Source of the DNA: Reyranella sp. CPCC 100927
GTDB taxonomy: Bacteria; Pseudomonadota; Alphaproteobacteria; Reyranellales; Reyranellaceae
Assembly (NCBI RefSeq): GCF_007859315.1
Contig: NZ_VOHA01000034.1
Span: 1 to 58,616 of the forward strand
Reading direction: 5' to 3'
Length of the DNA: 58,616 nucleotides
Of the stretch, positions 1 to 58,616 are shown in pieces (within the stretch, counting starts at the first letter, position 1; every line of letters begins with the position of its first letter). Below the pieces are notes generated by a model. That model searched no databases, was not told where the DNA came from, and saw only the letters and a program-made list of their open reading frames with translations. The position numbers and the translations under genes were made by a program.

Positions 1-1137
1 CTGAGCTCCGCCATGGCCGCCGCGGTCGAGGCGCACTGGCCGGCGGACCTCTCGGGCCTCGTCGTCACGCGCTACGGGCACGGCCAGCCGTGCGCGCGCA
101 TCGAGGTGGTGGAGGCGGCGCATCCCGTGCCGGGCGACGCCGGGCGGCGTGCCGCCGAGCGACTCCTCGGCCTGGTTCGGGGCCTCACCGCGGACGACCT
201 CGTTCTGTGCCTCCTGTCGGGCGGCGGCTCGGCGCTGCTGTCCGTACCGGCGCCCGCCGTCCCGTTTGCCGACAAGCAGGCGCTCAACGCCGCGCTCCTG
301 CGCAGCGGGGCCGCGATCGGCGAGATCAACTGCGTGCGCAAGCACCTGTCGCTGATCAAGGGCGGCCGCCTGGCCGCCGCGGCGTTTCCGGCCCGCGTGG
401 TGTCGCTCATCATATCGGATGTCCCCAACGACGACCTGTCGACCATCGCCTCGGGGCCCACCGTGGGTGATCCGACCACGCGCCACGATGCGTGCGCGAT
501 CCTGGCGAAATACGCGCTCGCGGTGCCGCCGGCCGTCCTCGACCACTTGAACGATCCCCGGTCCGAAACGCCGAAGCCAAGCGATTCCGTCTTTGCGCAT
601 GTGCGCCATGTGCTCGTCGCGACGCCACAGGCCGCACTCGAGGCGGCGGCGTCGGTCGCCGAAGGCGCAGGGTATCGACCCCTGATCCTCGGCGATTCCA
701 TCGAGGGCGAGGCACGCGACGTCGCCCGCGAGCACGCCGGCATCGCCTGGCACTGCGCGCGCTTCGGTCAGCCGGCGGCGGCGCCCTGCGCCATCATCTC
801 CGGCGGCGAAACGACGGTGTCGGTTCGCGGACAGGGGCGCGGCGGGCGCAACACCGAATTCCTGCTCGCGCTCGCCGTGGCGCTCGACGGGCATCCGGCC
901 GTCGCGGCGATCGCCGCCGATACCGATGGGATCGACGGCAGCGAGGACAACGCCGGAGCGATCCTGACGCCGAGCACGCTGCGGCGCATGAGAGCCGCCG
1001 CCATCGATCCCGGGGATCGACTGGCACGCAACGACTCGCATGCGGCGTTCGCCGCCATCGGCGACCTTGTCGTCACGGGCCCGACGAGAACCAACGTCAA
1101 CGATTTCAGGGCGATCCTCGTCGAGAAGGGCACCTGA
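1..1137 (+). CDS. Glycerate 2-kinase (MOFRL family), 5' truncated
   Basis: The reading frame is open to the left edge, so the true start lies outside the window; the first in-frame ATG is at 13. About 378 residues are visible against roughly 420 for the family, so the N-terminal part of the nucleotide-binding region is missing. The segment LLSGGGSALLSVP and the C-terminal GGRNTEFLLALA region are typical of GckA/TtuD-type glycerate 2-kinases, which phosphorylate D-glycerate to 2-phosphoglycerate using ATP. The following genes are an ACS-family transporter and a pyruvate kinase, the order found in tartrate-utilisation (ttu) clusters. Together they would take a dicarboxylate or glycerate through 2-phosphoglycerate to pyruvate. 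The family is clear; the substrate of the pathway is inferred. Confidence 0.88.
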   Translation: MSSAMAAAVEAHWPADLSGLVVTRYGHGQPCARIEVVEAAHPVPGDAGRRAAERLLGLVRGLTADDLVLCLLSGGGSALLSVPAPAVPFADKQALNAALLRSGAAIGEINCVRKHLSLIKGGRLAAAAFPARVVSLIISDVPNDDLSTIASGPTVGDPTTRHDACAILAKYALAVPPAVLDHLNDPRSETPKPSDSVFAHVRHVLVATPQAALEAAASVAEGAGYRPLILGDSIEGEARDVAREHAGIAWHCARFGQPAAAPCAIISGGETTVSVRGQGRGGRNTEFLLALAVALDGHPAVAAIAADTDGIDGSEDNAGAILTPSTLRRMRAAAIDPGDRLARNDSHAAFAAIGDLVVTGPTRTNVNDFRAILVEKGT

Positions 1138-1188
1138 CGTCGAGCCGACACGCCGTCCAACAAACCGTCAAGACATGAGGAAACGAGC

Positions 1189-2499
1189 ATGACTTTGGAG
1201 ACTGCCTTGCCGCGCGCCGATGCATCCGGCGCGGAGTCAGTGCGCACGAGCGGATACCGCAAGGCGACGCTGCGGATCATTCCGTTCCTGTTCGTCTGCT
1301 ACTTCTTCGCCTACCTGGACCGGGTCAATGTCGGCTTCGCCAAGCTGCACATGCTGTCGGACCTGCAGTTCAGCGAGGCGGTCTACGGCCTGGGCGCCGG
1401 GATCTTCTTCATCGGCTACTTCTTCTTCGAACTGCCCAGCAACCTGATCATGCATCGCGTCGGCGCGCGCCGCTGGATCTCGCGCATCATGATCAGCTGG
1501 GGGCTGATTTCCGCGGCCATGGCGTTCGTCACGACGCCGGCGATGTTCTACATCCTGCGCTTCCTGCTGGGTGTCGCGGAAGCCGGCTTCTTCCCGGGCA
1601 TCATCCTCTACCTGACCTACTGGTATCCGGCCGAGCGGCGTGGGCGGATCGTGTCCATGTTCATGGCCGCGATCCCCGTCTCCGGCCTGCTCGGCAGCCC
1701 GCTGTCGGGCTACATCCTGGACTCGTTCCAAGGCGTTCACGGTTTTGCGGCCTGGCAGTGGCTGTTCGTGATCGAGGCGCTGCCGTCGTGCATCCTGGGC
1801 GTGATCCTGTTCTTCAGTCTGGCCGACAAGCCGGCGCAGGCGCGCTGGCTCACGCGGCCGGAAATCGATTCGATCGAGGCGGATCTCGCGGCCGAAACGG
1901 CGAAGCAGGATTCGCATTCGCTCAAGGCGGCCCTTTCGGATGGCCGGGTATGGCTGCTCTGCCTGCTCTACTTCGGCATCCAGATGGGCGTCTACGGCAT
2001 GACCTTCTGGCTGCCCACGATCGTCAAGGGCTCGGGCTTCTCGTCCGGCACCATGATCGGCGTGATGACCGCCATTCCCTATCTCGCCGCCACGATCTTC
2101 ATGATCGCCATGGGGCGTTCGGCCGACGCATCACGCCGGCGGCGGCTCCATGTCGCCGTGCCGATCGTGTTGGGAACGATCGGACTCGTCGGATCGGCCG
2201 CCTTCGCCGGCAATCCCGCGATCGCCATCGCCTGCCTGACGCTGGCCACGATGGGAACGCTGACGGCGCTGGTCCTGTTCTGGTCGCTGCCCACGGCTTT
2301 CCTCGGCGGCCTGGCGGCCGCCGGCGGTCTTGCCATCATCAATTCGGTGGGAAACCTGGCGGGTTTCGTCAGCCCGTATCTCGTCGGCCTGATCAAGGAC
2401 GCGACCCAGAGCACGAACCCGGCGCTCTACGTCATTGCAATCGCGGTCCTCGGGTCAGGTCTACTCCTGCTGCGCGTTCCGACGGCCGTCGATCGTTGA
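1189..2499 (+). CDS. MFS transporter, ACS family (tartrate/phthalate permease type)
   Basis: A 436-residue integral membrane protein with about twelve hydrophobic segments. The first helix carries YLDRVNVGFA, the signature of the anion:cation symporter (ACS) branch of the MFS, which moves organic anions such as tartrate, phthalate, glucarate or hydroxyphenylacetate with protons. A GAGGAAA ribosome site precedes the ATG. It lies 51 bp after the glycerate kinase and 35 bp before the pyruvate kinase, so co-transcription is likely. The context suggests a tartrate-like or glycerate-like substrate (TtuB role), which the sequence alone does not prove. Confidence 0.85.
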   Translation: MTLETALPRADASGAESVRTSGYRKATLRIIPFLFVCYFFAYLDRVNVGFAKLHMLSDLQFSEAVYGLGAGIFFIGYFFFELPSNLIMHRVGARRWISRIMISWGLISAAMAFVTTPAMFYILRFLLGVAEAGFFPGIILYLTYWYPAERRGRIVSMFMAAIPVSGLLGSPLSGYILDSFQGVHGFAAWQWLFVIEALPSCILGVILFFSLADKPAQARWLTRPEIDSIEADLAAETAKQDSHSLKAALSDGRVWLLCLLYFGIQMGVYGMTFWLPTIVKGSGFSSGTMIGVMTAIPYLAATIFMIAMGRSADASRRRRLHVAVPIVLGTIGLVGSAAFAGNPAIAIACLTLATMGTLTALVLFWSLPTAFLGGLAAAGGLAIINSVGNLAGFVSPYLVGLIKDATQSTNPALYVIAIAVLGSGLLLLRVPTAVDR

Positions 2500-2534
2500 T
2501 CACCGCATCTGTTTGATGGGGAAGGGGGCATGTC

Positions 2535-3962
2535 GTGAGCATGATGGTTCGGCGTCGGCGCAATGCGAAGATCGTCGCCACGGTCGGCCCGGCCAGTCAG
2601 CATCCCGACATGCTGAGGGCTCTCTTCCTGGCTGGCGCCGATACGTTCCGCCTGAACTTCAGTCACGGATCGCGCGAGACGCACGCCGGTGCCTATCACG
2701 CGATCCGGCAGCTCGAGCGGGAAGTGTCGCGGCCGATCGGGGTTCTCCAGGACCTGCAGGGACCGAAGATCCGATTGGGCCTGCTCGAGGGCGGCACGTA
2801 CGCGGTACGCGCCGGCGACATCATCCGCTTCCATCACGCGGCGGCGGGTGATCCGCGACACGGCCTGCCGCTTCCGCATCCTGAGGTGTTCGCTGCGATC
2901 GCGCCGGGGAACCAGGTTCTGATCGATGATGGGCGCGTGCGCTGCATCGTCGAGCGCCTCGACCATGACCATTTCGATGCACGGGTGGTGACCGGCGGCA
3001 CGGTCGCGAGCCGCAAGGGCGTGAACCTGCCCGACACCGTTCTCAGTCTGTCGCCGCTCACCGCCAAGGACAGGGAGGATCTGGCGTTCGGCCTCGACCT
3101 CGGGGTCGACTGGATCGCGCTGTCCTTCGTCCAGACACCGTCCGATATCATCGAGGCCAGGGCGGCGATCGGCGACCGCGCCGGCTTGATCGCCAAGATC
3201 GAAAAGCCGGCGGCGCTGGCGCGGATCAGCGACATCATCGCCCTGTCGGATGCCATCATGGTCGCCCGCGGCGATCTCGGCGTGGAGATCCCGAGCGAAG
3301 AGGTGCCGGGCCGGCAGAAGGAGCTGGTTTTCGACTGCCGTCGGGCCGGCAAGCCGGTCATCGTGGCGACGCAGATGCTCGACTCGATGGTGGCGGCCGC
3401 AGGCCCGACGCGGGCGGAAGCCGCCGATGTCGCGGCCGCCATCTATGAAGGCGCTGATGCGGTGATGCTGTCCGCCGAGTCGGCGACCGGCCGGTATCCC
3501 GCTGAAGCGGTATCGATGATGGATCGCATCATCCGCCAGACCGAGCGGCACAAGCTCTATCCGGCATTGGTGCGCGCCGCCGAGCCGTTGCTCGAGGACA
3601 CCCCGGCGCACGCGGTCTCGGCGGCGGCGGCCGACATCGCAACCGCGCTGCCGGTCGCGGCGCTGGTGGCCTTCACCGAACGCGGCGTTACGGCAGCGCG
3701 CGTGGCGCGCAAGCGGCCGGGCGTGCCCATCCTGGCTGTCACGCCATCCGAACGCGTCGCGCACCGGCTGTGCCTGTTCTGGGGTGCCCACAGCCTGCAT
3801 GCCGAAGGCGTCCGGTCCTACGAAGAGATGGTCGATCGCGCGGCCCGTCTCGTGGTCGCCGAGGCGCTCGCCAATGCCGGCGATCTCATCGTCGTTGTTG
3901 CGGGAATACCGTTCGGCGCTGCCGGGGCGACGAACAACATCCGGCTGACGCGCGCCCGCTGA
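2535..3962 (+). CDS. pyk: Pyruvate kinase (TtuE-like)
   Basis: A 475-residue pyruvate kinase that converts phosphoenolpyruvate and ADP to pyruvate and ATP. Visible signatures are NFSHG near the N-terminus, the active-site lysine region GLIAKIEKPAAL, the metal and substrate loop RGDLGVEIPSEEVP and VATQMLDSM. The start is taken as GTG at 2535 because GAAGGGGG at 2521-2528 is well spaced; ATG at 2541 is two codons downstream. As the last gene of the cluster it would complete the route glycerate, 2-phosphoglycerate, PEP, pyruvate. It is probably a catabolic isozyme, since glycolytic pyk genes rarely sit beside glycerate kinase. Confidence 0.92.
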   Translation: MSMMVRRRRNAKIVATVGPASQHPDMLRALFLAGADTFRLNFSHGSRETHAGAYHAIRQLEREVSRPIGVLQDLQGPKIRLGLLEGGTYAVRAGDIIRFHHAAAGDPRHGLPLPHPEVFAAIAPGNQVLIDDGRVRCIVERLDHDHFDARVVTGGTVASRKGVNLPDTVLSLSPLTAKDREDLAFGLDLGVDWIALSFVQTPSDIIEARAAIGDRAGLIAKIEKPAALARISDIIALSDAIMVARGDLGVEIPSEEVPGRQKELVFDCRRAGKPVIVATQMLDSMVAAAGPTRAEAADVAAAIYEGADAVMLSAESATGRYPAEAVSMMDRIIRQTERHKLYPALVRAAEPLLEDTPAHAVSAAAADIATALPVAALVAFTERGVTAARVARKRPGVPILAVTPSERVAHRLCLFWGAHSLHAEGVRSYEEMVDRAARLVVAEALANAGDLIVVVAGIPFGAAGATNNIRLTRAR

Positions 3963-3976
3963 TGGTGGGCAGATCG

Positions 3977-4003
3977 ATCCGGTTTTGGGACCAAAACGGA
4001 TCA
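3977..4003. repeat. Inverted repeat after the pyruvate kinase gene
   Basis: Two arms (GATCCGGTTTTGG and CCAAAACGGATC) form a near-perfect hairpin with a single bulged G. It sits 15 bp after the stop codon of the ttu-like cluster. There is no T-run on either side, so it is not a classical intrinsic terminator; it could act as an mRNA 3' end stabiliser or a rho-independent-like pause. Confidence 0.5.
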
Positions 4004-4078
4004 TCTTGCCGGTTGGGATAATGGAGGGAACGGTGACGGACTGGTACGACTCCCGGTAGGCAGAGGGGAGCTGAGACC

Positions 4079-5008
4079 ATGATCACGGCAGAAGAGAAGG
4101 CTGCGCTCGAACGCTTGATCGGACAGAAGGCGAAAGCCTTCCGCACCCACGAGAAGCTTCTTGCCAAGGAGATCAGCAAAGGCGCCAAACAGACGGCTTT
4201 CCACACCATCTCACGCCACGGCTATCAGACCGGTTGGGAAGCACAGCTGGTCCGCCTGATGACCAGCGAGACGCCGGACCAACCCTTTGCCCTGACCGGC
4301 GTTCGCGGCACGATCCTGCAGTGGGACACGTCCGGCGGCGACACGGTGACGGCGCCGGGCCGCACGCGGAACATACGCTACGCCGAAGCGGACAGTGTGG
4401 GTGCCTTCCTGAACCCCGAAGTGGAGGTTGCCGCGATCAACGCGGCTGTGACGCGAACAGCCGATCTGAGATCCGGGATGTGGGCTGAGATGATCACCGG
4501 GCACGGTGCCCGTGAGGCGAGGACGTGGTGCAAGTACAAGTACATCGAAATCATCGTCCATCCGCCGTTCGAGATCTGCGGCATCAGTTTCGTGCGCGAT
4601 CAGAGCAAGCCGAAACGATCACGGGATGAGTTCGAAACGGCGTTCAAGGACTACCTGGAAGGGGGCAAGATCCTCAAGGGCAAGACGGTCTCGCTGCACG
4701 ATGAGATGGTGTACCGGCAGGCCAAGGCCAAAGGCACCGAGATCCCGGCCTACCTCGTGGCCAAGATGCAAACGCGCTTCCCCAACCTGTCCGATCTTCT
4801 CGACTACCTGCATGTCCAGGCGATCTCGATGAAGAACGTGCGTCTGGTTCTCAAGCGGGTTCCGGACAACAGCGTCCAGTGGAAGCTGCACACAGCCTAC
4901 GCGGTGAACCAGGCGCCGATGATCCGGCCCGACGCGCCCGGCCGGTGGAACGGGCGGATCAAGTCGCACGACACCGGTCCGGCGCGCCTTCTGTCCACCA
5001 TCGTGTGA
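4079..5008 (+). CDS. Unknown protein with a possible CdiA-CT/BECR-type RNase fold
   Basis: A 309-residue soluble protein with no signal peptide; GGGGAG precedes the ATG at a good distance. I do not recognise a named family. The segment FHTISRHG (about residues 41-48), followed by a Leu/Arg-rich helix and SVGAFLNPEVEVAAINAAV (about 101-119), resembles the HTxxRH ... ASxF...AExAI pattern of the bacterial RNase-A-like CdiA C-terminal toxins, with a conserved His and Arg. The C-terminal LHTAYAVNQAP also fits the last strand of such domains. No immunity gene or export signal is obvious beside it. The RNase reading is a motif-level inference only; the gene itself is secure from its coding pattern and ribosome site. 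Confidence 0.7.
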   Translation: MITAEEKAALERLIGQKAKAFRTHEKLLAKEISKGAKQTAFHTISRHGYQTGWEAQLVRLMTSETPDQPFALTGVRGTILQWDTSGGDTVTAPGRTRNIRYAEADSVGAFLNPEVEVAAINAAVTRTADLRSGMWAEMITGHGAREARTWCKYKYIEIIVHPPFEICGISFVRDQSKPKRSRDEFETAFKDYLEGGKILKGKTVSLHDEMVYRQAKAKGTEIPAYLVAKMQTRFPNLSDLLDYLHVQAISMKNVRLVLKRVPDNSVQWKLHTAYAVNQAPMIRPDAPGRWNGRIKSHDTGPARLLSTIV

Positions 5009-5213
5009 GGCGGGCGGCACCAGCCCTCACAACGACGATGCCGTGAAGCCGGCGATCGCGAATCCGCGCGACGGATTTGATCGACCGCCGCTGTCGCGTT
5101 GAGGACGGCTACCGTCACGGCGCCGCGCCCGCGTCCGTCCACCAAATCACCTTCCGTACAGTCCTTCCCCCGGCTTGGCTCCGGCATTTGTTCGCGTGCC
5201 AATTTTCTCAATA

Positions 5214-5227
5214 TTGATATTGATCAA
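5214..5227. promoter_or_regulatory. FNR/FixK-type box upstream of the metzincin gene
   Basis: TTGAT-ATTG-ATCAA is a perfect match to the FNR/Anr/FixK consensus TTGAT-N4-ATCAA, in an AT-rich island of an otherwise GC-rich region. It is 43 bp before the ATG at 5271. A candidate -10 (TACACT, 5242-5247) lies 16 bp after TTGATC (5220-5225), so the box would overlap the -35 element. That geometry could mean activation or repression. Confidence 0.5.
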
Positions 5228-5270
5228 TCACTCATTTTTTGTACACTGGGAAAGTCGCAGGGGGCCCAGG

Positions 5271-6176
5271 ATGAAAAAGAAGATCAGTTTCGCGAAGTTC
5301 GATGCCGAGCTGAATACCGATTGTTGCGATCCCTACAACAATGCGGAGCTGACGTTGACGCTGCGCATGGGGTTCAAGCAGATCAACCCCTCAGGCGGCG
5401 CGGACAAGGGGACCTACCATGACTATGGTGACGCGACCGAGCCGACGCGCAAGATCATCAAGTGGACGGCCACCTCGTGGACGAACTGGAAGACGAACTT
5501 CGTCTCGTCGGCCGAGGCGTTCTGGACCGGCAAGTTCTGGCTGATCAACGATTCCGGCAGCTTTCCCTTTACGAAGGGAACGGCCACCTACTATCCGAAC
5601 GTGTGGTGCCGGTTCAAGCTGGTCGGGAACGAATCGACGGTGGCCGGCAACCATCACACGATCGACGTCGTGCGCCTGGACCCGAGCGAGAGCTGGTTCG
5701 GTTCGCACTCCACGCTGTATGACAGCAAGGACACGAACAGCGTCAAGAAGGCCACGACCAGCGCCGGCAAGAAGGTGATGCAGCGGGCCCATGTGCACGA
5801 GGTCGGCCATCTGCTCGGCCTCGATCACGTCGACGTCGGCAAGCCCCATTGCCCGGCGGCGGGCGATACCAACGCCGGCATGTGCTACGGCGTTGCCGAC
5901 GCCGACAAGCTGGCGGTGATGGGCTCGGGCATGCAGCTGCGGCTGGAGAATGCCTATCCCTGGCGCGAAGCGCTGCGTGCCTTCGCGCTGGAAGAGCTGA
6001 TGATGGCGGCGATGGGGAACCCCTTGCTGCTCGCCCTGGGCCGTGTTTCCTTGTCCATGCCCGTCGCGTCGATCACGTCGGTATGGCCGGCGAAGATGCA
6101 ACGGCACTACCCGAGGACGGAGGCGGAGTTGAGGGCGGGAACGATGATCACCGCGCGCCCCAAGCGACCGCTCTGA
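5271..6176 (+). CDS. Metzincin-type zinc metalloprotease
   Basis: The 301-residue product contains HEVGHLLGLDH (about residues 180-190), the full HExxHxxGxxH zinc motif of metzincins, followed about 40 residues later by VMGSGM, a plausible Met-turn. The ATG at 5271 is chosen because the upstream GCAGGGGG is well placed and the protein reads MKKKISFAKF from there; the frame is open further upstream but enters the AT-rich promoter region. There is no signal peptide or obvious propeptide, so export by a leaderless route or intracellular action must be considered. Its stop codon overlaps the start of the next gene (TGATG), indicating translational coupling. Confidence 0.82.
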   Translation: MKKKISFAKFDAELNTDCCDPYNNAELTLTLRMGFKQINPSGGADKGTYHDYGDATEPTRKIIKWTATSWTNWKTNFVSSAEAFWTGKFWLINDSGSFPFTKGTATYYPNVWCRFKLVGNESTVAGNHHTIDVVRLDPSESWFGSHSTLYDSKDTNSVKKATTSAGKKVMQRAHVHEVGHLLGLDHVDVGKPHCPAAGDTNAGMCYGVADADKLAVMGSGMQLRLENAYPWREALRAFALEELMMAAMGNPLLLALGRVSLSMPVASITSVWPAKMQRHYPRTEAELRAGTMITARPKRPL

Positions 6177-6535
6177 TGGAAGAACGCATGAAACCACACA
6201 GGCGCGTGGGCGTTATCGCTCTTGCCGCGGTACTGGCCATGGGGCCGTACCTGCTGATGCCGGGCAAAGCCGATGCCCAACAACCGAGGACGTGCACCAT
6301 GGACCCGGTACAACAGTCGATCTGCGTCTACCAGGCTATCCTTGCCGACGTGGCCAAGACCTACACCCAGCGCGGCGGTGGCGGGATCAGCTCCATCGTG
6401 CAGAACTCGACCACGACCTTCACCGTGCAGATCGCCCAGGAAGGCCGCAAGGACGTGCTGAACTACACCGTGAAGATCGGCGCCGACGGCAAGGTCGAGA
6501 TCGTCGAGCGCAAGGAAGGCACGCGGTCCTACTAG
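6176..6535 (+). CDS. Small secreted protein of unknown function
   Basis: 119 residues from ATG at 6176, which overlaps the stop of the metzincin gene; an alternative ATG at 6188 gives a cleaner signal peptide (MKPHRR, a hydrophobic core, then a likely cut after ADA). The mature part is about 85 residues with two Cys near its start (RTCTMDPVQQSICVYQ) and a lysine-rich C-terminus. No family is recognised. Coupling to a metalloprotease suggests a partner such as a periplasmic inhibitor or a substrate, which is inference. Confidence 0.7.
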   Translation: MEERMKPHRRVGVIALAAVLAMGPYLLMPGKADAQQPRTCTMDPVQQSICVYQAILADVAKTYTQRGGGGISSIVQNSTTTFTVQIAQEGRKDVLNYTVKIGADGKVEIVERKEGTRSY

Positions 6536-6553
6536 CCGGCTGCGTCTCGCCGT

Positions 6554-7417
6554 TCACGACGTGCGCGCTACGACCAGCTCCTCCGCATTGAGGGGCGGGC
6601 GCAGGCCGTCGGTCCTGTCCGCAAAGTAGCGCCGGGTCAGCCACGCGGCCGATACATGCTCGACATCCTTGAAGCCGGCGTCGCGCGCCAGGTGGATCAT
6701 GTCCGCCGGCGTGAAGAAGCTGATGAAGGGCGTTCCGCTCGCGCGGGCGCCTTTGGCCGCCATCTCGAGCCCTGGGCGAACGTCGGGATCCGCCAGTTCC
6801 AGCGGCAGCAGAAATGACATGACGAACGTCGATCCAGGCGCCAGTGCCGCCATCTGGCGCAAGGTGGCCGTGATGGCTTCCGTTGTGAGATACATGCTGA
6901 CGCCGGTGGAGACCACGACCGCGGGCTTGTGTGTGTCGAAGCCGCTGCCGACGAGCCGGTCCCACCATGCGCCATCGGCCTCGAAATCGACAGGCACCAG
7001 CCGCAACCAGTCGGGGACGCCGAAACCGAGGTCGGCCAGCCGTTGGCGCTTCCAGGCCTGGGGGCCGGGCTGGTCGATCTCGAACACCGTGAGGCGGGAC
7101 GCGATGTCGGGCCGCCGCTGGGCGAAGCTGTCGAGGCCGGCGCCGAGGATGACGTATTGACCGACGCCGCAGCCGGCCTGTGCCGCGACATGATCTTCGA
7201 TGAAGCGGGCACGGGCCACGATTGAGGCGCGGAACGACCGCGTGAACTGCGGATTCATGTCCCCGCGCTGGCGCCAGTCCGGACCAGGCGCCAGCAGCGT
7301 GAGGCCGATCGTGTCTTCCAGCACGTGCGGCGGCGCATCGATCTCGACATGCAGAGCACGCCAGAGGGCGACGCGCGCGGCCGTGCTGTCAGGTGCCGCA
7401 TCGTGCCTGTCGCTCAC
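6554..7417 (-). CDS. Class I SAM-dependent methyltransferase, leucine carboxyl methyltransferase (LCM/PPM1) family
   Basis: 287 residues starting at a GTG (7417) with TGAGGG just upstream, overlapping the end of the preceding VOC gene. YVILGAGLDSFAQRRPD (about residues 88-104) is the SAM-binding loop typical of the bacterial LCM-like methyltransferases, and an acidic residue follows in VFEIDQPGPQAWKR. These proteins O-methylate carboxylates of small molecules or polyketides; the substrate here is unknown. It appears to be the last gene of a three-gene operon with the RHH and VOC genes, with an 11-nt gap. Confidence 0.8.
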   Translation of the reverse strand: MSDRHDAAPDSTAARVALWRALHVEIDAPPHVLEDTIGLTLLAPGPDWRQRGDMNPQFTRSFRASIVARARFIEDHVAAQAGCGVGQYVILGAGLDSFAQRRPDIASRLTVFEIDQPGPQAWKRQRLADLGFGVPDWLRLVPVDFEADGAWWDRLVGSGFDTHKPAVVVSTGVSMYLTTEAITATLRQMAALAPGSTFVMSFLLPLELADPDVRPGLEMAAKGARASGTPFISFFTPADMIHLARDAGFKDVEHVSAAWLTRRYFADRTDGLRPPLNAEELVVARTS

Positions 7418-7428
7418 GAGCGCAACCC

Positions 7429-7779
7429 TCAGGTCTTCGCCTTGCCCGGCGCCTGAAGCCGCCAGATGCGCCCGTCGGGATCACGCACGGTCATCTCCCG
7501 CGTTCCCCAATGCGTGTCTTCGAACGGCGTCACCGCATCGACGATGGGCCGGGGCTGGAAGGCGGCTTCGTCCGGCACCGTCAGCACCGCGTGCGCCTCG
7601 GGTTTCTGGCTGGCCGGCACCTCGGCGATGAAGAGATAAGGCCCGCTGCCGTTGCGCAACTGGCCGGAATTGTGATCGGTCTCGAATTCGAGCGTAAAAC
7701 CCAGTGCCTGGAAAAACTTGGCGGCCTTGCCCCAGTTGTGTGTTGTCAGGAACACGGCCTCGATGCCTGCGGTGGTCAT
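7429..7779 (-). CDS. VOC-family (glyoxalase/bleomycin-resistance fold) protein
   Basis: A 116-residue single-domain vicinal-oxygen-chelate protein with two beta-alpha-beta-beta-beta modules: EAVFLTTHNWGKAAKFFQAL at the N-terminus and EMTVRDPDGRIWRLQAPG at the C-terminus. Such proteins act as isomerases, dioxygenases or drug-binding proteins; no substrate can be assigned. Its ATG is one base past the stop of the RHH gene, and its ribosome site (AAGGAGAAATG) lies inside that gene, so the two are coupled. Confidence 0.82.
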   Translation of the reverse strand: MTTAGIEAVFLTTHNWGKAAKFFQALGFTLEFETDHNSGQLRNGSGPYLFIAEVPASQKPEAHAVLTVPDEAAFQPRPIVDAVTPFEDTHWGTREMTVRDPDGRIWRLQAPGKAKT

Positions 7780-7780
7780 A

Positions 7781-7957
7781 TCATTTCTCCTTGCGCGACG
7801 ATCGCCGCTGAGGCTGCTGCGCGTCGAGGTAGGCGTGCAGCGCCTCGGCCACGAGCGCCGAGAGCGACAATTCTGCTTCGATCGCGTGATGCTTGACCCG
7901 CCGGATCAACCCCACCGGCAGATACACGTTGAATTGCTTCACGTCGTCGTCAGCCAT
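7781..7957 (-). CDS. Small ribbon-helix-helix (CopG/Arc-type) DNA-binding protein
   Basis: 58 residues from ATG 7957. [19 protein letters not shown] followed by [15 protein letters not shown] matches the strand-helix-helix of MetJ/Arc repressors, in which the strand enters the major groove. An in-frame ATG further upstream (7993) would place a TATAAT element inside the gene, so the shorter start is preferred. There is no recognisable ribosome site, and the inferred leader is only about a dozen bases. It is probably an autorepressor of the RHH-VOC-methyltransferase operon; no toxin gene is adjacent, so an antitoxin role is less likely. Confidence 0.72.
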
Positions 7958-7959
7958 GC

Positions 7960-7981
7960 TTGCTAGATTGCTAGCATTATA
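7960..7981 (-). promoter_or_regulatory. TATAAT promoter element and TTGCTAG direct repeats before the RHH gene
   Basis: On the minus strand a perfect TATAAT occupies 7981-7976. Between it and the ATG, on the plus strand, TTGCTAG occurs twice (7960-7966 and 7968-7974) with an 8-bp period. Tandem short repeats over the transcription start are typical RHH operators. No good -35 is visible. Confidence 0.45.
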
Positions 7982-8038
7982 GCATCGAGTCAAGCCACGC
8001 GCTTGCCGGAAGTTCCAGTACGGGCAGCGCTCGGTGTA

Positions 8039-8662
8039 CTACGGCTTGTCGAGGATCGGCTGGCCCAGGCGCTCGGCGATCTGGGTGACCCGCCAGTCGG
8101 GCGGCGGGCCGCCTGTCGTTCGCAGCAGCGGCAGCGTGCGCCGCCGCCGCGGGTGGAGCAGGAACAGCCAGCCGGTGGTGGTCTTGCGCCGCAGGACCGG
8201 GCGCCACGACGTATCGTTGGCGTCGCGCCAGGCGCCGGAATTGTTCACGCGTTCCTCGTGGGTGCGCGTGTGGGCAAACGCGTAGAGCCCGCGATAGGAC
8301 GCCAGGTCTTCGCGCCAGCGCCAGGGCAGGATGCCCAGAAGGCGCTCCTCGACCTCGACGTTGCCGTTGGTGATCGTCGCCTTCAACCGCCGGGGCAGGA
8401 TCCACCACGCCAGCGGCACCCCCGCGGGAGCGGCCGCCGCCAGCAGGGCAAACAGCCAGTCGAAGATGTCCGCCAGCCCGAACACCAGGGCGATCAGTCC
8501 GAAGACGACAACGGCGATGATCGCGAACGTGATCAGGATCGCCGGCCGCGCGCCGTCCTCCGGTGTCAGCTCCAGCACCATGCCGTCGGGGTGCCAGCCC
8601 GTGCGCGGATGGGTGAAAGAGAGTTTCAGGTCCTGCCAGTCGCTGAGGATCGAGGGATGCAT
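8039..8662 (-). CDS. Membrane protein with PH-like soluble tail, function unknown
   Basis: About 207 residues from ATG 8662 (a GTG start at 8686 would add eight residues; neither has a good ribosome site). An N-terminal soluble stretch is followed by two transmembrane helices (ILITFAIIAVVVFGLIALVF and LFALLAAAAPAGVPLAWWIL) and a basic C-terminal domain rich in W and R. The arrangement resembles YcxB-like or bacterial PH-domain membrane proteins. No function is assigned and the gene stands alone. Confidence 0.65.
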   Translation of the reverse strand: MHPSILSDWQDLKLSFTHPRTGWHPDGMVLELTPEDGARPAILITFAIIAVVVFGLIALVFGLADIFDWLFALLAAAAPAGVPLAWWILPRRLKATITNGNVEVEERLLGILPWRWREDLASYRGLYAFAHTRTHEERVNNSGAWRDANDTSWRPVLRRKTTTGWLFLLHPRRRRTLPLLRTTGGPPPDWRVTQIAERLGQPILDKP

Positions 8663-8749
8663 CGCGGGCGCGATGCTTGGCGACACGCGGCTGTCATGTC
8701 AACCACGTGTGACCGGCGACGTGAGCCGCTTGCGGCATGGGCTGTTCGC

Positions 8750-9721
8750 TCAAGGCAGACGCAGCGCCAGCTTGCCGACGAAGTGGGTGTCGAGGACCCG
8801 GTGCGCTTCGACGATCTGCTCGAGCGCGAACGTGCGGGCGACATGGACCGTGAAAGGACCCGAGGCGATCAGGCCGTTGAGCCGTGTGGTTGCCGCGGTG
8901 CTGCGATCGCCGTTGTAGAGGTGCAGCGGTACGCCGGCCCGGACCTGCGGCTGGGGCATCACACCATGAGGGCAGGCGACCCGGCCGCCGTCCCGCACGG
9001 CCGTTGTCGCCCGATCGGCGATCGCGCCGCCGGCGGTGAAGAGGGCGGCGTCGCGACCGTCGGGCGCGAAGGCGTGGGCCGCGGCCACCACGTCGTCCTT
9101 GCGGCCGTCGACGACGGCGTCGGCCCCGAGGTCCCTGGCCAGCGCCACGCCGTCATCCCCTGACGCCACCGCCAGCACGCGCACGGCATGGCGTTTGGCC
9201 AATTGGACGGCCATGTGTCCGATACCGCCGCTGGCGCCGAAGACCATCAGCGTGTCGCCCGATTTGAGGGCGAGTGCGTCCAGGCCGCTCAGCGCGGTCA
9301 ACGCGTCCCACGGCATGACGCCGGCCTGCGCCATCGTCAGCGCGTCGGGGACCGGTGCGACATGGTCTTCCGCCACGACCGCGTACTGGGCGTAGAAACC
9401 GCCCCGGGGCAGCGGCATCGAGGCGGCATACACGCGATCACCGTCCTTGAAGCGACGGACATTCGCCCCCACGGCCGCGACGGTGCCGGCGCCGTCCCAG
9501 CCGAGGATATAGGGAAACGTGGAGGCGAAGCCGAAGGCGCCGTCGTAGCGTCCCTCGCGCTCGTCGACGTCCCACGACGCCACGCCGGCCACCTCGACCC
9601 GGATCAGGATGTCCTCGGGCCCGACCGCGGGTACGGGTACCGTCCGCAATGTGATCATCTCGGCGCCGCCGAATCCGTCGATGACGGCGGCCTGCATCGT
9701 GTCCGGTTTCACGTTCGTCAT
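8750..9721 (-). CDS. Zinc-independent MDR oxidoreductase (NADPH:quinone reductase-like)
   Basis: 323 residues with a GroES-like N-terminal domain (EDILIRVEVAGVASWDVDEREG) and a Rossmann domain carrying GASGGIGHMAVQLAKR. The zinc-binding cysteines of true alcohol dehydrogenases are absent, placing it with quinone oxidoreductase/crotonase-type reductases that use NADPH. A good AGGAGA precedes the ATG. It is divergent from the lipoprotein gene at 9952, and the shared gap contains a pair of operator-like palindromes. Quinone or electrophile reduction is likely; the substrate is not determined. Confidence 0.85.
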   Translation of the reverse strand: MTNVKPDTMQAAVIDGFGGAEMITLRTVPVPAVGPEDILIRVEVAGVASWDVDEREGRYDGAFGFASTFPYILGWDGAGTVAAVGANVRRFKDGDRVYAASMPLPRGGFYAQYAVVAEDHVAPVPDALTMAQAGVMPWDALTALSGLDALALKSGDTLMVFGASGGIGHMAVQLAKRHAVRVLAVASGDDGVALARDLGADAVVDGRKDDVVAAAHAFAPDGRDAALFTAGGAIADRATTAVRDGGRVACPHGVMPQPQVRAGVPLHLYNGDRSTAATTRLNGLIASGPFTVHVARTFALEQIVEAHRVLDTHFVGKLALRLP

Positions 9722-9780
9722 GACTTTTCTCCTGCCGCTTTTGCAGCGGATATCGGCGTGCGGTTGGCATCACATGGTGG

Positions 9781-9819
9781 TATATTACCATTAGTAATAT
9801 AAAAAACTACTAACAGTAA
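9781..9819. promoter_or_regulatory. Pair of operator-like palindromes in the divergent intergenic region
   Basis: TATATTAC and GTAATATA (9781-9788 and 9794-9801) form a perfect 8-bp inverted repeat with a 5-nt centre. A second related element, CTACTAACAGTAA (9807-9819), reads TTACTGTTAGTAG on the other strand and matches the core TTACCATTAGTAA of the first at ten of thirteen positions. The centres are 22 bp apart, two helical turns, suggesting two regulator dimers on one face. The TAC...GTA style resembles sites bound by HxlR/YodB-like redox regulators, which is inference. Confidence 0.5.
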
Positions 9820-9951
9820 TTTGTGAGGAATGGCCATTCGCAGCGGCGTGCACCCAATCGCCGGCAAACAGCCGCCCAGCGCCACAATCTTTCCACGCTT
9901 GACGGCCATCACTGGTGTCCCGTGGTCCCCTGGATCGGGAGGATTGCCCTG

Positions 9952-10380
9952 ATGAAGAAGGTTGTCGTGGCGCTGGGCGTGGCCGCGGGTCTGGCCGCCT
10001 GCGTGCCCCAGGAGCCGCCGTCTGCAACGCTCGAGCGCTTCGAGCCCAACCCCAGCGGCGGCGCGATCTACATCCTGCGTGGCCGTGATCCGGTTTTCCT
10101 GGGCGTGGCGCCCGTCAAGCTCGACGGCCAGCCCGTGGCGTCACTGCGCCGTGACGACTACGTGCGGCTGGATGTGGCGCCCGGCCAGCATCGCATCACC
10201 TGCGGCGAGGCTGACACGTCGGCGCAGGCCGTCGACATCGTGCCCGGCCAGACGGTTTTCTTCGATACCTTGCTGCGGGTCGGCTGGGTGTCGGCGCCGG
10301 AGTGCACCCTGATGCCGCTGGATGAGCCCAGTGGACGGCAGCGGGTCTCGACGGGCAAGCGGGTGGGAGCAGGACCGTAG
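9952..10380 (+). CDS. Lipoprotein, DUF2846-like
   Basis: 142 residues from ATG 9952, with GGGAGG at 9937-9942. A short basic start (MKK), a hydrophobic stretch and the lipobox LAAC at about residues 13-16 mark an SPII-processed lipoprotein. The mature domain (IYILRGRDPVFLGVAPVKLDG, then a beta-rich region ending near PECTLMP) looks like DUF2846. A role in the envelope is inferred from the lipid anchor only. It is divergent from the MDR oxidoreductase gene. Confidence 0.75.
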   Translation: MKKVVVALGVAAGLAACVPQEPPSATLERFEPNPSGGAIYILRGRDPVFLGVAPVKLDGQPVASLRRDDYVRLDVAPGQHRITCGEADTSAQAVDIVPGQTVFFDTLLRVGWVSAPECTLMPLDEPSGRQRVSTGKRVGAGP

Positions 10381-10393
10381 CGAACCGGCGCGG

Positions 10394-12013
10394 TTACCGG
10401 CGCCGGCGTGTGAGGACAATCCAGCTGCGCCCTTCCAGGCGCCGCTCGAAATGCGCATCGAGATAGCCGGCATACGTCGCCTGCGCCGTTTGCGTCCAGG
10501 CGACGTTGGTCGCGAACTTGGGAATGAGGACGCGATCGACCTCGGCCAGGTAGGTTTCGGCCGGCAATGTCGGCGCCCCCATGCCGGACCACAGATTGCC
10601 GCCGCGCGGCGGCTCGAGCCCGAGCATGAAGGGCAGTGGATCGACCTGGTCGAAAACCGCGATCTTGCCGGTGGCGAGGCCGTTGTCGCGCAGCAGTGCG
10701 GCGGCTTCCTCCAGGGTCTGCACATACTCGAACGGTGACAGCTCGTAGCGCGGCCGCACCGCACGCGCCCGGTTGAGCAGGCGGGGACCGCCACGGCCTC
10801 CAGCGAAGGCCGCGATCACGCCGTCGGGCTCGGCCGGCACCGCGAGCCCGCGCAGGTTGGTGGCCTCGACGACCTTGAGGTTCCCGGCTTCGGTCCTGGC
10901 GTGGTAGCCCGCGATGCTGACGGTGGAACTGACGATCGCGGCGAGGGGAAACAACAGCAGTGCGCCCAGCAGCGCCGTCGAGGTTTGCTGGCGCTGCAGC
11001 GCCTGATAGAGCAGGAAGGCGATCACGACGGCGAGCGGTACGCTGTGCGACTGCGAATTCTGTGACAGCAGCCCCAGGCCGGCCAGCAGCAGGAAGGCCG
11101 TGGCGACCGGCACGGCCAGGCGCACCGTGCCGCGCCACCACAGCCACAACGCGATGCCCGCGGCCGCGACGTAAGGCGCGTATTCGGCCGCGTTCTCGGC
11201 GACGTCGTTGAAGTAGAAGGAGACGTCGTCGCGCACGACGCCGGCCTGCACCGTGGCCATCAGGTCCACGAGATAGAGCCGATTGAACGGTGCCAGGATC
11301 AGGGCGATGCCCAGCACGCAGACAGCCGCCCAGCCGCGCCAGCGCGCCGACACATGCGGCGAGACCGCCAGGGCGACAACAATGCTGGCGCCCGCGACCA
11401 CGAAGTACGTCACCTTCAGATAGAAGAGCGCTGCCGTCAGCGCCGCGACCACGACCATGTCGGCGACATCTGTCCAGCCGCTGCGGCGTGGCGGCAGGAA
11501 CAGGATCAGCCCGATGATGCTGATGCCCGCCCAGCCGTAGCGGTTGTAGCTCATGGCAAAGGAATAGGCGTTGGGCGAGTCGCCGACATTGGCGGGGCGC
11601 AGCACCAGAAGGCAGACGAAGACGACGAACAGCACCGCGGGGATCAGCGGCAGGCGGCGCCAGGCGGCGAGCGTCGCGCACGCGAAGACAACAGCCGCGG
11701 CAATGCCGACGCCGACCAGCAGCGCCTGTGGCGAAGCGCCCACCGTCAGGTAGCCGATGTAGGTCAGGAAGAACGTGAGCTGACCGACGGCCTCATGGAA
11801 ATCGACATGCGGCACGTGGCCGGCGTGCAGATGCCAGGCGCCGGCCAGGTTGAACAGCAGATCCCAGGTCATCTCCGTCGACAGAACGACCGCGGGCGAA
11901 AACACGGCCCACGCCGCGGCGAGGACGACGATCCCGGCCACGGCCATCAACGGTCCCAGGGCGGTGTCGCGGTGAAAAAGCACTGATGCCAGACTGTCGT
12001 CGGGCTGGGTCAT
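10394..12013 (-). CDS. Large polytopic membrane protein, possibly GT-C glycosyltransferase-like
   Basis: About 539 residues. ATG 12013 is chosen because GGAG is 9 nt upstream; the open frame extends to a TTG at 12088 and another ATG at 12022. About ten to eleven hydrophobic helices fill the first two thirds, and a soluble C-terminal domain of about 170 residues follows. A D/E-containing first loop (STEMTWDLLFNLAGAWHLHAGHVPHVDFHEAVG) lies after helix 1, the position where GT-C lipid-linked sugar transferases keep catalytic acids. I do not recognise a named family. It is adjacent to prmB but separated by 100 bp. Confidence 0.7.
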   Translation of the reverse strand: MTQPDDSLASVLFHRDTALGPLMAVAGIVVLAAAWAVFSPAVVLSTEMTWDLLFNLAGAWHLHAGHVPHVDFHEAVGQLTFFLTYIGYLTVGASPQALLVGVGIAAAVVFACATLAAWRRLPLIPAVLFVVFVCLLVLRPANVGDSPNAYSFAMSYNRYGWAGISIIGLILFLPPRRSGWTDVADMVVVAALTAALFYLKVTYFVVAGASIVVALAVSPHVSARWRGWAAVCVLGIALILAPFNRLYLVDLMATVQAGVVRDDVSFYFNDVAENAAEYAPYVAAAGIALWLWWRGTVRLAVPVATAFLLLAGLGLLSQNSQSHSVPLAVVIAFLLYQALQRQQTSTALLGALLLFPLAAIVSSTVSIAGYHARTEAGNLKVVEATNLRGLAVPAEPDGVIAAFAGGRGGPRLLNRARAVRPRYELSPFEYVQTLEEAAALLRDNGLATGKIAVFDQVDPLPFMLGLEPPRGGNLWSGMGAPTLPAETYLAEVDRVLIPKFATNVAWTQTAQATYAGYLDAHFERRLEGRSWIVLTRRRR

Positions 12014-12116
12014 CGCGTCCATCTCCGCTGGCCACCGCCCCGTGGATGACGCGACGGTGCGGTAGGTCTGCGGCAGAGTCAGGGTCAAATTGTGACGATG
12101 CCGGTGTGATCCGGCC

Positions 12117-13136
12117 TCAGGTGGCGCGCTTCCTGGAGCGAGGCTTGTCCGTGGACCGTGCCGATATTGTCTGGAGCTCGCGCGACGTCAGCCAGAACAC
12201 CTCGCCGTCGCTGCGCGCGGTGTCCAGCCAGAGGAAGGGCGTGCGCGGATAGGCCGCCTCCAGGATGTCGCGATCCTCGCCGATCTCGCATAACAGTCCG
12301 CCGTCAGGCTCAAGGTGATCCGCTGCCGCCGCGAGGATGCGGTGCACCAGATCGAAGCCGTCCTCGCCTGAGGCCAGCGCCATCGCCGGTTCGTGCCGGT
12401 ATTCCGGCGGCAGTCGCTCCATGACCGCGCGGCCGACATAGGGCGGGTTGGTGAGGATGAGGTCGTAGCGCCGTCCGGCGAGGGGCGCGAAGAGGTCACC
12501 CTCGATCAGCCGGACACGGTCTTCCAGGCCGTGATCGCTGACATTCTCCGCCGCCAGTGCCAGCGCCTCCGCCGAGAGATCGACCGCGTCCACGGTGGCG
12601 TTGGGAAAGGCATAGGCGGCGAGGATCGCGAGCGACCCGCCGCCGGTGCACAGGTCGAGCACGGAACCCAGCGCCTGAGGATCGGCCACCAGGCCCGTGC
12701 CGTCGTCCGAGCCGTCAAACAGAGCGGATCGCAGCAGTTCGGCGATGTAGGAACGCGGCACCAGCGCCCGCTTGTCGCAACGGAACGGGACACCGCCGAG
12801 ATAGGCGCGTCCGGTCAGGTATGCCGCCGGCAGGCGCTGGTCGACGCGCAGCGCAATGCGTTCGCCCAGCAGCGTCCGCTCGCGCGCCGTCAGCCGCGCG
12901 TCGGCGAAGGCGTTGAAATCATCGATCGGCAGGTGAAGGCTTTCCAGGATCAGGAACGCAGCCTCGTCGAGTGCCGTCGACGTGCCGTGACCGAAGTGAA
13001 GGCCGGCCGCCCGGAACGTGCTCACCGCGTAGCGCAGCGCATCGCGCAAGGTGATGAATTCGTGGATCTCACGTCGGGGGTCGGGCTTGCCTGCTGCCGT
13101 CGATGCGCGGGTGCGCGTTGGCGCTCTGCCGGGCAT
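12117..13136 (-). CDS. prmB: Protein-(glutamine-N5) methyltransferase, PrmB type
   Basis: 339 residues. The sequence contains LTNPPYVG, the NPPY motif of glutamine-N5 methyltransferases, the SAM-binding loop VLDLCTGGGSLAI, and the PrmB-specific LVPRSYIAELL and AAYLTGRAYLGGVPF segments. PrmB methylates a Gln of ribosomal protein L3; HemK/PrmC methylates release factors and lacks LVPRS. The start has AAGGAG upstream. The N-terminal 35 residues and the basic C-terminal tail are longer than usual. Confidence in the PrmB rather than PrmC assignment is good but rests on motifs. Confidence 0.85.
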   Translation of the reverse strand: MPGRAPTRTRASTAAGKPDPRREIHEFITLRDALRYAVSTFRAAGLHFGHGTSTALDEAAFLILESLHLPIDDFNAFADARLTARERTLLGERIALRVDQRLPAAYLTGRAYLGGVPFRCDKRALVPRSYIAELLRSALFDGSDDGTGLVADPQALGSVLDLCTGGGSLAILAAYAFPNATVDAVDLSAEALALAAENVSDHGLEDRVRLIEGDLFAPLAGRRYDLILTNPPYVGRAVMERLPPEYRHEPAMALASGEDGFDLVHRILAAAADHLEPDGGLLCEIGEDRDILEAAYPRTPFLWLDTARSDGEVFWLTSRELQTISARSTDKPRSRKRAT

Positions 13137-13160
13137 GTCACGCGTTCTCCTTCACCACGC

Positions 13161-13265
13161 ACCTGTCGTCCCGAGCGCCCCTTCGGCGGGCTCAGGAGAG
13201 GGATCCAGGCGCCGTTCCTGGATCCCTCTCCTGAGCCCGCCGAAGGGGCGCTCGGGACGACAGGT
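13161..13265. repeat. 49-bp perfect inverted repeat
   Basis: Two 49-bp arms (13161-13209 and 13217-13265) are exact reverse complements around a 7-nt loop. The outer part shares the GTC-TCCCGAGCG core with the other palindromes of this window. It fills most of the gap between prmB and the Bug receptor gene, and both flanking genes point left. It would form an exceptionally stable hairpin in RNA. Confidence 0.85.
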
Positions 13266-13297
13266 GTATCAGCGACCGGCGGTTCCAGATACTGGCG

Positions 13298-14257
13298 TTA
13301 TTCCGGTATCAGCTTCAGCCGGCGCAGCAGGTCGCGCTCCTCGTCCAATGTCCGCAGCATGGCGTCGCGGTAGGCCGGGCCGTCCAGCAGCAGCAGCGGC
13401 TGGTCCATGGCCTCGAGGAATTTCAGATGCTCGGGTTCCTGCGCTGCAGCGCGGAAGGCGTCGGCCAGGATGCGCACGACGGCGGGGTCCATGCCGCGCG
13501 GTCCGATCAGCCCGCCAGGACTGTCGACGGTGACGTCGATGCCGAGTTCGCGCACGGTGGGCGCGTCGGGGAAGCGGGCGGCCCGGTTGGCGGTGAACAC
13601 CGCCAGCAGCCGCAACTGGCCAGCCCGCACCATCGGCGCCCAGCCCGAGGACTCCGAGGCGAAGTCGATCTCGCCGCCCAGCAGCGCCCGTAAGGTGTCG
13701 GCCGTGCCGCGATAGGGCGCGTGCGTCCAGCTCAGGCCCTGGGCGATGGCGACACGCTCCATGGCGAGGTGCTGGGTCGAGCCGATGCCCAGGGTGCCGT
13801 AGTTCAGCTTGCCGGGGTGGGCGCGGGCATGCGCCAGCAGATCGGGCAGCGTCCGCCACGGTGCGTCCGCGCGCACCACCACGCCCATCACGAAGCCGGT
13901 GATCTGCAGGATATAGGTCAGGTCGTTGATCGGATGGTACGTGAGCTTGTTCAGCAGCGGCTGGCGCAGCACGCTCATATGCATCTGCGAGATCACGTAG
14001 CCGTCGGGCTTGGCGTCCTGCAGCGCCATCGCACCCAGGATGCCTGAGGCACCCGACTTGTTCTCGACGATGATGGACTGTCCCAATTTGCGGGCGACCG
14101 ACTCCGCGAGGATGCGAAAGCCGGCATCGGCAGGACCGCCGGCCGCCCATGGGATGATCAGGCGGATCGGGCGGTCAGGAAAGCGTGCCTGGGCGGCAGC
14201 CGCCCAGGGCAGGATCGAGGCCGTGGCCAGGACGGCCCGGCGCGTGATGCGGTTCAT
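13298..14257 (-). CDS. Bug/TctC-family periplasmic substrate-binding protein
   Basis: 319 residues from ATG 14257 (GGGGGAG and GAGG upstream). The signal peptide includes TRRAVLATA, a possible Tat-type twin-arginine motif, with a likely cut after AQA. PDRPIRLIIPWAAGGPADAGFR and ENKSGASGILGA are hallmarks of the tripartite tricarboxylate receptor (Bug) family, which binds carboxylates. No TctA/TctB membrane genes are nearby, so it is an orphan receptor, a common situation in this family. It is divergent from the aminotransferase at 14549 and may share regulation with it. Confidence 0.85.
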   Translation of the reverse strand: MNRITRRAVLATASILPWAAAAQARFPDRPIRLIIPWAAGGPADAGFRILAESVARKLGQSIIVENKSGASGILGAMALQDAKPDGYVISQMHMSVLRQPLLNKLTYHPINDLTYILQITGFVMGVVVRADAPWRTLPDLLAHARAHPGKLNYGTLGIGSTQHLAMERVAIAQGLSWTHAPYRGTADTLRALLGGEIDFASESSGWAPMVRAGQLRLLAVFTANRAARFPDAPTVRELGIDVTVDSPGGLIGPRGMDPAVVRILADAFRAAAQEPEHLKFLEAMDQPLLLLDGPAYRDAMLRTLDEERDLLRRLKLIPE

Positions 14258-14548
14258 GCCCTCAGCTCCCCCGCCGACGTTACCCAGTGACCGCGTCGCT
14301 ACCGATGGTTTCGATTCAGCCCGATTTTGGCAAGCGTTTGCTCTAGGCTGAGGAACATTTGCCGTAGCCACAGAAAAATTGATGCCTCGGGGGCCCCTGT
14401 GCACCGGTTCCCCTCGATCGCAATCGGCCTTAGTCTCCGCGGCGCGCGCATCACGGCGATCGCCGGCACGACAACCGATGCGCATGATTCTTCTCAGGCA
14501 TGGAATACCTGAGCCATCAAAGGCGTTCGCGAGCGCGGAGGAAATCAG

Positions 14549-15736
14549 ATGAGCGTGCGTGCAGGGCGTGAGTTCCTGGCGATCCCCGGTCCGACCAACG
14601 TGCCCGACGAGGTGCTGCGGGCCATGCATCGCCCGGCCGTGGACATCTACACCGGCCCGCTGGTGGCGCTGACCGACAGCTTGCTGCGCGACATCGCCCG
14701 CGTGTTCAACACCCAGGGCCGCACCTACATCTATATCGCCAACGGCCATGGTGCGTGGGAAGCGGCGCTGACCAACGTGCTGTCCAAGGGCGACAGGATC
14801 CTGGTGCTGGAAAGCGGCCGCTTCGCCATCGGCTGGGGCGAGGCCGCGCGCCGCATGGGCGTCGAGGTCGAGGTGCTGAAGGGCGACATGCGCCGCGCCG
14901 TGCGCCCGGCCGAGGTCGAGGCGCGGCTGAAGGCCGACAAGGGCGGCACCATCAAGGCCGTGCTGGTGGCGCAGATCGACACCGCCTCGGGCGTGGTGAA
15001 CGATATCGAGGCGATCGGCCAGGCGATGCGCGCGGCAGGGCATGACGCGCTGCTGATGGTCGATACGGTGGCGTCGCTGGGCTGCATGCCGTTCGACATG
15101 GATGCCTGGCGTGTCGACGTGGCGATGTCGGGCTCGCAGAAGGGCCTGATGACGCCGCCGGGATTGAGCTTCGTCGCCGCCAATAACCGCGCGCGCGAGG
15201 TCCACAAGAAGGCCGGGCTGCGCACGCCCTACTGGGACTGGACCGATCGCGAAGGCGATGTCCACTACCAGAAATATGCCGGCACGCCGCCCGAGCATCT
15301 ACTGTTCGGCCTGCGCCAGGCGCTCGACCTGCTGTTCGAGGAGGGCCTGGAGAACGCGTTCCGGCGCCACTCCCTGCTGGCCGAAGCGGTGCGTCGTGCC
15401 ATCGGCATCTGGGCCGAAGGCCAGGCGATGGGCTTCAACATCATCGAGCCCAACGAGCGCTGCAACACCGTCACCACGGTGCTGATGAACGGCGGCCACG
15501 ATCCGGAGGCGCTGCGCACCTACTGCAGCCAGAAATGCGGCGTCGTGCTGGGCCAGGGCATCGGCGAGCTCTCGGGCAAGGGCATCCGTATCGCTCACAT
15601 GGGCCACGTCAACGCACCCATGGTGCTGGGCACCTTGGGCGTCGTCGAGGTCGGCCTCAGCGCGCTCGGTATCCCGCACGGCAAGGGCGGCACCCAGGCC
15701 GCGATCGAGTGGCTGGGCGAGCAGGTGAAGGCGTAG
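14549..15736 (+). CDS. Class V aminotransferase, serine-glyoxylate/alanine-glyoxylate type (SgaA-like)
   Basis: 395 residues, strong ribosome site GCGGAGGAAATC. The N-terminus (PGPTNVPDEVLRAMHRPAVD) and the PLP-lysine region SGSQKGLMTPPG (Lys near residue 197) are typical of alanine/serine-glyoxylate aminotransferases. These transfer the amino group of serine or alanine to glyoxylate, giving hydroxypyruvate or pyruvate and glycine, a step of C1/serine-cycle and photorespiratory-type metabolism. The 291 bp upstream region (14258-14548) holds no gene and no clear promoter that I can see. Substrate preference cannot be told from sequence. Confidence 0.87.
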   Translation: MSVRAGREFLAIPGPTNVPDEVLRAMHRPAVDIYTGPLVALTDSLLRDIARVFNTQGRTYIYIANGHGAWEAALTNVLSKGDRILVLESGRFAIGWGEAARRMGVEVEVLKGDMRRAVRPAEVEARLKADKGGTIKAVLVAQIDTASGVVNDIEAIGQAMRAAGHDALLMVDTVASLGCMPFDMDAWRVDVAMSGSQKGLMTPPGLSFVAANNRAREVHKKAGLRTPYWDWTDREGDVHYQKYAGTPPEHLLFGLRQALDLLFEEGLENAFRRHSLLAEAVRRAIGIWAEGQAMGFNIIEPNERCNTVTTVLMNGGHDPEALRTYCSQKCGVVLGQGIGELSGKGIRIAHMGHVNAPMVLGTLGVVEVGLSALGIPHGKGGTQAAIEWLGEQVKA

Positions 15737-15760
15737 TCGGGTCGCTGCGCTCAGAGCATG

Positions 15761-15924
15761 TGATTTTTACCTTCCCCCGCTCGCGGGGGAAGGTGGCGCG
15801 CAGCGCCGGATGGGGGGCGCTTCAACGGAAATGACGCTCGCCATCAAACGCCAATGCTGCCGCAAGAGCCCCCATCCGCCCTTCGGGCACCTTCCCCCGC
15901 AAGCGGGGGAAGGTAGAAAAATCA
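15761..15924. repeat. Composite palindromic repeat (family B)
   Basis: Two hairpins (CCCCCGCTCGCGGGGG and CCCCCGCAAGCGGGGG cores) are themselves arranged in inverted orientation, and the outermost TGATTTTTACC is mirrored by GGTAGAAAAATCA. It lies between the converging aminotransferase and CaiB genes and could act as a bidirectional terminator: T-rich tracts flank the stems on both strands. Confidence 0.75.
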
Positions 15925-15950
15925 CAACCCCCTCGAGATGACGTGAAATC

Positions 15951-17168
15951 TCAAATGATCTTCCGCGTCCGCAGGCCCGCGATCTCGGCGGCGCTGTAGC
16001 CCAGGTCTGCCAGCACCGCGTCGTTGTGTTCGCCCAGGTCCGGCGCGATGCCGGGCTTGGCCGGCGTCTCGGAGAATTGCCAGGGCGTTCCGTGCACCTT
16101 CAGGCGCTTGCCATGCTGGGGGTAGTCCACTTCCGTGATGTAGCCGTTGGCGAGCACGTCGGGATCGTTGGATGCCTCGAGCAGCGTGTTGATCGGTGCC
16201 GACACAATGTCGGCGCCGCGCAGCTTTGCCACCCAGTCCTCGCGCGGCCCGGTGGCGAAGAGTTCGTCGAGCAGCGCCAGTAGCGCGGTGCACCGGGCCT
16301 CGTTATCGATGATCACGCCGAGATGCTCGAAGCCGGCGGCCTTCAGCCGTGGATAGAACCCCAGCGCCGCCATGGCCGTGTGCCAGTTCTCCGGTCCGGT
16401 GAGCTGGAAGACAAGCGGTTTGCCGTCGCGATCGTTGAAGCTGGCGCTGATACCCGGTCGCTGGGCCGTGCCGGTGATGCGGGCCTGGCCGGTGACGGGA
16501 TTACGGTTGCGCCACATCGTCGTGGTGAGCGTCCAGCCCATCAGGCGGATCTGTCCACCCAGCAGCGACAAATCGATCTTCTGGCCGACGCCGGTGCTGC
16601 GCGCATGGGTGAGCGCTGCCAGTGCGCCGCCGAAAGCCAGGATCGCGCAGGTCTCGTCGGCAACCGACACGACGCCGGTGCGCAGCTTCTGGCCCGGCAT
16701 GGAGTAGGCCTCGGCGATGCCGCCCAGCGCCTGGGCCATCGAATCGGTGCCCGGCAGGTCCGCGTGCGGTCCTTTGGTGCCGTAACCCGAGATCGAGACA
16801 TAGACCAGCTTGGGATTGATCTTGCGCAGTTCCTCGTAGCCGAAGCCGTTCTTCTCGGCCGCGCCCGGCCGGAAGTTCTGGCCGAAGATGTCGGCGCGGG
16901 CCACGAGCCTGTGCAGGATCTCGCGGCCTTCCGACGTCTTGAGGTTCAGGGTCACGCTCTTCACGCCGCGATTGTTGGTCTCGAAGAAAGTGCTGGGCAT
17001 GCCCGGCAGCACCGTCATGCGCCGTGAGGAGTCGCCGCCCTCCGGGACCTCGATCTTGATCACATCGGCGCCGAGATCCGCCATCAGCATGTAGGGCACG
17101 GTGCCCGCCTGCGCGGTGGAGCAGGAGACGACCCTGACGCCTTGCAGGGGGCCAAAGGGTTGCGACAT
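15951..17168 (-). CDS. CaiB/BaiF family CoA-transferase
   Basis: 405 residues from ATG 17168. The protein has the family III CoA-transferase pattern: LQGVRVVSCSTAQAGTVPYMLMADLGADVIKIEVPEGGD at the N-terminus, SISGYGTKGPHADLPGTDSMAQA in the middle and the closing VHGTPWQFSETP. These enzymes move CoA between carboxylic acids through an Asp-bound intermediate. The neighbours are a peptide-type ABC importer and, further upstream, an enoyl-CoA hydratase, so a CoA-dependent degradation route for an imported acid is plausible. The substrate is unknown. Confidence 0.87.
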   Translation of the reverse strand: MSQPFGPLQGVRVVSCSTAQAGTVPYMLMADLGADVIKIEVPEGGDSSRRMTVLPGMPSTFFETNNRGVKSVTLNLKTSEGREILHRLVARADIFGQNFRPGAAEKNGFGYEELRKINPKLVYVSISGYGTKGPHADLPGTDSMAQALGGIAEAYSMPGQKLRTGVVSVADETCAILAFGGALAALTHARSTGVGQKIDLSLLGGQIRLMGWTLTTTMWRNRNPVTGQARITGTAQRPGISASFNDRDGKPLVFQLTGPENWHTAMAALGFYPRLKAAGFEHLGVIIDNEARCTALLALLDELFATGPREDWVAKLRGADIVSAPINTLLEASNDPDVLANGYITEVDYPQHGKRLKVHGTPWQFSETPAKPGIAPDLGEHNDAVLADLGYSAAEIAGLRTRKII

Positions 17169-17192
17169 GTCGGACCTCTCCTCGATCACACC

Positions 17193-17277
17193 GTCATCGC
17201 GAGCGCAGCGAGGGATCTTCTGACGCAGGCGCACCGTGCGCTCGGACGACAAGATCCCTCGCTGCGCTCGGGATGAC
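17193..17277. repeat. Palindromic repeat (family A)
   Basis: Arms of about 27 bp (GTCATCGCGAGCGCAGCGAG and the mirror CTCGCTGCGCTCGGGATGAC) lie between caiB and dppF. It is one of at least seven elements in the window with the core CGAGCG-N2-GCGAGG; one mismatched base in the outer arm distinguishes it. Confidence 0.75.
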
Positions 17278-17284
17278 AGGGTGG

Positions 17285-18303
<1,019 letters not shown>

Positions 18304-18307
<4 letters not shown>

Positions 18308-19281
18308 GCGGCCGCGAGCCTCCAGCAATCCGCGGTATGGTCGTCGCCGATCCGGACCATGCCAGGATAGGCGTCGCGGCACCGCGGCTCGGCATAGGCG
18401 CAACGCGCCGCAAAGCGGCAGCCATCCGGCAGGTCCATCAGCGACGGCGGCTGGCCCTCGATGGTGGTGAGCCGTCCGGCCGGGCCACTCATGGCGGGCA
18501 CCGAGGCGATCAATGCCCGTGTGTAGGGATGCGCCGGTGCCTCGAAGATCCGCCGCACCGGGCCACATTCGACGATGCGGCCGGCGTACATCACCGCCAC
18601 CCGGTCGCACATGCGCGCCACGACACCGAAGTCATGGGTGATGAACAGGATCGCCATGCCGGTCTGCCGCTGCAGGCGCTTGAGCAGCTTCAGGTACTGC
18701 AGCTGGATCGTGGCATCGAGCGCCGTCGTCGGTTCGTCCGCGATCAGCACCTGCGGTTCGCCGCTGATGGCGATCGCGCCCACCACGCGCTGCTTCATGC
18801 CGCCGCTCATCTGGTGCGGGTACTGGCCGATGCGCTGCTCCGGCGCCGCGATGTCGACGCGGCGCAGCGCCGCGACGGCTTCCCGCACGCGCTCGGCCGG
18901 ACGGGTGCCGGCCTGTCGCCGGAACGCTTCGCACAACTGGTCGCCGATGGAGAATACCGGATTGAGGGAGGTCTGCGGATCCTGCAGGATCATCGAGATC
19001 CGCCGGCCGCGGATCTCGCGCATCTGTGCCGGCGTGCGCTTCAGGATGTCCTCGCCCTGCAACAGCACCTCGCCTTTGATGGTGCGTGCGCCGCTTCTGG
19101 GCAGCAGGCGCATCAGCGACAGCGCGGTGAGGCTCTTGCCGCAGCCCGATTCGCCCACCAGGCCCAGTACTTCGCCACGCCGCAGGGTGAAGCTCACGCC
19201 GTCGACCGCCTTCACCACGCCACGGCGCAGGAAGAAGTGCGTGTGAAGGTCGCGAACCTCCAGGAGGGCCTCGCCGCTCAT
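18304..19281 (-). CDS. Oligo/dipeptide ABC transporter ATP-binding protein (DppD-like)
   Basis: 325 residues from ATG 19281. Walker [11 protein letters not shown] lies near residue 45, the signature is [15 protein letters not shown], Walker B is [12 protein letters not shown], and the C-terminal cysteines [14 protein letters not shown] are present as in Opp/Dpp proteins. Its start overlaps the stop of the upstream permease gene by 4 nt and its stop overlaps the start of the DppF-like gene by 4 nt. Strong coupling therefore fixes the stoichiometry of the complex. Confidence 0.88.
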
Positions 19282-20216
19282 AGCTGCCGCAGCCTCGGAT
19301 CGAGCCGGTCGCGCAGCCAATCGCCGAACAGGTTGACCGACAGCACCAGCAACGTGATGGCGATGCCCGGGATCAAGGCCACCCACCAGGCGTCGGCAAT
19401 GCGGCCGCGTCCTTCGGCGATCATCAGGCCCCACGTCGGCGTCGGCGGCGGGATGCCGGCACCGAGGAAGCTCAGCGAAGCCTCGGCGATGATCACAACA
19501 CCGATGTTCAGCGTGACCAGCACCATGAAGGTGTTGAACACATTGGGCAGAATGTGCGTCAGCATGATGCGTGGCGCCGAGCAGCCGCGCACCTTGGCCA
19601 GTGCCACGAAATCGCGCTGCCGCAGGGCCAGCACCTCGCCGCGGATGACGCGTGCGAAGCTCGCCCACAGCAGCAGGCTGATGGCGATCACCAGTGTGCC
19701 CAGGCCCTGGCCCATCGTGACGGCCAGCAGCAACGCGAACAGGATCGCCGGGAAGGTGAAGGCGGCGTCGACCAGGCGCATCAGCACCGTGTCGACGAGG
19801 CCGCCGACGTAGCCCGCGACGATTCCGATGACCAGGCCGACGCCGCCGCCCGCGGTCAGGGCGAGCAGCGCCACGATGAGGCTGACCCGGGCGCCATGGA
19901 TGAGACGGCTCAGGATGTCGCGCCCGAAGGCATCGGTGCCCAGGAGGTACTTGTCGCTGCCACCCTCCATCCAGACCGGTGGCAGCAGCTTGTCACGCAG
20001 GGTCTGATCGATCGGCGAGTGGGGTGACAGCAGCGGCGCGAAGATCGCCATGATGACAATCACGGAGATGATGACGATCGGCACCCACGGTACGCGGTGG
20101 GGCCGTTGCGCGCCGGCGGCGCTGCTCTTGCCTGGCCACAGCAGCGCACGCCACACGCGGCGGCTCGACGCCGGAACCGGCAGCGCATCGGCATGCGGAC
20201 GTTCAACGGCGGACAT
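19278..20216 (-). CDS. ABC transporter permease, DppC-like
   Basis: 312 residues. An N-terminal cytosolic stretch is followed by a first helix (VPIVIISVIVIMAIFAPLLS), a periplasmic loop with LLGTDAFGRDILSRLIHGARVSL, and a five-helix BPD_transp core with the EAA-like loop VALAKVRGCSAPRIMLTHILPN. These are hallmarks of DppC/OppC. It is the second permease gene; the gap to the first contains a palindrome (20244-20332). Confidence 0.87.
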   Translation of the reverse strand: MSAVERPHADALPVPASSRRVWRALLWPGKSSAAGAQRPHRVPWVPIVIISVIVIMAIFAPLLSPHSPIDQTLRDKLLPPVWMEGGSDKYLLGTDAFGRDILSRLIHGARVSLIVALLALTAGGGVGLVIGIVAGYVGGLVDTVLMRLVDAAFTFPAILFALLLAVTMGQGLGTLVIAISLLLWASFARVIRGEVLALRQRDFVALAKVRGCSAPRIMLTHILPNVFNTFMVLVTLNIGVVIIAEASLSFLGAGIPPPTPTWGLMIAEGRGRIADAWWVALIPGIAITLLVLSVNLFGDWLRDRLDPRLRQL

Positions 20217-20243
20217 CAGCGCCCCCTGACGGGTAGCGTGCGT

Positions 20244-20332
20244 CTGTCATCCCGAGCGTAGCGAGGGATCCTTTGACGCAGACGCGCCGGGCGCCCTTTC
20301 CAAAAGATCCCGCGCTGCGCTCGGGATGACAG
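20244..20332. repeat. Palindromic repeat (family A) inside the dpp operon
   Basis: The arms CTGTCATCCCGAGCG-TAGCG and CGCTGCGCTCGGGATGACAG sit in the 143-bp gap between the two permease genes, inside what is otherwise a continuous operon on the minus strand. The element could block 3'-to-5' exonucleases or attenuate transcription between the genes, as REP elements do in other operons. Confidence 0.75.
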
Positions 20333-20359
20333 TGTGTCGATCATGTCCGCCCCTCCCCC

Positions 20360-21277
20360 TCACGCCAGCCGGATGCGCGGGTCGACATAGGCATAGAGAA
20401 TGTCGACGCCCAGGTTGATGACGAGGATCAGGATCGACTTGAGGATGATCACCGCCTGCAAGAGGGGGAAGTCGCGATAGATCACGGCCTCGTAGGTCAG
20501 CCGTCCGATGCCGGGCCAGGCAAACACCGTCTCGGTCACGATGGCGCCGGTGATCAGGTTGCCGACGAACACGCCCCACAAGGTCAGCACCGGGATGAGG
20601 GCGTTGCGCAGGCAGTGTTTCCAGATCACCACGCCTTCGCTCAGTCCCTTGATGCGGGCCAGTTTGACGAACTCGCTCTCCATCACTTCCAGCATGGCGG
20701 AGCGGGTGATGCGCATGAAGCCGGCCACGAGGAACATGCCCAGCGTCACCACCGGCAGAACGTAGTGGGCCGGACCGCCCATGCGCCCGGACGGCAGCCA
20801 GCCCAGCTCGACGCTGAAAACGAAGATCAGCAGCACACCGAGCCAGAAACTCGGCATCGCGACGCCGAGCACGGCCACGGCGCCGGCCGCGCGATCAAGC
20901 AGGCCTCCGCGATGGAGCGCCGCCACCACGCCCAGCGGTATGCCGAGCGCCATGGCCAGCAGCAATGCCCAGGGGATGATTACCAGCGTGTTGGGAAGCC
21001 GATCGAAGAAGGCCTCGACGGCCGGCTGCTTCATGCGGATCGACATGCCGAGGTCGCCCTGGACGGCGTTGCCGACAAAGATCAGGAACTGATCCAGGAT
21101 CGACCCGTCGAGGCCCAGCGTGCGGATCAGTGCCGCGCGATCCTCGGGCGTGGCATCCTCGGGCAGCATCAGGTCGACGGGATTGCCGGTGAGCCGGCCC
21201 AGGAAGAACACGATCGCGGCCACCAGGCAGAGCAACACCACGCCCTGCATCAAGCGACGCGCGATGTAGCGTTTCAT
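20360..21277 (-). CDS. ABC transporter permease, DppB-like
   Basis: 305 residues from ATG 21277. An N-terminal amphipathic start (MKRYIARRLMQGVVLL) leads into the first helix; six helices are visible, with ARIKGLSEGVVIWKHCLRNALIP as the EAA loop and VTETVFAWPGIGRLTYEAVIYRD after it. The pattern is that of DppB/OppB. It forms the heterodimeric channel with the DppC-like protein. Confidence 0.87.
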   Translation of the reverse strand: MKRYIARRLMQGVVLLCLVAAIVFFLGRLTGNPVDLMLPEDATPEDRAALIRTLGLDGSILDQFLIFVGNAVQGDLGMSIRMKQPAVEAFFDRLPNTLVIIPWALLLAMALGIPLGVVAALHRGGLLDRAAGAVAVLGVAMPSFWLGVLLIFVFSVELGWLPSGRMGGPAHYVLPVVTLGMFLVAGFMRITRSAMLEVMESEFVKLARIKGLSEGVVIWKHCLRNALIPVLTLWGVFVGNLITGAIVTETVFAWPGIGRLTYEAVIYRDFPLLQAVIILKSILILVINLGVDILYAYVDPRIRLA

Positions 21278-21303
21278 GGCCGGCAATCGCTTGTGGCGCC
21301 ACA

Positions 21304-21431
21304 CCGTCGTCCTGAGCGAAGCGAAGGACCTTGCGGTGGGTGGTTCAGCGTTGGGCGGCGTTGGTGACTCACCAGTGGGGTCCTCGTTGTTGGAAGCACC
21401 GCAAGGTCCTTCGCTGCGCTCAGGACGACGG
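21304..21431. repeat. Long palindromic repeat between substrate-binding protein and permease genes
   Basis: Arms of about 35 bp (beginning CCGTCGTCCTGAGCGAAGCG and ending CGCTGCGCTCAGGACGACGG) enclose a spacer of about 58 bp. The core is a variant of family A, with CCTGAGCGAAGCGAAGG in place of CCCGAGCGCAGCGAGG. It lies inside the operon, downstream of the gene for the abundant binding protein. Confidence 0.75.
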
Positions 21432-21455
21432 AAAGGCAGGCCACGCCCGCACCCT

Positions 21456-23099
21456 TCACTTCTTCCAGGGCACCTGCTCCGGACGAGGAATGCGCTCGAA
21501 CACGTCACCGAGTTCATGGCGGCCCGCGATGGCGGTAAACCGCCCGACCTTCTTCGTGTTGATCGCGTAGTAGCCCATGCCTTCGATGAGCGGGACGACC
21601 GTCCACGAATTCGCCACCAGCTCGACCATGCGATCCGTCAGCACGGTGCGCTTGTTCGGATCACGTTCGTCCAGAAGCGCGCGATAGGTCTTCACGAACT
21701 CCTGGCAGGTCTCCAGGCACGTGTCCTTGTCGCCCAGCAGGCGCTGCGTGCTGTCCGGCGAGAAGGCGCCGTTGTAACGCCACTGCGCGTCGGGACGACC
21801 TGCCGTGCGGTACATCGACGCCCAGCCGATCAGTGGCGCCTGGTCGCCGCGTTCCAGCGGTGCGAAGGAACCCCATTCATAGTGCTTCAACGTGACCTTC
21901 ACGCCGATCTTGGTCCACATGTCGGCAATTGCGGTGCCGATATCGACCATGAACTGCGTGCCCGGCAATGCGGTGTTGGCGAACTTCAGCTCGAAGCCGT
22001 TGGGATATCCCTCCTCGGCGAGGATCTTCTTGGCCAGCACCGGATCGTAACGATACGCCTCGGCCGCCCATCTCTCCCACCGGTCGGCGCTGTAGTAGTC
22101 GGTATAGGCGAAGGCAGCGAACGGATGCGGCAGTCGCGCCTTGCCGTTCATGAGGTGCTCGATCAGCTGCTTGCGGTCGATCGCCAACGACAGGGCCTGG
22201 CGGACACGGACCTTGGCGATGGGCGAATCCTTGAGTTCCGGTTTGTACGTGCCCCAGAACTGGAAGACCGCCTGCATCGTGGCCGGCACCGACAGAACCT
22301 CCAGGCCGGCGCGCGAGGCGCTGAGCATAGCTTCGGGGCCGATCGAGGCGATCGCCGCTTCGCCGGTGCGCACCATCGATACGCGCGTGCTCTCCTCCGG
22401 CACCAGCAGGATATGCAGCTCCTTGAAATGCGGCGTGCCGCGCCAGTGCGGTGTGCTCACCGCCGCGAACTCGATGCGATCGCCGGGCACGTTGCGTACG
22501 AACTTCCAGGGACCGCTGCCGACCGGCTTGCGCCGGAACTCCTCCTCGCCCACTTTCTCGATGTAGGCCTTGGGCATGATGGCGCCTTCGGGGGCCACTG
22601 CCCGCGACAGCCCGGCCGGCAAGCCGATCTGCGGACTGGTGGTATGGACCTTCACTGTCAGATCGTCGATCACCTCGATGCTCTTGATGGTCCGCCGCAT
22701 GGTCGCCGCCGCGGCGGCCAGCGAACCGGGCCCCATCTGGCGCTCGAGGCTGAACTTCACGTCGTGCGCCGTCAGCGGATCGCCGTTGTGAAACTTCTGG
22801 CTAGGCCGGAGGTAGAAGGTCCACGCCATGCCGTCGGGGGCCAGCTCCCAGCGTTCGGCAACACCGGGTCCGAGGCCGCCCTTCTCGACGTTGAAGCCGA
22901 CCAGGGAATCGTACATCACCGCCTGATAGACGGCGTTGCCAGGCCGTCCTTCCAGGATCGGATCGAGTGTTTGCGCGCCGAGGGTTTCAACGGCGAACAC
23001 GAGAGTACCCTTCTGATCCTGGGCACCCAGCGGCAACGCGACGGCAACAAACAATCCGGCTGCGAGAGTCATGGCTCTCGCGAGCATTCGTTGGCTCAT
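21456..23099 (-). CDS. ABC transporter substrate-binding protein, family 5 (DppA/OppA-like)
   Basis: 547 residues from ATG 23099, preceded by a good GGGAGGG. A signal peptide (MSQRMLARAMTLAAGLFVAVA, cut after GAQ) leads to a typical SBP_bac_5 protein: LDPILEGRPGNAVYQAVMYDSLVG, GMAWTFYLRPSQKFHNGDPLTAHDVKFSLER and KVRVRQALSLAIDRKQLI. It captures solute in the periplasm for the permease/ATPase genes downstream, with which it forms an operon in the order A-B-C-D-F. The substrate could be peptides or other compounds. Confidence 0.88.
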   Translation of the reverse strand: MSQRMLARAMTLAAGLFVAVALPLGAQDQKGTLVFAVETLGAQTLDPILEGRPGNAVYQAVMYDSLVGFNVEKGGLGPGVAERWELAPDGMAWTFYLRPSQKFHNGDPLTAHDVKFSLERQMGPGSLAAAAATMRRTIKSIEVIDDLTVKVHTTSPQIGLPAGLSRAVAPEGAIMPKAYIEKVGEEEFRRKPVGSGPWKFVRNVPGDRIEFAAVSTPHWRGTPHFKELHILLVPEESTRVSMVRTGEAAIASIGPEAMLSASRAGLEVLSVPATMQAVFQFWGTYKPELKDSPIAKVRVRQALSLAIDRKQLIEHLMNGKARLPHPFAAFAYTDYYSADRWERWAAEAYRYDPVLAKKILAEEGYPNGFELKFANTALPGTQFMVDIGTAIADMWTKIGVKVTLKHYEWGSFAPLERGDQAPLIGWASMYRTAGRPDAQWRYNGAFSPDSTQRLLGDKDTCLETCQEFVKTYRALLDERDPNKRTVLTDRMVELVANSWTVVPLIEGMGYYAINTKKVGRFTAIAGRHELGDVFERIPRPEQVPWKK

Positions 23100-23152
23100 G
23101 AGTCCCTCCCAATCGATTCTTGTTGTCGTTGGGCTCAACCGACGAAGGCCCG

Positions 23153-23182
23153 ACTATCCGTCGCGCGTCGAAAGCTTGTCAA
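23153..23182 (-). promoter_or_regulatory. Candidate sigma-70 promoter of the dpp-type operon
   Basis: On the minus strand TTGACA (23182-23177) is followed after 18 bp by GATAGT (23158-23153). The predicted start would leave a leader of about 47 nt before ATG 23099. The -35 matches consensus perfectly; the -10 matches at four of six. Confidence 0.5.
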
Positions 23183-23307
23183 CAGCATGACCGCCATGCG
23201 CCGTCGGGTCCGCGGTGTCGGCGGTTCGGACACTGCGGTTTTCCGTGTGCGGAGCGCTACCGCCCGTCGTGCGGTGCTACGCTCAAGGTGACAGGCTCAG
23301 TTCGCCA

Positions 23308-24105
23308 CTACGGCTTGTTGCGCGTCGGCAGGCGATAGCGATCCTGCGGATCCTTCCAGCCCTTGAATTTCGGCGCGCGCTTTTCAGCGAAGGCCGCGCG
23401 CGACTCCATGAGATCGCTCTTGTCGCCGTGCTCGTGCAGCGCGGCCGCCAGCTTCTGCATGTCGGCGCCCGGGGCGGGGCGCATCTGGCGCATCATGTGC
23501 ACGGTGTTGACGCGCGACGCCGGCGGCAGGGTCAGCAGATGCTCTGCCATCGACAGCGCCGTTGGCATGAGCTGATCGGGTTCCACCAAACGATTGAGGA
23601 AGCCGATCTCGTAGAAGCGCTCGGCGGTGAAGCGATAGCCGAGCGCCATCTCCATGGCGATCGGATAGGGCAGGTTGGCGATGTGGCCGTGGTTGTAGCC
23701 GCCCAGCAGCCAGCGTTTGGCCTCCGAGACCTCGAAGATCGCGCCGCGTGCCGCAACCCGCAGGTCGGTGCGCTCCACCAGCATGAAGCCGCCACCCATG
23801 GCGAAACCGTTGACGGCGGCAATCACGGGTTTCTCGAGCGTGCCTGACATGAAGGGATCCTCGATGTCGGGCCGACGCCCACCCGGCGCGCCGTCCTTCA
23901 ACGACTCCTTCATGTCCTCGCCGGCGCAGAAGCCGCGTCCGGCGCCGGTGAAGATGGCGACCTCCAGTTGATCGTCGTGCCGGAAGTCGGTCCACACCTC
24001 GGCCAGCCTGCCGCGCATCTCGTGGTTCAGCGCGTTAAGACGATCCGGCCGGTTCATGCGCACCACCAGGATCTGCCCGTGGCGCTCGGTCTCGACGACG
24101 GTCAT
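23308..24105 (-). CDS. Enoyl-CoA hydratase/isomerase (crotonase) family protein
   Basis: 265 residues from ATG 24105. VVRMNRPDRLNALNHEM at the N-terminus and FTGAGRGFCAGEDMKES (oxyanion-hole loop) followed by AAVNGFAMGGGFMLVERTDLRVAA fit the crotonase fold. In place of the usual Glu-containing second loop it reads EAKRWLLGGYNHGHIANLPYPIAMEMAL, so whether it hydrates, isomerises or hydrolyses its CoA thioester is uncertain. It is 208 bp upstream of the dppA-like gene on the same strand, with a promoter candidate in between. Confidence 0.85.
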   Translation of the reverse strand: MTVVETERHGQILVVRMNRPDRLNALNHEMRGRLAEVWTDFRHDDQLEVAIFTGAGRGFCAGEDMKESLKDGAPGGRRPDIEDPFMSGTLEKPVIAAVNGFAMGGGFMLVERTDLRVAARGAIFEVSEAKRWLLGGYNHGHIANLPYPIAMEMALGYRFTAERFYEIGFLNRLVEPDQLMPTALSMAEHLLTLPPASRVNTVHMMRQMRPAPGADMQKLAAALHEHGDKSDLMESRAAFAEKRAPKFKGWKDPQDRYRLPTRNKP

Positions 24106-24208
24106 GGCGATCTCTCCCTCGAGGCACTCGGACAAGGCTAGCAGATGGTTGCAGCCCACGCCCAGGCCGAGATCGAGTGGCGGGGCGAGCAAGTGAAGGC
24201 GTAAGGAT

Positions 24209-24393
24209 CCCCTCTCCGCCCGCGTAGCGGGGGGAGAGGGAGGGGCCCGCGCGTAGCGCGGGAGGGTGAGGTGGGTGCTCTATCAGACGAGATCTCTCTG
24301 TTGAGATCGCAACTGGCCTCGATACCCACCTCACCCTCCCATCGCTGACGCGATGGGCCCCTCCCTCTCCCCCCACTGCGTGGGCGGAGAGGG
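24209..24393. repeat. Composite palindromic repeat (family B)
   Basis: Two long arms (CCCTCTCCGCCC... and GGGCGGAGAGGG...) each contain smaller hairpins such as CCCGCGCGTAGCGCGGG and CCCATCGCTGACGCGATGGG. It fills most of the 292-bp gap between the decarboxylase and the crotonase gene. The rest of the gap shows nothing else. Confidence 0.75.
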
Positions 24394-24397
24394 TTTT

Positions 24398-26755
24398 CTA
24401 TTCGCTCACCACGTACGTGTAGAGCCGCACGCGGCCGCGTTCGCCGACCTCGCGGTAGACGCCCTGGATCTCGACCTCGAAGCCGGGGAAGGTGTTGAAG
24501 CAGGCCTCGAACATGCGCAGGTAGTCGATCATCGGCTGTGCCCGCTCGGTGAGCCGCTCGCCGGGCACGATCGTGGCGATGCCGGGCGGATAGACCACGA
24601 AGGGCGTGGTGGCGATGCGGCCGGCGATGGTGTCGATCGGCAGGTAGTCGACGTCGTTGCGCACCAGGGCGCGCGCCGCGTCGTGCGGCGACAGCGCGAT
24701 CTCCGGCAGATGGTCCGATGAGAACTGCTTGGCCTGCAGCGCGCTCACGTCGGCGGCGCGGAAGAAACGGTGCATGTCGGCGCACAGGTCGCGCAGTCGC
24801 ACGCCGTCATAACGTGTCGGACGCCGGCGATAGAACTCCGGAATCGCCTCCTCCAGCAGCGCGTTGTCGTCATGCAGCCGCTTGAAGGCGACGAGGCCGC
24901 TGATCAGCGTGCCGGCCTTGCTGGCCTCGACGCCCGGCGTCAGCAGGAAGAGCAGCGAGTTGAGGTCGTTCTTCTCCGGCACGATGCGGTTTTCGCGCAG
25001 GTACTGCGCGACCACGGGGGCCGGGATGCCGTGCTCGGCGTAGCCGCCGCCAGCATGCGTGAAACCCGGTGTCAGCAGGGTGAGCTTGTTGGGATCGGTC
25101 ATGGCAAAGCCCGGCGCCGTGCCGGGGAAGCCATGCCAGGTGAGATCGGGCGACAGCTGCCAGTAGGACGGATTGGTGGCGAGCAGGTCGGTGCTCACCG
25201 TCTCCCAGGCGACCTCGTGCACCACGCCGTCGCGTGACGTATCGGGGATGGCGATGCGCTCGGGCACGAACGGCTCGAAGAACCAGCGTCGCTCGGGCCG
25301 CGGTTCCTTCTCCTCGAATTCCCGGCGCATGGCGCGGATCTTCTTGCGCAGCTCGATGCCCAGCCGGATCGTGTCGTCCCACAGCACCTCGCCCGAGCGG
25401 CCCTTCATCATCTGGGCGCCGACATCCAGCGAGGCGAACAGCGGGTAGAACGGCGACGTCGAGGCGTGCTGCATGAAGCTCTCGTTGAAGCGCCGGTGCT
25501 CGACCCGGCGCTTCTGGCCCTTGATGTGGCGATCCTTGATGTGGATCTGCGAGGCCTGCGAGAAGCTCGCCAACTGCTTGTGGGTCGACTGGGTGGCGAT
25601 GATACCGGGCGCATCCGGTCCCAGCTCGCTCAGCCCCATGGCGAAGCGCCCGGCGTAGAGCGGATGGAACTTCATGAAGCCGGCCCAGGCTTCGTCGAAC
25701 AGGATATAGTCGCACAGGTGGCCGATGCGCTGCAGGATCATCTCGGCGCTGTGGATGGTGCCGTCGTAGGTGCACTGCTCGATCACGGCGACGCGGAACG
25801 GGCGCGGTTTGCGCCACGCCTCGGGATCCTTCACCAGCGGATGGCTGCGGATGCGCTCGCGCAGTGCCGTTTCGTCGAAGGCGTCCCACGCCATCGGCCC
25901 GATCAGCCCCCAGGCGTTGCGCACCGTGGGCACGTAGACCGGGATGCCGCCGCTGATCAGCAGCGCACCGTGATGGGCGGCCTTGTGGTTGTTGCGATCG
26001 AACAGCACCAGGTCACCGTCGGTGACCAGCGCCGCCAGCGCCACCTTGTTGGACGTCGACGTGCCGTTGAGCACAAAATAGGTCTTCTCGGCGCCGAAGA
26101 TCTGGGCGGCTTCCTTCTGCGCCTGCAGGGCCGGCCCCTCGTGCGTCAGGAGGTCGCCGAGGTCGAGCACCGAGTTGTCGAGGTCGTCGCGGAACACCGC
26201 TTCGCCCAGATGCTCCATGAACACCCGGCCGATCGGGCTGCGGCTGTAGAACACGCCGCCGTTGTGGCCCGGGCAGGTCCATAGCTGGTTGCCTTCCTCG
26301 GCATAGTCGACCAGGGCACCGAAGAACGGCGTCTTCAGCGTATCGGCGTACTGCTTCAGGCGGCTGATCAGGTTCTTGGCGATGAAGGCTGGTGTCTCTT
26401 CGGACAGGAAGACGTAGCCGTCGATGAAATCGAGCACCTCGACCGGCAGGTCCTCGAAGCGTTTGCGGCGGATCAACAGGATGATCGGGAAGTCGAGGCC
26501 CCGGCGGCGCATCAGGTTGATCAGCGCCGCGGTCTTGCCTTCCAGGCCCTTCTTGCCCCAGTCGACCACCATGCAGCCGATGGCGGCGTCGGTGCGGACC
26601 GCGATCTCGGCATCCTCGATCTTGCGTGCCTTCACGACCTCGAAGCCCGACCGCTCGATCTCGGCGATGATCTGGTTGTAGCGGATGCCCTCCAGATCGT
26701 CGGCGTCGAAGGCCGGTGCCGCGAACAGGAATGTAAAACGTCTGAAGTAGTCCAT
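24398..26755 (-). CDS. Orn/Lys/Arg decarboxylase, PLP-dependent, large form (AdiA/LdcC-like)
   Basis: 785 residues from ATG 26755. The N-terminal 'wing' domain (CheY-like, about 1-130) precedes a fold-type I PLP domain with the lysine in STHKQLASFSQ (near residue 390) and a C-terminal domain. WTCPGHNGGVFYSRSPIG is typical of the family. The length fits the inducible arginine/lysine/ornithine decarboxylases; which amino acid is used cannot be decided by eye. Such enzymes produce agmatine, cadaverine or putrescine and consume protons. No antiporter is adjacent, so acid resistance is less likely than polyamine synthesis. Confidence 0.88.
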   Translation of the reverse strand: MDYFRRFTFLFAAPAFDADDLEGIRYNQIIAEIERSGFEVVKARKIEDAEIAVRTDAAIGCMVVDWGKKGLEGKTAALINLMRRRGLDFPIILLIRRKRFEDLPVEVLDFIDGYVFLSEETPAFIAKNLISRLKQYADTLKTPFFGALVDYAEEGNQLWTCPGHNGGVFYSRSPIGRVFMEHLGEAVFRDDLDNSVLDLGDLLTHEGPALQAQKEAAQIFGAEKTYFVLNGTSTSNKVALAALVTDGDLVLFDRNNHKAAHHGALLISGGIPVYVPTVRNAWGLIGPMAWDAFDETALRERIRSHPLVKDPEAWRKPRPFRVAVIEQCTYDGTIHSAEMILQRIGHLCDYILFDEAWAGFMKFHPLYAGRFAMGLSELGPDAPGIIATQSTHKQLASFSQASQIHIKDRHIKGQKRRVEHRRFNESFMQHASTSPFYPLFASLDVGAQMMKGRSGEVLWDDTIRLGIELRKKIRAMRREFEEKEPRPERRWFFEPFVPERIAIPDTSRDGVVHEVAWETVSTDLLATNPSYWQLSPDLTWHGFPGTAPGFAMTDPNKLTLLTPGFTHAGGGYAEHGIPAPVVAQYLRENRIVPEKNDLNSLLFLLTPGVEASKAGTLISGLVAFKRLHDDNALLEEAIPEFYRRRPTRYDGVRLRDLCADMHRFFRAADVSALQAKQFSSDHLPEIALSPHDAARALVRNDVDYLPIDTIAGRIATTPFVVYPPGIATIVPGERLTERAQPMIDYLRMFEACFNTFPGFEVEIQGVYREVGERGRVRLYTYVVSE

Positions 26756-26829
26756 GTTTGCCCCGATCGTCTCTGTCTCACATGTCGGCGCGTTCCATGA
26801 CACCGCTGTGACGATCATGGGCGACGCGG

Positions 26830-27696
26830 TCAACTGGGAAGAACGCCCAGGTTGATTTTGCGCAGGTTGTCAGGGTCGGCGATCGCCTCGATATCGGCGA
26901 TGCGCCCATCCCGGATCACCAGACGCAGGACGACGCGCAGTCGGCCGCCGGGAGCCACGAACAGCCCCACGGCGCCGTCCACCAGCACCGGCTGGGCGCC
27001 GCGCCGTCCGAGCAGGGCCGTCGCGACGGCGGCGGCGCCGCGTGCCTCCTGCGATGCGCCGGCCCGCAGGGCGGCGGCGTCGGCGCGCAGCACGACGTCG
27101 GGATCCAGCAATGCGACGAGGGCCTCGACATCGCCGCGGCGGGTGGCGGCCAGGAAGGCATCGACGACCTTGCGCTGGCTCGCGACGTCCGGATCGGCAA
27201 CCGTAGCCCGGCCCTGTACCCGGCGCCGCCCGCGGCTGGCCAGCTGGCGCGCCGCCGTCGGCGAGCGGCCGACGATCGGCGCGATCTCGTCGAACGAGAG
27301 ATCGAACATGTCGTGCAGCACGAATGCCACGCGCTCGGCCGGCGCCAGGGTCTGCAGCACGACCAGCAGCGCCAGCCCCACCGAGTCCGCCAGCATCGCC
27401 TCGTGCTCGGGGCTCGGCCTCATGTCCGGGCCGGCTACCGGCGCCGGGGTCTCCAGCGGCTCCTCGCGTCGCGATCGGCGCGTGCGCAGCATGTCCAGGC
27501 ACACCCGCGCCACGGTGGTGGTCAGCCACCCGCCGAGATTGTCGATACCCGTCCCGCCGGCGCGACTGAGCCGCAGCCAGCCCTCCTGGACGGCGTCCTC
27601 GGCCTCGTTCACCGAACCCAGCATTCGGTACGCGACCGCCCGCAGGTGCGGGCGGTTGGCTTCGAACTGGTCGGCCAGCCACTTTTTTTCGTCCAT
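26830..27696 (-). CDS. RNA polymerase ECF sigma factor, ECF41 group, with C-terminal SnoaL-like domain
   Basis: 288 residues. Regions 2 and 4 are seen in AYRMLGSVNEAEDAVQEGWLRL and LTTTVARVCLDMLRTRRSRREE, then LSFDEIAPIVGRSPTAARQLASRGRRRV as the helix-turn-helix. The C-terminal 110 residues form a SnoaL/NTF2-like domain ending near ADPDNLRKIN, the equivalent of the NPDKL motif. ECF41 sigma factors lack an anti-sigma factor; the C-terminal domain regulates them directly. They are typically linked to a carboxymuconolactone decarboxylase, oxidoreductase or epimerase gene; here it is the divergent gene at 27805. Assignment to ECF41 rests on these motifs and on the adjoining promoters. Confidence 0.9.
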   Translation of the reverse strand: MDEKKWLADQFEANRPHLRAVAYRMLGSVNEAEDAVQEGWLRLSRAGGTGIDNLGGWLTTTVARVCLDMLRTRRSRREEPLETPAPVAGPDMRPSPEHEAMLADSVGLALLVVLQTLAPAERVAFVLHDMFDLSFDEIAPIVGRSPTAARQLASRGRRRVQGRATVADPDVASQRKVVDAFLAATRRGDVEALVALLDPDVVLRADAAALRAGASQEARGAAAVATALLGRRGAQPVLVDGAVGLFVAPGGRLRVVLRLVIRDGRIADIEAIADPDNLRKINLGVLPS

Positions 27697-27697
27697 C

Positions 27698-27724
27698 GGT
27701 CACACCGTGTCGCTGCGCTCCGTC
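27698..27724 (+). promoter_or_regulatory. ECF41-type promoter for the carboxymuconolactone decarboxylase-family gene
   Basis: GGTCACA (27698-27704) is followed after exactly 16 bp by CGTC (27721-27724). This matches the published ECF41 consensus TGTCACA-N16-CGTC at all positions but the first. The predicted start near 27731 leaves a leader of about 74 nt before the ATG at 27805. Confidence 0.7.
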
Positions 27725-27732
27725 AGGGCCAT

Positions 27733-27759
27733 GACGAACGAAGCCCGGGCGATGTGACC
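27733..27759 (-). promoter_or_regulatory. ECF41-type promoter for the sigma factor gene (mirror image)
   Basis: On the minus strand GGTCACA (27759-27753) is followed after exactly 16 bp by CGTC (27736-27733). It is the mirror of the plus-strand promoter. The two -10 elements are separated by only 8 bp, so polymerases on the two promoters would exclude each other. Transcription leftward from about 27726 would reach ATG 27696 after about 30 nt, giving sigma-factor autoregulation. Confidence 0.7.
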
Positions 27760-27804
27760 ATCGCCCGGGGATGGTGCCGTCATAGTCGTCAAAGGAGACC
27801 GATC

Positions 27805-28263
27805 ATGGAAGCACGGATGAAGAACCCGGCGTTGATCCTCGAGGGCGCGCTGCAGGCTTTGCTCGACCTGGGCAAGGCCATTGAAAAGGCCGGCGTCCCG
27901 CCCGCGACCCTGGCGCTGATTCACCTGCGCGCCAGCCAGATCAACGGCTGCAGCGTCTGCGTCGACGCCGGCTTTCGCGACCTGAAGAAGGTCGGCGAGC
28001 GCGACACCCGGATTTTCACCGTCGCCGCCTGGCGGGACGCACCTTATTTCAGCGACGCTGAACGCGCCGCGTTGGCGCTGACCGAGGCGGTCACCCGCCT
28101 GAGCGAGCGGATGGAGGGAATCCCGGACGACGTCTGGGCCGAAATCGTGCGGCACTACGACGAGCCGTCACGCGCCGCGCTGGTTCTCGCCATCGCCCAG
28201 TCGAATATCTGGAACCGGCTCAACGTTACGGTGCGGCAGGTGGCCGGCACGCCGTGGAACTAG
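27805..28263 (+). CDS. Carboxymuconolactone decarboxylase/AhpD-family protein
   Basis: 152 residues from ATG 27805, preceded by AAAGGAGA. LRASQINGCSVCVDAGFRDL carries the CxxC (GCSVC) of the AhpD-like core fold, and ALTEAVTRLSE follows. Proteins of this family include peroxidase partners (AhpD) and decarboxylases; those controlled by ECF41 sigma factors have no proven substrate in most cases. It is divergent from the ECF41 gene and carries its promoter signature, so it is probably the main regulon member here. Confidence 0.88.
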   Translation: MEARMKNPALILEGALQALLDLGKAIEKAGVPPATLALIHLRASQINGCSVCVDAGFRDLKKVGERDTRIFTVAAWRDAPYFSDAERAALALTEAVTRLSERMEGIPDDVWAEIVRHYDEPSRAALVLAIAQSNIWNRLNVTVRQVAGTPWN

Positions 28264-28267
28264 GCGG

Positions 28268-28333
28268 CCGTCATCCCGAGTGTAGTGAGGGATCTCCTCG
28301 CGAAAGATCCCTCGCTGGCGCTCGGGATGACAG
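28268..28333. repeat. Palindromic repeat (family A)
   Basis: The arms CCGTCATCCCGAGTGTAGTG and the mirror CGCTGGCGCTCGGGATGACAG begin right after the stop of the carboxymuconolactone decarboxylase gene. It starts the 425-bp gene-poor stretch 28264-28688, which holds this repeat, a small RNA gene and a second repeat. Confidence 0.75.
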
Positions 28334-28343
28334 TCTGCTCATC

Positions 28344-28382
28344 GGAAAACAAGAAGGGCCGCTCCTGGCGGAGCGACCCTTC
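28344..28382 (-). terminator. Intrinsic terminator of the small minus-strand RNA
   Basis: Read on the minus strand, GAAGGGUCGCUCC pairs with GGAGCGGCCCUUC around a GCCA loop: 13 pairs, of which one is G-U. The run UUGUUUU follows immediately. The G-U pair is a mismatch in the plus-strand version, and the U-tract exists only on the minus strand, so the direction is clear. Confidence 0.8.
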
Positions 28383-28424
28383 CATTGTCACGGCGTCGGT
28401 TGGCGCCGGGAACCGAGAATCTGG

Positions 28425-28499
28425 TCAGCCGACTCCCTGAACGGAAGCGACGACGATCCAGGTCCGGGCGCAAACAGGCCGATAGTGACAATGAGACAC
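28425..28499 (-). CDS. Small ORF (24 residues) with an extreme Shine-Dalgarno
   Basis: GTG at 28499, seven bases after GGAGG, opens 24 sense codons ending in TGA at 28427-28425. The peptide starts M-S-H-C-H-Y-R, has a second Cys at position 10 and a single Trp, and ends V-Q-G-V-G. Because of the unusually strong ribosome site it is probably translated efficiently, yet it is too short to classify. It could be a leader peptide, a regulatory small protein, or a means of loading ribosomes onto the RNA. Confidence 0.5.
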   Translation of the reverse strand: MSHCHYRPVCARTWIVVASVQGVG

Positions 28500-28500
28500 T

Positions 28501-28515
28501 GGATCACCTCCTTTC
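28501..28515 (-). promoter_or_regulatory. Extended Shine-Dalgarno, full complement of the 16S rRNA 3' end
   Basis: On the minus strand GAAAGGAGGTGATCC can pair over 15 nt with the anti-Shine-Dalgarno tail of 16S rRNA. It is flanked by CACTG and CAGTG, which can form a short stem presenting it in a loop, with the GTG start in the stem. Confidence 0.7.
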
Positions 28516-28535
28516 AGTGGTTGGCAGGAGCCCAT

Positions 28536-28564
28536 ACTATGGCGATCGAAACGCCGTTGTGCAA
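28536..28564 (-). promoter_or_regulatory. Candidate promoter of the small RNA
   Basis: TTGCAC (28564-28559) and CATAGT (28541-28536) on the minus strand, with a 17-bp spacer. Each matches the sigma-70 consensus at four of six positions. The predicted start is near 28530. Confidence 0.4.
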
Positions 28565-28584
28565 GAGGTGCAGACAAGAGCGCT

Positions 28585-28672
28585 CTGTCATTCCGAGCGC
28601 AGCGAGGAATCTTTCAATCGTGCAGATGCCGATCCACCGCTGAAAGATTCCTCGCTGCGCTCGGAATGACAG
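28585..28672. repeat. Palindromic repeat (family A)
   Basis: The arms CTGTCATTCCGAGCGCAGCG and CGCTGCGCTCGGAATGACAG, extended inward by GAGGAATCTTTCA and TGAAAGATTCCTC, are separated by about 22 bp. It sits between the small RNA and the 3' end of the hut operon. Confidence 0.8.
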
Positions 28673-28688
28673 GGATATCCCAGAGTCG

Positions 28689-29501
28689 CTAGCGGCGTTC
28701 GACGAAGGCCAGCACGGCTTCGAGGAAGCGCCGCAGCACCGGCTGCACGCCGGCGGCGACAGCCGGCAGATAGTCGAACGGCAACGCCTCCTGCATGTAG
28801 CTGCTCTGCGTCATTTCGAGCTGCACGGCGTGCACGTTCTGCGCCGGGCGACCGTGGTGGCGCGTGATGTAGCCGCCCGTGAAGCGGCCGTTGAGCACGG
28901 ATGTATAGTCCTTGGCTTCCCGGGCGATGGCCAGCAGCTGCTGCGCCAGTGCCGGATCGCAGCTGGTGCCCTTGCCGGTGCCGAGGTTGAGATCAGGCAG
29001 CTTGCCCTCGAAGAAGCGGGGCAGCACCGATCGGATCGAGTGCGCATCCCACAGCGCGGCGATGCCGTGCACGGACGTGAGGCGCGCCAGCTCCGCGTCC
29101 AGTTGCCGGTGGTAGGGATGCCAGATCGCCGTGCGCCGGATGTCGATCTCGGCCTCGCCGGGCACGTCGCCGGCAGCGTAGATCGGCTCGTCGTCGAACG
29201 TGTCGATCGGGCACAGCCCGGTAACGCTCTGCCCCGGATAGAGGCTGGTCCCGTCAGGCGGCCGGTTGAGGTCGATCACATAGCGCGAGTGCGTGGCGAT
29301 CAGCACCGACGCACCCAGCGCATCGGCGAAGTCGTACAGGCGCTCGAGGTGCCAGTCGGTGTCCGGCACCGGGCGCGCCGCATCGGTGAAGCGCGCCGCC
29401 AGCCGCGGCGGCACATAGGTGCCGACATGCGGCATCGAAATCAGCAGGGGCCGCGTGCCGGCGCGAAAGCGGAACGGCGGTTCCTCGGTCTGGAACGTCA
29501 T
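28689..29501 (-). CDS. hutG: N-formylglutamate amidohydrolase (HutG, deformylase type)
   Basis: 270 residues. RPLLISMPHVGTYVPPRLAARF (metal-binding His), LWDAHSIRS and GYITRHHGRPAQNVHAVQLEMTQSSYM are the hallmarks of the N-formylglutamate deformylase family. It hydrolyses N-formylglutamate to glutamate and formate, the last step of the five-step histidine route started by HutH, HutU, HutI and HutF, all encoded upstream. Its ATG is 2 bp after the stop of hutF. The five-step route, rather than the four-step one with formimidoylglutamase, is indicated by HutF and HutG together. Confidence 0.9.
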   Translation of the reverse strand: MTFQTEEPPFRFRAGTRPLLISMPHVGTYVPPRLAARFTDAARPVPDTDWHLERLYDFADALGASVLIATHSRYVIDLNRPPDGTSLYPGQSVTGLCPIDTFDDEPIYAAGDVPGEAEIDIRRTAIWHPYHRQLDAELARLTSVHGIAALWDAHSIRSVLPRFFEGKLPDLNLGTGKGTSCDPALAQQLLAIAREAKDYTSVLNGRFTGGYITRHHGRPAQNVHAVQLEMTQSSYMQEALPFDYLPAVAAGVQPVLRRFLEAVLAFVERR

Positions 29502-29503
29502 CG

Positions 29504-30892
29504 TCAGTCCTTCAGGAGATCGGCGCGGGCCGTGGCGAAAGCGCTGATTAGCGCCGCGCGGTCGGGGTGGCGGCCGGCTGCCACGCGCTGTCGGCCGGCA
29601 ACCCAGACCGCATCGATGGCCGAGCCGCGGTGGCTGGCAAACACATGGGCTGCGAGCATGTCGGGCGCACCCAAGCCCTGCAGCGCCACGTGCTGGTGAT
29701 CCAGCACGACGAAGTCCGCCTGCTGACCCACGGCCAGGCCGCCGATCGCACGACCGGAGGCCTGCGCGCCACCAGCGACCGCAGCCAAGGTCAGCGCCGT
29801 GGCCACCTGCGGCTGCCCGTCACGGGCGCCGATGTTGCGTTGGCGCGTCGCAAGCCGCTGGCCGTACTCGAGCAGCAACAGTTCCTCGGCCGCGTTGACG
29901 CAGACGTGGCTGTCGGAGCCGACGCCCCAGGCGCCACCGCGCCGATGCCATGCGCCGAAGTCGAAAATGCCGTCGCCGAGGTTTGCTTCCGTGCTGGGGC
30001 ACAGGCCGGCAACGGCGCCGCTCGTGGCGCCGTCACGGTACTCCGTCGCGTCCATGTGCGTGGCGTGCACCAGGCACCAGCGTGAGTCGACCGGCGCGTG
30101 GTCGAGCAGCCAGGCGACCGGCCGCTGGCCGCTCCAGGCCAGGCAGTCGTCGACTTCCTTGGTCTGCTCGGCAATGTGGATGTGGATGGGCGCCGTGGCA
30201 TCGATGGCGTCGAGGCCGGCCAGTGCGTCGCGCAGGGAATCGGGCGGCACCGCGCGCAGCGAATGCGGCGCCAGGCCCAGGCGCGCGTTCTGCGCGTCGC
30301 ACGCCGGCTTCAGCGCCGCCAGCAGGCGCAGCATGGAGTCGGTCGAGCGGATGAAGCGACGCTGTCCGTCGCCGGGCGGCGTGCCGCCGAAGCCGCTGGC
30401 CTGGTAGAGCACCGGCAGCAGGGTCAGGCCGATGCCGGTGCGCTGCGCGGCACGCAGCATCGCCAAACTCAGCGTGGCATCGTCCGCATAGGGACGGCCA
30501 TCGGGCTGGTGATGCACGTACTGGAACTCGCAGACGCTGGTGTAGCCGCCCTCCAGCATCTCGGCGTACAGCCAGCTGGCGATCGCTTCCATCTGCTGCG
30601 GCGCCAGGCGCGCGGCGAAGCGGTACATCAGCGTACGCCAGCTCCAGAAGCTGTCCTGCTGCTCGGCGCGATACTCCGTCAGGCCGGCAAAGGCGCGCTG
30701 GAAGGCGTGCGAGTGCAGGTTGGGCATGCCCGGAACTACCGGGCCGCCGGCAACGGCGGTCCCGGCCAGTGCCGCCGCGTCCGCCGCGACGCGCGTCAGG
30801 ACACCCGCGTCGTTCCAGGCCAGCAGGACATTGCGCGACCAGCCGCCGGGCAGCAGGGCATGCGGCGCGACCAGCGCGCCCGCCGCGCTCAC
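29504..30892 (-). CDS. hutF: Formimidoylglutamate deiminase (HutF)
   Basis: 462 residues from GTG 30892, which overlaps the stop of hutI by 4 nt (GTGA). The amidohydrolase metal motif appears in [21 protein letters not shown], and further ligands in [14 protein letters not shown] and [24 protein letters not shown]. The enzyme converts N-formimidoylglutamate to N-formylglutamate and ammonia. The frame is open far upstream through hutI in another register, so the start is set by the coupled overlap and by the usual family length of about 450-460. Confidence 0.9.
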
Positions 30893-32097
30893 GCCGCGAT
30901 CCTTCCCTGCCGCACAACAGTCTTCACCGGCCGCTGCCCGAACCAGTAGGCCAGCTCCGCGATGTCCTGGATGTTCCACAGCACGAAGTTGGCGGGCACA
31001 CCCGGCGCGATGACGCCGTGGGTGTCCTGCAGGCCCAGCGCCCGTGCCGCATGCGTGGTGACCGCGGCCAGGACCTCCGGCACCGTCAGCCGGAACAGGG
31101 TGCAGGCCATGTTCATCATCAGCAGCAGGCTGAGCGCGGGCGACGTGCCGGGATTGTGGTCGGTGGAGACCGCGATCGGCACGCCTGAAGCGCGCAGCGC
31201 GTCGATCGGCGGCAGGTGCGTGTCGCGCAGGGCATAGTACGCACCCGGCAGCAGCACGGCGATCGTACCCGACGCGCGCATCGCATCGATGCCGCTTTGC
31301 GAGAGGTGCTCGAGGTGATCGCAGGAGAGGGCACCGTAGCGCGCTGCCAGCGCCGTGCCGCCCATGTCGGACAGCTGTTCGGCGTGCAGCTTCACCGGCA
31401 GTCCCAGCGCTTGGGCGGCTTTGAAGACGCGTTCGGTTTCTTCCAGCGAGAAGGCGATGCGCTCGCAGAACACGTCGACGGCGTCGATCAGACCTTCGGC
31501 CGCCAGCGCCGGCAGCATCTCGCGGCACACCAGGTCGATGTAATCGCCGCTGCGGCCGGCATATTCCGGCGGCAGTGCGTGGGCACCCAGGAACGTCGTG
31601 CGCACGGTGACGCCATGCGCCGCGCCCAGCCGGCGCGCCACGCGCAGCTGCTTGCGCTCGTGCTCCAGCGCCAGGCCGTAGCCCGACTTGATCTCGATGG
31701 CGCACACGCCCTCGGCCAGCAGGTTGGCCAGGCGTACCGAGGCGCTGTCGAACAGCTCGTCTTCGCTGGCGGCGCGCGTGGCGCGGACACTGGAGACAAT
31801 GCCGCCGCCGGCCTTCGCCACCTCTTCGTAGCTGGCGCCGGCCAGCCGCATGGCGAATTCGTTGGCGCGCTGGCCGCCATAGACCAGATGGGTATGGCAG
31901 TCGACCAGACCTGGTGTCACCAGCGCGCCGCCACCGTCGTGCTGCGGTCCCTGCGTGAACGCCGCGGGTACCTGCGCCGCCGGGCCGACCCAGGCGATGC
32001 GGCCATCCTGCACGGCGATCGCAGCGTCGGCCGGCTCGCTTGCCAGCCGCAGCCCGCGCCATAGGCCGTCGGCGGAAGGGCGCTGCGTTGCGGTCAT
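30889..32097 (-). CDS. hutI: Imidazolonepropionase (HutI)
   Basis: 402 residues from ATG 32097, which overlaps the hutD stop by 4 nt. [23 protein letters not shown] carries the metal His-x-His; [32 protein letters not shown] and [10 protein letters not shown] are typical HutI segments. It opens the imidazolone ring to give formimidoylglutamate. Confidence 0.92.
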
Positions 32098-32686
32098 GAC
32101 ACTGTCGCTCCCGTTTCTATCGACACGGCCACCAGCACTGCGTCGTCGCTGGCCGGTTCGATGTGGGCCGTGCACGGCTGCTCGGCCCACCACAGTCCCT
32201 GGTGTGCCTCCAGACGCACCGCATCATCGTCTCCCGGGCGCAGGCGCACAACCCAGCTGCCGCGCAGGGCGAGCAGCAGGCCGTGCGCGCAGCGATCCAG
32301 TGTGTGCGGCCGGCGCATGACGTGCACCTGGGCCTGGAGCGCGCCATGTCGCGTCATGACGTTGATGTCTTGCGACGTGCCGCCCAGCAACGTGCAGTCC
32401 AGCGGTGTGTCGCCCGAGAACGCGAACGGTGCCAGCGGCACGTCGAGGCGGTGATCGATCGAGCCGTCAGGCGCGCGCAGATGCACGCCGTCACCGTCGA
32501 TCAGCATGATGGTGCGATCGATACCGGCAAAGCGCGAGAACGGACCGCTGGCACCGATGGTCGCCACGCTGATGCGCCACTGGAAGTCGTCGAGCCCGGC
32601 ACCGGGCGGCCAACTCGCGATCTCGCGCGTCGTGCCGCCGCCGTTCTTCCACGGCGTGGCGGGTACGGTGTCGAGCGAGAAGCGTG

Positions 32687-32690
<4 letters not shown>
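32094..32690 (-). CDS. hutD: HutD-family protein
   Basis: 198 residues, cupin-like. [21 protein letters not shown] and [31 protein letters not shown] match the HutD family. HutD is found only in hut operons; in other bacteria it is required for optimal growth on histidine and probably senses or buffers urocanate or formylglutamate, but its biochemistry is unresolved. It overlaps hutU and hutI by 4 nt on either side, so it is produced at fixed ratio with them. Confidence 0.88.
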
Positions 32691-34414
<1,724 letters not shown>

Positions 34415-34493
34415 GACGAACTCCTTGCCGGAGAGGATACCGTTCACAACGCGTGACGCATACCTGGAGTCACGGGTCACAGATACAGGTGTC

Positions 34494-34519
34494 GTCCCTC
34501 GCTACGCTCGGGATGACGG
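34494..34519. repeat. Half copy of palindromic repeat family A
   Basis: GTCCCTCGCTACGCTCGGGATGAC-type sequence, one arm only, lies between hutH and hutU. The second arm is missing, so it is a remnant or a monomer. It interrupts the operon without any obvious terminator. Confidence 0.6.
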
Positions 34520-34526
34520 TCGAAAC

Positions 34527-36077
34527 TCACGTTTGAGCATAGGTACTGGGAAGAATGCGGGCCAGCGGTGTTGGCCAGCCATCGCGCCGGGCCCACAGGC
34601 GCATGGCCTCGACATCGGGCGCCAGGAACCGATCGCGTTCAACGAAGGCGACGCGCTGGCGGATGGCGGCGAACTCCGCCTCGACCAGCGCCGAGCTGCG
34701 GGGGCCGCGCTTGAGTTCGATACCCTGCGTGGCCGCCATGGCCTCGATGCCCACCACCACGGCCGTATTGTCGACCATCTCGAGCAGGCGCCGGCCGGCG
34801 AAGGTGGCCATCGAGACATGGTCCTCCTGGTTCGCCGAGGTCGGCAGGCTGTCGACGCTGGCGGGATGGGCCAGCGACTTGTTCTCCGAGGCCAGCGCCG
34901 CGGCCGTGACCTGCGCGATCATGAAGCCGGAATTCAGCCCGCTGTCGCGCACCAGGAAGGGCGGCAGGCCGGACAGGCTCGAATCGAGCAGCAGCGCCAG
35001 GCGGCGCTCGGCGATGGCGCCGATCTCGCTGATCGCCAGTGCGATGATGTCGGCGGCGAAGGCCACCGGCTCGGCGTGGAAGTTGCCGCCGGAGATCACG
35101 TCGCCGTTCTCCGCGAACACCAGCGGATTGTCGGAGGCGGCGTTGGCCTCGGTGGTCAGCACGCGGGCGGCATGGGCAAGATTGTCGAGGCAGGCGCCCA
35201 TCACCTGCGGCACGCAGCGGATCGAGTAGGGATCCTGCACGCGCCCGCAGTGCTCATGTGACAGCACGATCTCGCTGCCCTCGAGCAGGGTGCGCAGCGC
35301 TCCGGCCACGGCGATCTGGCCCGACTGGCCGCGCGCGGCATGGATGCGGGCGTCGAGCGGCTTGATCGAGCCCTGGATCGCTTCCAGCGACAGCGCGCCG
35401 GCCATCAGTCCGGCGGCGAACACGTCCTCGGCGCCGAACAGGCCCGCGAGCGCCAGCGCTGTCGAGACCTGCGTGCCGTTGATCAGCGCCAGGCCTTCCT
35501 TGGGGCCGAGCACGAACGGCGAGAGCCCGATGCGCGCCAGCGCATCGGCGCCTGGTATCACCGCGCCGTCCGCTGTCGTGACCTCGCCCTCGCCGATCAG
35601 CACGCAGGCGAGATGCGCCAGCGGCGCGAGGTCACCCGACGCACCCACCGAGCCCTTGCTGGGAATGCGCGGCAGCAGCCCGGCGTTGAAGAGCGCCAGC
35701 AGCGCATCGACGATGGCCGGCCGCACGCCGGAATGGCCGCGCGCCAGGCTGACGGCCTTGGTCGCCAACACGAGGCGCACCACGGCTGCCGGCAGCGGCG
35801 CGCCGGTGCCGACGCTGTGCGACAGCACGAGATTGCGCTGCAGTTCGGCCAGGCTCTCGGCCGGGATGGTGGTCTGCGCCAGCTTGCCGAAGCCGGTGTT
35901 GATGCCATAGGCGACGCGGCCGCTGTCCACGATCTGCTGCACCACGGCCTGCGCCGCCTGCAGTTCGCGCCGTGCGTCGGCCGACAATCCCAGGCGCACG
36001 CCGCCGCGGGCGACGGTGCGCAGGTCTGCCAGCGTGACCGCGCCCGGCACCAGCTCAAGAGTCCTTTCGGCGATCAC
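34527..36077 (-). CDS. hutH: Histidine ammonia-lyase (HutH)
   Basis: 516 residues from GTG 36077, preceded by [22 protein letters not shown] contains the Ala-Ser-Gly (near residue 144) that self-cyclises to the MIO prosthetic group. [15 protein letters not shown] and [21 protein letters not shown] are further signatures. It deaminates L-histidine to trans-urocanate, the first step of the pathway. ATG starts are absent near this site, and the GTG is well supported by the ribosome site. Confidence 0.93.
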
Positions 36078-36113
36078 GTGTTCCTCCTGTTGCCGGCGCG
36101 TTGGCCCCGCCGC

Positions 36114-37154
36114 CTATCGGCTGCGGCTCACGGGAATGCCCTTGCGGAACGACCAGCCGTCGTTGAACCGCTCCTCGAAGGCAGGCGCCAGCGGCCGGGG
36201 ATGATGCGAGGCCAGCCACACGCGGTGCAGGTGACGCCATTGCTTGGGATCTTCGTAGTCCACGAAGGCCGTGCGGGCGTGCAATGTCGAGAGGTTGTTG
36301 GCGAACTGGATGTCGCCCTTGTCGAGCTGGAAGTCGATGCGCATCTCGGGCCGCTTGGCGACTTCCAGGACGGCGTCGAGCGCCGCCTGTTCCGGCGCCG
36401 TCAGCGGTACGCCGGTCGTGCGGTTGGCCTGGTAGATGGTGTTGAGCGTGTAGCGGCAGGAGATCTTGCCCAGGTGCCGCGAGAAGACCGGGATGAGGTG
36501 GTCCGACACCGGCCCGACACCCGGCCGCTCCTCGCCCATCAGCGAGAAGATGTAGCCGCGGAACAGGATCTCCAGGTGTTGCGGGCAATCGCGCAGCATG
36601 GCGTTGAAGATGCTGGCCGAGCTCACCATCGACGACAGGCCGCCGCTTTGCGCCGGCTGCAGGCACATCAGCCCAATGATGTCGCATTCGTCGTTGTGGT
36701 AGCGCAGCTCGGAGTCGGTATCGTAGCCGCGCACACCAGGCTCGCCCAGCTTGCGGCCCGTGCTGCGCACGCTGCAGATCATCTCGCCGTACATGTTCTG
36801 CGAGATCAGTCGCCCGAAATGCGCGCCGATGCCGACCAGCGCCGTCGCGCACTGGGCTTCGGTGTAACGCTCCGCCGGAAAGCCGCGCAGCAGCGCCATG
36901 CCGCGTCCGGTGTCGACCTCATCGGCGATGCGGCGCAGCCGGTCGGACAGCGTGGGCATGGCAAACGACGCCGGCGTGATGTCCGTCACGGCGCGTCCGG
37001 CATTGGCGGCGATCGCCGTGTCGAGCTCTTCCAGCTCCGCGGGCGTGAACCGGAACAACCAGTCCTCGCCCGACACCATGTCGGCATGCAGCCAGGCCGA
37101 TCGATCCGTGATCGGCTCGTACCTCTCGTCAGCGCGCGTCAGCGGTGCGTTCAT
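36114..37154 (-). CDS. TauD/TfdA-family Fe(II)/2-oxoglutarate dioxygenase inside the hut operon
   Basis: 346 residues from ATG 37154, which overlaps the stop of the receptor gene by 4 nt. The 2-His-1-Asp iron motif appears as YHNDECD (His-x-Asp), with the distal His in STLHARTAF and the 2-oxoglutarate arginine in HLHRVWLA. Dioxygenases of this family hydroxylate or demethylate amino-acid-like, sulfonate or betaine substrates. It is 36 bp upstream of hutH and shares an mRNA with it. A role in opening a modified histidine (for example an N-methylated or hydroxylated one) to the hut route is inference; no known enzyme can be named. Confidence 0.87.
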   Translation of the reverse strand: MNAPLTRADERYEPITDRSAWLHADMVSGEDWLFRFTPAELEELDTAIAANAGRAVTDITPASFAMPTLSDRLRRIADEVDTGRGMALLRGFPAERYTEAQCATALVGIGAHFGRLISQNMYGEMICSVRSTGRKLGEPGVRGYDTDSELRYHNDECDIIGLMCLQPAQSGGLSSMVSSASIFNAMLRDCPQHLEILFRGYIFSLMGEERPGVGPVSDHLIPVFSRHLGKISCRYTLNTIYQANRTTGVPLTAPEQAALDAVLEVAKRPEMRIDFQLDKGDIQFANNLSTLHARTAFVDYEDPKQWRHLHRVWLASHHPRPLAPAFEERFNDGWSFRKGIPVSRSR

Positions 37155-38137
37155 TGCTCCACCTCCAGCTTGTTGTCCTTGATCACCTGGGCCCAGCGGG
37201 CGGTCTCGTCGGCGATGCGGGCCTGGAACTGCGCCATGGTGTTGGGCAGATAGATCAGCCCCTGGTCGGCCAGCAGCTTCTGGATCTCGGGCAGCTGGGC
37301 GGCGGCGGTGTATTCCTTGTAGAGCCGCTCGACGATCGGCTGCGGCGTGCCGGCCGGCGCGATCAGCGCATACCACGACGCCACCTCGGTATCGGCCAGC
37401 GACAGCTCCTTCAGCGTCGGCACGTCGGGCAGCTGCGGCACGCGTTGCGGCGTGGTCACGGCCAGGGCGCGCAACCGGCCGCCGTTGATGTGCGGCAGCA
37501 GGCTGGGCAGCGTGTCGAACGTGGTCTGGATGTCGCCGGCGAACATGGCCGGCAGCGACTCGTTGGTGCCCTTGTAGGGAACGTGCACCACGTTGATGCC
37601 GGTGCGCTTCTTCAGCAGCTCGAACGTCAGGTGCGCCGGACTGCCGAGCCCGACGGAGGCGAAGTTCAGGACTCCGGGTTTGGCCTGGGCGGCGGCGACC
37701 AGTTCGTGCGCGCTCTTGATCGGCGAGTCGCCGGTAACCACCAGCACCAGCGGCGAGGCGGCGAACATCGTGATCGGGATCAGGTCATCCTTCACGCTGT
37801 AGGGCATCTGCCTGTAGAGCGACGGGAAGATCGTCAGCGGCCCCAGATTGCCCATGCCGATGGTGTAGCCATCCGGCTTGGCCCGCGCGATTTCCGTGAC
37901 CCCGATGCGGCCGGCGGCGCCGCCCTTGAAATCCGTGACGACCGACTGGCCCAGCGACCGCGATACCTTCTCGTTGAAGGCGCGCGCGATCAGATCGTTC
38001 AGGCCGCCAGCCGGCCACGGCACCAGGAACCGCACCGGCCGCGTCGGCCAGGCCTCCTGGGCCAGGGCCGTCGGGCTTGCGGCGGACGCCAAACCGACGC
38101 CCAGAAGAAGTGCCGGCAACAGACGGGAAATGTTCAT
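37151..38137 (-). CDS. Bug/TctC-family periplasmic substrate-binding protein, first gene of the hut operon
   Basis: 328 residues from ATG 38137. The signal peptide (MNISRLLPALLLGVGLASAA, cut after ALAQ) is followed by the Bug signature TRPVRFLVPWPAGGLNDLIARAF and KGGAAGRIGVTEIARAKPDGYTIG. It would bind a carboxylate in the periplasm. No tripartite membrane partners are adjacent. It is the first gene downstream of the putative HutC operator, with coupled downstream genes, which links its ligand to histidine catabolism (histidine, urocanate or a derivative). Confidence 0.87.
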   Translation of the reverse strand: MNISRLLPALLLGVGLASAASPTALAQEAWPTRPVRFLVPWPAGGLNDLIARAFNEKVSRSLGQSVVTDFKGGAAGRIGVTEIARAKPDGYTIGMGNLGPLTIFPSLYRQMPYSVKDDLIPITMFAASPLVLVVTGDSPIKSAHELVAAAQAKPGVLNFASVGLGSPAHLTFELLKKRTGINVVHVPYKGTNESLPAMFAGDIQTTFDTLPSLLPHINGGRLRALAVTTPQRVPQLPDVPTLKELSLADTEVASWYALIAPAGTPQPIVERLYKEYTAAAQLPEIQKLLADQGLIYLPNTMAQFQARIADETARWAQVIKDNKLEVEQ

Positions 38138-38158
38138 CGCGACCCTCGATCTATCCTG

Positions 38159-38187
38159 CTTGTACATGCCTATACAACTCCTTGCAA
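38159..38187 (-). promoter_or_regulatory. Candidate promoter and HutC-type operator of the hut operon
   Basis: On the plus strand TTGTACATG (38160-38168) and CCTATACAA (38169-38177) form an imperfect palindrome (seven of nine pairs), matching the TTGTA...TACAA style of hut operators bound by HutC. On the minus strand TTGCAA (38187-38182) and TACAAG (38164-38159), 17 bp apart, are a promoter candidate that overlaps it. Repressor binding would block polymerase. Confidence 0.5.
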
Positions 38188-38233
38188 CAGGTACACCGTA
38201 GATGAAAATGCTTCGCGTGATGAGGGCTGGCGG

Positions 38234-38995
38234 CTATCCGACCAGGATGCTGCCGTCGGCGCGGAAGCGGCTGCCCAGGCGATAGCGCGGCCCCGGATGC
38301 AGGCAGCGCACGAACGTCACCGGCGTGCCGTGGGACCAGGTCCGGCGCGTCAGCAGCAGGCAGGGCTGGCTGGCCGGCATCTGCAGCTGCGTGGCCTCCT
38401 CGGGCGTCGGCAGGACGGCATCGACCACGTGTTCCATCTGGTCGAAGTGCACGTGGCGCAACAGGTACTCGGCCGGCGGGTGGCGGGTGAAATCCTGCTG
38501 GAGGAAGTTCGGCGCCATGCGCGGGTTCACGTAGCGGTCCTCGCGCTGGATGGGGACGTTGTCCTCGTAGTGTACGCAGAGCGAGTGATAGACCGACTCG
38601 CCGGTGCGCAGGTCGAGCGCGCTGGCGCTTTCCATGCTGGCCGCGACGCGGGCCTTCGACAGGACCTCGCAGCGATAGTCGTGGCCGCGCTGGCGGATTT
38701 CGTCGGCGATGTTGGCGATCTGCAGCAAGGTGGACTGCGGCTTCTCGGTGGCGACGAACGAGCCGACGCCCGTGACGCGCACGATTCTGCCCTGTTCGGC
38801 CAGCTCGCGCAGCGCGCGGTTGGCGGTCATGCGCGCGATGCCGAATTCGGCGACCAACTCATGCTCGGACGGCACGCGGTCGCCAGGCTTCCACGTGCCG
38901 TCAGCGATCTTGCCGGCGATGAAGTCCTTGACCTGCCGATAACGGGCAGCCGGCGCCACGGCGTGCGCGGCAGAGCGGCGGGAACCGGCGCTCAT
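38234..38995 (-). CDS. hutC: HutC-family transcriptional regulator (GntR superfamily)
   Basis: 253 residues. The N-terminal winged helix (YRQVKDFIAGKIADGTWKPGDRVPSEHELVAEFGIARMTANRALRELAEQGRI) and the C-terminal UTRA domain (AEYLLRHVHFDQMEHVVDAVLPTPEEATQLQM) are typical of HutC. Its inducer in other bacteria is urocanate. It lies upstream of the operon and in the same orientation, with 96 bp between it and the first structural gene. The gene probably regulates itself as well, but no second operator is obvious upstream of it (38996-39233). Confidence 0.9.
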   Translation of the reverse strand: MSAGSRRSAAHAVAPAARYRQVKDFIAGKIADGTWKPGDRVPSEHELVAEFGIARMTANRALRELAEQGRIVRVTGVGSFVATEKPQSTLLQIANIADEIRQRGHDYRCEVLSKARVAASMESASALDLRTGESVYHSLCVHYEDNVPIQREDRYVNPRMAPNFLQQDFTRHPPAEYLLRHVHFDQMEHVVDAVLPTPEEATQLQMPASQPCLLLTRRTWSHGTPVTFVRCLHPGPRYRLGSRFRADGSILVG

Positions 38996-39119
38996 GCGAC
39001 GATGACGGCAACGGGTTCGGCGCGAAGGCTATCTGTGAACCGCACGGTGATCATGAACTCGGCGTAACGGGCCGGCAGTGTAATGTCTTGAATGCGACAT
39101 ATCCATCGGCACGTCGGCG

Positions 39120-39235
39120 AACCTGGGAGCGCGGGCGTCTCGCCCGCTCATGTCAGACAAGACTTTGCTGTTGGCCTTGAGCGGGCGGGACCCTTCGGCA
39201 AGCTCAGGGCAGGCTGCCCGCGCTCCCGGGAGCCT
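39120..39235. repeat. Imperfect inverted repeat (family C)
   Basis: CTGGGAGCGCGGGCG at the left is mirrored by CGCGCTCCCGGG at the right, and CGCCCGCTCA by TTGAGCGGGCG inside. A related left half recurs at 43310-43327 (CCTGGGAGCGCGGGCG). It lies next to the 3' end of a small membrane gene. Confidence 0.6.
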
Positions 39236-39428
39236 AGCCTTTGCTGCCGCCGTTGGTTTCCCGGCGCATGACTTCCGGGAAGACCCACATGGCGGCCACC
39301 ATGAAGATGCCGAGGAACGCTACGGCGTACTTGGGTCCGACCATGCCGAGGGAGTCCTGGTAGACGTAGGCCGCGGCGGCGACCAGCAGGACGATCACGG
39401 ACAGGGCCAGCTTGATCGGTAAGGGCAT
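39234..39428 (-). CDS. Small membrane protein
   Basis: 64 residues from ATG 39428, with GGAGG 7 nt upstream. It has two transmembrane segments (LALSVIVLLVAAAAYVYQ and YAVAFLGIFMVAAMWVFP) and a short polar C-terminus. No family is recognised. It is 16 bp downstream of the desaturase-like gene on the same strand and may be a small partner of it. Confidence 0.65.
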   Translation of the reverse strand: MPLPIKLALSVIVLLVAAAAYVYQDSLGMVGPKYAVAFLGIFMVAAMWVFPEVMRRETNGGSKG

Positions 39429-39444
39429 TGTCGCCTCCGTCGGA

Positions 39445-40227
39445 TCACTCGGCAGGTTGTGGTTGGCCGCCAACGGGCGTGCGGGACGTGCGGCGCATGT
39501 CCTGTTTCACGAAGCGCGTGCTGTAGCCGTTGAACACGTGGCCCAGCAGGCCGCGATTGAGATCGGATGTGCCGAACAGCCAGTCCATGACCGGGAAGGT
39601 GAGGTTCATGTTGCGCTCCATCATGATCGACTGGCTGTGATGGGCAGCGTGGTGGCGGCGGATCGTGTTGACGAACGGCATGTGGCGCACGAAGGCGTTC
39701 TCGCCGACATGGCAGCAGAAATGCATGAACTCGTAGATCAGGTACATCGATGTGGTCGTCGAGATGAACAGCCAGCCGGTGTTGGGCGAGAACAGCCAGC
39801 CGAGCGCGATCGCCGCCGGGATCGACATCAGGATGAAGGTCGCCAGTGCATAGGGCGGGAAGAAGGTGACGCGCCAATCGCGGTGATCGGCGAAGCGCAT
39901 CTCGCCATCGGTGAAGAACTGGTGGTGCATCAGCGTGTGGCGGTTGTAGATCGCGCGTGCCGCCTTGATGCCCAGCGGCCGATGCATGACGTAGCGGTGG
40001 ATCCACCACTCGAAGAAGTTGCAGAGCAGGAACGTCGCCGGCACGACCAGCAGCTCGCGCCACGTCACGCCATTCATGTTGGCGATGTAGATGTAGAGCG
40101 CCGTCAGGCCGATCACGTAGATGATCAGAACGTGCAGCCAGCCATGGTACCAGCCGGCGACGCGCTCGCGATAGGTGGCGCGATAGGTGCGCTGGCGCTG
40201 GCTCATCGGACTGGCAGCGAGTTCCAT
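39445..40227 (-). CDS. Sterol desaturase/fatty-acid hydroxylase superfamily protein
   Basis: 260 residues from ATG 40227 (GGGAGGA upstream). Four or more membrane helices and the histidine clusters HRYVMHR, HTLMHHQ and RRHHAAHH are present, the pattern of membrane di-iron hydroxylases and desaturases. Substrates in bacteria range from carotenoids and sterols to fatty acids and ceramides; none can be chosen here. The following small membrane gene may be coupled. Confidence 0.82.
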   Translation of the reverse strand: MELAASPMSQRQRTYRATYRERVAGWYHGWLHVLIIYVIGLTALYIYIANMNGVTWRELLVVPATFLLCNFFEWWIHRYVMHRPLGIKAARAIYNRHTLMHHQFFTDGEMRFADHRDWRVTFFPPYALATFILMSIPAAIALGWLFSPNTGWLFISTTTSMYLIYEFMHFCCHVGENAFVRHMPFVNTIRRHHAAHHSQSIMMERNMNLTFPVMDWLFGTSDLNRGLLGHVFNGYSTRFVKQDMRRTSRTPVGGQPQPAE

Positions 40228-40446
40228 GGCATCCTCCCTCGGATCGCTCGAGCGCACTAACATATCAATGGTCTATCACAAATGCAATCGAACGCGGCAG
40301 TCAGGTTCACGGTGAAGCCAAAGGCCAGCGATTTCAAGCATCTATAGGTTCGCTTCCGCCGCTGGTCGTGGCTCGTGATCGCCGATTGCCATGCTGCTGA
40401 CGTGCGACTAATATGTCAGAAACTAATACCAGCGGGAGAAATGCTC

Positions 40447-41859
40447 ATGAGCGTCAAGGCGATCGATGGCGATATGGCGCCACGAGACATGACGACCGCG
40501 CCGGCAGGGGTGGCGGCATCGCCGGCGATGATTGCCGCCCGGCTCGAGCGGCTGCCGCTCACGTCCTATCAGCGCACCTTGTTCCTGATCATCGCGACGG
40601 CCTGGTTCTTCGATTCGATCGATCTGGGCACCCTGACCTTCGTCCTCGGCTCGATCCGCACCGAATTCGGCTTGAGCACGGCGCAGGCCGGGCTGCTCTC
40701 CAGCATGAGCTTCATCGGCATGTTCTTCGGCGCCAGCCTTGCCGGCATGGCCGCCGATCGTTTCGGTCGCGCCATCGTGTTCCAGGTCAGCATGATTTTC
40801 TGGGGCCTGGGCAGCCTGGCGTGCGGATTGGCTCCGGATGTCTGGACCTTGGCCGCGGCGCGGGTGCTGGTCGGCTTCGGCATGGGCATGGAGTTTCCGG
40901 TCGCGCAGTCGATCGTGTCGGAAATCATCCCGGCGGCCAAACGCGGGCGCTACATGGCCCTGCTGGAGGGCTTCTGGCCGCTCGGCTTCATCGCCGCCGG
41001 CTTGCTGTCCCTGGTCATATTGCCGTTGTGGGGATGGCGTGGCCTGTTCATCGTCGAGGCCATTCCGGCGCTCTATGTGCTCTACATTCGCCGGGCCGTT
41101 CCGGAATCGCCGCGCTGGCTGGCCGATCACGGGCAGCTGGCACAAGCCGATCGCATCACGTCCGAGATGGAGGCCCGGGTCGAGCGCGCATCGGGCCGCG
41201 CGCTGCCGCCGGTCGCGGCCGTGCCAGCGACGACGTCGCGGCAGGAGCAACGCTTTTCCTTCGCGTATCTGTGGGCACCGCAATATGCCCGGCGCACCGT
41301 CATGTTGTGGTGTCTCTGGTTCTTCGCCCTGTTCGGCTACTACGGGCTCACCACCTGGCTGGGCGCCTTGTTGCAGCAGGCCGGCTTCGCCGTTACCAAA
41401 TCGATCAGCTACACGGTGCTGATCTCGCTGGCGGGCGTGCCGGGCTTCTTCTTCGCGGCGTGGCTGGTCGAGGCGTGGGGCCGCAAGGGCACATGCGTGC
41501 TGACGCTCGTGGGCAGTGCCGTGTTCTGTTATTTCTACGGCACGGCGAGCAGCTTCACCCAACTGATCGCCTGCGGCCTGGCGATGCAGTTCTTTCTGTT
41601 CGGCATGTGGTCGGTCCTCTATGCCTACACGCCCGAGCTCTATCCGACGCGGGCCCGCGCCACCGGTGCCGGCTGCGCCTCGGCCATCGGTCGGGTAGGA
41701 TCGTTGATCGGCCCCTATGCCGTCGGCGTCATCCTGCCGGCGTTGGGGCAGACGGGTGTCTTTTCGATGGGCGCCGGCGCCTTCCTGATCGCGGCCCTGA
41801 TCGTGCTGCTGCTGGGCGAGGAGACCAAGGGCCGCACACTGGGGGACATCTCGCATTAG
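40447..41859 (+). CDS. MFS transporter, aromatic acid/sugar-porter type
   Basis: 470 residues from ATG 40447 (GCGGGAGA upstream; ATG 40441 is too close to it). GMAADRFGRAIVFQ after helix 2, GFGMGMEFPVAQSIVSEIIPAAKRGRYMALL around helix 4-5 and PESPRWLADHGQ in the central loop are typical of the MHS/AAHS/sugar-porter branches, which import aromatic acids or sugars with protons. It is followed by a DUF6166 gene and a zinc alcohol dehydrogenase, likely co-transcribed. A half-site for the GntR operator (AATATGTC) occurs 30 bp upstream of its start. Confidence 0.85.
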   Translation: MSVKAIDGDMAPRDMTTAPAGVAASPAMIAARLERLPLTSYQRTLFLIIATAWFFDSIDLGTLTFVLGSIRTEFGLSTAQAGLLSSMSFIGMFFGASLAGMAADRFGRAIVFQVSMIFWGLGSLACGLAPDVWTLAAARVLVGFGMGMEFPVAQSIVSEIIPAAKRGRYMALLEGFWPLGFIAAGLLSLVILPLWGWRGLFIVEAIPALYVLYIRRAVPESPRWLADHGQLAQADRITSEMEARVERASGRALPPVAAVPATTSRQEQRFSFAYLWAPQYARRTVMLWCLWFFALFGYYGLTTWLGALLQQAGFAVTKSISYTVLISLAGVPGFFFAAWLVEAWGRKGTCVLTLVGSAVFCYFYGTASSFTQLIACGLAMQFFLFGMWSVLYAYTPELYPTRARATGAGCASAIGRVGSLIGPYAVGVILPALGQTGVFSMGAGAFLIAALIVLLLGEETKGRTLGDISH

Positions 41860-41881
41860 GGCGCTGGGGAGGACGACGGCG

Positions 41882-42178
41882 ATGAAAACCTATACCGGCG
41901 ATCGCACCATCGATGGCGTGAAGGTGACTGTCGATGGCCGACCGTTGCCGACCTGCGTCGAGATCGCAGCGCTCAGCCGCAACGGTTTCGAGTGGAGCTA
42001 CGAGGGGCCCGAGCCCGGCCAGCTGGCGCTGGCCTTGCTGGTGGATCATCTGGGCGATCCCGAACGCGCACGCAGCCTGGCGCCGGCCTTCATGCGCGCC
42101 GTGGTCGCCAACTTCGACAACGAGTGGCTGATGACGTCAGCCGACATGGACAAGGCGCTGGCCGCCTTGAAACCTTGA
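41882..42178 (+). CDS. DUF6166-like small protein
   Basis: 98 residues, with GGGGAGGA upstream of the ATG. The pattern YTGDRTIDGVKVTVDGRPLP, then GFEWSYEGPEPGQLALALLVDHLGD, then a terminal helix, is the one I associate with DUF6166, a family with no known function. It lies between an MFS transporter gene and an alcohol dehydrogenase gene with short gaps (22 and 17 bp). Confidence 0.7.
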   Translation: MKTYTGDRTIDGVKVTVDGRPLPTCVEIAALSRNGFEWSYEGPEPGQLALALLVDHLGDPERARSLAPAFMRAVVANFDNEWLMTSADMDKALAALKP

Positions 42179-42195
42179 ACGTCCGGGAGATCGCC

Positions 42196-43308
42196 ATGCC
42201 GCTCGAGTGTCGCGCCGCGGTGCTGCATGCCATCGGCTCACCGCTGTCGATCGAAACCGTGCGATTGCCCGACCTGCGGCCGACCGATGTGCTGGTGCGC
42301 GTGCGCGCCGCCGGCCTGTGCCATACCGACCTCGAGGTGATCGACGGCGCGCTGCCCTATCCGTTGCCGATCGTGCTGGGCCACGAGGCGGCCGGCGTGG
42401 TCGCCGCCGTGGGCTCGGCGGCGGTCGGCGTGCGGCCGGGCGATCACGTGGTGCTGTCGTGGAATCCGCATTGCGGCCACTGCTTCTATTGCGATCGCGA
42501 CCTGCCGATCCTGTGCGCCGACTATCTGCGGCTGGGCCCCCAGGCCGTCGCGTTCGACGGCGCCAGCCGCTTCAGCCTGCCCGACGGCCGGCAGGTCGGG
42601 CAGCTGATGTTCCTGGGTGCCTTCGCCGAGTACTGCATCGTGTCCGATCAGCAGGCGATCGTCATGCCGGCCGAGCTCCCTTTCGATCGCGCATGCCTGA
42701 TCGGCTGCGGCGTGATGACCGGCGCCGGCGCGGCGCTCAATGTCGCCCGCATTGCCTATGGCGACACCGTCATGGTGATCGGCTGCGGCGCCGTCGGGCT
42801 GTCGGCCGTGCAGGGCGCACGCCTGGCCGGTGCCGGTGCCATCATCGCGGTCGATCTCGACGATGCGAAGCTGGCGCTGGCCCGGCGCATGGGCGCCACG
42901 TCCGTGGTCAATGCCCGCCACCAGGACGCCGCTGCCGTGGCGCGCGAGGCCACGCAGGGCCGCGGGGCCGATGTCGTGCTCGAGTCGGCGGGCAGCGCGC
43001 TCGCGTTCCGTCTCACCGCCGAGGCGGTGCGGCCGGGCGGCGAGATCATCTGGCTGGGCAAGGTCGATGCCTCGACAGACGTTGCCTTCCGCTGGGGTGC
43101 CCTGATGCAGGAGAAGCGCATCCGCCGCTCCAGCTACGGCGGGGCGCGCCCGCGCCGCGATTTTCCGCGCCTGGCCCGTGCCTATCTCGACGGCGACCTG
43201 CTGCTGGATGAGCTGATTTCGCGCCGTATCGGGCTTGACGCCATCAACGAGGGCTTCGCCGCCCTGCGCCGCGGCGAGACCATCCGCAGCGTCGTACAGT
43301 TCGACTGA
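42196..43308 (+). CDS. Zinc-dependent alcohol dehydrogenase (MDR, class III/aryl-alcohol type)
   Basis: 370 residues from ATG 42196. The catalytic zinc ligands are seen in AAGLCHTDLE and GHEAAG; the structural zinc site is PHCGHCFYCDRDLPILC, with the C-x2-C-x2-C-x7-C spacing. The Rossmann loop is VIGCGAVGLSAVQGARLAGAG. It oxidises or reduces an alcohol/aldehyde with NAD. Its substrate could be the product of the acid imported by the neighbouring MFS protein. Confidence 0.87.
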   Translation: MPLECRAAVLHAIGSPLSIETVRLPDLRPTDVLVRVRAAGLCHTDLEVIDGALPYPLPIVLGHEAAGVVAAVGSAAVGVRPGDHVVLSWNPHCGHCFYCDRDLPILCADYLRLGPQAVAFDGASRFSLPDGRQVGQLMFLGAFAEYCIVSDQQAIVMPAELPFDRACLIGCGVMTGAGAALNVARIAYGDTVMVIGCGAVGLSAVQGARLAGAGAIIAVDLDDAKLALARRMGATSVVNARHQDAAAVAREATQGRGADVVLESAGSALAFRLTAEAVRPGGEIIWLGKVDASTDVAFRWGALMQEKRIRRSSYGGARPRRDFPRLARAYLDGDLLLDELISRRIGLDAINEGFAALRRGETIRSVVQFD

Positions 43309-43325
43309 CCTGGGAGCGCGGGCGC

Positions 43326-44024
43326 TCAGTCGTCGAGCGTCTTGCGGGCGAACTCCGCGATGTAGTCGATCAGGCGGTCCGATGCGGTGGCGGCGGCATC
43401 TTCGACGCCGCGCTCGATCGCCGTGGCGACATCGGCATGCAGGCGCGCCGCGCGCGGCAGGTCGGCGACCTCCTTGTAGTGCTGGTACCAGAAGCGCCGC
43501 GACAGGCCGTGCATCAGGCCCATCGAGCGGCTGGCGAACTCGTTGCGCGCCGCCTCGGCGCTCAGCACGTTGAAGCGCTGGTCCAGCCGCATGAAGGCGA
43601 TGTCGTCGCCGGTGCGCGCCGCGGCCATCATGCCGTCGGCGATGTCGGCGAATTCGCTCCGCTCGGCTGCCGTGGCGCGCGCCGCCGCCAGGCGCGCGAT
43701 CAGCCGCTCGACCTCGCGGCGCACTTCCAGCAGACGCAGCTGCGTGCGGATGTTGATCTCCGACACCATCACCCCGCGGCGCGGCATGATGACGACCAGG
43801 CCGTCATGGGCCAGCCGCTGCAAGGCCTCGCGGATCGGCGTGCGACCGATCGCGAGCTTGTGCGCCAGGGTCTGTTCCGATAGCACCGTACCGGGCTGCA
43901 GGCGCAGGGTGACGATCAGTTCCTCGAGCTGACGATAGGCGCGGGCGGTCAGGGTTGTCTCGTCGGCGTCATCCTCAGGCGCTGCCTTGCGCCGACGCGG
44001 TGCCTTGGCCTTGACGCGGCTCAT
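43326..44024 (-). CDS. GntR-family regulator with FCD ligand domain
   Basis: 232 residues. TVLSEQTLAHKLAIGRTPIREALQRLAHDGLVVIMPRRGVMV is the winged helix; the C-terminal helices include LLEVRREVERLIARLAAARA and RLDQRFNVLSAEAARNEF, typical of the FCD (FadR-C) domain. Such regulators respond to organic acids. A perfect operator-like palindrome lies in the gap to the divergent MFS gene, and its half-site recurs before the MFS gene at 40447, so it may control both. A tail of basic residues precedes the helix-turn-helix. Confidence 0.85.
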   Translation of the reverse strand: MSRVKAKAPRRRKAAPEDDADETTLTARAYRQLEELIVTLRLQPGTVLSEQTLAHKLAIGRTPIREALQRLAHDGLVVIMPRRGVMVSEINIRTQLRLLEVRREVERLIARLAAARATAAERSEFADIADGMMAAARTGDDIAFMRLDQRFNVLSAEAARNEFASRSMGLMHGLSRRFWYQHYKEVADLPRAARLHADVATAIERGVEDAAATASDRLIDYIAEFARKTLDD

Positions 44025-44141
44025 CGAACCGGAACCTCCATGGGCTGAACGACAACCCAGTTGTCGATCAGCAACATATTACAGTTTCGGTTCCGCACTG
44101 TCTCGGATCCGCTCCGGCGGAGACCCGCCTGTGCATTTTCC

Positions 44142-44161
44142 AATATGTCGCTTGACATATT
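44142..44161. promoter_or_regulatory. GntR operator-like palindrome
   Basis: AATATGTC-GCTT-GACATATT is a perfect 8-bp inverted repeat with a 4-nt centre, in the gap between the divergent GntR and MFS genes. It contains TTGACA (44152-44157), a consensus -35, although no good -10 follows at the right distance. Half-sites related to it occur at 44073-44081 and 40410-40417. Confidence 0.6.
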
Positions 44162-44225
44162 AAGGCAAATATTCAAAGGATATGCTTTGAATATAAAACC
44201 ATCATCATCGAACCAGGAAACCGCC

Positions 44226-45671
44226 GTGACCCGGGCCGAACCCAATTGGGGCGCATTGCTCCGCGGCAAGAACGCGATCCGCTCGCTGGCGCTGGCCGGC
44301 GGCGTCGCGTTGCATGCGATCAACGTGTACCTCGCCACCACCATCCTGCCCTCCGTCGTCAAGGATATCGGCGGGCTCGACTACTACGCCTGGAATACGA
44401 CGCTGTTCGTGGTCGCCTCCATCCTCGGCTCGGCGCTGTCCGCCAGGCTGTTGCAGCGCACAGGCCCGCGTCGCAGCTACATCATCGCCGCGCTGCTGTT
44501 CGCCCTGGGCACGTTGATCTGCGCCGCGGCGCCGACCATGCCGGTCATGCTGGTCGGCCGATTCGTGCAAGGCTTCGGCGGCGGGTTCCTGGTGGCACTG
44601 TCCTACGCCATGATCCGGCTGCTGTTCGACGAGACGCTGTGGCCGCGGGCGATGGCCCTGGTGTCGGGCATGTGGGGCGTGGCCACCCTGGTGGGACCGG
44701 CACTCGGCGGCGTGTTCGCCGAACTCGATGCGTGGCGCGCGGCGTTCTGGTCGCTGATCCCGGTCACCGTTCTGTTTGCGATACTGGCCGGCGCCATGCT
44801 GCCCCGGCGCACGGTCGATGGCGCGGCGCGCGCGGCACTGCCGTGGGCGCAGCTGATCCTGTTGACGGCTGCCGTGCTGGCGGTGTCGGCCGGCAGCGTG
44901 ATGTCGGGTCTCGCCTGGAGTATCGCCGGCGTCATCGCGGCGGTCGTCCTGACGGCGCTGCTGATCTGGATCGAGGCCGGCGCCCGGCAGCGCCTGCTGC
45001 CGCAAGGCGCATTCCGGATCGCGGCGCCGCTGGGCGCGCTGTATGCGACGATGTCGCTGTTGGCCGTCACCGTCACCAGCAGCGAAATCTTCGTGCCGCT
45101 GTTCCTTCAGGTGCTGCATGGTCTGCCGCCGCTGGTGGCGGGTTATCTCGCGGCGCTGATGGCGGCGGGCTGGACATTGGGCTCGATCACCGGCTCGGGT
45201 GCCCGGGGCGGCGGCGTCGGCCGCGCGATCCAGGCGGCGCCGCTGCTGGCGTTTGCCGGCATGGTCGTCCTGTCGATCCTGATCCCGGCCGGCAGCGCCG
45301 CCGATTGGGCACGCCTGGGGCCGATCTGCGTCGGCCTGGTTGTCGTCGGTTTCGGTGTCGGCATGAGCTGGCCGCATCTGCTGACCCGCGTGCTGCAGGT
45401 GGCGCCACGCGATGAGCAGGACCTGGCGTCGGCCTCGTTGACGACCGTGCAGCTCTTTGCCACCGCCCTGGGTGCGGCGCTTGCCGGCATGGTGGCCAAC
45501 CTCGCGGGCCTGACCGAGCCGGGTGGCGTGACGGGCACGGCCAACGCGGCGCGCTGGCTTTTCGGCGTCTTCGCGGTGACGCCGGCGCTGTGCATCCTGA
45601 CGGCCCGGCTGTGCGCGCGCCTGCAACCGCGCCCGGTCGCCCACCAGCCAAGCTTGCAAGCCGCGGAGTAA
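44226..45671 (+). CDS. MFS drug/solute transporter, DHA2 (EmrB/QacA) type
   Basis: About 481 residues from GTG 44226, with AGGAAA just upstream; longer ATG starts would cross the operator. About 14 helices, with SARLLQRTGPRRSYIIAALLF after helix 2 and FVQGFGGGFLVALSYAMIRLLFDE around helix 4-5, are typical of DHA2 proton-driven exporters. Export of toxic compounds or lipids is common for this type. It is divergent from the GntR gene, which presumably controls it. Confidence 0.82.
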   Translation: MTRAEPNWGALLRGKNAIRSLALAGGVALHAINVYLATTILPSVVKDIGGLDYYAWNTTLFVVASILGSALSARLLQRTGPRRSYIIAALLFALGTLICAAAPTMPVMLVGRFVQGFGGGFLVALSYAMIRLLFDETLWPRAMALVSGMWGVATLVGPALGGVFAELDAWRAAFWSLIPVTVLFAILAGAMLPRRTVDGAARAALPWAQLILLTAAVLAVSAGSVMSGLAWSIAGVIAAVVLTALLIWIEAGARQRLLPQGAFRIAAPLGALYATMSLLAVTVTSSEIFVPLFLQVLHGLPPLVAGYLAALMAAGWTLGSITGSGARGGGVGRAIQAAPLLAFAGMVVLSILIPAGSAADWARLGPICVGLVVVGFGVGMSWPHLLTRVLQVAPRDEQDLASASLTTVQLFATALGAALAGMVANLAGLTEPGGVTGTANAARWLFGVFAVTPALCILTARLCARLQPRPVAHQPSLQAAE

Positions 45672-45693
45672 TGTCCCCGGGAACGACGAGGGA

Positions 45694-45720
45694 GTTGAAT
45701 TACGGCCGTTGACGCCTCAG
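45694..45720 (+). promoter_or_regulatory. Candidate heat-shock (RpoH-type) promoter of the hsp20-lon pair
   Basis: GTTGAA (45694-45699) and CCTCAG (45715-45720) are separated by 15 bp, near the RpoH pattern CTTGAA-N13/17-CCCCAT. The start near 45728 leaves about 23 nt before ATG 45751. The palindrome CGTGTC-T-GACACG (45724-45736) lies over the start. Confidence 0.35.
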
Positions 45721-45750
45721 ATTCGTGTCTGACACGGATGGTGAGGCCCG

Positions 45751-46152
45751 ATGACCGTACATGATTGGATGTGGTCGGAGGCGGTCGAAATGATCGCACG
45801 TGCCGACAGGATGCATCGGGAGCTCTTTCGCCCGGTGGGCGCGATGGCGCAGGTGCCGACATGGCAGCCGCCCGTCGATATTCTGGAAACCGATCACGAG
45901 GTCCTGGTTCTCGTCGCCTTGCCGGGCGTCGATGCTGAGCAGGCCGAGGCCGTGATCGAGGACGATGGCCATCTTGTCATCGGCGGCACGCGGGTTCTGC
46001 CGCCGGCGTTGCGCACGGCGACCATCCATCGGCTCGAACTGCCGCAGGGACGTTTCTATCGCCGCCTGCCGTTGCCGCCGGGGCGGTACAGTGATGTGCG
46101 TCGCGCCACGGTCGACGGCTGCCTGCTGATCACCTTGCAGAAGGCAGTTTAA
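45751..46152 (+). CDS. Small heat-shock protein, Hsp20/alpha-crystallin family
   Basis: 133 residues. The alpha-crystallin core runs from WQPPVDILETDHEVLVLVALPGVD to CLLITLQKAV; the strand pattern with ELPQGRFYRRLPLPPGRY is characteristic. It would bind unfolding proteins without ATP. It is 4 bp upstream of lon, so the holdase and the ATP-dependent protease are made together. The C-terminal I-x-I tail found in many homologues is short here (LLITL). Confidence 0.87.
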   Translation: MTVHDWMWSEAVEMIARADRMHRELFRPVGAMAQVPTWQPPVDILETDHEVLVLVALPGVDAEQAEAVIEDDGHLVIGGTRVLPPALRTATIHRLELPQGRFYRRLPLPPGRYSDVRRATVDGCLLITLQKAV

Positions 46153-46156
46153 GCCC

Positions 46157-48586
46157 ATGACCGGTGCACAGATGCTGTCTCCGACCGAGGAGACATCGGC
46201 CAAGGGCGCGTCCTCTGTGGCCCCGCTGCCGCCCGATGCGCTGATCATCGTGCCGGTACGCAATGCCGTGCTGTTTCCGGGCCTGGTGTTTCCGGTCGCC
46301 GTCGGCCGGCCCAAGTCGGTGATGGCGGCGCAACAGGCCGTGCGCGAGCAGAGCCAGGTCGGCATCCTGATGCAGCGCGACGCCGAGGTGGATGATCCCG
46401 AGCCGGCCGATATGCACCGGATCGGCACCGTCGCCAGCATCGTGCGCTACATCACGGCGCCTGATGGTACGCACCATCTGGTGTGCCAGGGCGAACAGCG
46501 CTTCCAGATCCAGGAATTCCTGCACGGCTGGCCGTTCCTGGTGGCCCGCGTCGTGCGCCTGCCCGAGCAGGAGACCCGCACGCCCGAGATCGAAGCCCGC
46601 TTCGTCAATCTGAAGGCGCAGGCCGTCGAATCGATCGAGCTGCTGCCGCAGGCGCCGGCCGAGTTGCTGGCCGCCATGCAGTCCATCGAGCAGCCGTCGG
46701 CACTGGCCGATTTCGCCGTCGCCTACATGGATACCAAGCCGGCGGAAAAGCAGGAGATCCTCGAAACCCTCGACATCGCGGCGCGCATGGAGAAGGTGTC
46801 GCGGATCCTGGCGCACCGCATCGAGGTGCTGCGGCTGTCGCAGAAGATCGGCCAGCAGACCAAAGCGGCGCTCGACGAACGCCAGCGCGAGGTGCTGCTG
46901 CGCGAGCAGATGGCGGCGATCCAGCGCGAGCTCGGCGAGGGCGACGAGGGCAAGAACGCCGAGATGGCCGAGCTGGGCCAGGCGATCGCCAAGGCGGGCA
47001 TGCCGAAGGAGGTCGAGGACCAGGCGCGCAAGGAACTGCGCCGCCTGCAGCGCATGCCGGAGGCCGCCGGCGAGTACGGCATGATCCGCACCTATCTCGA
47101 TTGGCTGATCGAGCTGCCGTGGGCTCTGCCGGACGAGAGTCCCATCGACATCAACGAGGCGCGGCGGGTCCTCGACGAGGACCACTACGGCCTCGACAAG
47201 ATCAAGCGGCGGATCGTGGAGTTTCTCGCCGTGCGCAAGCTGGCGCCGCAGGGCAAGGCGCCCATCCTGTGCTTTGTCGGGCCGCCGGGCGTCGGCAAGA
47301 CGTCTCTGGGCCAGTCGATCGCGCGGGCCATGAACCGCAAGTTCGTGCGTGTTGCGCTGGGCGGCGTGCACGACGAGGCGGAAATCCGCGGCCACCGTCG
47401 CACCTATATCGGCGCGCTGCCCGGCAACATCATCCAGGCGATCCGCAAGGCGGGCACGCGCAACTGCGTGATGATGCTGGACGAGATCGACAAGATGGGA
47501 TCCGGCATCCAGGGTGATCCCAGCGCGGCGATGCTGGAGGTGCTCGACCCCGAGCAGAACGGCACGTTCCGCGACAACTATCTGGGCGTGCCGTTCGATT
47601 TGAGCCGGGTGGTCTTTCTCACCACGGCCAACATGCTGGACACGATCCCGGGTCCGCTGCGCGATCGCATGGAGATCATCAGCCTCGCCGGCTATACGGC
47701 CGACGAGAAGCTGCAGATCGCCCGCCGCTACCTGGTGCGCCGTCAGATGGAGGCCAACGGCCTGCAATCGGGCCAGGTCGAGATCACCGACGAGGCGGTC
47801 CGCGACATCATCGACCACTACACGCGCGAAGCGGGCGTGCGGAACCTGGAGCGCGAGATCGGCAAGGCATTGCGCCACGCCGCGGTGCGGTTTGCCGAGG
47901 GCCAGAGCGAGGCCATCCGCGTCGGGCGCGAGGATCTCGTGACGATTCTCGGTGCGCCGCGTTTCGAGGACGAGGTGGCGATGCGCACCAGCGTGCCCGG
48001 CGTGGCCACCGGTCTCGCCTGGACGCCGGTCGGCGGCGACATCCTGTTCATCGAGGCGACGCGGACGCCGGGCGGCGGCCGGCTGATCCTCACCGGCCAG
48101 CTTGGCGACGTGATGAAGGAGAGTGCGCAGGCGGCGCTCAGCATCGTGAAGAACCAGGCCGCGCAGTTGGGCATCGACGGCGGCAGTTTTGCCAAGACCG
48201 ACATCCACATCCACGTGCCGGCGGGCGCGACGCCCAAGGACGGCCCCAGCGCCGGCGTTGCCATGTTCATGGCGCTCACCTCGCTGATGACCGATCGCAC
48301 CGTGCGCAGCGACACCGCCATGACCGGCGAGGTCAGCCTGCGCGGCCTCGTGCTGCCGGTGGGCGGCATCAAGGAAAAGGTCGTCGCCGCGCACCGCGCC
48401 GGCATCAAGCGGGTCATGCTGCCGGCGCGCAACCGCAAGGACTTCGAGGAGATCCCGGAGGAGGCGCGCGGACAGCTCGAGTTCGTCTGGCTCGAGCGCG
48501 TCGAGGAGGCGGTGGCGGCCGGACTGGATGCGGCGGCGGCGTCTGGCGCGGGCACCGCCAAGACAGCCGCCCTGGCCGAGACGTGA
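46157..48586 (+). CDS. lon: ATP-dependent Lon protease
   Basis: 809 residues, as usual for LonA. The N-terminal substrate-binding domain precedes the AAA+ module with Walker A GPPGVGKTS (near residue 374) and Walker B MMLDEIDKMG (near 438). The C-terminal protease domain has the catalytic Ser in PKDGPSAGVAMFMA (near 698) and Lys in GGIKEKVVAAHRAG (near 740). Lon degrades misfolded and regulatory proteins. Coupling with hsp20 is unusual; lon is more often next to clpX or hupB. Confidence 0.95.
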   Translation: MTGAQMLSPTEETSAKGASSVAPLPPDALIIVPVRNAVLFPGLVFPVAVGRPKSVMAAQQAVREQSQVGILMQRDAEVDDPEPADMHRIGTVASIVRYITAPDGTHHLVCQGEQRFQIQEFLHGWPFLVARVVRLPEQETRTPEIEARFVNLKAQAVESIELLPQAPAELLAAMQSIEQPSALADFAVAYMDTKPAEKQEILETLDIAARMEKVSRILAHRIEVLRLSQKIGQQTKAALDERQREVLLREQMAAIQRELGEGDEGKNAEMAELGQAIAKAGMPKEVEDQARKELRRLQRMPEAAGEYGMIRTYLDWLIELPWALPDESPIDINEARRVLDEDHYGLDKIKRRIVEFLAVRKLAPQGKAPILCFVGPPGVGKTSLGQSIARAMNRKFVRVALGGVHDEAEIRGHRRTYIGALPGNIIQAIRKAGTRNCVMMLDEIDKMGSGIQGDPSAAMLEVLDPEQNGTFRDNYLGVPFDLSRVVFLTTANMLDTIPGPLRDRMEIISLAGYTADEKLQIARRYLVRRQMEANGLQSGQVEITDEAVRDIIDHYTREAGVRNLEREIGKALRHAAVRFAEGQSEAIRVGREDLVTILGAPRFEDEVAMRTSVPGVATGLAWTPVGGDILFIEATRTPGGGRLILTGQLGDVMKESAQAALSIVKNQAAQLGIDGGSFAKTDIHIHVPAGATPKDGPSAGVAMFMALTSLMTDRTVRSDTAMTGEVSLRGLVLPVGGIKEKVVAAHRAGIKRVMLPARNRKDFEEIPEEARGQLEFVWLERVEEAVAAGLDAAAASGAGTAKTAALAET

Positions 48587-48593
48587 CCTCACG

Positions 48594-48683
48594 CTGTCAT
48601 CCCGAGCATCGCGAGGGATCTTTCGATGCAGGCGCACCCGTGCGTCACGTGCGAAAGATCCCTCGCTGCGCTCGGGATGACAG
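48594..48683. repeat. Palindromic repeat (family A)
   Basis: The arms CTGTCATCCCGAGC-ATCGCG and CGCTGCGCTCGGGATGACAG, extended by AGGGATCTTTCG and CGAAAGATCCCT, lie between the converging lon and extradiol dioxygenase genes. Confidence 0.75.
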
Positions 48684-48688
48684 AGGAT

Positions 48689-49786
48689 CTACGCGGGCGC
48701 GAAAATCGCGGCGACCTTGCTGGAGTTGAACACGTAGGTCTCCACGAAGTCGGACCACGTGGGCCGCCGCTTCAGCGCGTCCATCGCGCCGGCCAGTGCG
48801 AACCAGTTCAGCAGTTCCTGCTGCCCCGATTCCTCGACCTGCTCCAGGCTGTAGTTGCGCCACATGGGGTAGTCGCCGGCGACCATCGCCTGGTAGAGCG
48901 CGCGATCGGCGGCGACGTCCGGCTGCATGCGCCAGGTCTTGTCGACCAGGAAGGCGTGCGACCAGCTCGACGATGCCAGCAGCGCCACGCGCCACGGGCT
49001 GTCGCGGCAGATTCGCGCCACGGCCGCACCGATGTCGAAGCACCGTCGCGGTGACGGCGATGGCGGATCCAACGGTCGGCCGCGGTCGGCCCACTGGCTG
49101 ATGAAGCCGCGATAGCTGATCACCTGCCGGCCATAGCAATTGATCGAAAACGGCACGACAGGGTAGGGGAAGCCGCGCCTGTCGTAGTCGAGATACAGGA
49201 CGGCGTTGAGGAAGGCATGCGCCATGCCGGGGTGGTGCAGCGGCTTGTAGGCGTACGCCACGTCGAACTCGTTGAGCAGCAGCTGCGAGGCCAGATGCCG
49301 GGCGCCCTGGGGATGGCCTGGCACGAGGATGCTGGTCTCCGCCGTTTCGCCCCACACGTTCGGCTTGCCGCCACCCCATTGATCCTGGGACTTCGCGCCG
49401 ACCATCGCCGATGCGCTGGCATGCTTCCAGGGATGGATGCGCATGTCCTCGTAGGCATGCAGACAGAAGGCCGGAACGATGTCTTCCTTGAAGTTCTCGT
49501 ACTGATCGTCGCCCCAGATCACGACGAAATCCGGCTTGAAGTCATCGAGCGCTTGGCGCACGCGGCGCAGCCCGACGAGCATGGCCTCGCGGTGTGCGGT
49601 GCCGGCCGCGGCGCCGTTGTCCGTGCTCCATTCTGTCTGCATCGGCACCGGCCATCCGGCCGGATCCTTGGCCGCCGCCGGAATGTCCGGATCCTTCAGG
49701 CGGCCGCGCAGGATGTTGGCCATGTCGGCATCGTTGCCGCTGAACGGCGGGTAGTGCGAAACGCCGATTCCCAGAACGTCGCCCAT
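48689..49786 (-). CDS. Class III extradiol dioxygenase (LigB family)
   Basis: 365 residues from ATG 49786 (GGAGGA upstream). GVSHYPPFSG at the N-terminus and FVVIWGDDQYENFKEDIVPAFC in the middle are seen in LigB-type dioxygenases, with further His residues in PLHHPGMAHAF and SSWSHAFLVD. These Fe(II) enzymes cleave catechol-like rings; some homologues act on protocatechuate or gallate. It is divergent from a MarR-family gene, and the gap holds an operator-like palindrome. The substrate is not assigned. Confidence 0.82.
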   Translation of the reverse strand: MGDVLGIGVSHYPPFSGNDADMANILRGRLKDPDIPAAAKDPAGWPVPMQTEWSTDNGAAAGTAHREAMLVGLRRVRQALDDFKPDFVVIWGDDQYENFKEDIVPAFCLHAYEDMRIHPWKHASASAMVGAKSQDQWGGGKPNVWGETAETSILVPGHPQGARHLASQLLLNEFDVAYAYKPLHHPGMAHAFLNAVLYLDYDRRGFPYPVVPFSINCYGRQVISYRGFISQWADRGRPLDPPSPSPRRCFDIGAAVARICRDSPWRVALLASSSWSHAFLVDKTWRMQPDVAADRALYQAMVAGDYPMWRNYSLEQVEESGQQELLNWFALAGAMDALKRRPTWSDFVETYVFNSSKVAAIFAPA

Positions 49787-49837
49787 CACGTTCCTCCGCA
49801 CGATACCAGTAACCGGATGCTTGCCTTTATGACGTAC

Positions 49838-49867
49838 ACGTCCTTTAATAGGACGTCAACGTCCTTT
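49838..49867. promoter_or_regulatory. MarR operator-like palindrome
   Basis: ACGTCC-N7-GGACGT (49838-49856) is a perfect inverted repeat, and ACGTCCTTT recurs at 49859-49867. It lies between the divergent dioxygenase and marR genes, 13 bp before the marR start, as expected for autorepression. Confidence 0.55.
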
Positions 49868-49879
49868 GTCGGCGGTCGC

Positions 49880-50389
49880 ATGAGCTCGAGAAACGTCCGC
49901 AAGCCCAACCCGCCGCCGGATCCGTTCGCCGATGCCGATCTGCTGACGTGGCCGGGCTATCTGCTGCGGCGCTGCCATCAGCGCTCGCTGGAGATCTTCA
50001 ACGAGGTCGTGGGCGCGTACGACGTGACCCGTCAGCAGACTGCCGTCCTGATGACCTTGCAGAAGAACCCCGGCGCAACCCAGCAACGCCTCTCGGACGC
50101 CAGCGGCTTCGATCGCAATACGCTGGCCGAAATCCTGAACCGGTTGAAGGCCAAGGGCCTGATCGATCGACGCCGCTCGCCGCGCGACAGCCGGGCCTAT
50201 GAGCTTCACCTGACCGCCAAGGCTCATGCGCTGCTGGCCAGGTTGATACCCGGCGCCGCCGAAGTGCAGCGCCGCATCGTCGAGCCGCTGCCGCCTGATA
50301 TGCGCGACGCCTTCATCACGTCGATGCGTATCCTGATCGGCATCGAGTCTGTGCCACACGGACCGTCGGAAAAAGGCGACAAGACATGA
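49880..50389 (+). CDS. MarR-family transcriptional regulator
   Basis: 169 residues from ATG 49880; in-frame ATGs further upstream would cross the operator. VTRQQTAVLMTLQKNPGATQQRLSDASGFDRNTLAEILNRLKAKGLIDRRRSPRDSRAYELHLT is a clear winged helix of the MarR type. Aromatic acids are common effectors. It overlaps the following SDR gene by 4 nt (ATGA). It is expected to control the dioxygenase and the SDR. Confidence 0.88.
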   Translation: MSSRNVRKPNPPPDPFADADLLTWPGYLLRRCHQRSLEIFNEVVGAYDVTRQQTAVLMTLQKNPGATQQRLSDASGFDRNTLAEILNRLKAKGLIDRRRSPRDSRAYELHLTAKAHALLARLIPGAAEVQRRIVEPLPPDMRDAFITSMRILIGIESVPHGPSEKGDKT

Positions 50390-51132
50390 CAGCGATGCCC
50401 TACGACCTGTCAGGCTCGCGGATACTGGTCACCGGCGCGGCCGGCGGCATCGGCGCTGAAACGGCTCTGCTGTGCGCGCGGCTGGGTGCCGATCTGGTCC
50501 TGACCGATGCCAAGGACTGCGCGGGCGTCGAGCGCGCCGTTCGCGACCTGGGGCGGCGCGCCGACAGCCGGAGCGCCGATCTGTGCGATCCCGACGCGGT
50601 CCGTATGCTGGCCGACTGGGCCGGCGACGTGGATTGCGCCGTGCTGGCGGCTGGCATCTACCGCGTGACGGATTGGGACCACGACGACTGGAGTGCCGTG
50701 CTGGATGCGACGCTGGATGCCAATCTGAAGGCACCGGCCCAACTCGCCCGTGCGCTGTTGCCGCGCATGGCGGCGCGCCAGCAGGGTCGACTGGTGCTGC
50801 TGGGATCGATTGTTGCCGTGACCGGCGGCTCGTTTCCCGGCGTTGGTCCGCACTACGCGATGTCGAAGGGCGGCCTCCACACGCTCGTGCGCTGGCTCGC
50901 GGCGCGCTACACGCCGCAAGGTGTATTGATCAACGGTGTGGCGCCCGGCATCACCGATACGCCCATGGTCGGTGTGCACGACCTCAGTGCGGCACTGGCC
51001 CGTCATCCAATGGGGCGCGCGGCACGGCCGGCGGAGATCGCGTGGCCGATCGCCTTCCTGTGTTCGCCGGGTGCGAGTTTCCTGTCCGGCGCGATCCTGG
51101 ACGTGAACGGCGGCGCGATGATGCGGCCCTGA
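50386..51132 (+). CDS. Short-chain dehydrogenase/reductase (SDR)
   Basis: 248 residues. The nucleotide loop TGAAGGIGAETA, the catalytic serine in LLGSIVAVTG, and the YxxxK in HYAMSKGGL mark a classical SDR. The C-terminal GAILDVNGGAMMRP is typical. It is translationally coupled to marR, so it probably works with the divergent extradiol dioxygenase in an aromatic pathway, for example as a dihydrodiol dehydrogenase. That role is inferred from context. Confidence 0.87.
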   Translation: MTAMPYDLSGSRILVTGAAGGIGAETALLCARLGADLVLTDAKDCAGVERAVRDLGRRADSRSADLCDPDAVRMLADWAGDVDCAVLAAGIYRVTDWDHDDWSAVLDATLDANLKAPAQLARALLPRMAARQQGRLVLLGSIVAVTGGSFPGVGPHYAMSKGGLHTLVRWLAARYTPQGVLINGVAPGITDTPMVGVHDLSAALARHPMGRAARPAEIAWPIAFLCSPGASFLSGAILDVNGGAMMRP

Positions 51133-51181
51133 CAGCGGGCGTCGGATCCGCCCGACGCTCCGCTCCGGCGCGTACGGCCGG

Positions 51182-51463
51182 TCAGTCCGAGCCCAGTGCC
51201 ACCACGACGTCGGTCGCCTGCGGCTCGTGCGGCGCGAGCGCGGTCCTGTTGGCGTCGCTCCAGGCCGCCAGCTTGATCACCTGCCCTGCCGGAGCCTCGG
51301 CTGAATCGGTGGGCTCGACGATGAGCAGCCCGCTGTTGTCGACGAAGAACGTGTGGTCGCCGAAAATCTGGCTGAGCTGCGGCACGACCGGGTGGTTCTC
51401 GGGGATGGCCTGGGCCGGAACCTGGCTCAAGGTGCGTTCGACCCGTGCGGAAGACAATCTCAT
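51182..51463 (-). CDS. Small hypothetical protein
   Basis: 93 residues from ATG 51463 (CGGAGTG upstream). No signal peptide or membrane segment. The sequence PQLSQIFGDHTFFVDNSGLLIVEP and QVIKLAAWSDAN suggests a compact beta-rich fold. I do not recognise it. The next 188 bp (51464-51651) hold no gene. Confidence 0.55.
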   Translation of the reverse strand: MRLSSARVERTLSQVPAQAIPENHPVVPQLSQIFGDHTFFVDNSGLLIVEPTDSAEAPAGQVIKLAAWSDANRTALAPHEPQATDVVVALGSD

Positions 51464-51651
51464 CGCACACTCCGTTTTCGTATGAGGGGTGCGCCGCGCG
51501 GGCAGGTTGGCGCCGCCGGCGTGTGCGGGGCCTCCCACCTCAGGTGGTCGAACAAGGATTCGGTCATCCCGCACGATTCTACGTGGGACGCCGATCGCGG
51601 TGATCAAGCCGCGGTCACACGAATGTCGCAGGCAGGCTGGGGGTTGTCGCC

Positions 51652-52161
51652 TCAGCCCGGTCTCTTGTCCTGCAAATACTTCGCGAGATAGGGCTCGTCG
51701 GGAATCTCGATCCAGCCCTGGAACGTGTTGCCGTCAGCCAGGGTAAGCGCGCCGACATAGTAGGCGACGGCCTGCTTGCGGATGGCGACACCGATGCGGT
51801 GGGTGACGCCCGATCGTTCGACGCTGGTCATCGTCTGGCTGTCGCGGTCGTAGGCCATGGTCCAGGTCTCGAACGCCGGGATCGACGCCTCGCGCGCGCT
51901 CGGCACCACGGTCGCTTTCACACGCAGGCACTTGTCGTACAGATGCGACGCCGCGGTGGCGCGATCATAGGCCGACATGCCCCAGGCGCGTGACAGCGCC
52001 GCTTGCGACTGCGCTGACTGCAGGGTTGGGCAGACCGTGAACACCATCTGGCCGAGTTCGGTGTTCAGCTGCACGAGGCTTTGGGCCGCGGCGGCTGTCG
52101 GGCACAGGACGGACAGGCCGGCGAGCAGCACCCACCGGATCGACACAGGCATAGGGCGCAT
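51652..52161 (-). CDS. Secreted protein of unknown function
   Basis: 169 residues from ATG 52161 (or ATG 52152; neither has a strong ribosome site). A signal peptide (MPVSIRWVLLAGLSVLCP) with a cut after AAAAQ precedes a soluble domain with two Cys (FTVCPTL and YDKCLR) likely to form a disulfide. No family is recognised. Confidence 0.65.
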   Translation of the reverse strand: MRPMPVSIRWVLLAGLSVLCPTAAAAQSLVQLNTELGQMVFTVCPTLQSAQSQAALSRAWGMSAYDRATAASHLYDKCLRVKATVVPSAREASIPAFETWTMAYDRDSQTMTSVERSGVTHRIGVAIRKQAVAYYVGALTLADGNTFQGWIEIPDEPYLAKYLQDKRPG

Positions 52162-52306
52162 CAAGTCACCATGAAGCGTAAGCGGAGCTGCACAGGGAGA
52201 TGAAAACCAGGACCAGCAACGCGCGGCAGGCTCATACTGGATCGTGCGCGACGATGCTATGACAATCATGTTCAGTGCGGCTGCGTTTGGTCGCCGGGGG
52301 AGAACC

Positions 52307-53053
52307 ATGGACTTGAACGGGTATCGCGTCGCCGTCGTCACGGGCGCCAACCGCGGCATCGGCGCCGCGCTGGTGCGGGCGCTGCGCCAGCGCGGCCTCG
52401 AGGTGCACGCCATCGCGCGGTCGGCCGGGACGCTGGCCGAACTGGCACAGGCCACCGGTTGCGTGCCGCATGCTCTCGACGTCGGCGACCGTGCCGCCAT
52501 CGCCGCGGCACTGGATGGCCTCGCGGTCGACGTCCTGGTCAACAACGCCGCCGCGGTGGCGACGGGCGGGCCGTCGTTCGAGACCACCGCGGCGCAGATG
52601 GACGCGCTGCTGCGGGTGAACATCGCCGGCGTGGTGAATGCGCTGGCCGCCGTCGTGCCGGGCATGAAGGCGCGCGGCCGCGGTCACATCGTCAATCTCG
52701 GCTCGACGGCGGGGCACCATCCGATCCCTGGCATGCCGGCCTACGCCATGACCAAGGCCGCGATCCACAACCTCAGCCAGACCTTGCGGCTGGATCTGCA
52801 CGGCAGCGGCATCCGGGTCAGCGAGATCGTGCCCGGCCGCGTCGAGACCGGCATCCATCTCGGCCTGATGGAAGACCGGGCCGCCGCGCAACGCCTGTTC
52901 TACGACGACGTCGTCTCCCTGCAGCCCGAGGACATCGCTGCCGCCATTCTGTTCGTGCTTGGCGCGCCGCAGCGCATGGACGTGACCCTGATGGAGGTCA
53001 TGCCCACCGACAGCGTCAACGGCGGCACTGCGTTCGCCAAGCGGCCGGGCTGA
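52307..53053 (+). CDS. Short-chain dehydrogenase/reductase (SDR)
   Basis: 248 residues from ATG 52307, with GGGGGAGA directly upstream. TGANRGIGAALVRAL (nucleotide loop), NNAA, the catalytic Ser in NLGSTAG and YAMTK (YxxxK) are all present. It belongs to the NADP-preferring classical SDRs, like YdfG-type enzymes; the substrate is unknown. No operon partner is evident; a repeat follows its stop. Confidence 0.86.
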   Translation: MDLNGYRVAVVTGANRGIGAALVRALRQRGLEVHAIARSAGTLAELAQATGCVPHALDVGDRAAIAAALDGLAVDVLVNNAAAVATGGPSFETTAAQMDALLRVNIAGVVNALAAVVPGMKARGRGHIVNLGSTAGHHPIPGMPAYAMTKAAIHNLSQTLRLDLHGSGIRVSEIVPGRVETGIHLGLMEDRAAAQRLFYDDVVSLQPEDIAAAILFVLGAPQRMDVTLMEVMPTDSVNGGTAFAKRPG

Positions 53054-53054
53054 T

Positions 53055-53210
53055 CTCTCCTCTCCCGCGAGCGGGAGAGGAAGGGGCCCATCGTGCGCAG
53101 CACGATGGGAAGGTGAGGGCCCAAGGAAACGGCACCGCGTGTGTGGCCCCTCACCCTCCCATTGCGCTGCGCGCAACGGGCCCCTCCCTCTCCCGCTTGC
53201 GGGAGAGGGA
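53055..53210. repeat. Composite palindromic repeat (family B)
   Basis: The arms CTCTCCCGCGAGCGGGAGAG and CTCTCCCGCTTGCGGGAGAG, plus inner CCCATCGTGCGCAGCACGATGGG and CCCATTGCGCTGCGCGC-type hairpins, fill the gap between the converging SDR and glyoxalase-like genes. It probably terminates both. Confidence 0.78.
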
Positions 53211-53211
53211 A

Positions 53212-54057
53212 TCAGGTCACGAACTCGACCAGGGTGCCGGAGGCGTCGGCGGGCGGCACGACGGTGCGGCCTTCACTCTCGCGCCACGGCGCCTTGCCGG
53301 CGCTGAGCGCGGCGCGCGCCTTGCCCAGGTCGGCGACGCGGATGGCGAGCCCCACCAGGCGGTCGCGCCCGGTGTCGATCGGCACGCCGGGGTAGCGCGC
53401 CGCCACGGCCGCCGGCGCCAGCAGCTCGACCTGGGTCTTGCCGGTGTTCACGCGCGCGCCGCCGGGGATCGCCGCAACGGCGTCGCGGCCGAACACCTTG
53501 GCCCAGCGCGCGGCCATCGCCTCGGGATCGGCGCAGGCCATCACCAGCGCCGCCAGCCCCAGCGCGCCGTTGGGATGCTCCAGCAGTTCGGGGATCCACA
53601 CCGTGTCGCGCGTGAGCTGGCCGCAGACGAAGAGGTGCAGGCCTGGCAGCGTATCGTCGGGGAAGTGGGTGACCCGGAACGCCGCCTCGCCCTTGCCGCC
53701 GCCCGGCAGGTCGACGGGCCGCGCGAAGGCCACGACGTCGCTCGCCGCGATGCCCATGCCGCGGATCTCGGCGCACGCCTTGTCGGCGTCGTCGGTCTGC
53801 AGTGCCACCGCCGACAGGCCCTCGCCGCGCGCGATGTCGGCACGGAAGGGAGCGTTCTGTTCGGTCGGCGCCACCACGCCCAGCAGCTCGAAATAGTCGT
53901 CCTGCAGCATGATCGTGTGGTTGGCGGTGCCCATGTGGGCGCTGTGGTAGCCGCGCGGCGACAAGGTGAAGCCGAGCCGGCGCCAGGTCGCGGCCGCAGC
54001 GTCGAGCTCGCGCACCAGGATCACGCAATGGTCGATACCGGTCAGATGTTGGGGCAC
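53212..54057 (-). CDS. Glyoxalase-like (VOC superfamily) protein
   Basis: 281 residues from GTG 54057, with GGAGGA upstream. TGIDHCVILVRELDAAAATWRRLGFTLSPRGYHSAHMGTANHTIML is a VOC half, and a second half follows in the C-terminal 120 residues. The length and pattern fit the glyoxalase_3-type domain. Enzymatic role unknown. It converges on the SDR gene. Confidence 0.78.
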   Translation of the reverse strand: MPQHLTGIDHCVILVRELDAAAATWRRLGFTLSPRGYHSAHMGTANHTIMLQDDYFELLGVVAPTEQNAPFRADIARGEGLSAVALQTDDADKACAEIRGMGIAASDVVAFARPVDLPGGGKGEAAFRVTHFPDDTLPGLHLFVCGQLTRDTVWIPELLEHPNGALGLAALVMACADPEAMAARWAKVFGRDAVAAIPGGARVNTGKTQVELLAPAAVAARYPGVPIDTGRDRLVGLAIRVADLGKARAALSAGKAPWRESEGRTVVPPADASGTLVEFVT

Positions 54058-54185
54058 GACGTCCTCCTCGGATGATGCGATTGGTCCGGTCGTAGCGCAC
54101 GCATTGGACCTTGCGCCAGACCAATTCTCTCTGGCAGGGGATGCACTGGCATGAGGTGACCCCTCAATTCAGCGGAGGCAAAGGC

Positions 54186-56207
54186 GTGGCAACGACGATC
54201 CGGGCCGTGTGCGGACACGACTGCCCTGATATGTGTTCGCTTCTGGTGCGTGTCGAGAACGGTCGCATCGCGCGGATCACCGGCGATCCCGACCAGCCGT
54301 TCACGGCCGGTTTCGCCTGCTCCAAGGTCAACCGCGACGGCGAGCTGGTGCATTCGCCCGAGCGCATCCAGACGCCGCTGCGCCGCGTCGGCGCCAAGGG
54401 CGAGGCGAAGTTCGCGCCGATCACCTGGGACGAGGCGCTCGACGAGATCACCACCCGATGGCGCGGCATCATCGCCGAGTCGGGGCCGCTGGCGCTGCTG
54501 GGCTATGCCTACAGCGCCCACCAGGGCCTGATGAACCGCGGCCTGCTCAACGGCCTCTTCTACGCGATGGGCACCAGCCGCCTGCAGGCCGGCACGGTGT
54601 GCGACACCTGCTGCGAGGAGGCGTGGAACGCCACGGTCGGTCCGGTCGGCGGCGCCGATCCCGAGTCGGTGGTCGATTCCGACCTGGTGATCTCGTGGGG
54701 CGCCGACCTGATGGCGACCAACGTGCACTTCTGGGCCAAGCTCGAGGCGGTGCGCAAGAAGGGCGTGCCACTGATCGTGATCGATCCGCGCCGCAGCCGC
54801 ACGGCCAAGGGCGCCGACTGGTACTTGCCGATTCGTATCGGCACCGACGCCGCCCTGGCGCTGGGCATCATGCACATCCTGGTGCGCGACAAGCTCGCCG
54901 ACCGCGCCTATCTCGCGCAGCACACGCTGGGCTTCGATCGCGTCGAGCAGGAGATCCTGCCGCGCTTCACGCCGCAGCACGTGGCCGAGATCACCGGCCT
55001 GTCGGTCGCCAATGTCGAGCGGCTGGCCGCGATGTACGGCAAGGCCAAGGCGCCCTTCATCCGCCTGGGCGAGGGCATGACGCGGCTGGCGCAGGGCGGC
55101 CAGGCGCTGCGCGCGGTGGCGCTGCTGCCCGGCGTCAGCGGCGCCTACGGCAGGAAGGGCGGCGGCGCCATGCTGATGACGGCCGCTTCGTGCGATCTCG
55201 ACTACAACGTGGTGCGCAAGCCGTCGGGCCCGGCCAGCACCCGGCTGGTGAACCAGTTGCGGCTGGGCGAGGCGCTCTTGGAGATGAAGGATCCGCCGCT
55301 GCGCGGCATCTTCATCGCCGCCAACAACCCGGCCGTCACCTGTCCGGAAGCCGGCAAGGTGCGTCGCGGGCTGATGCGCGACGATCTCTTCACCGTGGTC
55401 CACGATCCCTTCATCTCGACCACGGCGCGCTATGCCGACATCGTGCTGCCGGCGGCGACGTACCTGGAGACCGAAGATCTCTACCGCGCCTACGGTGCCT
55501 ATTACATGCAATACGGCCAGCGCGCCGTCGAGCCGCAGGGCCAGTCGTGGTCCAACGTGCAGCTGGCGCAGGCGCTGGGCCAGCGCATGGGCCTGAAGGA
55601 CCCGGTGTTCCGCCAGTCGCAGGCCGAGATGCTGGCGGCGATGGTCAACGGCGGCAGCGGCGCGGCGACCAGTGTCGCGCCCGCCGATCTGCCGACCGCC
55701 GGCCCGATCAACATCGCACCCCGGGGCGGGCAGGAATTCCGCACGCCCTCGGGCAAGCTCGAGTTCTACTCGCAGGCGCTCGCCAATCATGGCGTGACGC
55801 CGATGCCGGACTGGCAGCAGGACGCCGAGGAAGCGCGCGACGCGGCGCGCTGGCCGCTGCGGCTGCTGACGGCGCCGGGCTATTTCCAGAGCCATACGGC
55901 GTTCTCCGGCGTGTCGTTCCTGCGCAAGCGCGAGGGCGCGCCGTTCTGCGTGCTGCACCCCGACGATGCCCAGGCGCGCAGCCTCAAGGACGGCCAGTCG
56001 GTGCGCCTGTTCAACGATCGCGCCGAGGTCGGCCTGGTGGTGCGCATCAGCGACGAGGTGCGGCCCGGCGTGGTGCTGGTGCCGGGCCAGCGCCCGGACA
56101 GCGAAGCGGTGTCGGGCACCATCAACATGCTGTGCTCCGACCGCTACACCGACATCGGCGAGGGTGCGACGTATCAAAGCACCTATCTCGACGTAAAGGC
56201 CTGGTGA
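54186..56207 (+). CDS. Molybdopterin oxidoreductase catalytic subunit (DMSO reductase family)
   Basis: 673 residues from GTG 54186, preceded by GGAGG at 54174-54178; a TTG at 54111 is in frame but has no ribosome site. The 4Fe-4S ligands are in CGHDCPDMC and FACSKV (Cys 9, 13, 17 and 45). Molybdopterin-binding segments are spread over the whole protein, with the C-terminal domain starting near PLRLLTAPGYFQSHTAF. There is no Tat signal, so it acts in the cytosol. No iron-sulfur or membrane subunit genes are adjacent. Assimilatory nitrate reductase-like, formate or biotin sulfoxide reductase-type roles are possible. Confidence 0.87.
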   Translation: MATTIRAVCGHDCPDMCSLLVRVENGRIARITGDPDQPFTAGFACSKVNRDGELVHSPERIQTPLRRVGAKGEAKFAPITWDEALDEITTRWRGIIAESGPLALLGYAYSAHQGLMNRGLLNGLFYAMGTSRLQAGTVCDTCCEEAWNATVGPVGGADPESVVDSDLVISWGADLMATNVHFWAKLEAVRKKGVPLIVIDPRRSRTAKGADWYLPIRIGTDAALALGIMHILVRDKLADRAYLAQHTLGFDRVEQEILPRFTPQHVAEITGLSVANVERLAAMYGKAKAPFIRLGEGMTRLAQGGQALRAVALLPGVSGAYGRKGGGAMLMTAASCDLDYNVVRKPSGPASTRLVNQLRLGEALLEMKDPPLRGIFIAANNPAVTCPEAGKVRRGLMRDDLFTVVHDPFISTTARYADIVLPAATYLETEDLYRAYGAYYMQYGQRAVEPQGQSWSNVQLAQALGQRMGLKDPVFRQSQAEMLAAMVNGGSGAATSVAPADLPTAGPINIAPRGGQEFRTPSGKLEFYSQALANHGVTPMPDWQQDAEEARDAARWPLRLLTAPGYFQSHTAFSGVSFLRKREGAPFCVLHPDDAQARSLKDGQSVRLFNDRAEVGLVVRISDEVRPGVVLVPGQRPDSEAVSGTINMLCSDRYTDIGEGATYQSTYLDVKAW

Positions 56208-56209
56208 CT

Positions 56210-56371
56210 TCCCTCCCCCACGCAGTGGGGGAGGTGCCCGTTTCGGTGCTTCGACGCTTTGCGTCGAAGCACCTGAGGCGGAGGGGGACCCGACGGGGTC
56301 CTTGTAACTGAGATCACGTGGGCTCCCCCTCCGGCCTTCGGCCACCTCCCCCAACTTCGTTGGGGGAGGGA
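56210..56371. repeat. Composite palindromic repeat (family B), left flank of the DUF559 gene
   Basis: The first hairpin (CTCCCCCACGCAGTGGGGGAG) and last hairpin (CTCCCCCAACTTCGTTGGGGGAG) are joined by a central part that contains a GTGCTTCGACGC-type hairpin. The right part runs into the coding end of the DUF559 gene. Confidence 0.8.
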
Positions 56372-56709
56372 ACTTCCAGTTCCGACCAGATGATCTCGAT
56401 GACGTCATCGAGACGGTGACTGACGTCGTTGTTCCAGAAGCGCAGGACGCGAAAGCCGCGGCGTTCCAGGTAGTCGTCACGGGTGCGGTCGTGCGCGACC
56501 TCGCGGTCGGCGTGCTGTGAGCCGTCGAGTTCGACGACGAGGCTTCGTTCCAGGCATGCGAAGTCGGCCACGTAGGTTCCGATCGGGACTTGGCGGCGGA
56601 AGCGGTAGCCGCTGAGTTGTCGTCGGCGCAGGCGTTTCCAGAGGTGGCGTTCGGCGTCGGTGGAATGGCGACGCAGGTTGCGGGCGAGGAGGGTTTGGGG
56701 TGAGGGCAT
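56314..56709 (-). CDS. DUF559 domain endonuclease-like protein, 3' end fused to a repeat
   Basis: 131 residues from ATG 56709. The segment RRHSTDAERHLWKRLRRRQL, then GYRFRRQVPIGTYVADFACLERSLVVELDGSQHADREVAHDRTRDDYLERRGFRVLRFWNNDV, is the DUF559 (Vsr/PD-(D/E)XK-like) fold, with D in VADF and E in VVELDG as candidate metal ligands. Nuclease activity is expected from the fold but unproved. Coding after WSELEV reads through a palindromic repeat, giving a Gly/Pro-rich tail (about 17 residues). A repeat of the same family also lies upstream (56773-56823). No ribosome site is visible; TATAAT at 56754-56749 may drive it. Confidence 0.82.
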   Translation of the reverse strand: MPSPQTLLARNLRRHSTDAERHLWKRLRRRQLSGYRFRRQVPIGTYVADFACLERSLVVELDGSQHADREVAHDRTRDDYLERRGFRVLRFWNNDVSHRLDDVIEIIWSELEVPSPNEVGGGGRRPEGEPT

Positions 56710-56748
56710 AGTGGTATTGTCATTGGTTGTATGAGGTTCAAACAACGT

Positions 56749-56754
56749 ATTATA
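56749..56754 (-). promoter_or_regulatory. Perfect -10 element before the DUF559 gene
   Basis: TATAAT on the minus strand, 40 bp before ATG 56709, inside a short AT-rich stretch. No convincing -35 is seen. Confidence 0.4.
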
Positions 56755-56772
56755 AGTTGCATGCATCACCAC

Positions 56773-56823
56773 GGATCCCCCTCCGCCCTTCGGGCACCTC
56801 CCCCACCTGCGGTGGGGGAGGGA
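56773..56823. repeat. Palindromic repeat (family B), right flank of the DUF559 gene
   Basis: GATCCCCCTCCGCCCTTCGG and the hairpin CCTCCCCCACCTGCGGTGGGGGAGG form a half-unit in the same orientation as the right half of the element at 56210-56371. It lies between the 3' end of the acyl-CoA synthetase gene and the DUF559 promoter. Confidence 0.78.
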
Positions 56824-58440
56824 TTAGGTTCCGATTTTTTCTCGTTTGATCCGGATGCCGGCTTGTTCGCGGTCGAAGGTGTCGCGTGTGATGCCGTCGC
56901 TGCGCAGGAGATGCTTCTGCACCTTCTGCGTCGGGGTCTTGGGCAGCTCGGGGACGATGCGCACGTAGCGCGGCACCATGAAGTGCGCCATGCGCGGGAT
57001 CAGGAACTGGATCAGCGCGGCCGGGTCCAGACTCGCGCCGTCGGCCAGGGACACCGCGACCAGCACCTCGTCCTCGGCGAATTCGCTCGCCACCGCCACG
57101 GCGGCGGCTTCCTTGACGGCGGGGTGGGCGCAGACCTCGGTCTCGACCTCGAACGAGGAGATGTTCTCGCCGCGCCGGCGGATCGCGTCCTTCATGCGGT
57201 CGACGAAGAAGTAGTCGCCGTTGGCGTCCCGGCGAAATGCATCGCCGGTGTGGAACCAGCCGTTGCGCCAGGCGCGCACCGTGGCCTCGGGGTTCTTGTA
57301 GTAGCCGTGGTTCATCGCCCAGGGACGGTCGGTGCGCACGATCAGCTCGCCGGTCTCGCCCGGCGCCACTTCGCAGTCGTTTTCGTCGACGATGCGCACC
57401 TCGACGCCGTCGCGCGGCCGGCCGCAGCTGCCCAGCGCCGTGGGGTTGCGGTCCGACGTCAGCGGCGCCGAAACCTCGGTCATGTTGAAGACCGTGTAGA
57501 CGTCGCAACCGAAGCGCCGGCTGAACGCCGCCGCATCCTCGCACAGCGGCACCATGATGACGGTGCGCAGGCCATGGCCGCGATCCTGCGGTCCAGGCGC
57601 CTGCTTCACCAGGAACGTCGCCATCACGCCCAGCAGCACCACGGTCGTCGTCTCCGTCTCGCGGATCACGCGCCAGAACGAGGCGGTGTCGAAGGCGTCG
57701 ACGATGGCGAGCGACCCGCCCTTGATCAGCATGGTGTAGACCGGCGCCGTGCCGCCGACATGAAACAGCGGCAGGTTCACCATGTAGCGATCGTCGGCGC
57801 CGAGGAAATGGAACGACGCGGTGCCCATCGAATAGAGCTGCAGGTAGGACGACAGCACGCCCTTCGACGGGCCGGTGGTGCCCGACGTGTAGATGATGGT
57901 CTGCGTGTCCCACGGCGCGATCGGCCGCTCGAGCGGCGGCAGGTCGGTCGTCGCCGACGCGAGCGCCGATGCGGGATGCGCGTCGATGCCGGGTACTGAG
58001 GGCGCGGCGCCGCCCAGGACCACGGCGCGGTTCAGTTTGGCGCGGTCGATGTCGGCCAGCCGCGCCACCAGATCGGCGTGGGCGACGATCAGGCTGGCGT
58101 CCGAGTTCTCGACCACGTGTGCCAGCAGCCGGCCCTTGTAGGCGAGATTGATGGGCACATAGACGGCGCCCAGCAGGTTGAGCCCGAACCAGACGCGGAT
58201 CGCATCGGGCCCGTTGGGCAGCCAGGACAGTACGTGCTCGCCTTGCCTGACGCCGAGCGCATGCAGGCCGGCGGCGGTGCGGGATGCGTTGTCGAGCGTC
58301 TGGCGATAGGTCCAGGCGCTGCCGTCGGCGAAACGGATGAAGACCTTGTCGGGGGTCTCGGCGGTGCGGCGTTCGAGCAGCGGGCGCAGCACGCAGTCTT
58401 CCGGTGGTGGAACGCGCGGGTCATGCCAGGTGGCGGGCAT
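56824..58440 (-). CDS. AMP-dependent acyl-CoA synthetase (CaiC/long-chain ligase type)
   Basis: 538 residues from ATG 58440 (AGGAGG upstream). IIYTSGTTGPSKGVLSSYLQ is the AMP-binding motif; YKNPEATVRAWRNGWFHTGDAFRRDANGDYFFVDRMKD and RRRGENISSFEVE are the later motifs. It makes an acyl-AMP and then an acyl-CoA. It resembles carnitine/crotonobetaine-CoA ligases and other ANL ligases. A gene in the same window encodes a CaiB-type CoA-transferase (15951-17168), but far away, so a joint role is not supported. Confidence 0.87.
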   Translation of the reverse strand: MPATWHDPRVPPPEDCVLRPLLERRTAETPDKVFIRFADGSAWTYRQTLDNASRTAAGLHALGVRQGEHVLSWLPNGPDAIRVWFGLNLLGAVYVPINLAYKGRLLAHVVENSDASLIVAHADLVARLADIDRAKLNRAVVLGGAAPSVPGIDAHPASALASATTDLPPLERPIAPWDTQTIIYTSGTTGPSKGVLSSYLQLYSMGTASFHFLGADDRYMVNLPLFHVGGTAPVYTMLIKGGSLAIVDAFDTASFWRVIRETETTTVVLLGVMATFLVKQAPGPQDRGHGLRTVIMVPLCEDAAAFSRRFGCDVYTVFNMTEVSAPLTSDRNPTALGSCGRPRDGVEVRIVDENDCEVAPGETGELIVRTDRPWAMNHGYYKNPEATVRAWRNGWFHTGDAFRRDANGDYFFVDRMKDAIRRRGENISSFEVETEVCAHPAVKEAAAVAVASEFAEDEVLVAVSLADGASLDPAALIQFLIPRMAHFMVPRYVRIVPELPKTPTQKVQKHLLRSDGITRDTFDREQAGIRIKREKIGT

Positions 58441-58460
58441 TCGGAGCCTCCTTTTTCTTT

Positions 58461-58555
58461 CTCCTCCCCACGCAGTGGGGAGGTGCCCCGAAGGGGCGGA
58501 GGGGACGCGACGTGGTTTTTGTTACTGGGACCACGTGGGGTCCCCCTCCGGCCTT
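58461..58555. repeat. Composite palindromic repeat (family B), interrupted at the right
   Basis: The left hairpin CTCCCCACGCAGTGGGGAG and the central ACGTGG...CCACGT part are complete. The right part starts CCCCCTCCGGCCTT but does not continue with CGGCCACCTCCCCC as the copy at 56327-56353 does. The break lies at about 58556. Confidence 0.65.
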
Positions 58556-58616
58556 AGTGCGACCGCAGCACATGGGTAACAGATTGTACTCAGCACATGG
58601 GTGACAGTTTTCTCGC
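58556..58616. mobile_element. Possible insertion sequence terminus (partial, right window edge)
   Basis: Two direct repeats, CAGCACATGGGTAACAG (58566-58582) and CAGCACATGGGTGACAG (58591-58607), have a 25-bp period. Short tandem repeats of this kind occur at the ends of some IS481/IS21-type elements. The preceding repeat is cut off just before them. No transposase is visible because the window ends. Confidence 0.35.

Follow-up and report, generated by a model that had tools for sequence, protein, structure and literature searches.

The small mRNAs rreB and rreR are among the closest described relatives of the locus presented here. In Bradyrhizobium, rreB is reportedly a 165-nt mRNA with a 17-nt Shine-Dalgarno (SD) sequence, a GTG start codon and a 14-aa ORF, and is said to bind the 30S subunit and to be weakly translated; rreR, with 18 aa, is said to occur in Rhodobacter/Roseobacter. 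We take an rre-type RNA to be defined by at least 16 nt complementary to the 16S rRNA 3' end before a small ORF, a conserved frame, a peptide homologous to that of rreB or rreR, 30S association and weak translation. The other close relative is CC2171, a Caulobacter sRNA that Rfam lists as family RF01867. CC2171 RNA is named among the Mesorhizobium huakuii predictions in a published report (PMC5596092), and an article on Rfam 15 mentions that the family was improved by one pair (PMC11701678).

Here, we describe a locus in a 58,616-nt stretch of DNA from Reyranella sp. CPCC 100927, the whole of which is called the window. This locus is a real, conserved and free-standing small mRNA gene of a kind already known in alphaproteobacteria.

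Results

An earlier inspection of the letters (the sequence-only reading) had listed on the minus strand of 28344-28565 a TTGCAC-N17-CATAGT promoter candidate, an extreme SD, a GTG followed by 24 codons and a TGA, a hairpin, and a 13-pair terminator working in this direction only, and all of these elements are present (Table 1). The putative promoter reads TTGCAC at 28564-28559 and CATAGT at 28541-28536 with a 17-nt spacer. The form TTGNNN-N17-CATANT is found 20-22 nt 5' of the SD in the window and in seven of eight near relatives (the exception being L004), and in its exact form in 14 of 215 loci overall; a generic sigma-70 scan detected no promoter at the locus. The terminator scan returned a single terminator, on the minus strand alone, with 0.4 expected in shuffled sequences. 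The full RNA folds at a z-score of -5.58, a value equalled in 0 of 200 shuffles. In the minimum-energy fold, the separate hairpin after the stop codon is absorbed into longer-range pairing. The proposal that CACTG/CAGTG flanks open and close the site was dropped, CACTG directly 5' of the SD occurring in just 1 of 215 loci, the window itself.

Table 1. Features of the small mRNA gene in the window
Feature	Position	Strand	Basis
Candidate promoter TTGCAC-N17-CATAGT	28536..28564	-	sequence and near-relative conservation
Match to Rfam RF01867 (CC2171, Caulobacter sRNA), model 1-159 of 159	28355..28523	-	79 bits, gathering cut-off 75
Extended SD GAAAGGAGGTGATCCAG, 17 nt complementary to the 16S 3' tail	28499..28515	-	sequence, scan, 16S of G022
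ORF, 24 codons, GTG to TGA (28427-28425), MSHCHYRPVCARTWIVVASVQGVG	28425..28499	-	scan, frame conservation
H2 5' arm CATTGTCAC, codons 3-5	28485..28493	-	minimum-energy fold, covariation
H1 3' arm CTGGATC, 16S-tail copy, pairs with GATCCAG (28505-28499)	28455..28461	-	covariation, consensus fold
H2 3' arm GTGACAATG, just 5' of the terminator	28383..28391	-	minimum-energy fold, covariation
Intrinsic terminator, 13-pair stem 28382-28353 then TTGTTTTC	28345..28382	-	terminator scan

Upstream of the promoter, a perfect 32-nt inverted repeat (28585-28616 / 28641-28672) has its arms 24 nt apart. The GTCATCCCGAGCG theme of this repeat returns near 28270-28335 in a similar, palindrome-like stretch; REP-like repeats therefore stand on both sides of the gene.

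The ribosome site had been described as a 15-nt perfect complement of the 16S 3' end. Its extreme character is confirmed, but the contiguous complementarity is 17 nt long, and the last G of GAAAGGAGGTGATCCAG is also the first base of the GTG (28499-28497). The sequence of the 16S tail, CTGGATCACCTCCTTTC, comes from the 16S gene of a single genome of the same family (G022); because the window's own assembly contains no other copy of GGATCACCTCCTTTC at ≤1 mismatch, pairing with the organism's own 16S rRNA is presumed. Two SD-like sites at ≤3 mismatches were found in the window where 0.07 were expected, the only exact one being this site. Since the plus strand is identical here to the final 17 nt of 16S, one might think of chance or of a relic of an antisense copy of the 16S 3' end. 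The match is, however, confined to the tail with flanks unlike 16S, and many genomes carry the unit complete with its terminator and ORF, a conservation that refutes this explanation and leaves it next to no probability.

The sequence-only reading knew of no family matching this RNA. In fact, the RNA belongs to RF01867, the match exceeding the gathering cut-off (Table 1), and its anatomy also matches the one reported for the rreB/rreR "small mRNA with extended Shine-Dalgarno". When the model was run on 16 loci, the cut-off was reached by five (L074, L038, L092, L032 and L078) and not by 11; both Bradyrhizobium loci and both Rhodobacteraceae loci examined stayed below it. Searching relatives gave matches at E ≤ 0.001 in 17 of 61 genomes, the window's own included, with 8 over the cut-off. 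Similarly, 33 of 200 genomes drawn from the phylum had a match, which passed the cut-off in 8; each of the 33 was either the window itself or of the same class. Three genomes (G049, G279 and G313) each carry two RF01867-like matches at E ≤ 0.001. The pattern GAAAGGAGGTGATCCNDTG with at most one mismatch was present in 91 of 385 genomes of the class. Among the at least 119 stretches in a scan with record names, 110 of those listed are alphaproteobacterial judging by the name, three are unspecified Proteobacteria, and six are others (L025, L028, L037, L094, L105 and L118), namely five MAGs of other bacteria and one archaeal MAG. In L094 and L118, MAGs labelled Betaproteobacteria, this SD is followed by a related start (MRDQ/MRDH...), a hint of a form beyond the Alphaproteobacteria. 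Membership of a second Rfam family, BjrC68 (RF02353), was rejected: it resembles the 3' part including the terminator at 27.8 bits, but this is below its cut-off of 39, and the overlap is limited to 28424-28346, without the SD element.

The conservation of the ORF was examined in 215 unique loci, from which 170 representatives were taken and grouped by the beginning of their peptides; as the groups were set by the first four residues, those codons are biased. The start codons among the 215 loci (108 GTG, 98 ATG and 9 TTG) are no independent evidence because the search pattern demanded DTG. In the window's group (52 representatives), a stop codon within the first 14 codons was found in 0, 25 and 11 sequences for frames 0, 1 and 2, respectively. 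The four other groups behave alike, with early stops in frame 0 in 0/21, 0/16, 0/31 and 1/37 sequences, compared to 6, 7, 15 and 21 in frame 1 and 3, 11, 28 and 21 in frame 2. Within the window's group, ORF lengths lie between 14 and 30 codons; their spread is 2.2 codons, whereas that of the other frames is about 20. The ORF has thus kept its frame and its length, and the other groups agree. A CTGG[AG] motif is present in 38 of the 52 sequences, in one frame in 36 of these 38 and at several in-frame distances.

For the peptide sequence, such conservation is not clear. Changes at codon positions 1, 2 and 3 number 21, 21 and 24 in same-genus pairs (four sequences, six pairs), 4, 8 and 4 in the g5 pairs, 1006, 1074 and 778 in the Sphingomonadales-like group and 707, 673 and 717 in Rhodobacteraceae. 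This test for peptide selection gave no third-position excess of changes, and it is not a clean one, as RNA pairing can also hold down third positions. Because the changes are spread about equally over the three positions, the peptide sequence looks weakly constrained. That the gene serves to make a peptide (MSHC... in the window's group) acting as a protein is consistent with the conserved frame, length and N-terminus and with the TWI-like motif held in one frame in 36 of 38 sequences. Nevertheless, we consider this quite unlikely, given the even codon-position changes in the same-genus pairs and the overlap of TWI with the H1 arm described below, where RNA pairing alone can conserve it. In addition, SP-1 of B. 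japonicum (14 aa) and SP-3 of Dinoroseobacter (18 aa) are entered as unstructured in a table of PMC7217052. SP-1 and SP-3 are probably the rreB/rreR peptides. The earlier proposal of a small protein valued for its sequence is weakened accordingly by the even spread of changes. Eight loci (L102, L144, L147, L063, L166, L165, L219 and L220) have longer ORFs, of 54-59 codons, behind this extended SD and start; these ORFs begin like signal peptides with cysteines later, a second use of the ribosome site.

The RNA is conserved where its neighbours are not. ORFs of ≥100 aa from 20 kb around the locus were compared by tblastn (E 1e-15) with 20 kb around the RNA in G001, G003 and G007. There were 0, 2 and 1 matches, respectively, weak (27-38%) and far from the RNA, and no syntenic neighbour within about 10 kb of it in these three genomes. 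SD, ORF and terminator are kept in relatives, which supports the transcription unit with an extreme ribosome site on a tiny ORF that the sequence-only reading had proposed. A leader or attenuator acting in cis on a neighbouring gene, which that reading had also envisaged as a leader-type sensor, would account for a short ORF followed by a terminator, and the RNA does lie about 170 nt after the end, at 28689, of the same-strand ORF 28689-29501. This is very improbable because the RNA comes with a promoter form and a terminator of its own, because the next ORF in its direction (27313-28263, plus strand) is convergent, and because the neighbours are not syntenic in the three relatives.

The lack of synteny would suit an RNA that works mainly in trans, as a sponge or sensor whose 17-nt complement holds free 30S subunits and whose ORF merely lets the RNA be cleared. 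The length of the complement, the even peptide changes and the 30S association reported for rreB point in the same direction. A pure sponge has no need, however, of an ORF with such tightly kept frame and length, and we regard this as unlikely, if less so than a functional peptide. The reading that we favour, a small mRNA whose folding responds to the ribosome, draws on the two helices presented in the following.

The first helix, H1, is formed by GATCCAG and the 16S-tail copy CTGGATC in codons 13-16; GATCCAG makes up the 3' half of the SD, and its final G already belongs to the GTG. The two arms covary: GATCCTG/CAGGATC is found in L011 and L159, GATCCCG/CGGGATC in L142 and GATCCGA/TCGGATC in L084. 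When own partners were compared with permuted ones, z-scores of -8.04 (160 of 170 representatives, too short or long ORFs being excluded) and -4.30 (the 52 of the window's group) were obtained, against 0.06 in a control region; these permutations ignore relatedness, which is addressed by the control regions alone. A test anchored on a unique GGATC, blind to the two variable bases themselves, found the base 5' of the anchor and the base after GATCC to be Watson-Crick partners in 22 of 37 cases (10.6 expected, p 1e-4), and stricter collapsing gave 18 of 31 (9.3 expected, p 6e-4). Among six control offsets, one was significant as well (p 0.026). No GGATC-like anchor is present in 48 of 150 GATCC representatives. 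RNAalifold, run on 20 sequences chosen from the 52, picked H1 and the terminator. It extended H1 over part of the SD core and the start codon, with pairs mostly invariant or changed on one side. Measured against dinucleotide-shuffled ORF regions, H1 is weak in single sequences of the window's group (12% at p ≤ 0.05, mean z -0.98) and significant in 3 of 3 Bradyrhizobium sequences. In three Bradyrhizobium loci (L066, L077 and L131), the ORF also has TCACCTC, a copy of the anti-SD core, adjoining CTGGGATC, and in the fold of L077 the GTCACCTC stretch is paired with the SD.

H2 is a second covarying helix, and it corresponds to the long-range helix by which RF01867 joins the start region to the stretch just 5' of the terminator, present here as CATTGTCAC/GTGACAATG in the minimum-energy fold and by covariation. 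With arms placed by a terminator-based anchor, own versus permuted partners gave a z-score of -5.02 in 51 of the 52 sequences of the window's group (L175, where no terminator was found, being left out) and -3.88 for the 30 distinct arms, against 0.13 in the control. The nested RNAalifold structure of 20 of the 52 sequences contained neither H2 nor H3.

The effect of the 3' part on the ribosome site was predicted by thermodynamic folding without pseudoknots, whereas H1 and H2 may form together in a pseudoknot. Of 51 sequences of the window's group, 49 have a terminator-like hairpin with a score of ≥35. Over the 51 sequences, the median unpaired probability of GATCCxy was 0.16 in RNA cut after the stop codon vs 0.47 in the full RNA, the site being more open in the full RNA in 36 of 51 and less open in 2. 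Replacing the native 3' segment by shuffled ones lowered the openness from 0.466 to 0.250, the native value being higher in 44 of 51 (p 1.5e-8). Here again, the native segment opened the site in other groups (Sphingomonadales-like 15/19, MSSD 18/22, others 24/29). In Bradyrhizobium it was higher in 6 of 8, with a level about unchanged at 0.23 in all three states, and Rhodobacteraceae went in the opposite direction, the site being more open with the native 3' segment in just 4 of 16.

Discussion

Taken together, the covariation and the predicted folds suggest that an in-frame copy of the 16S tail can close the ribosome site and that the 3' end of the RNA can reopen it. Our preferred interpretation, which we hold to be somewhat on the probable side, is a free-standing ribosome-responsive small mRNA of the CC2171/rre type with a two-state switch. 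Early in transcription, H1 would close the ribosome site by pairing the 3' half of the SD and the start codon with the in-frame CTGGATC. Once the 3' part is made, H2 and the inner pairing would draw the ORF-internal arm away and bare the 17-nt site, which could then bind the 30S subunit very tightly. It would be the act of translating the short ORF, and not the peptide sequence, that sets the folding of the RNA, its lifetime and the time for which the ribosome is held.

More speculatively, and with more doubt than confidence on our side, the whole CC2171/rre class may be one bistable device, in which ribosome and in-frame 16S-tail mimic compete for the ribosome binding site and the 3' end serves as a completion signal for opening. 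Cells might sense free 30S subunits in this way, and the peptide would be a by-product of ribosome-driven refolding. If the mimic and the release by the 3' end are real, RNA structure joins rRNA pairing as an explanation of the extended SD, and an mRNA readout of free 30S subunits in bacteria becomes directly testable. A limited literature search, which did not include the main rreB/rreR paper, found no description of an internal 16S-tail mimic, and one may be in print; as far as this search reached, a covarying 16S-tail mimic with 3'-end release may not have been described previously.

Compared with rreB and rreR as reported, the RNA of the window is likewise a free-standing small mRNA with a 17-nt SD, a GTG start and a terminator, and its 17 nt of 16S complement precede a small ORF of conserved frame. 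It differs by its 24 codons and by another peptide, for which no homology to the peptides of rreB (14 aa) or rreR (18 aa) was found. Because this 24-aa peptide differs beyond MS, the small mRNA is rre-like and is neither rreB nor rreR. Features in common with CC2171 (RF01867) are the extended SD, the terminator and the long-range helix that precedes it. By contrast, RF01867 is filed as a non-coding sRNA with the ORF outside its model, and its consensus structure as printed is without the pairing of the SD to CTGGATC. For annotation, this means that selection for frame and length acts on an ORF inside a "non-coding" family. It is noteworthy that our locus scan independently recovered the 14-codon ORFs of Bradyrhizobium (MSFTKRCHLAGIAR and variants) and the 18-codon ORFs of Rhodobacteraceae. 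The CC2171 library sRNA and the rreB/rreR type of small mRNA appear to be faces of one widespread alphaproteobacterial class.
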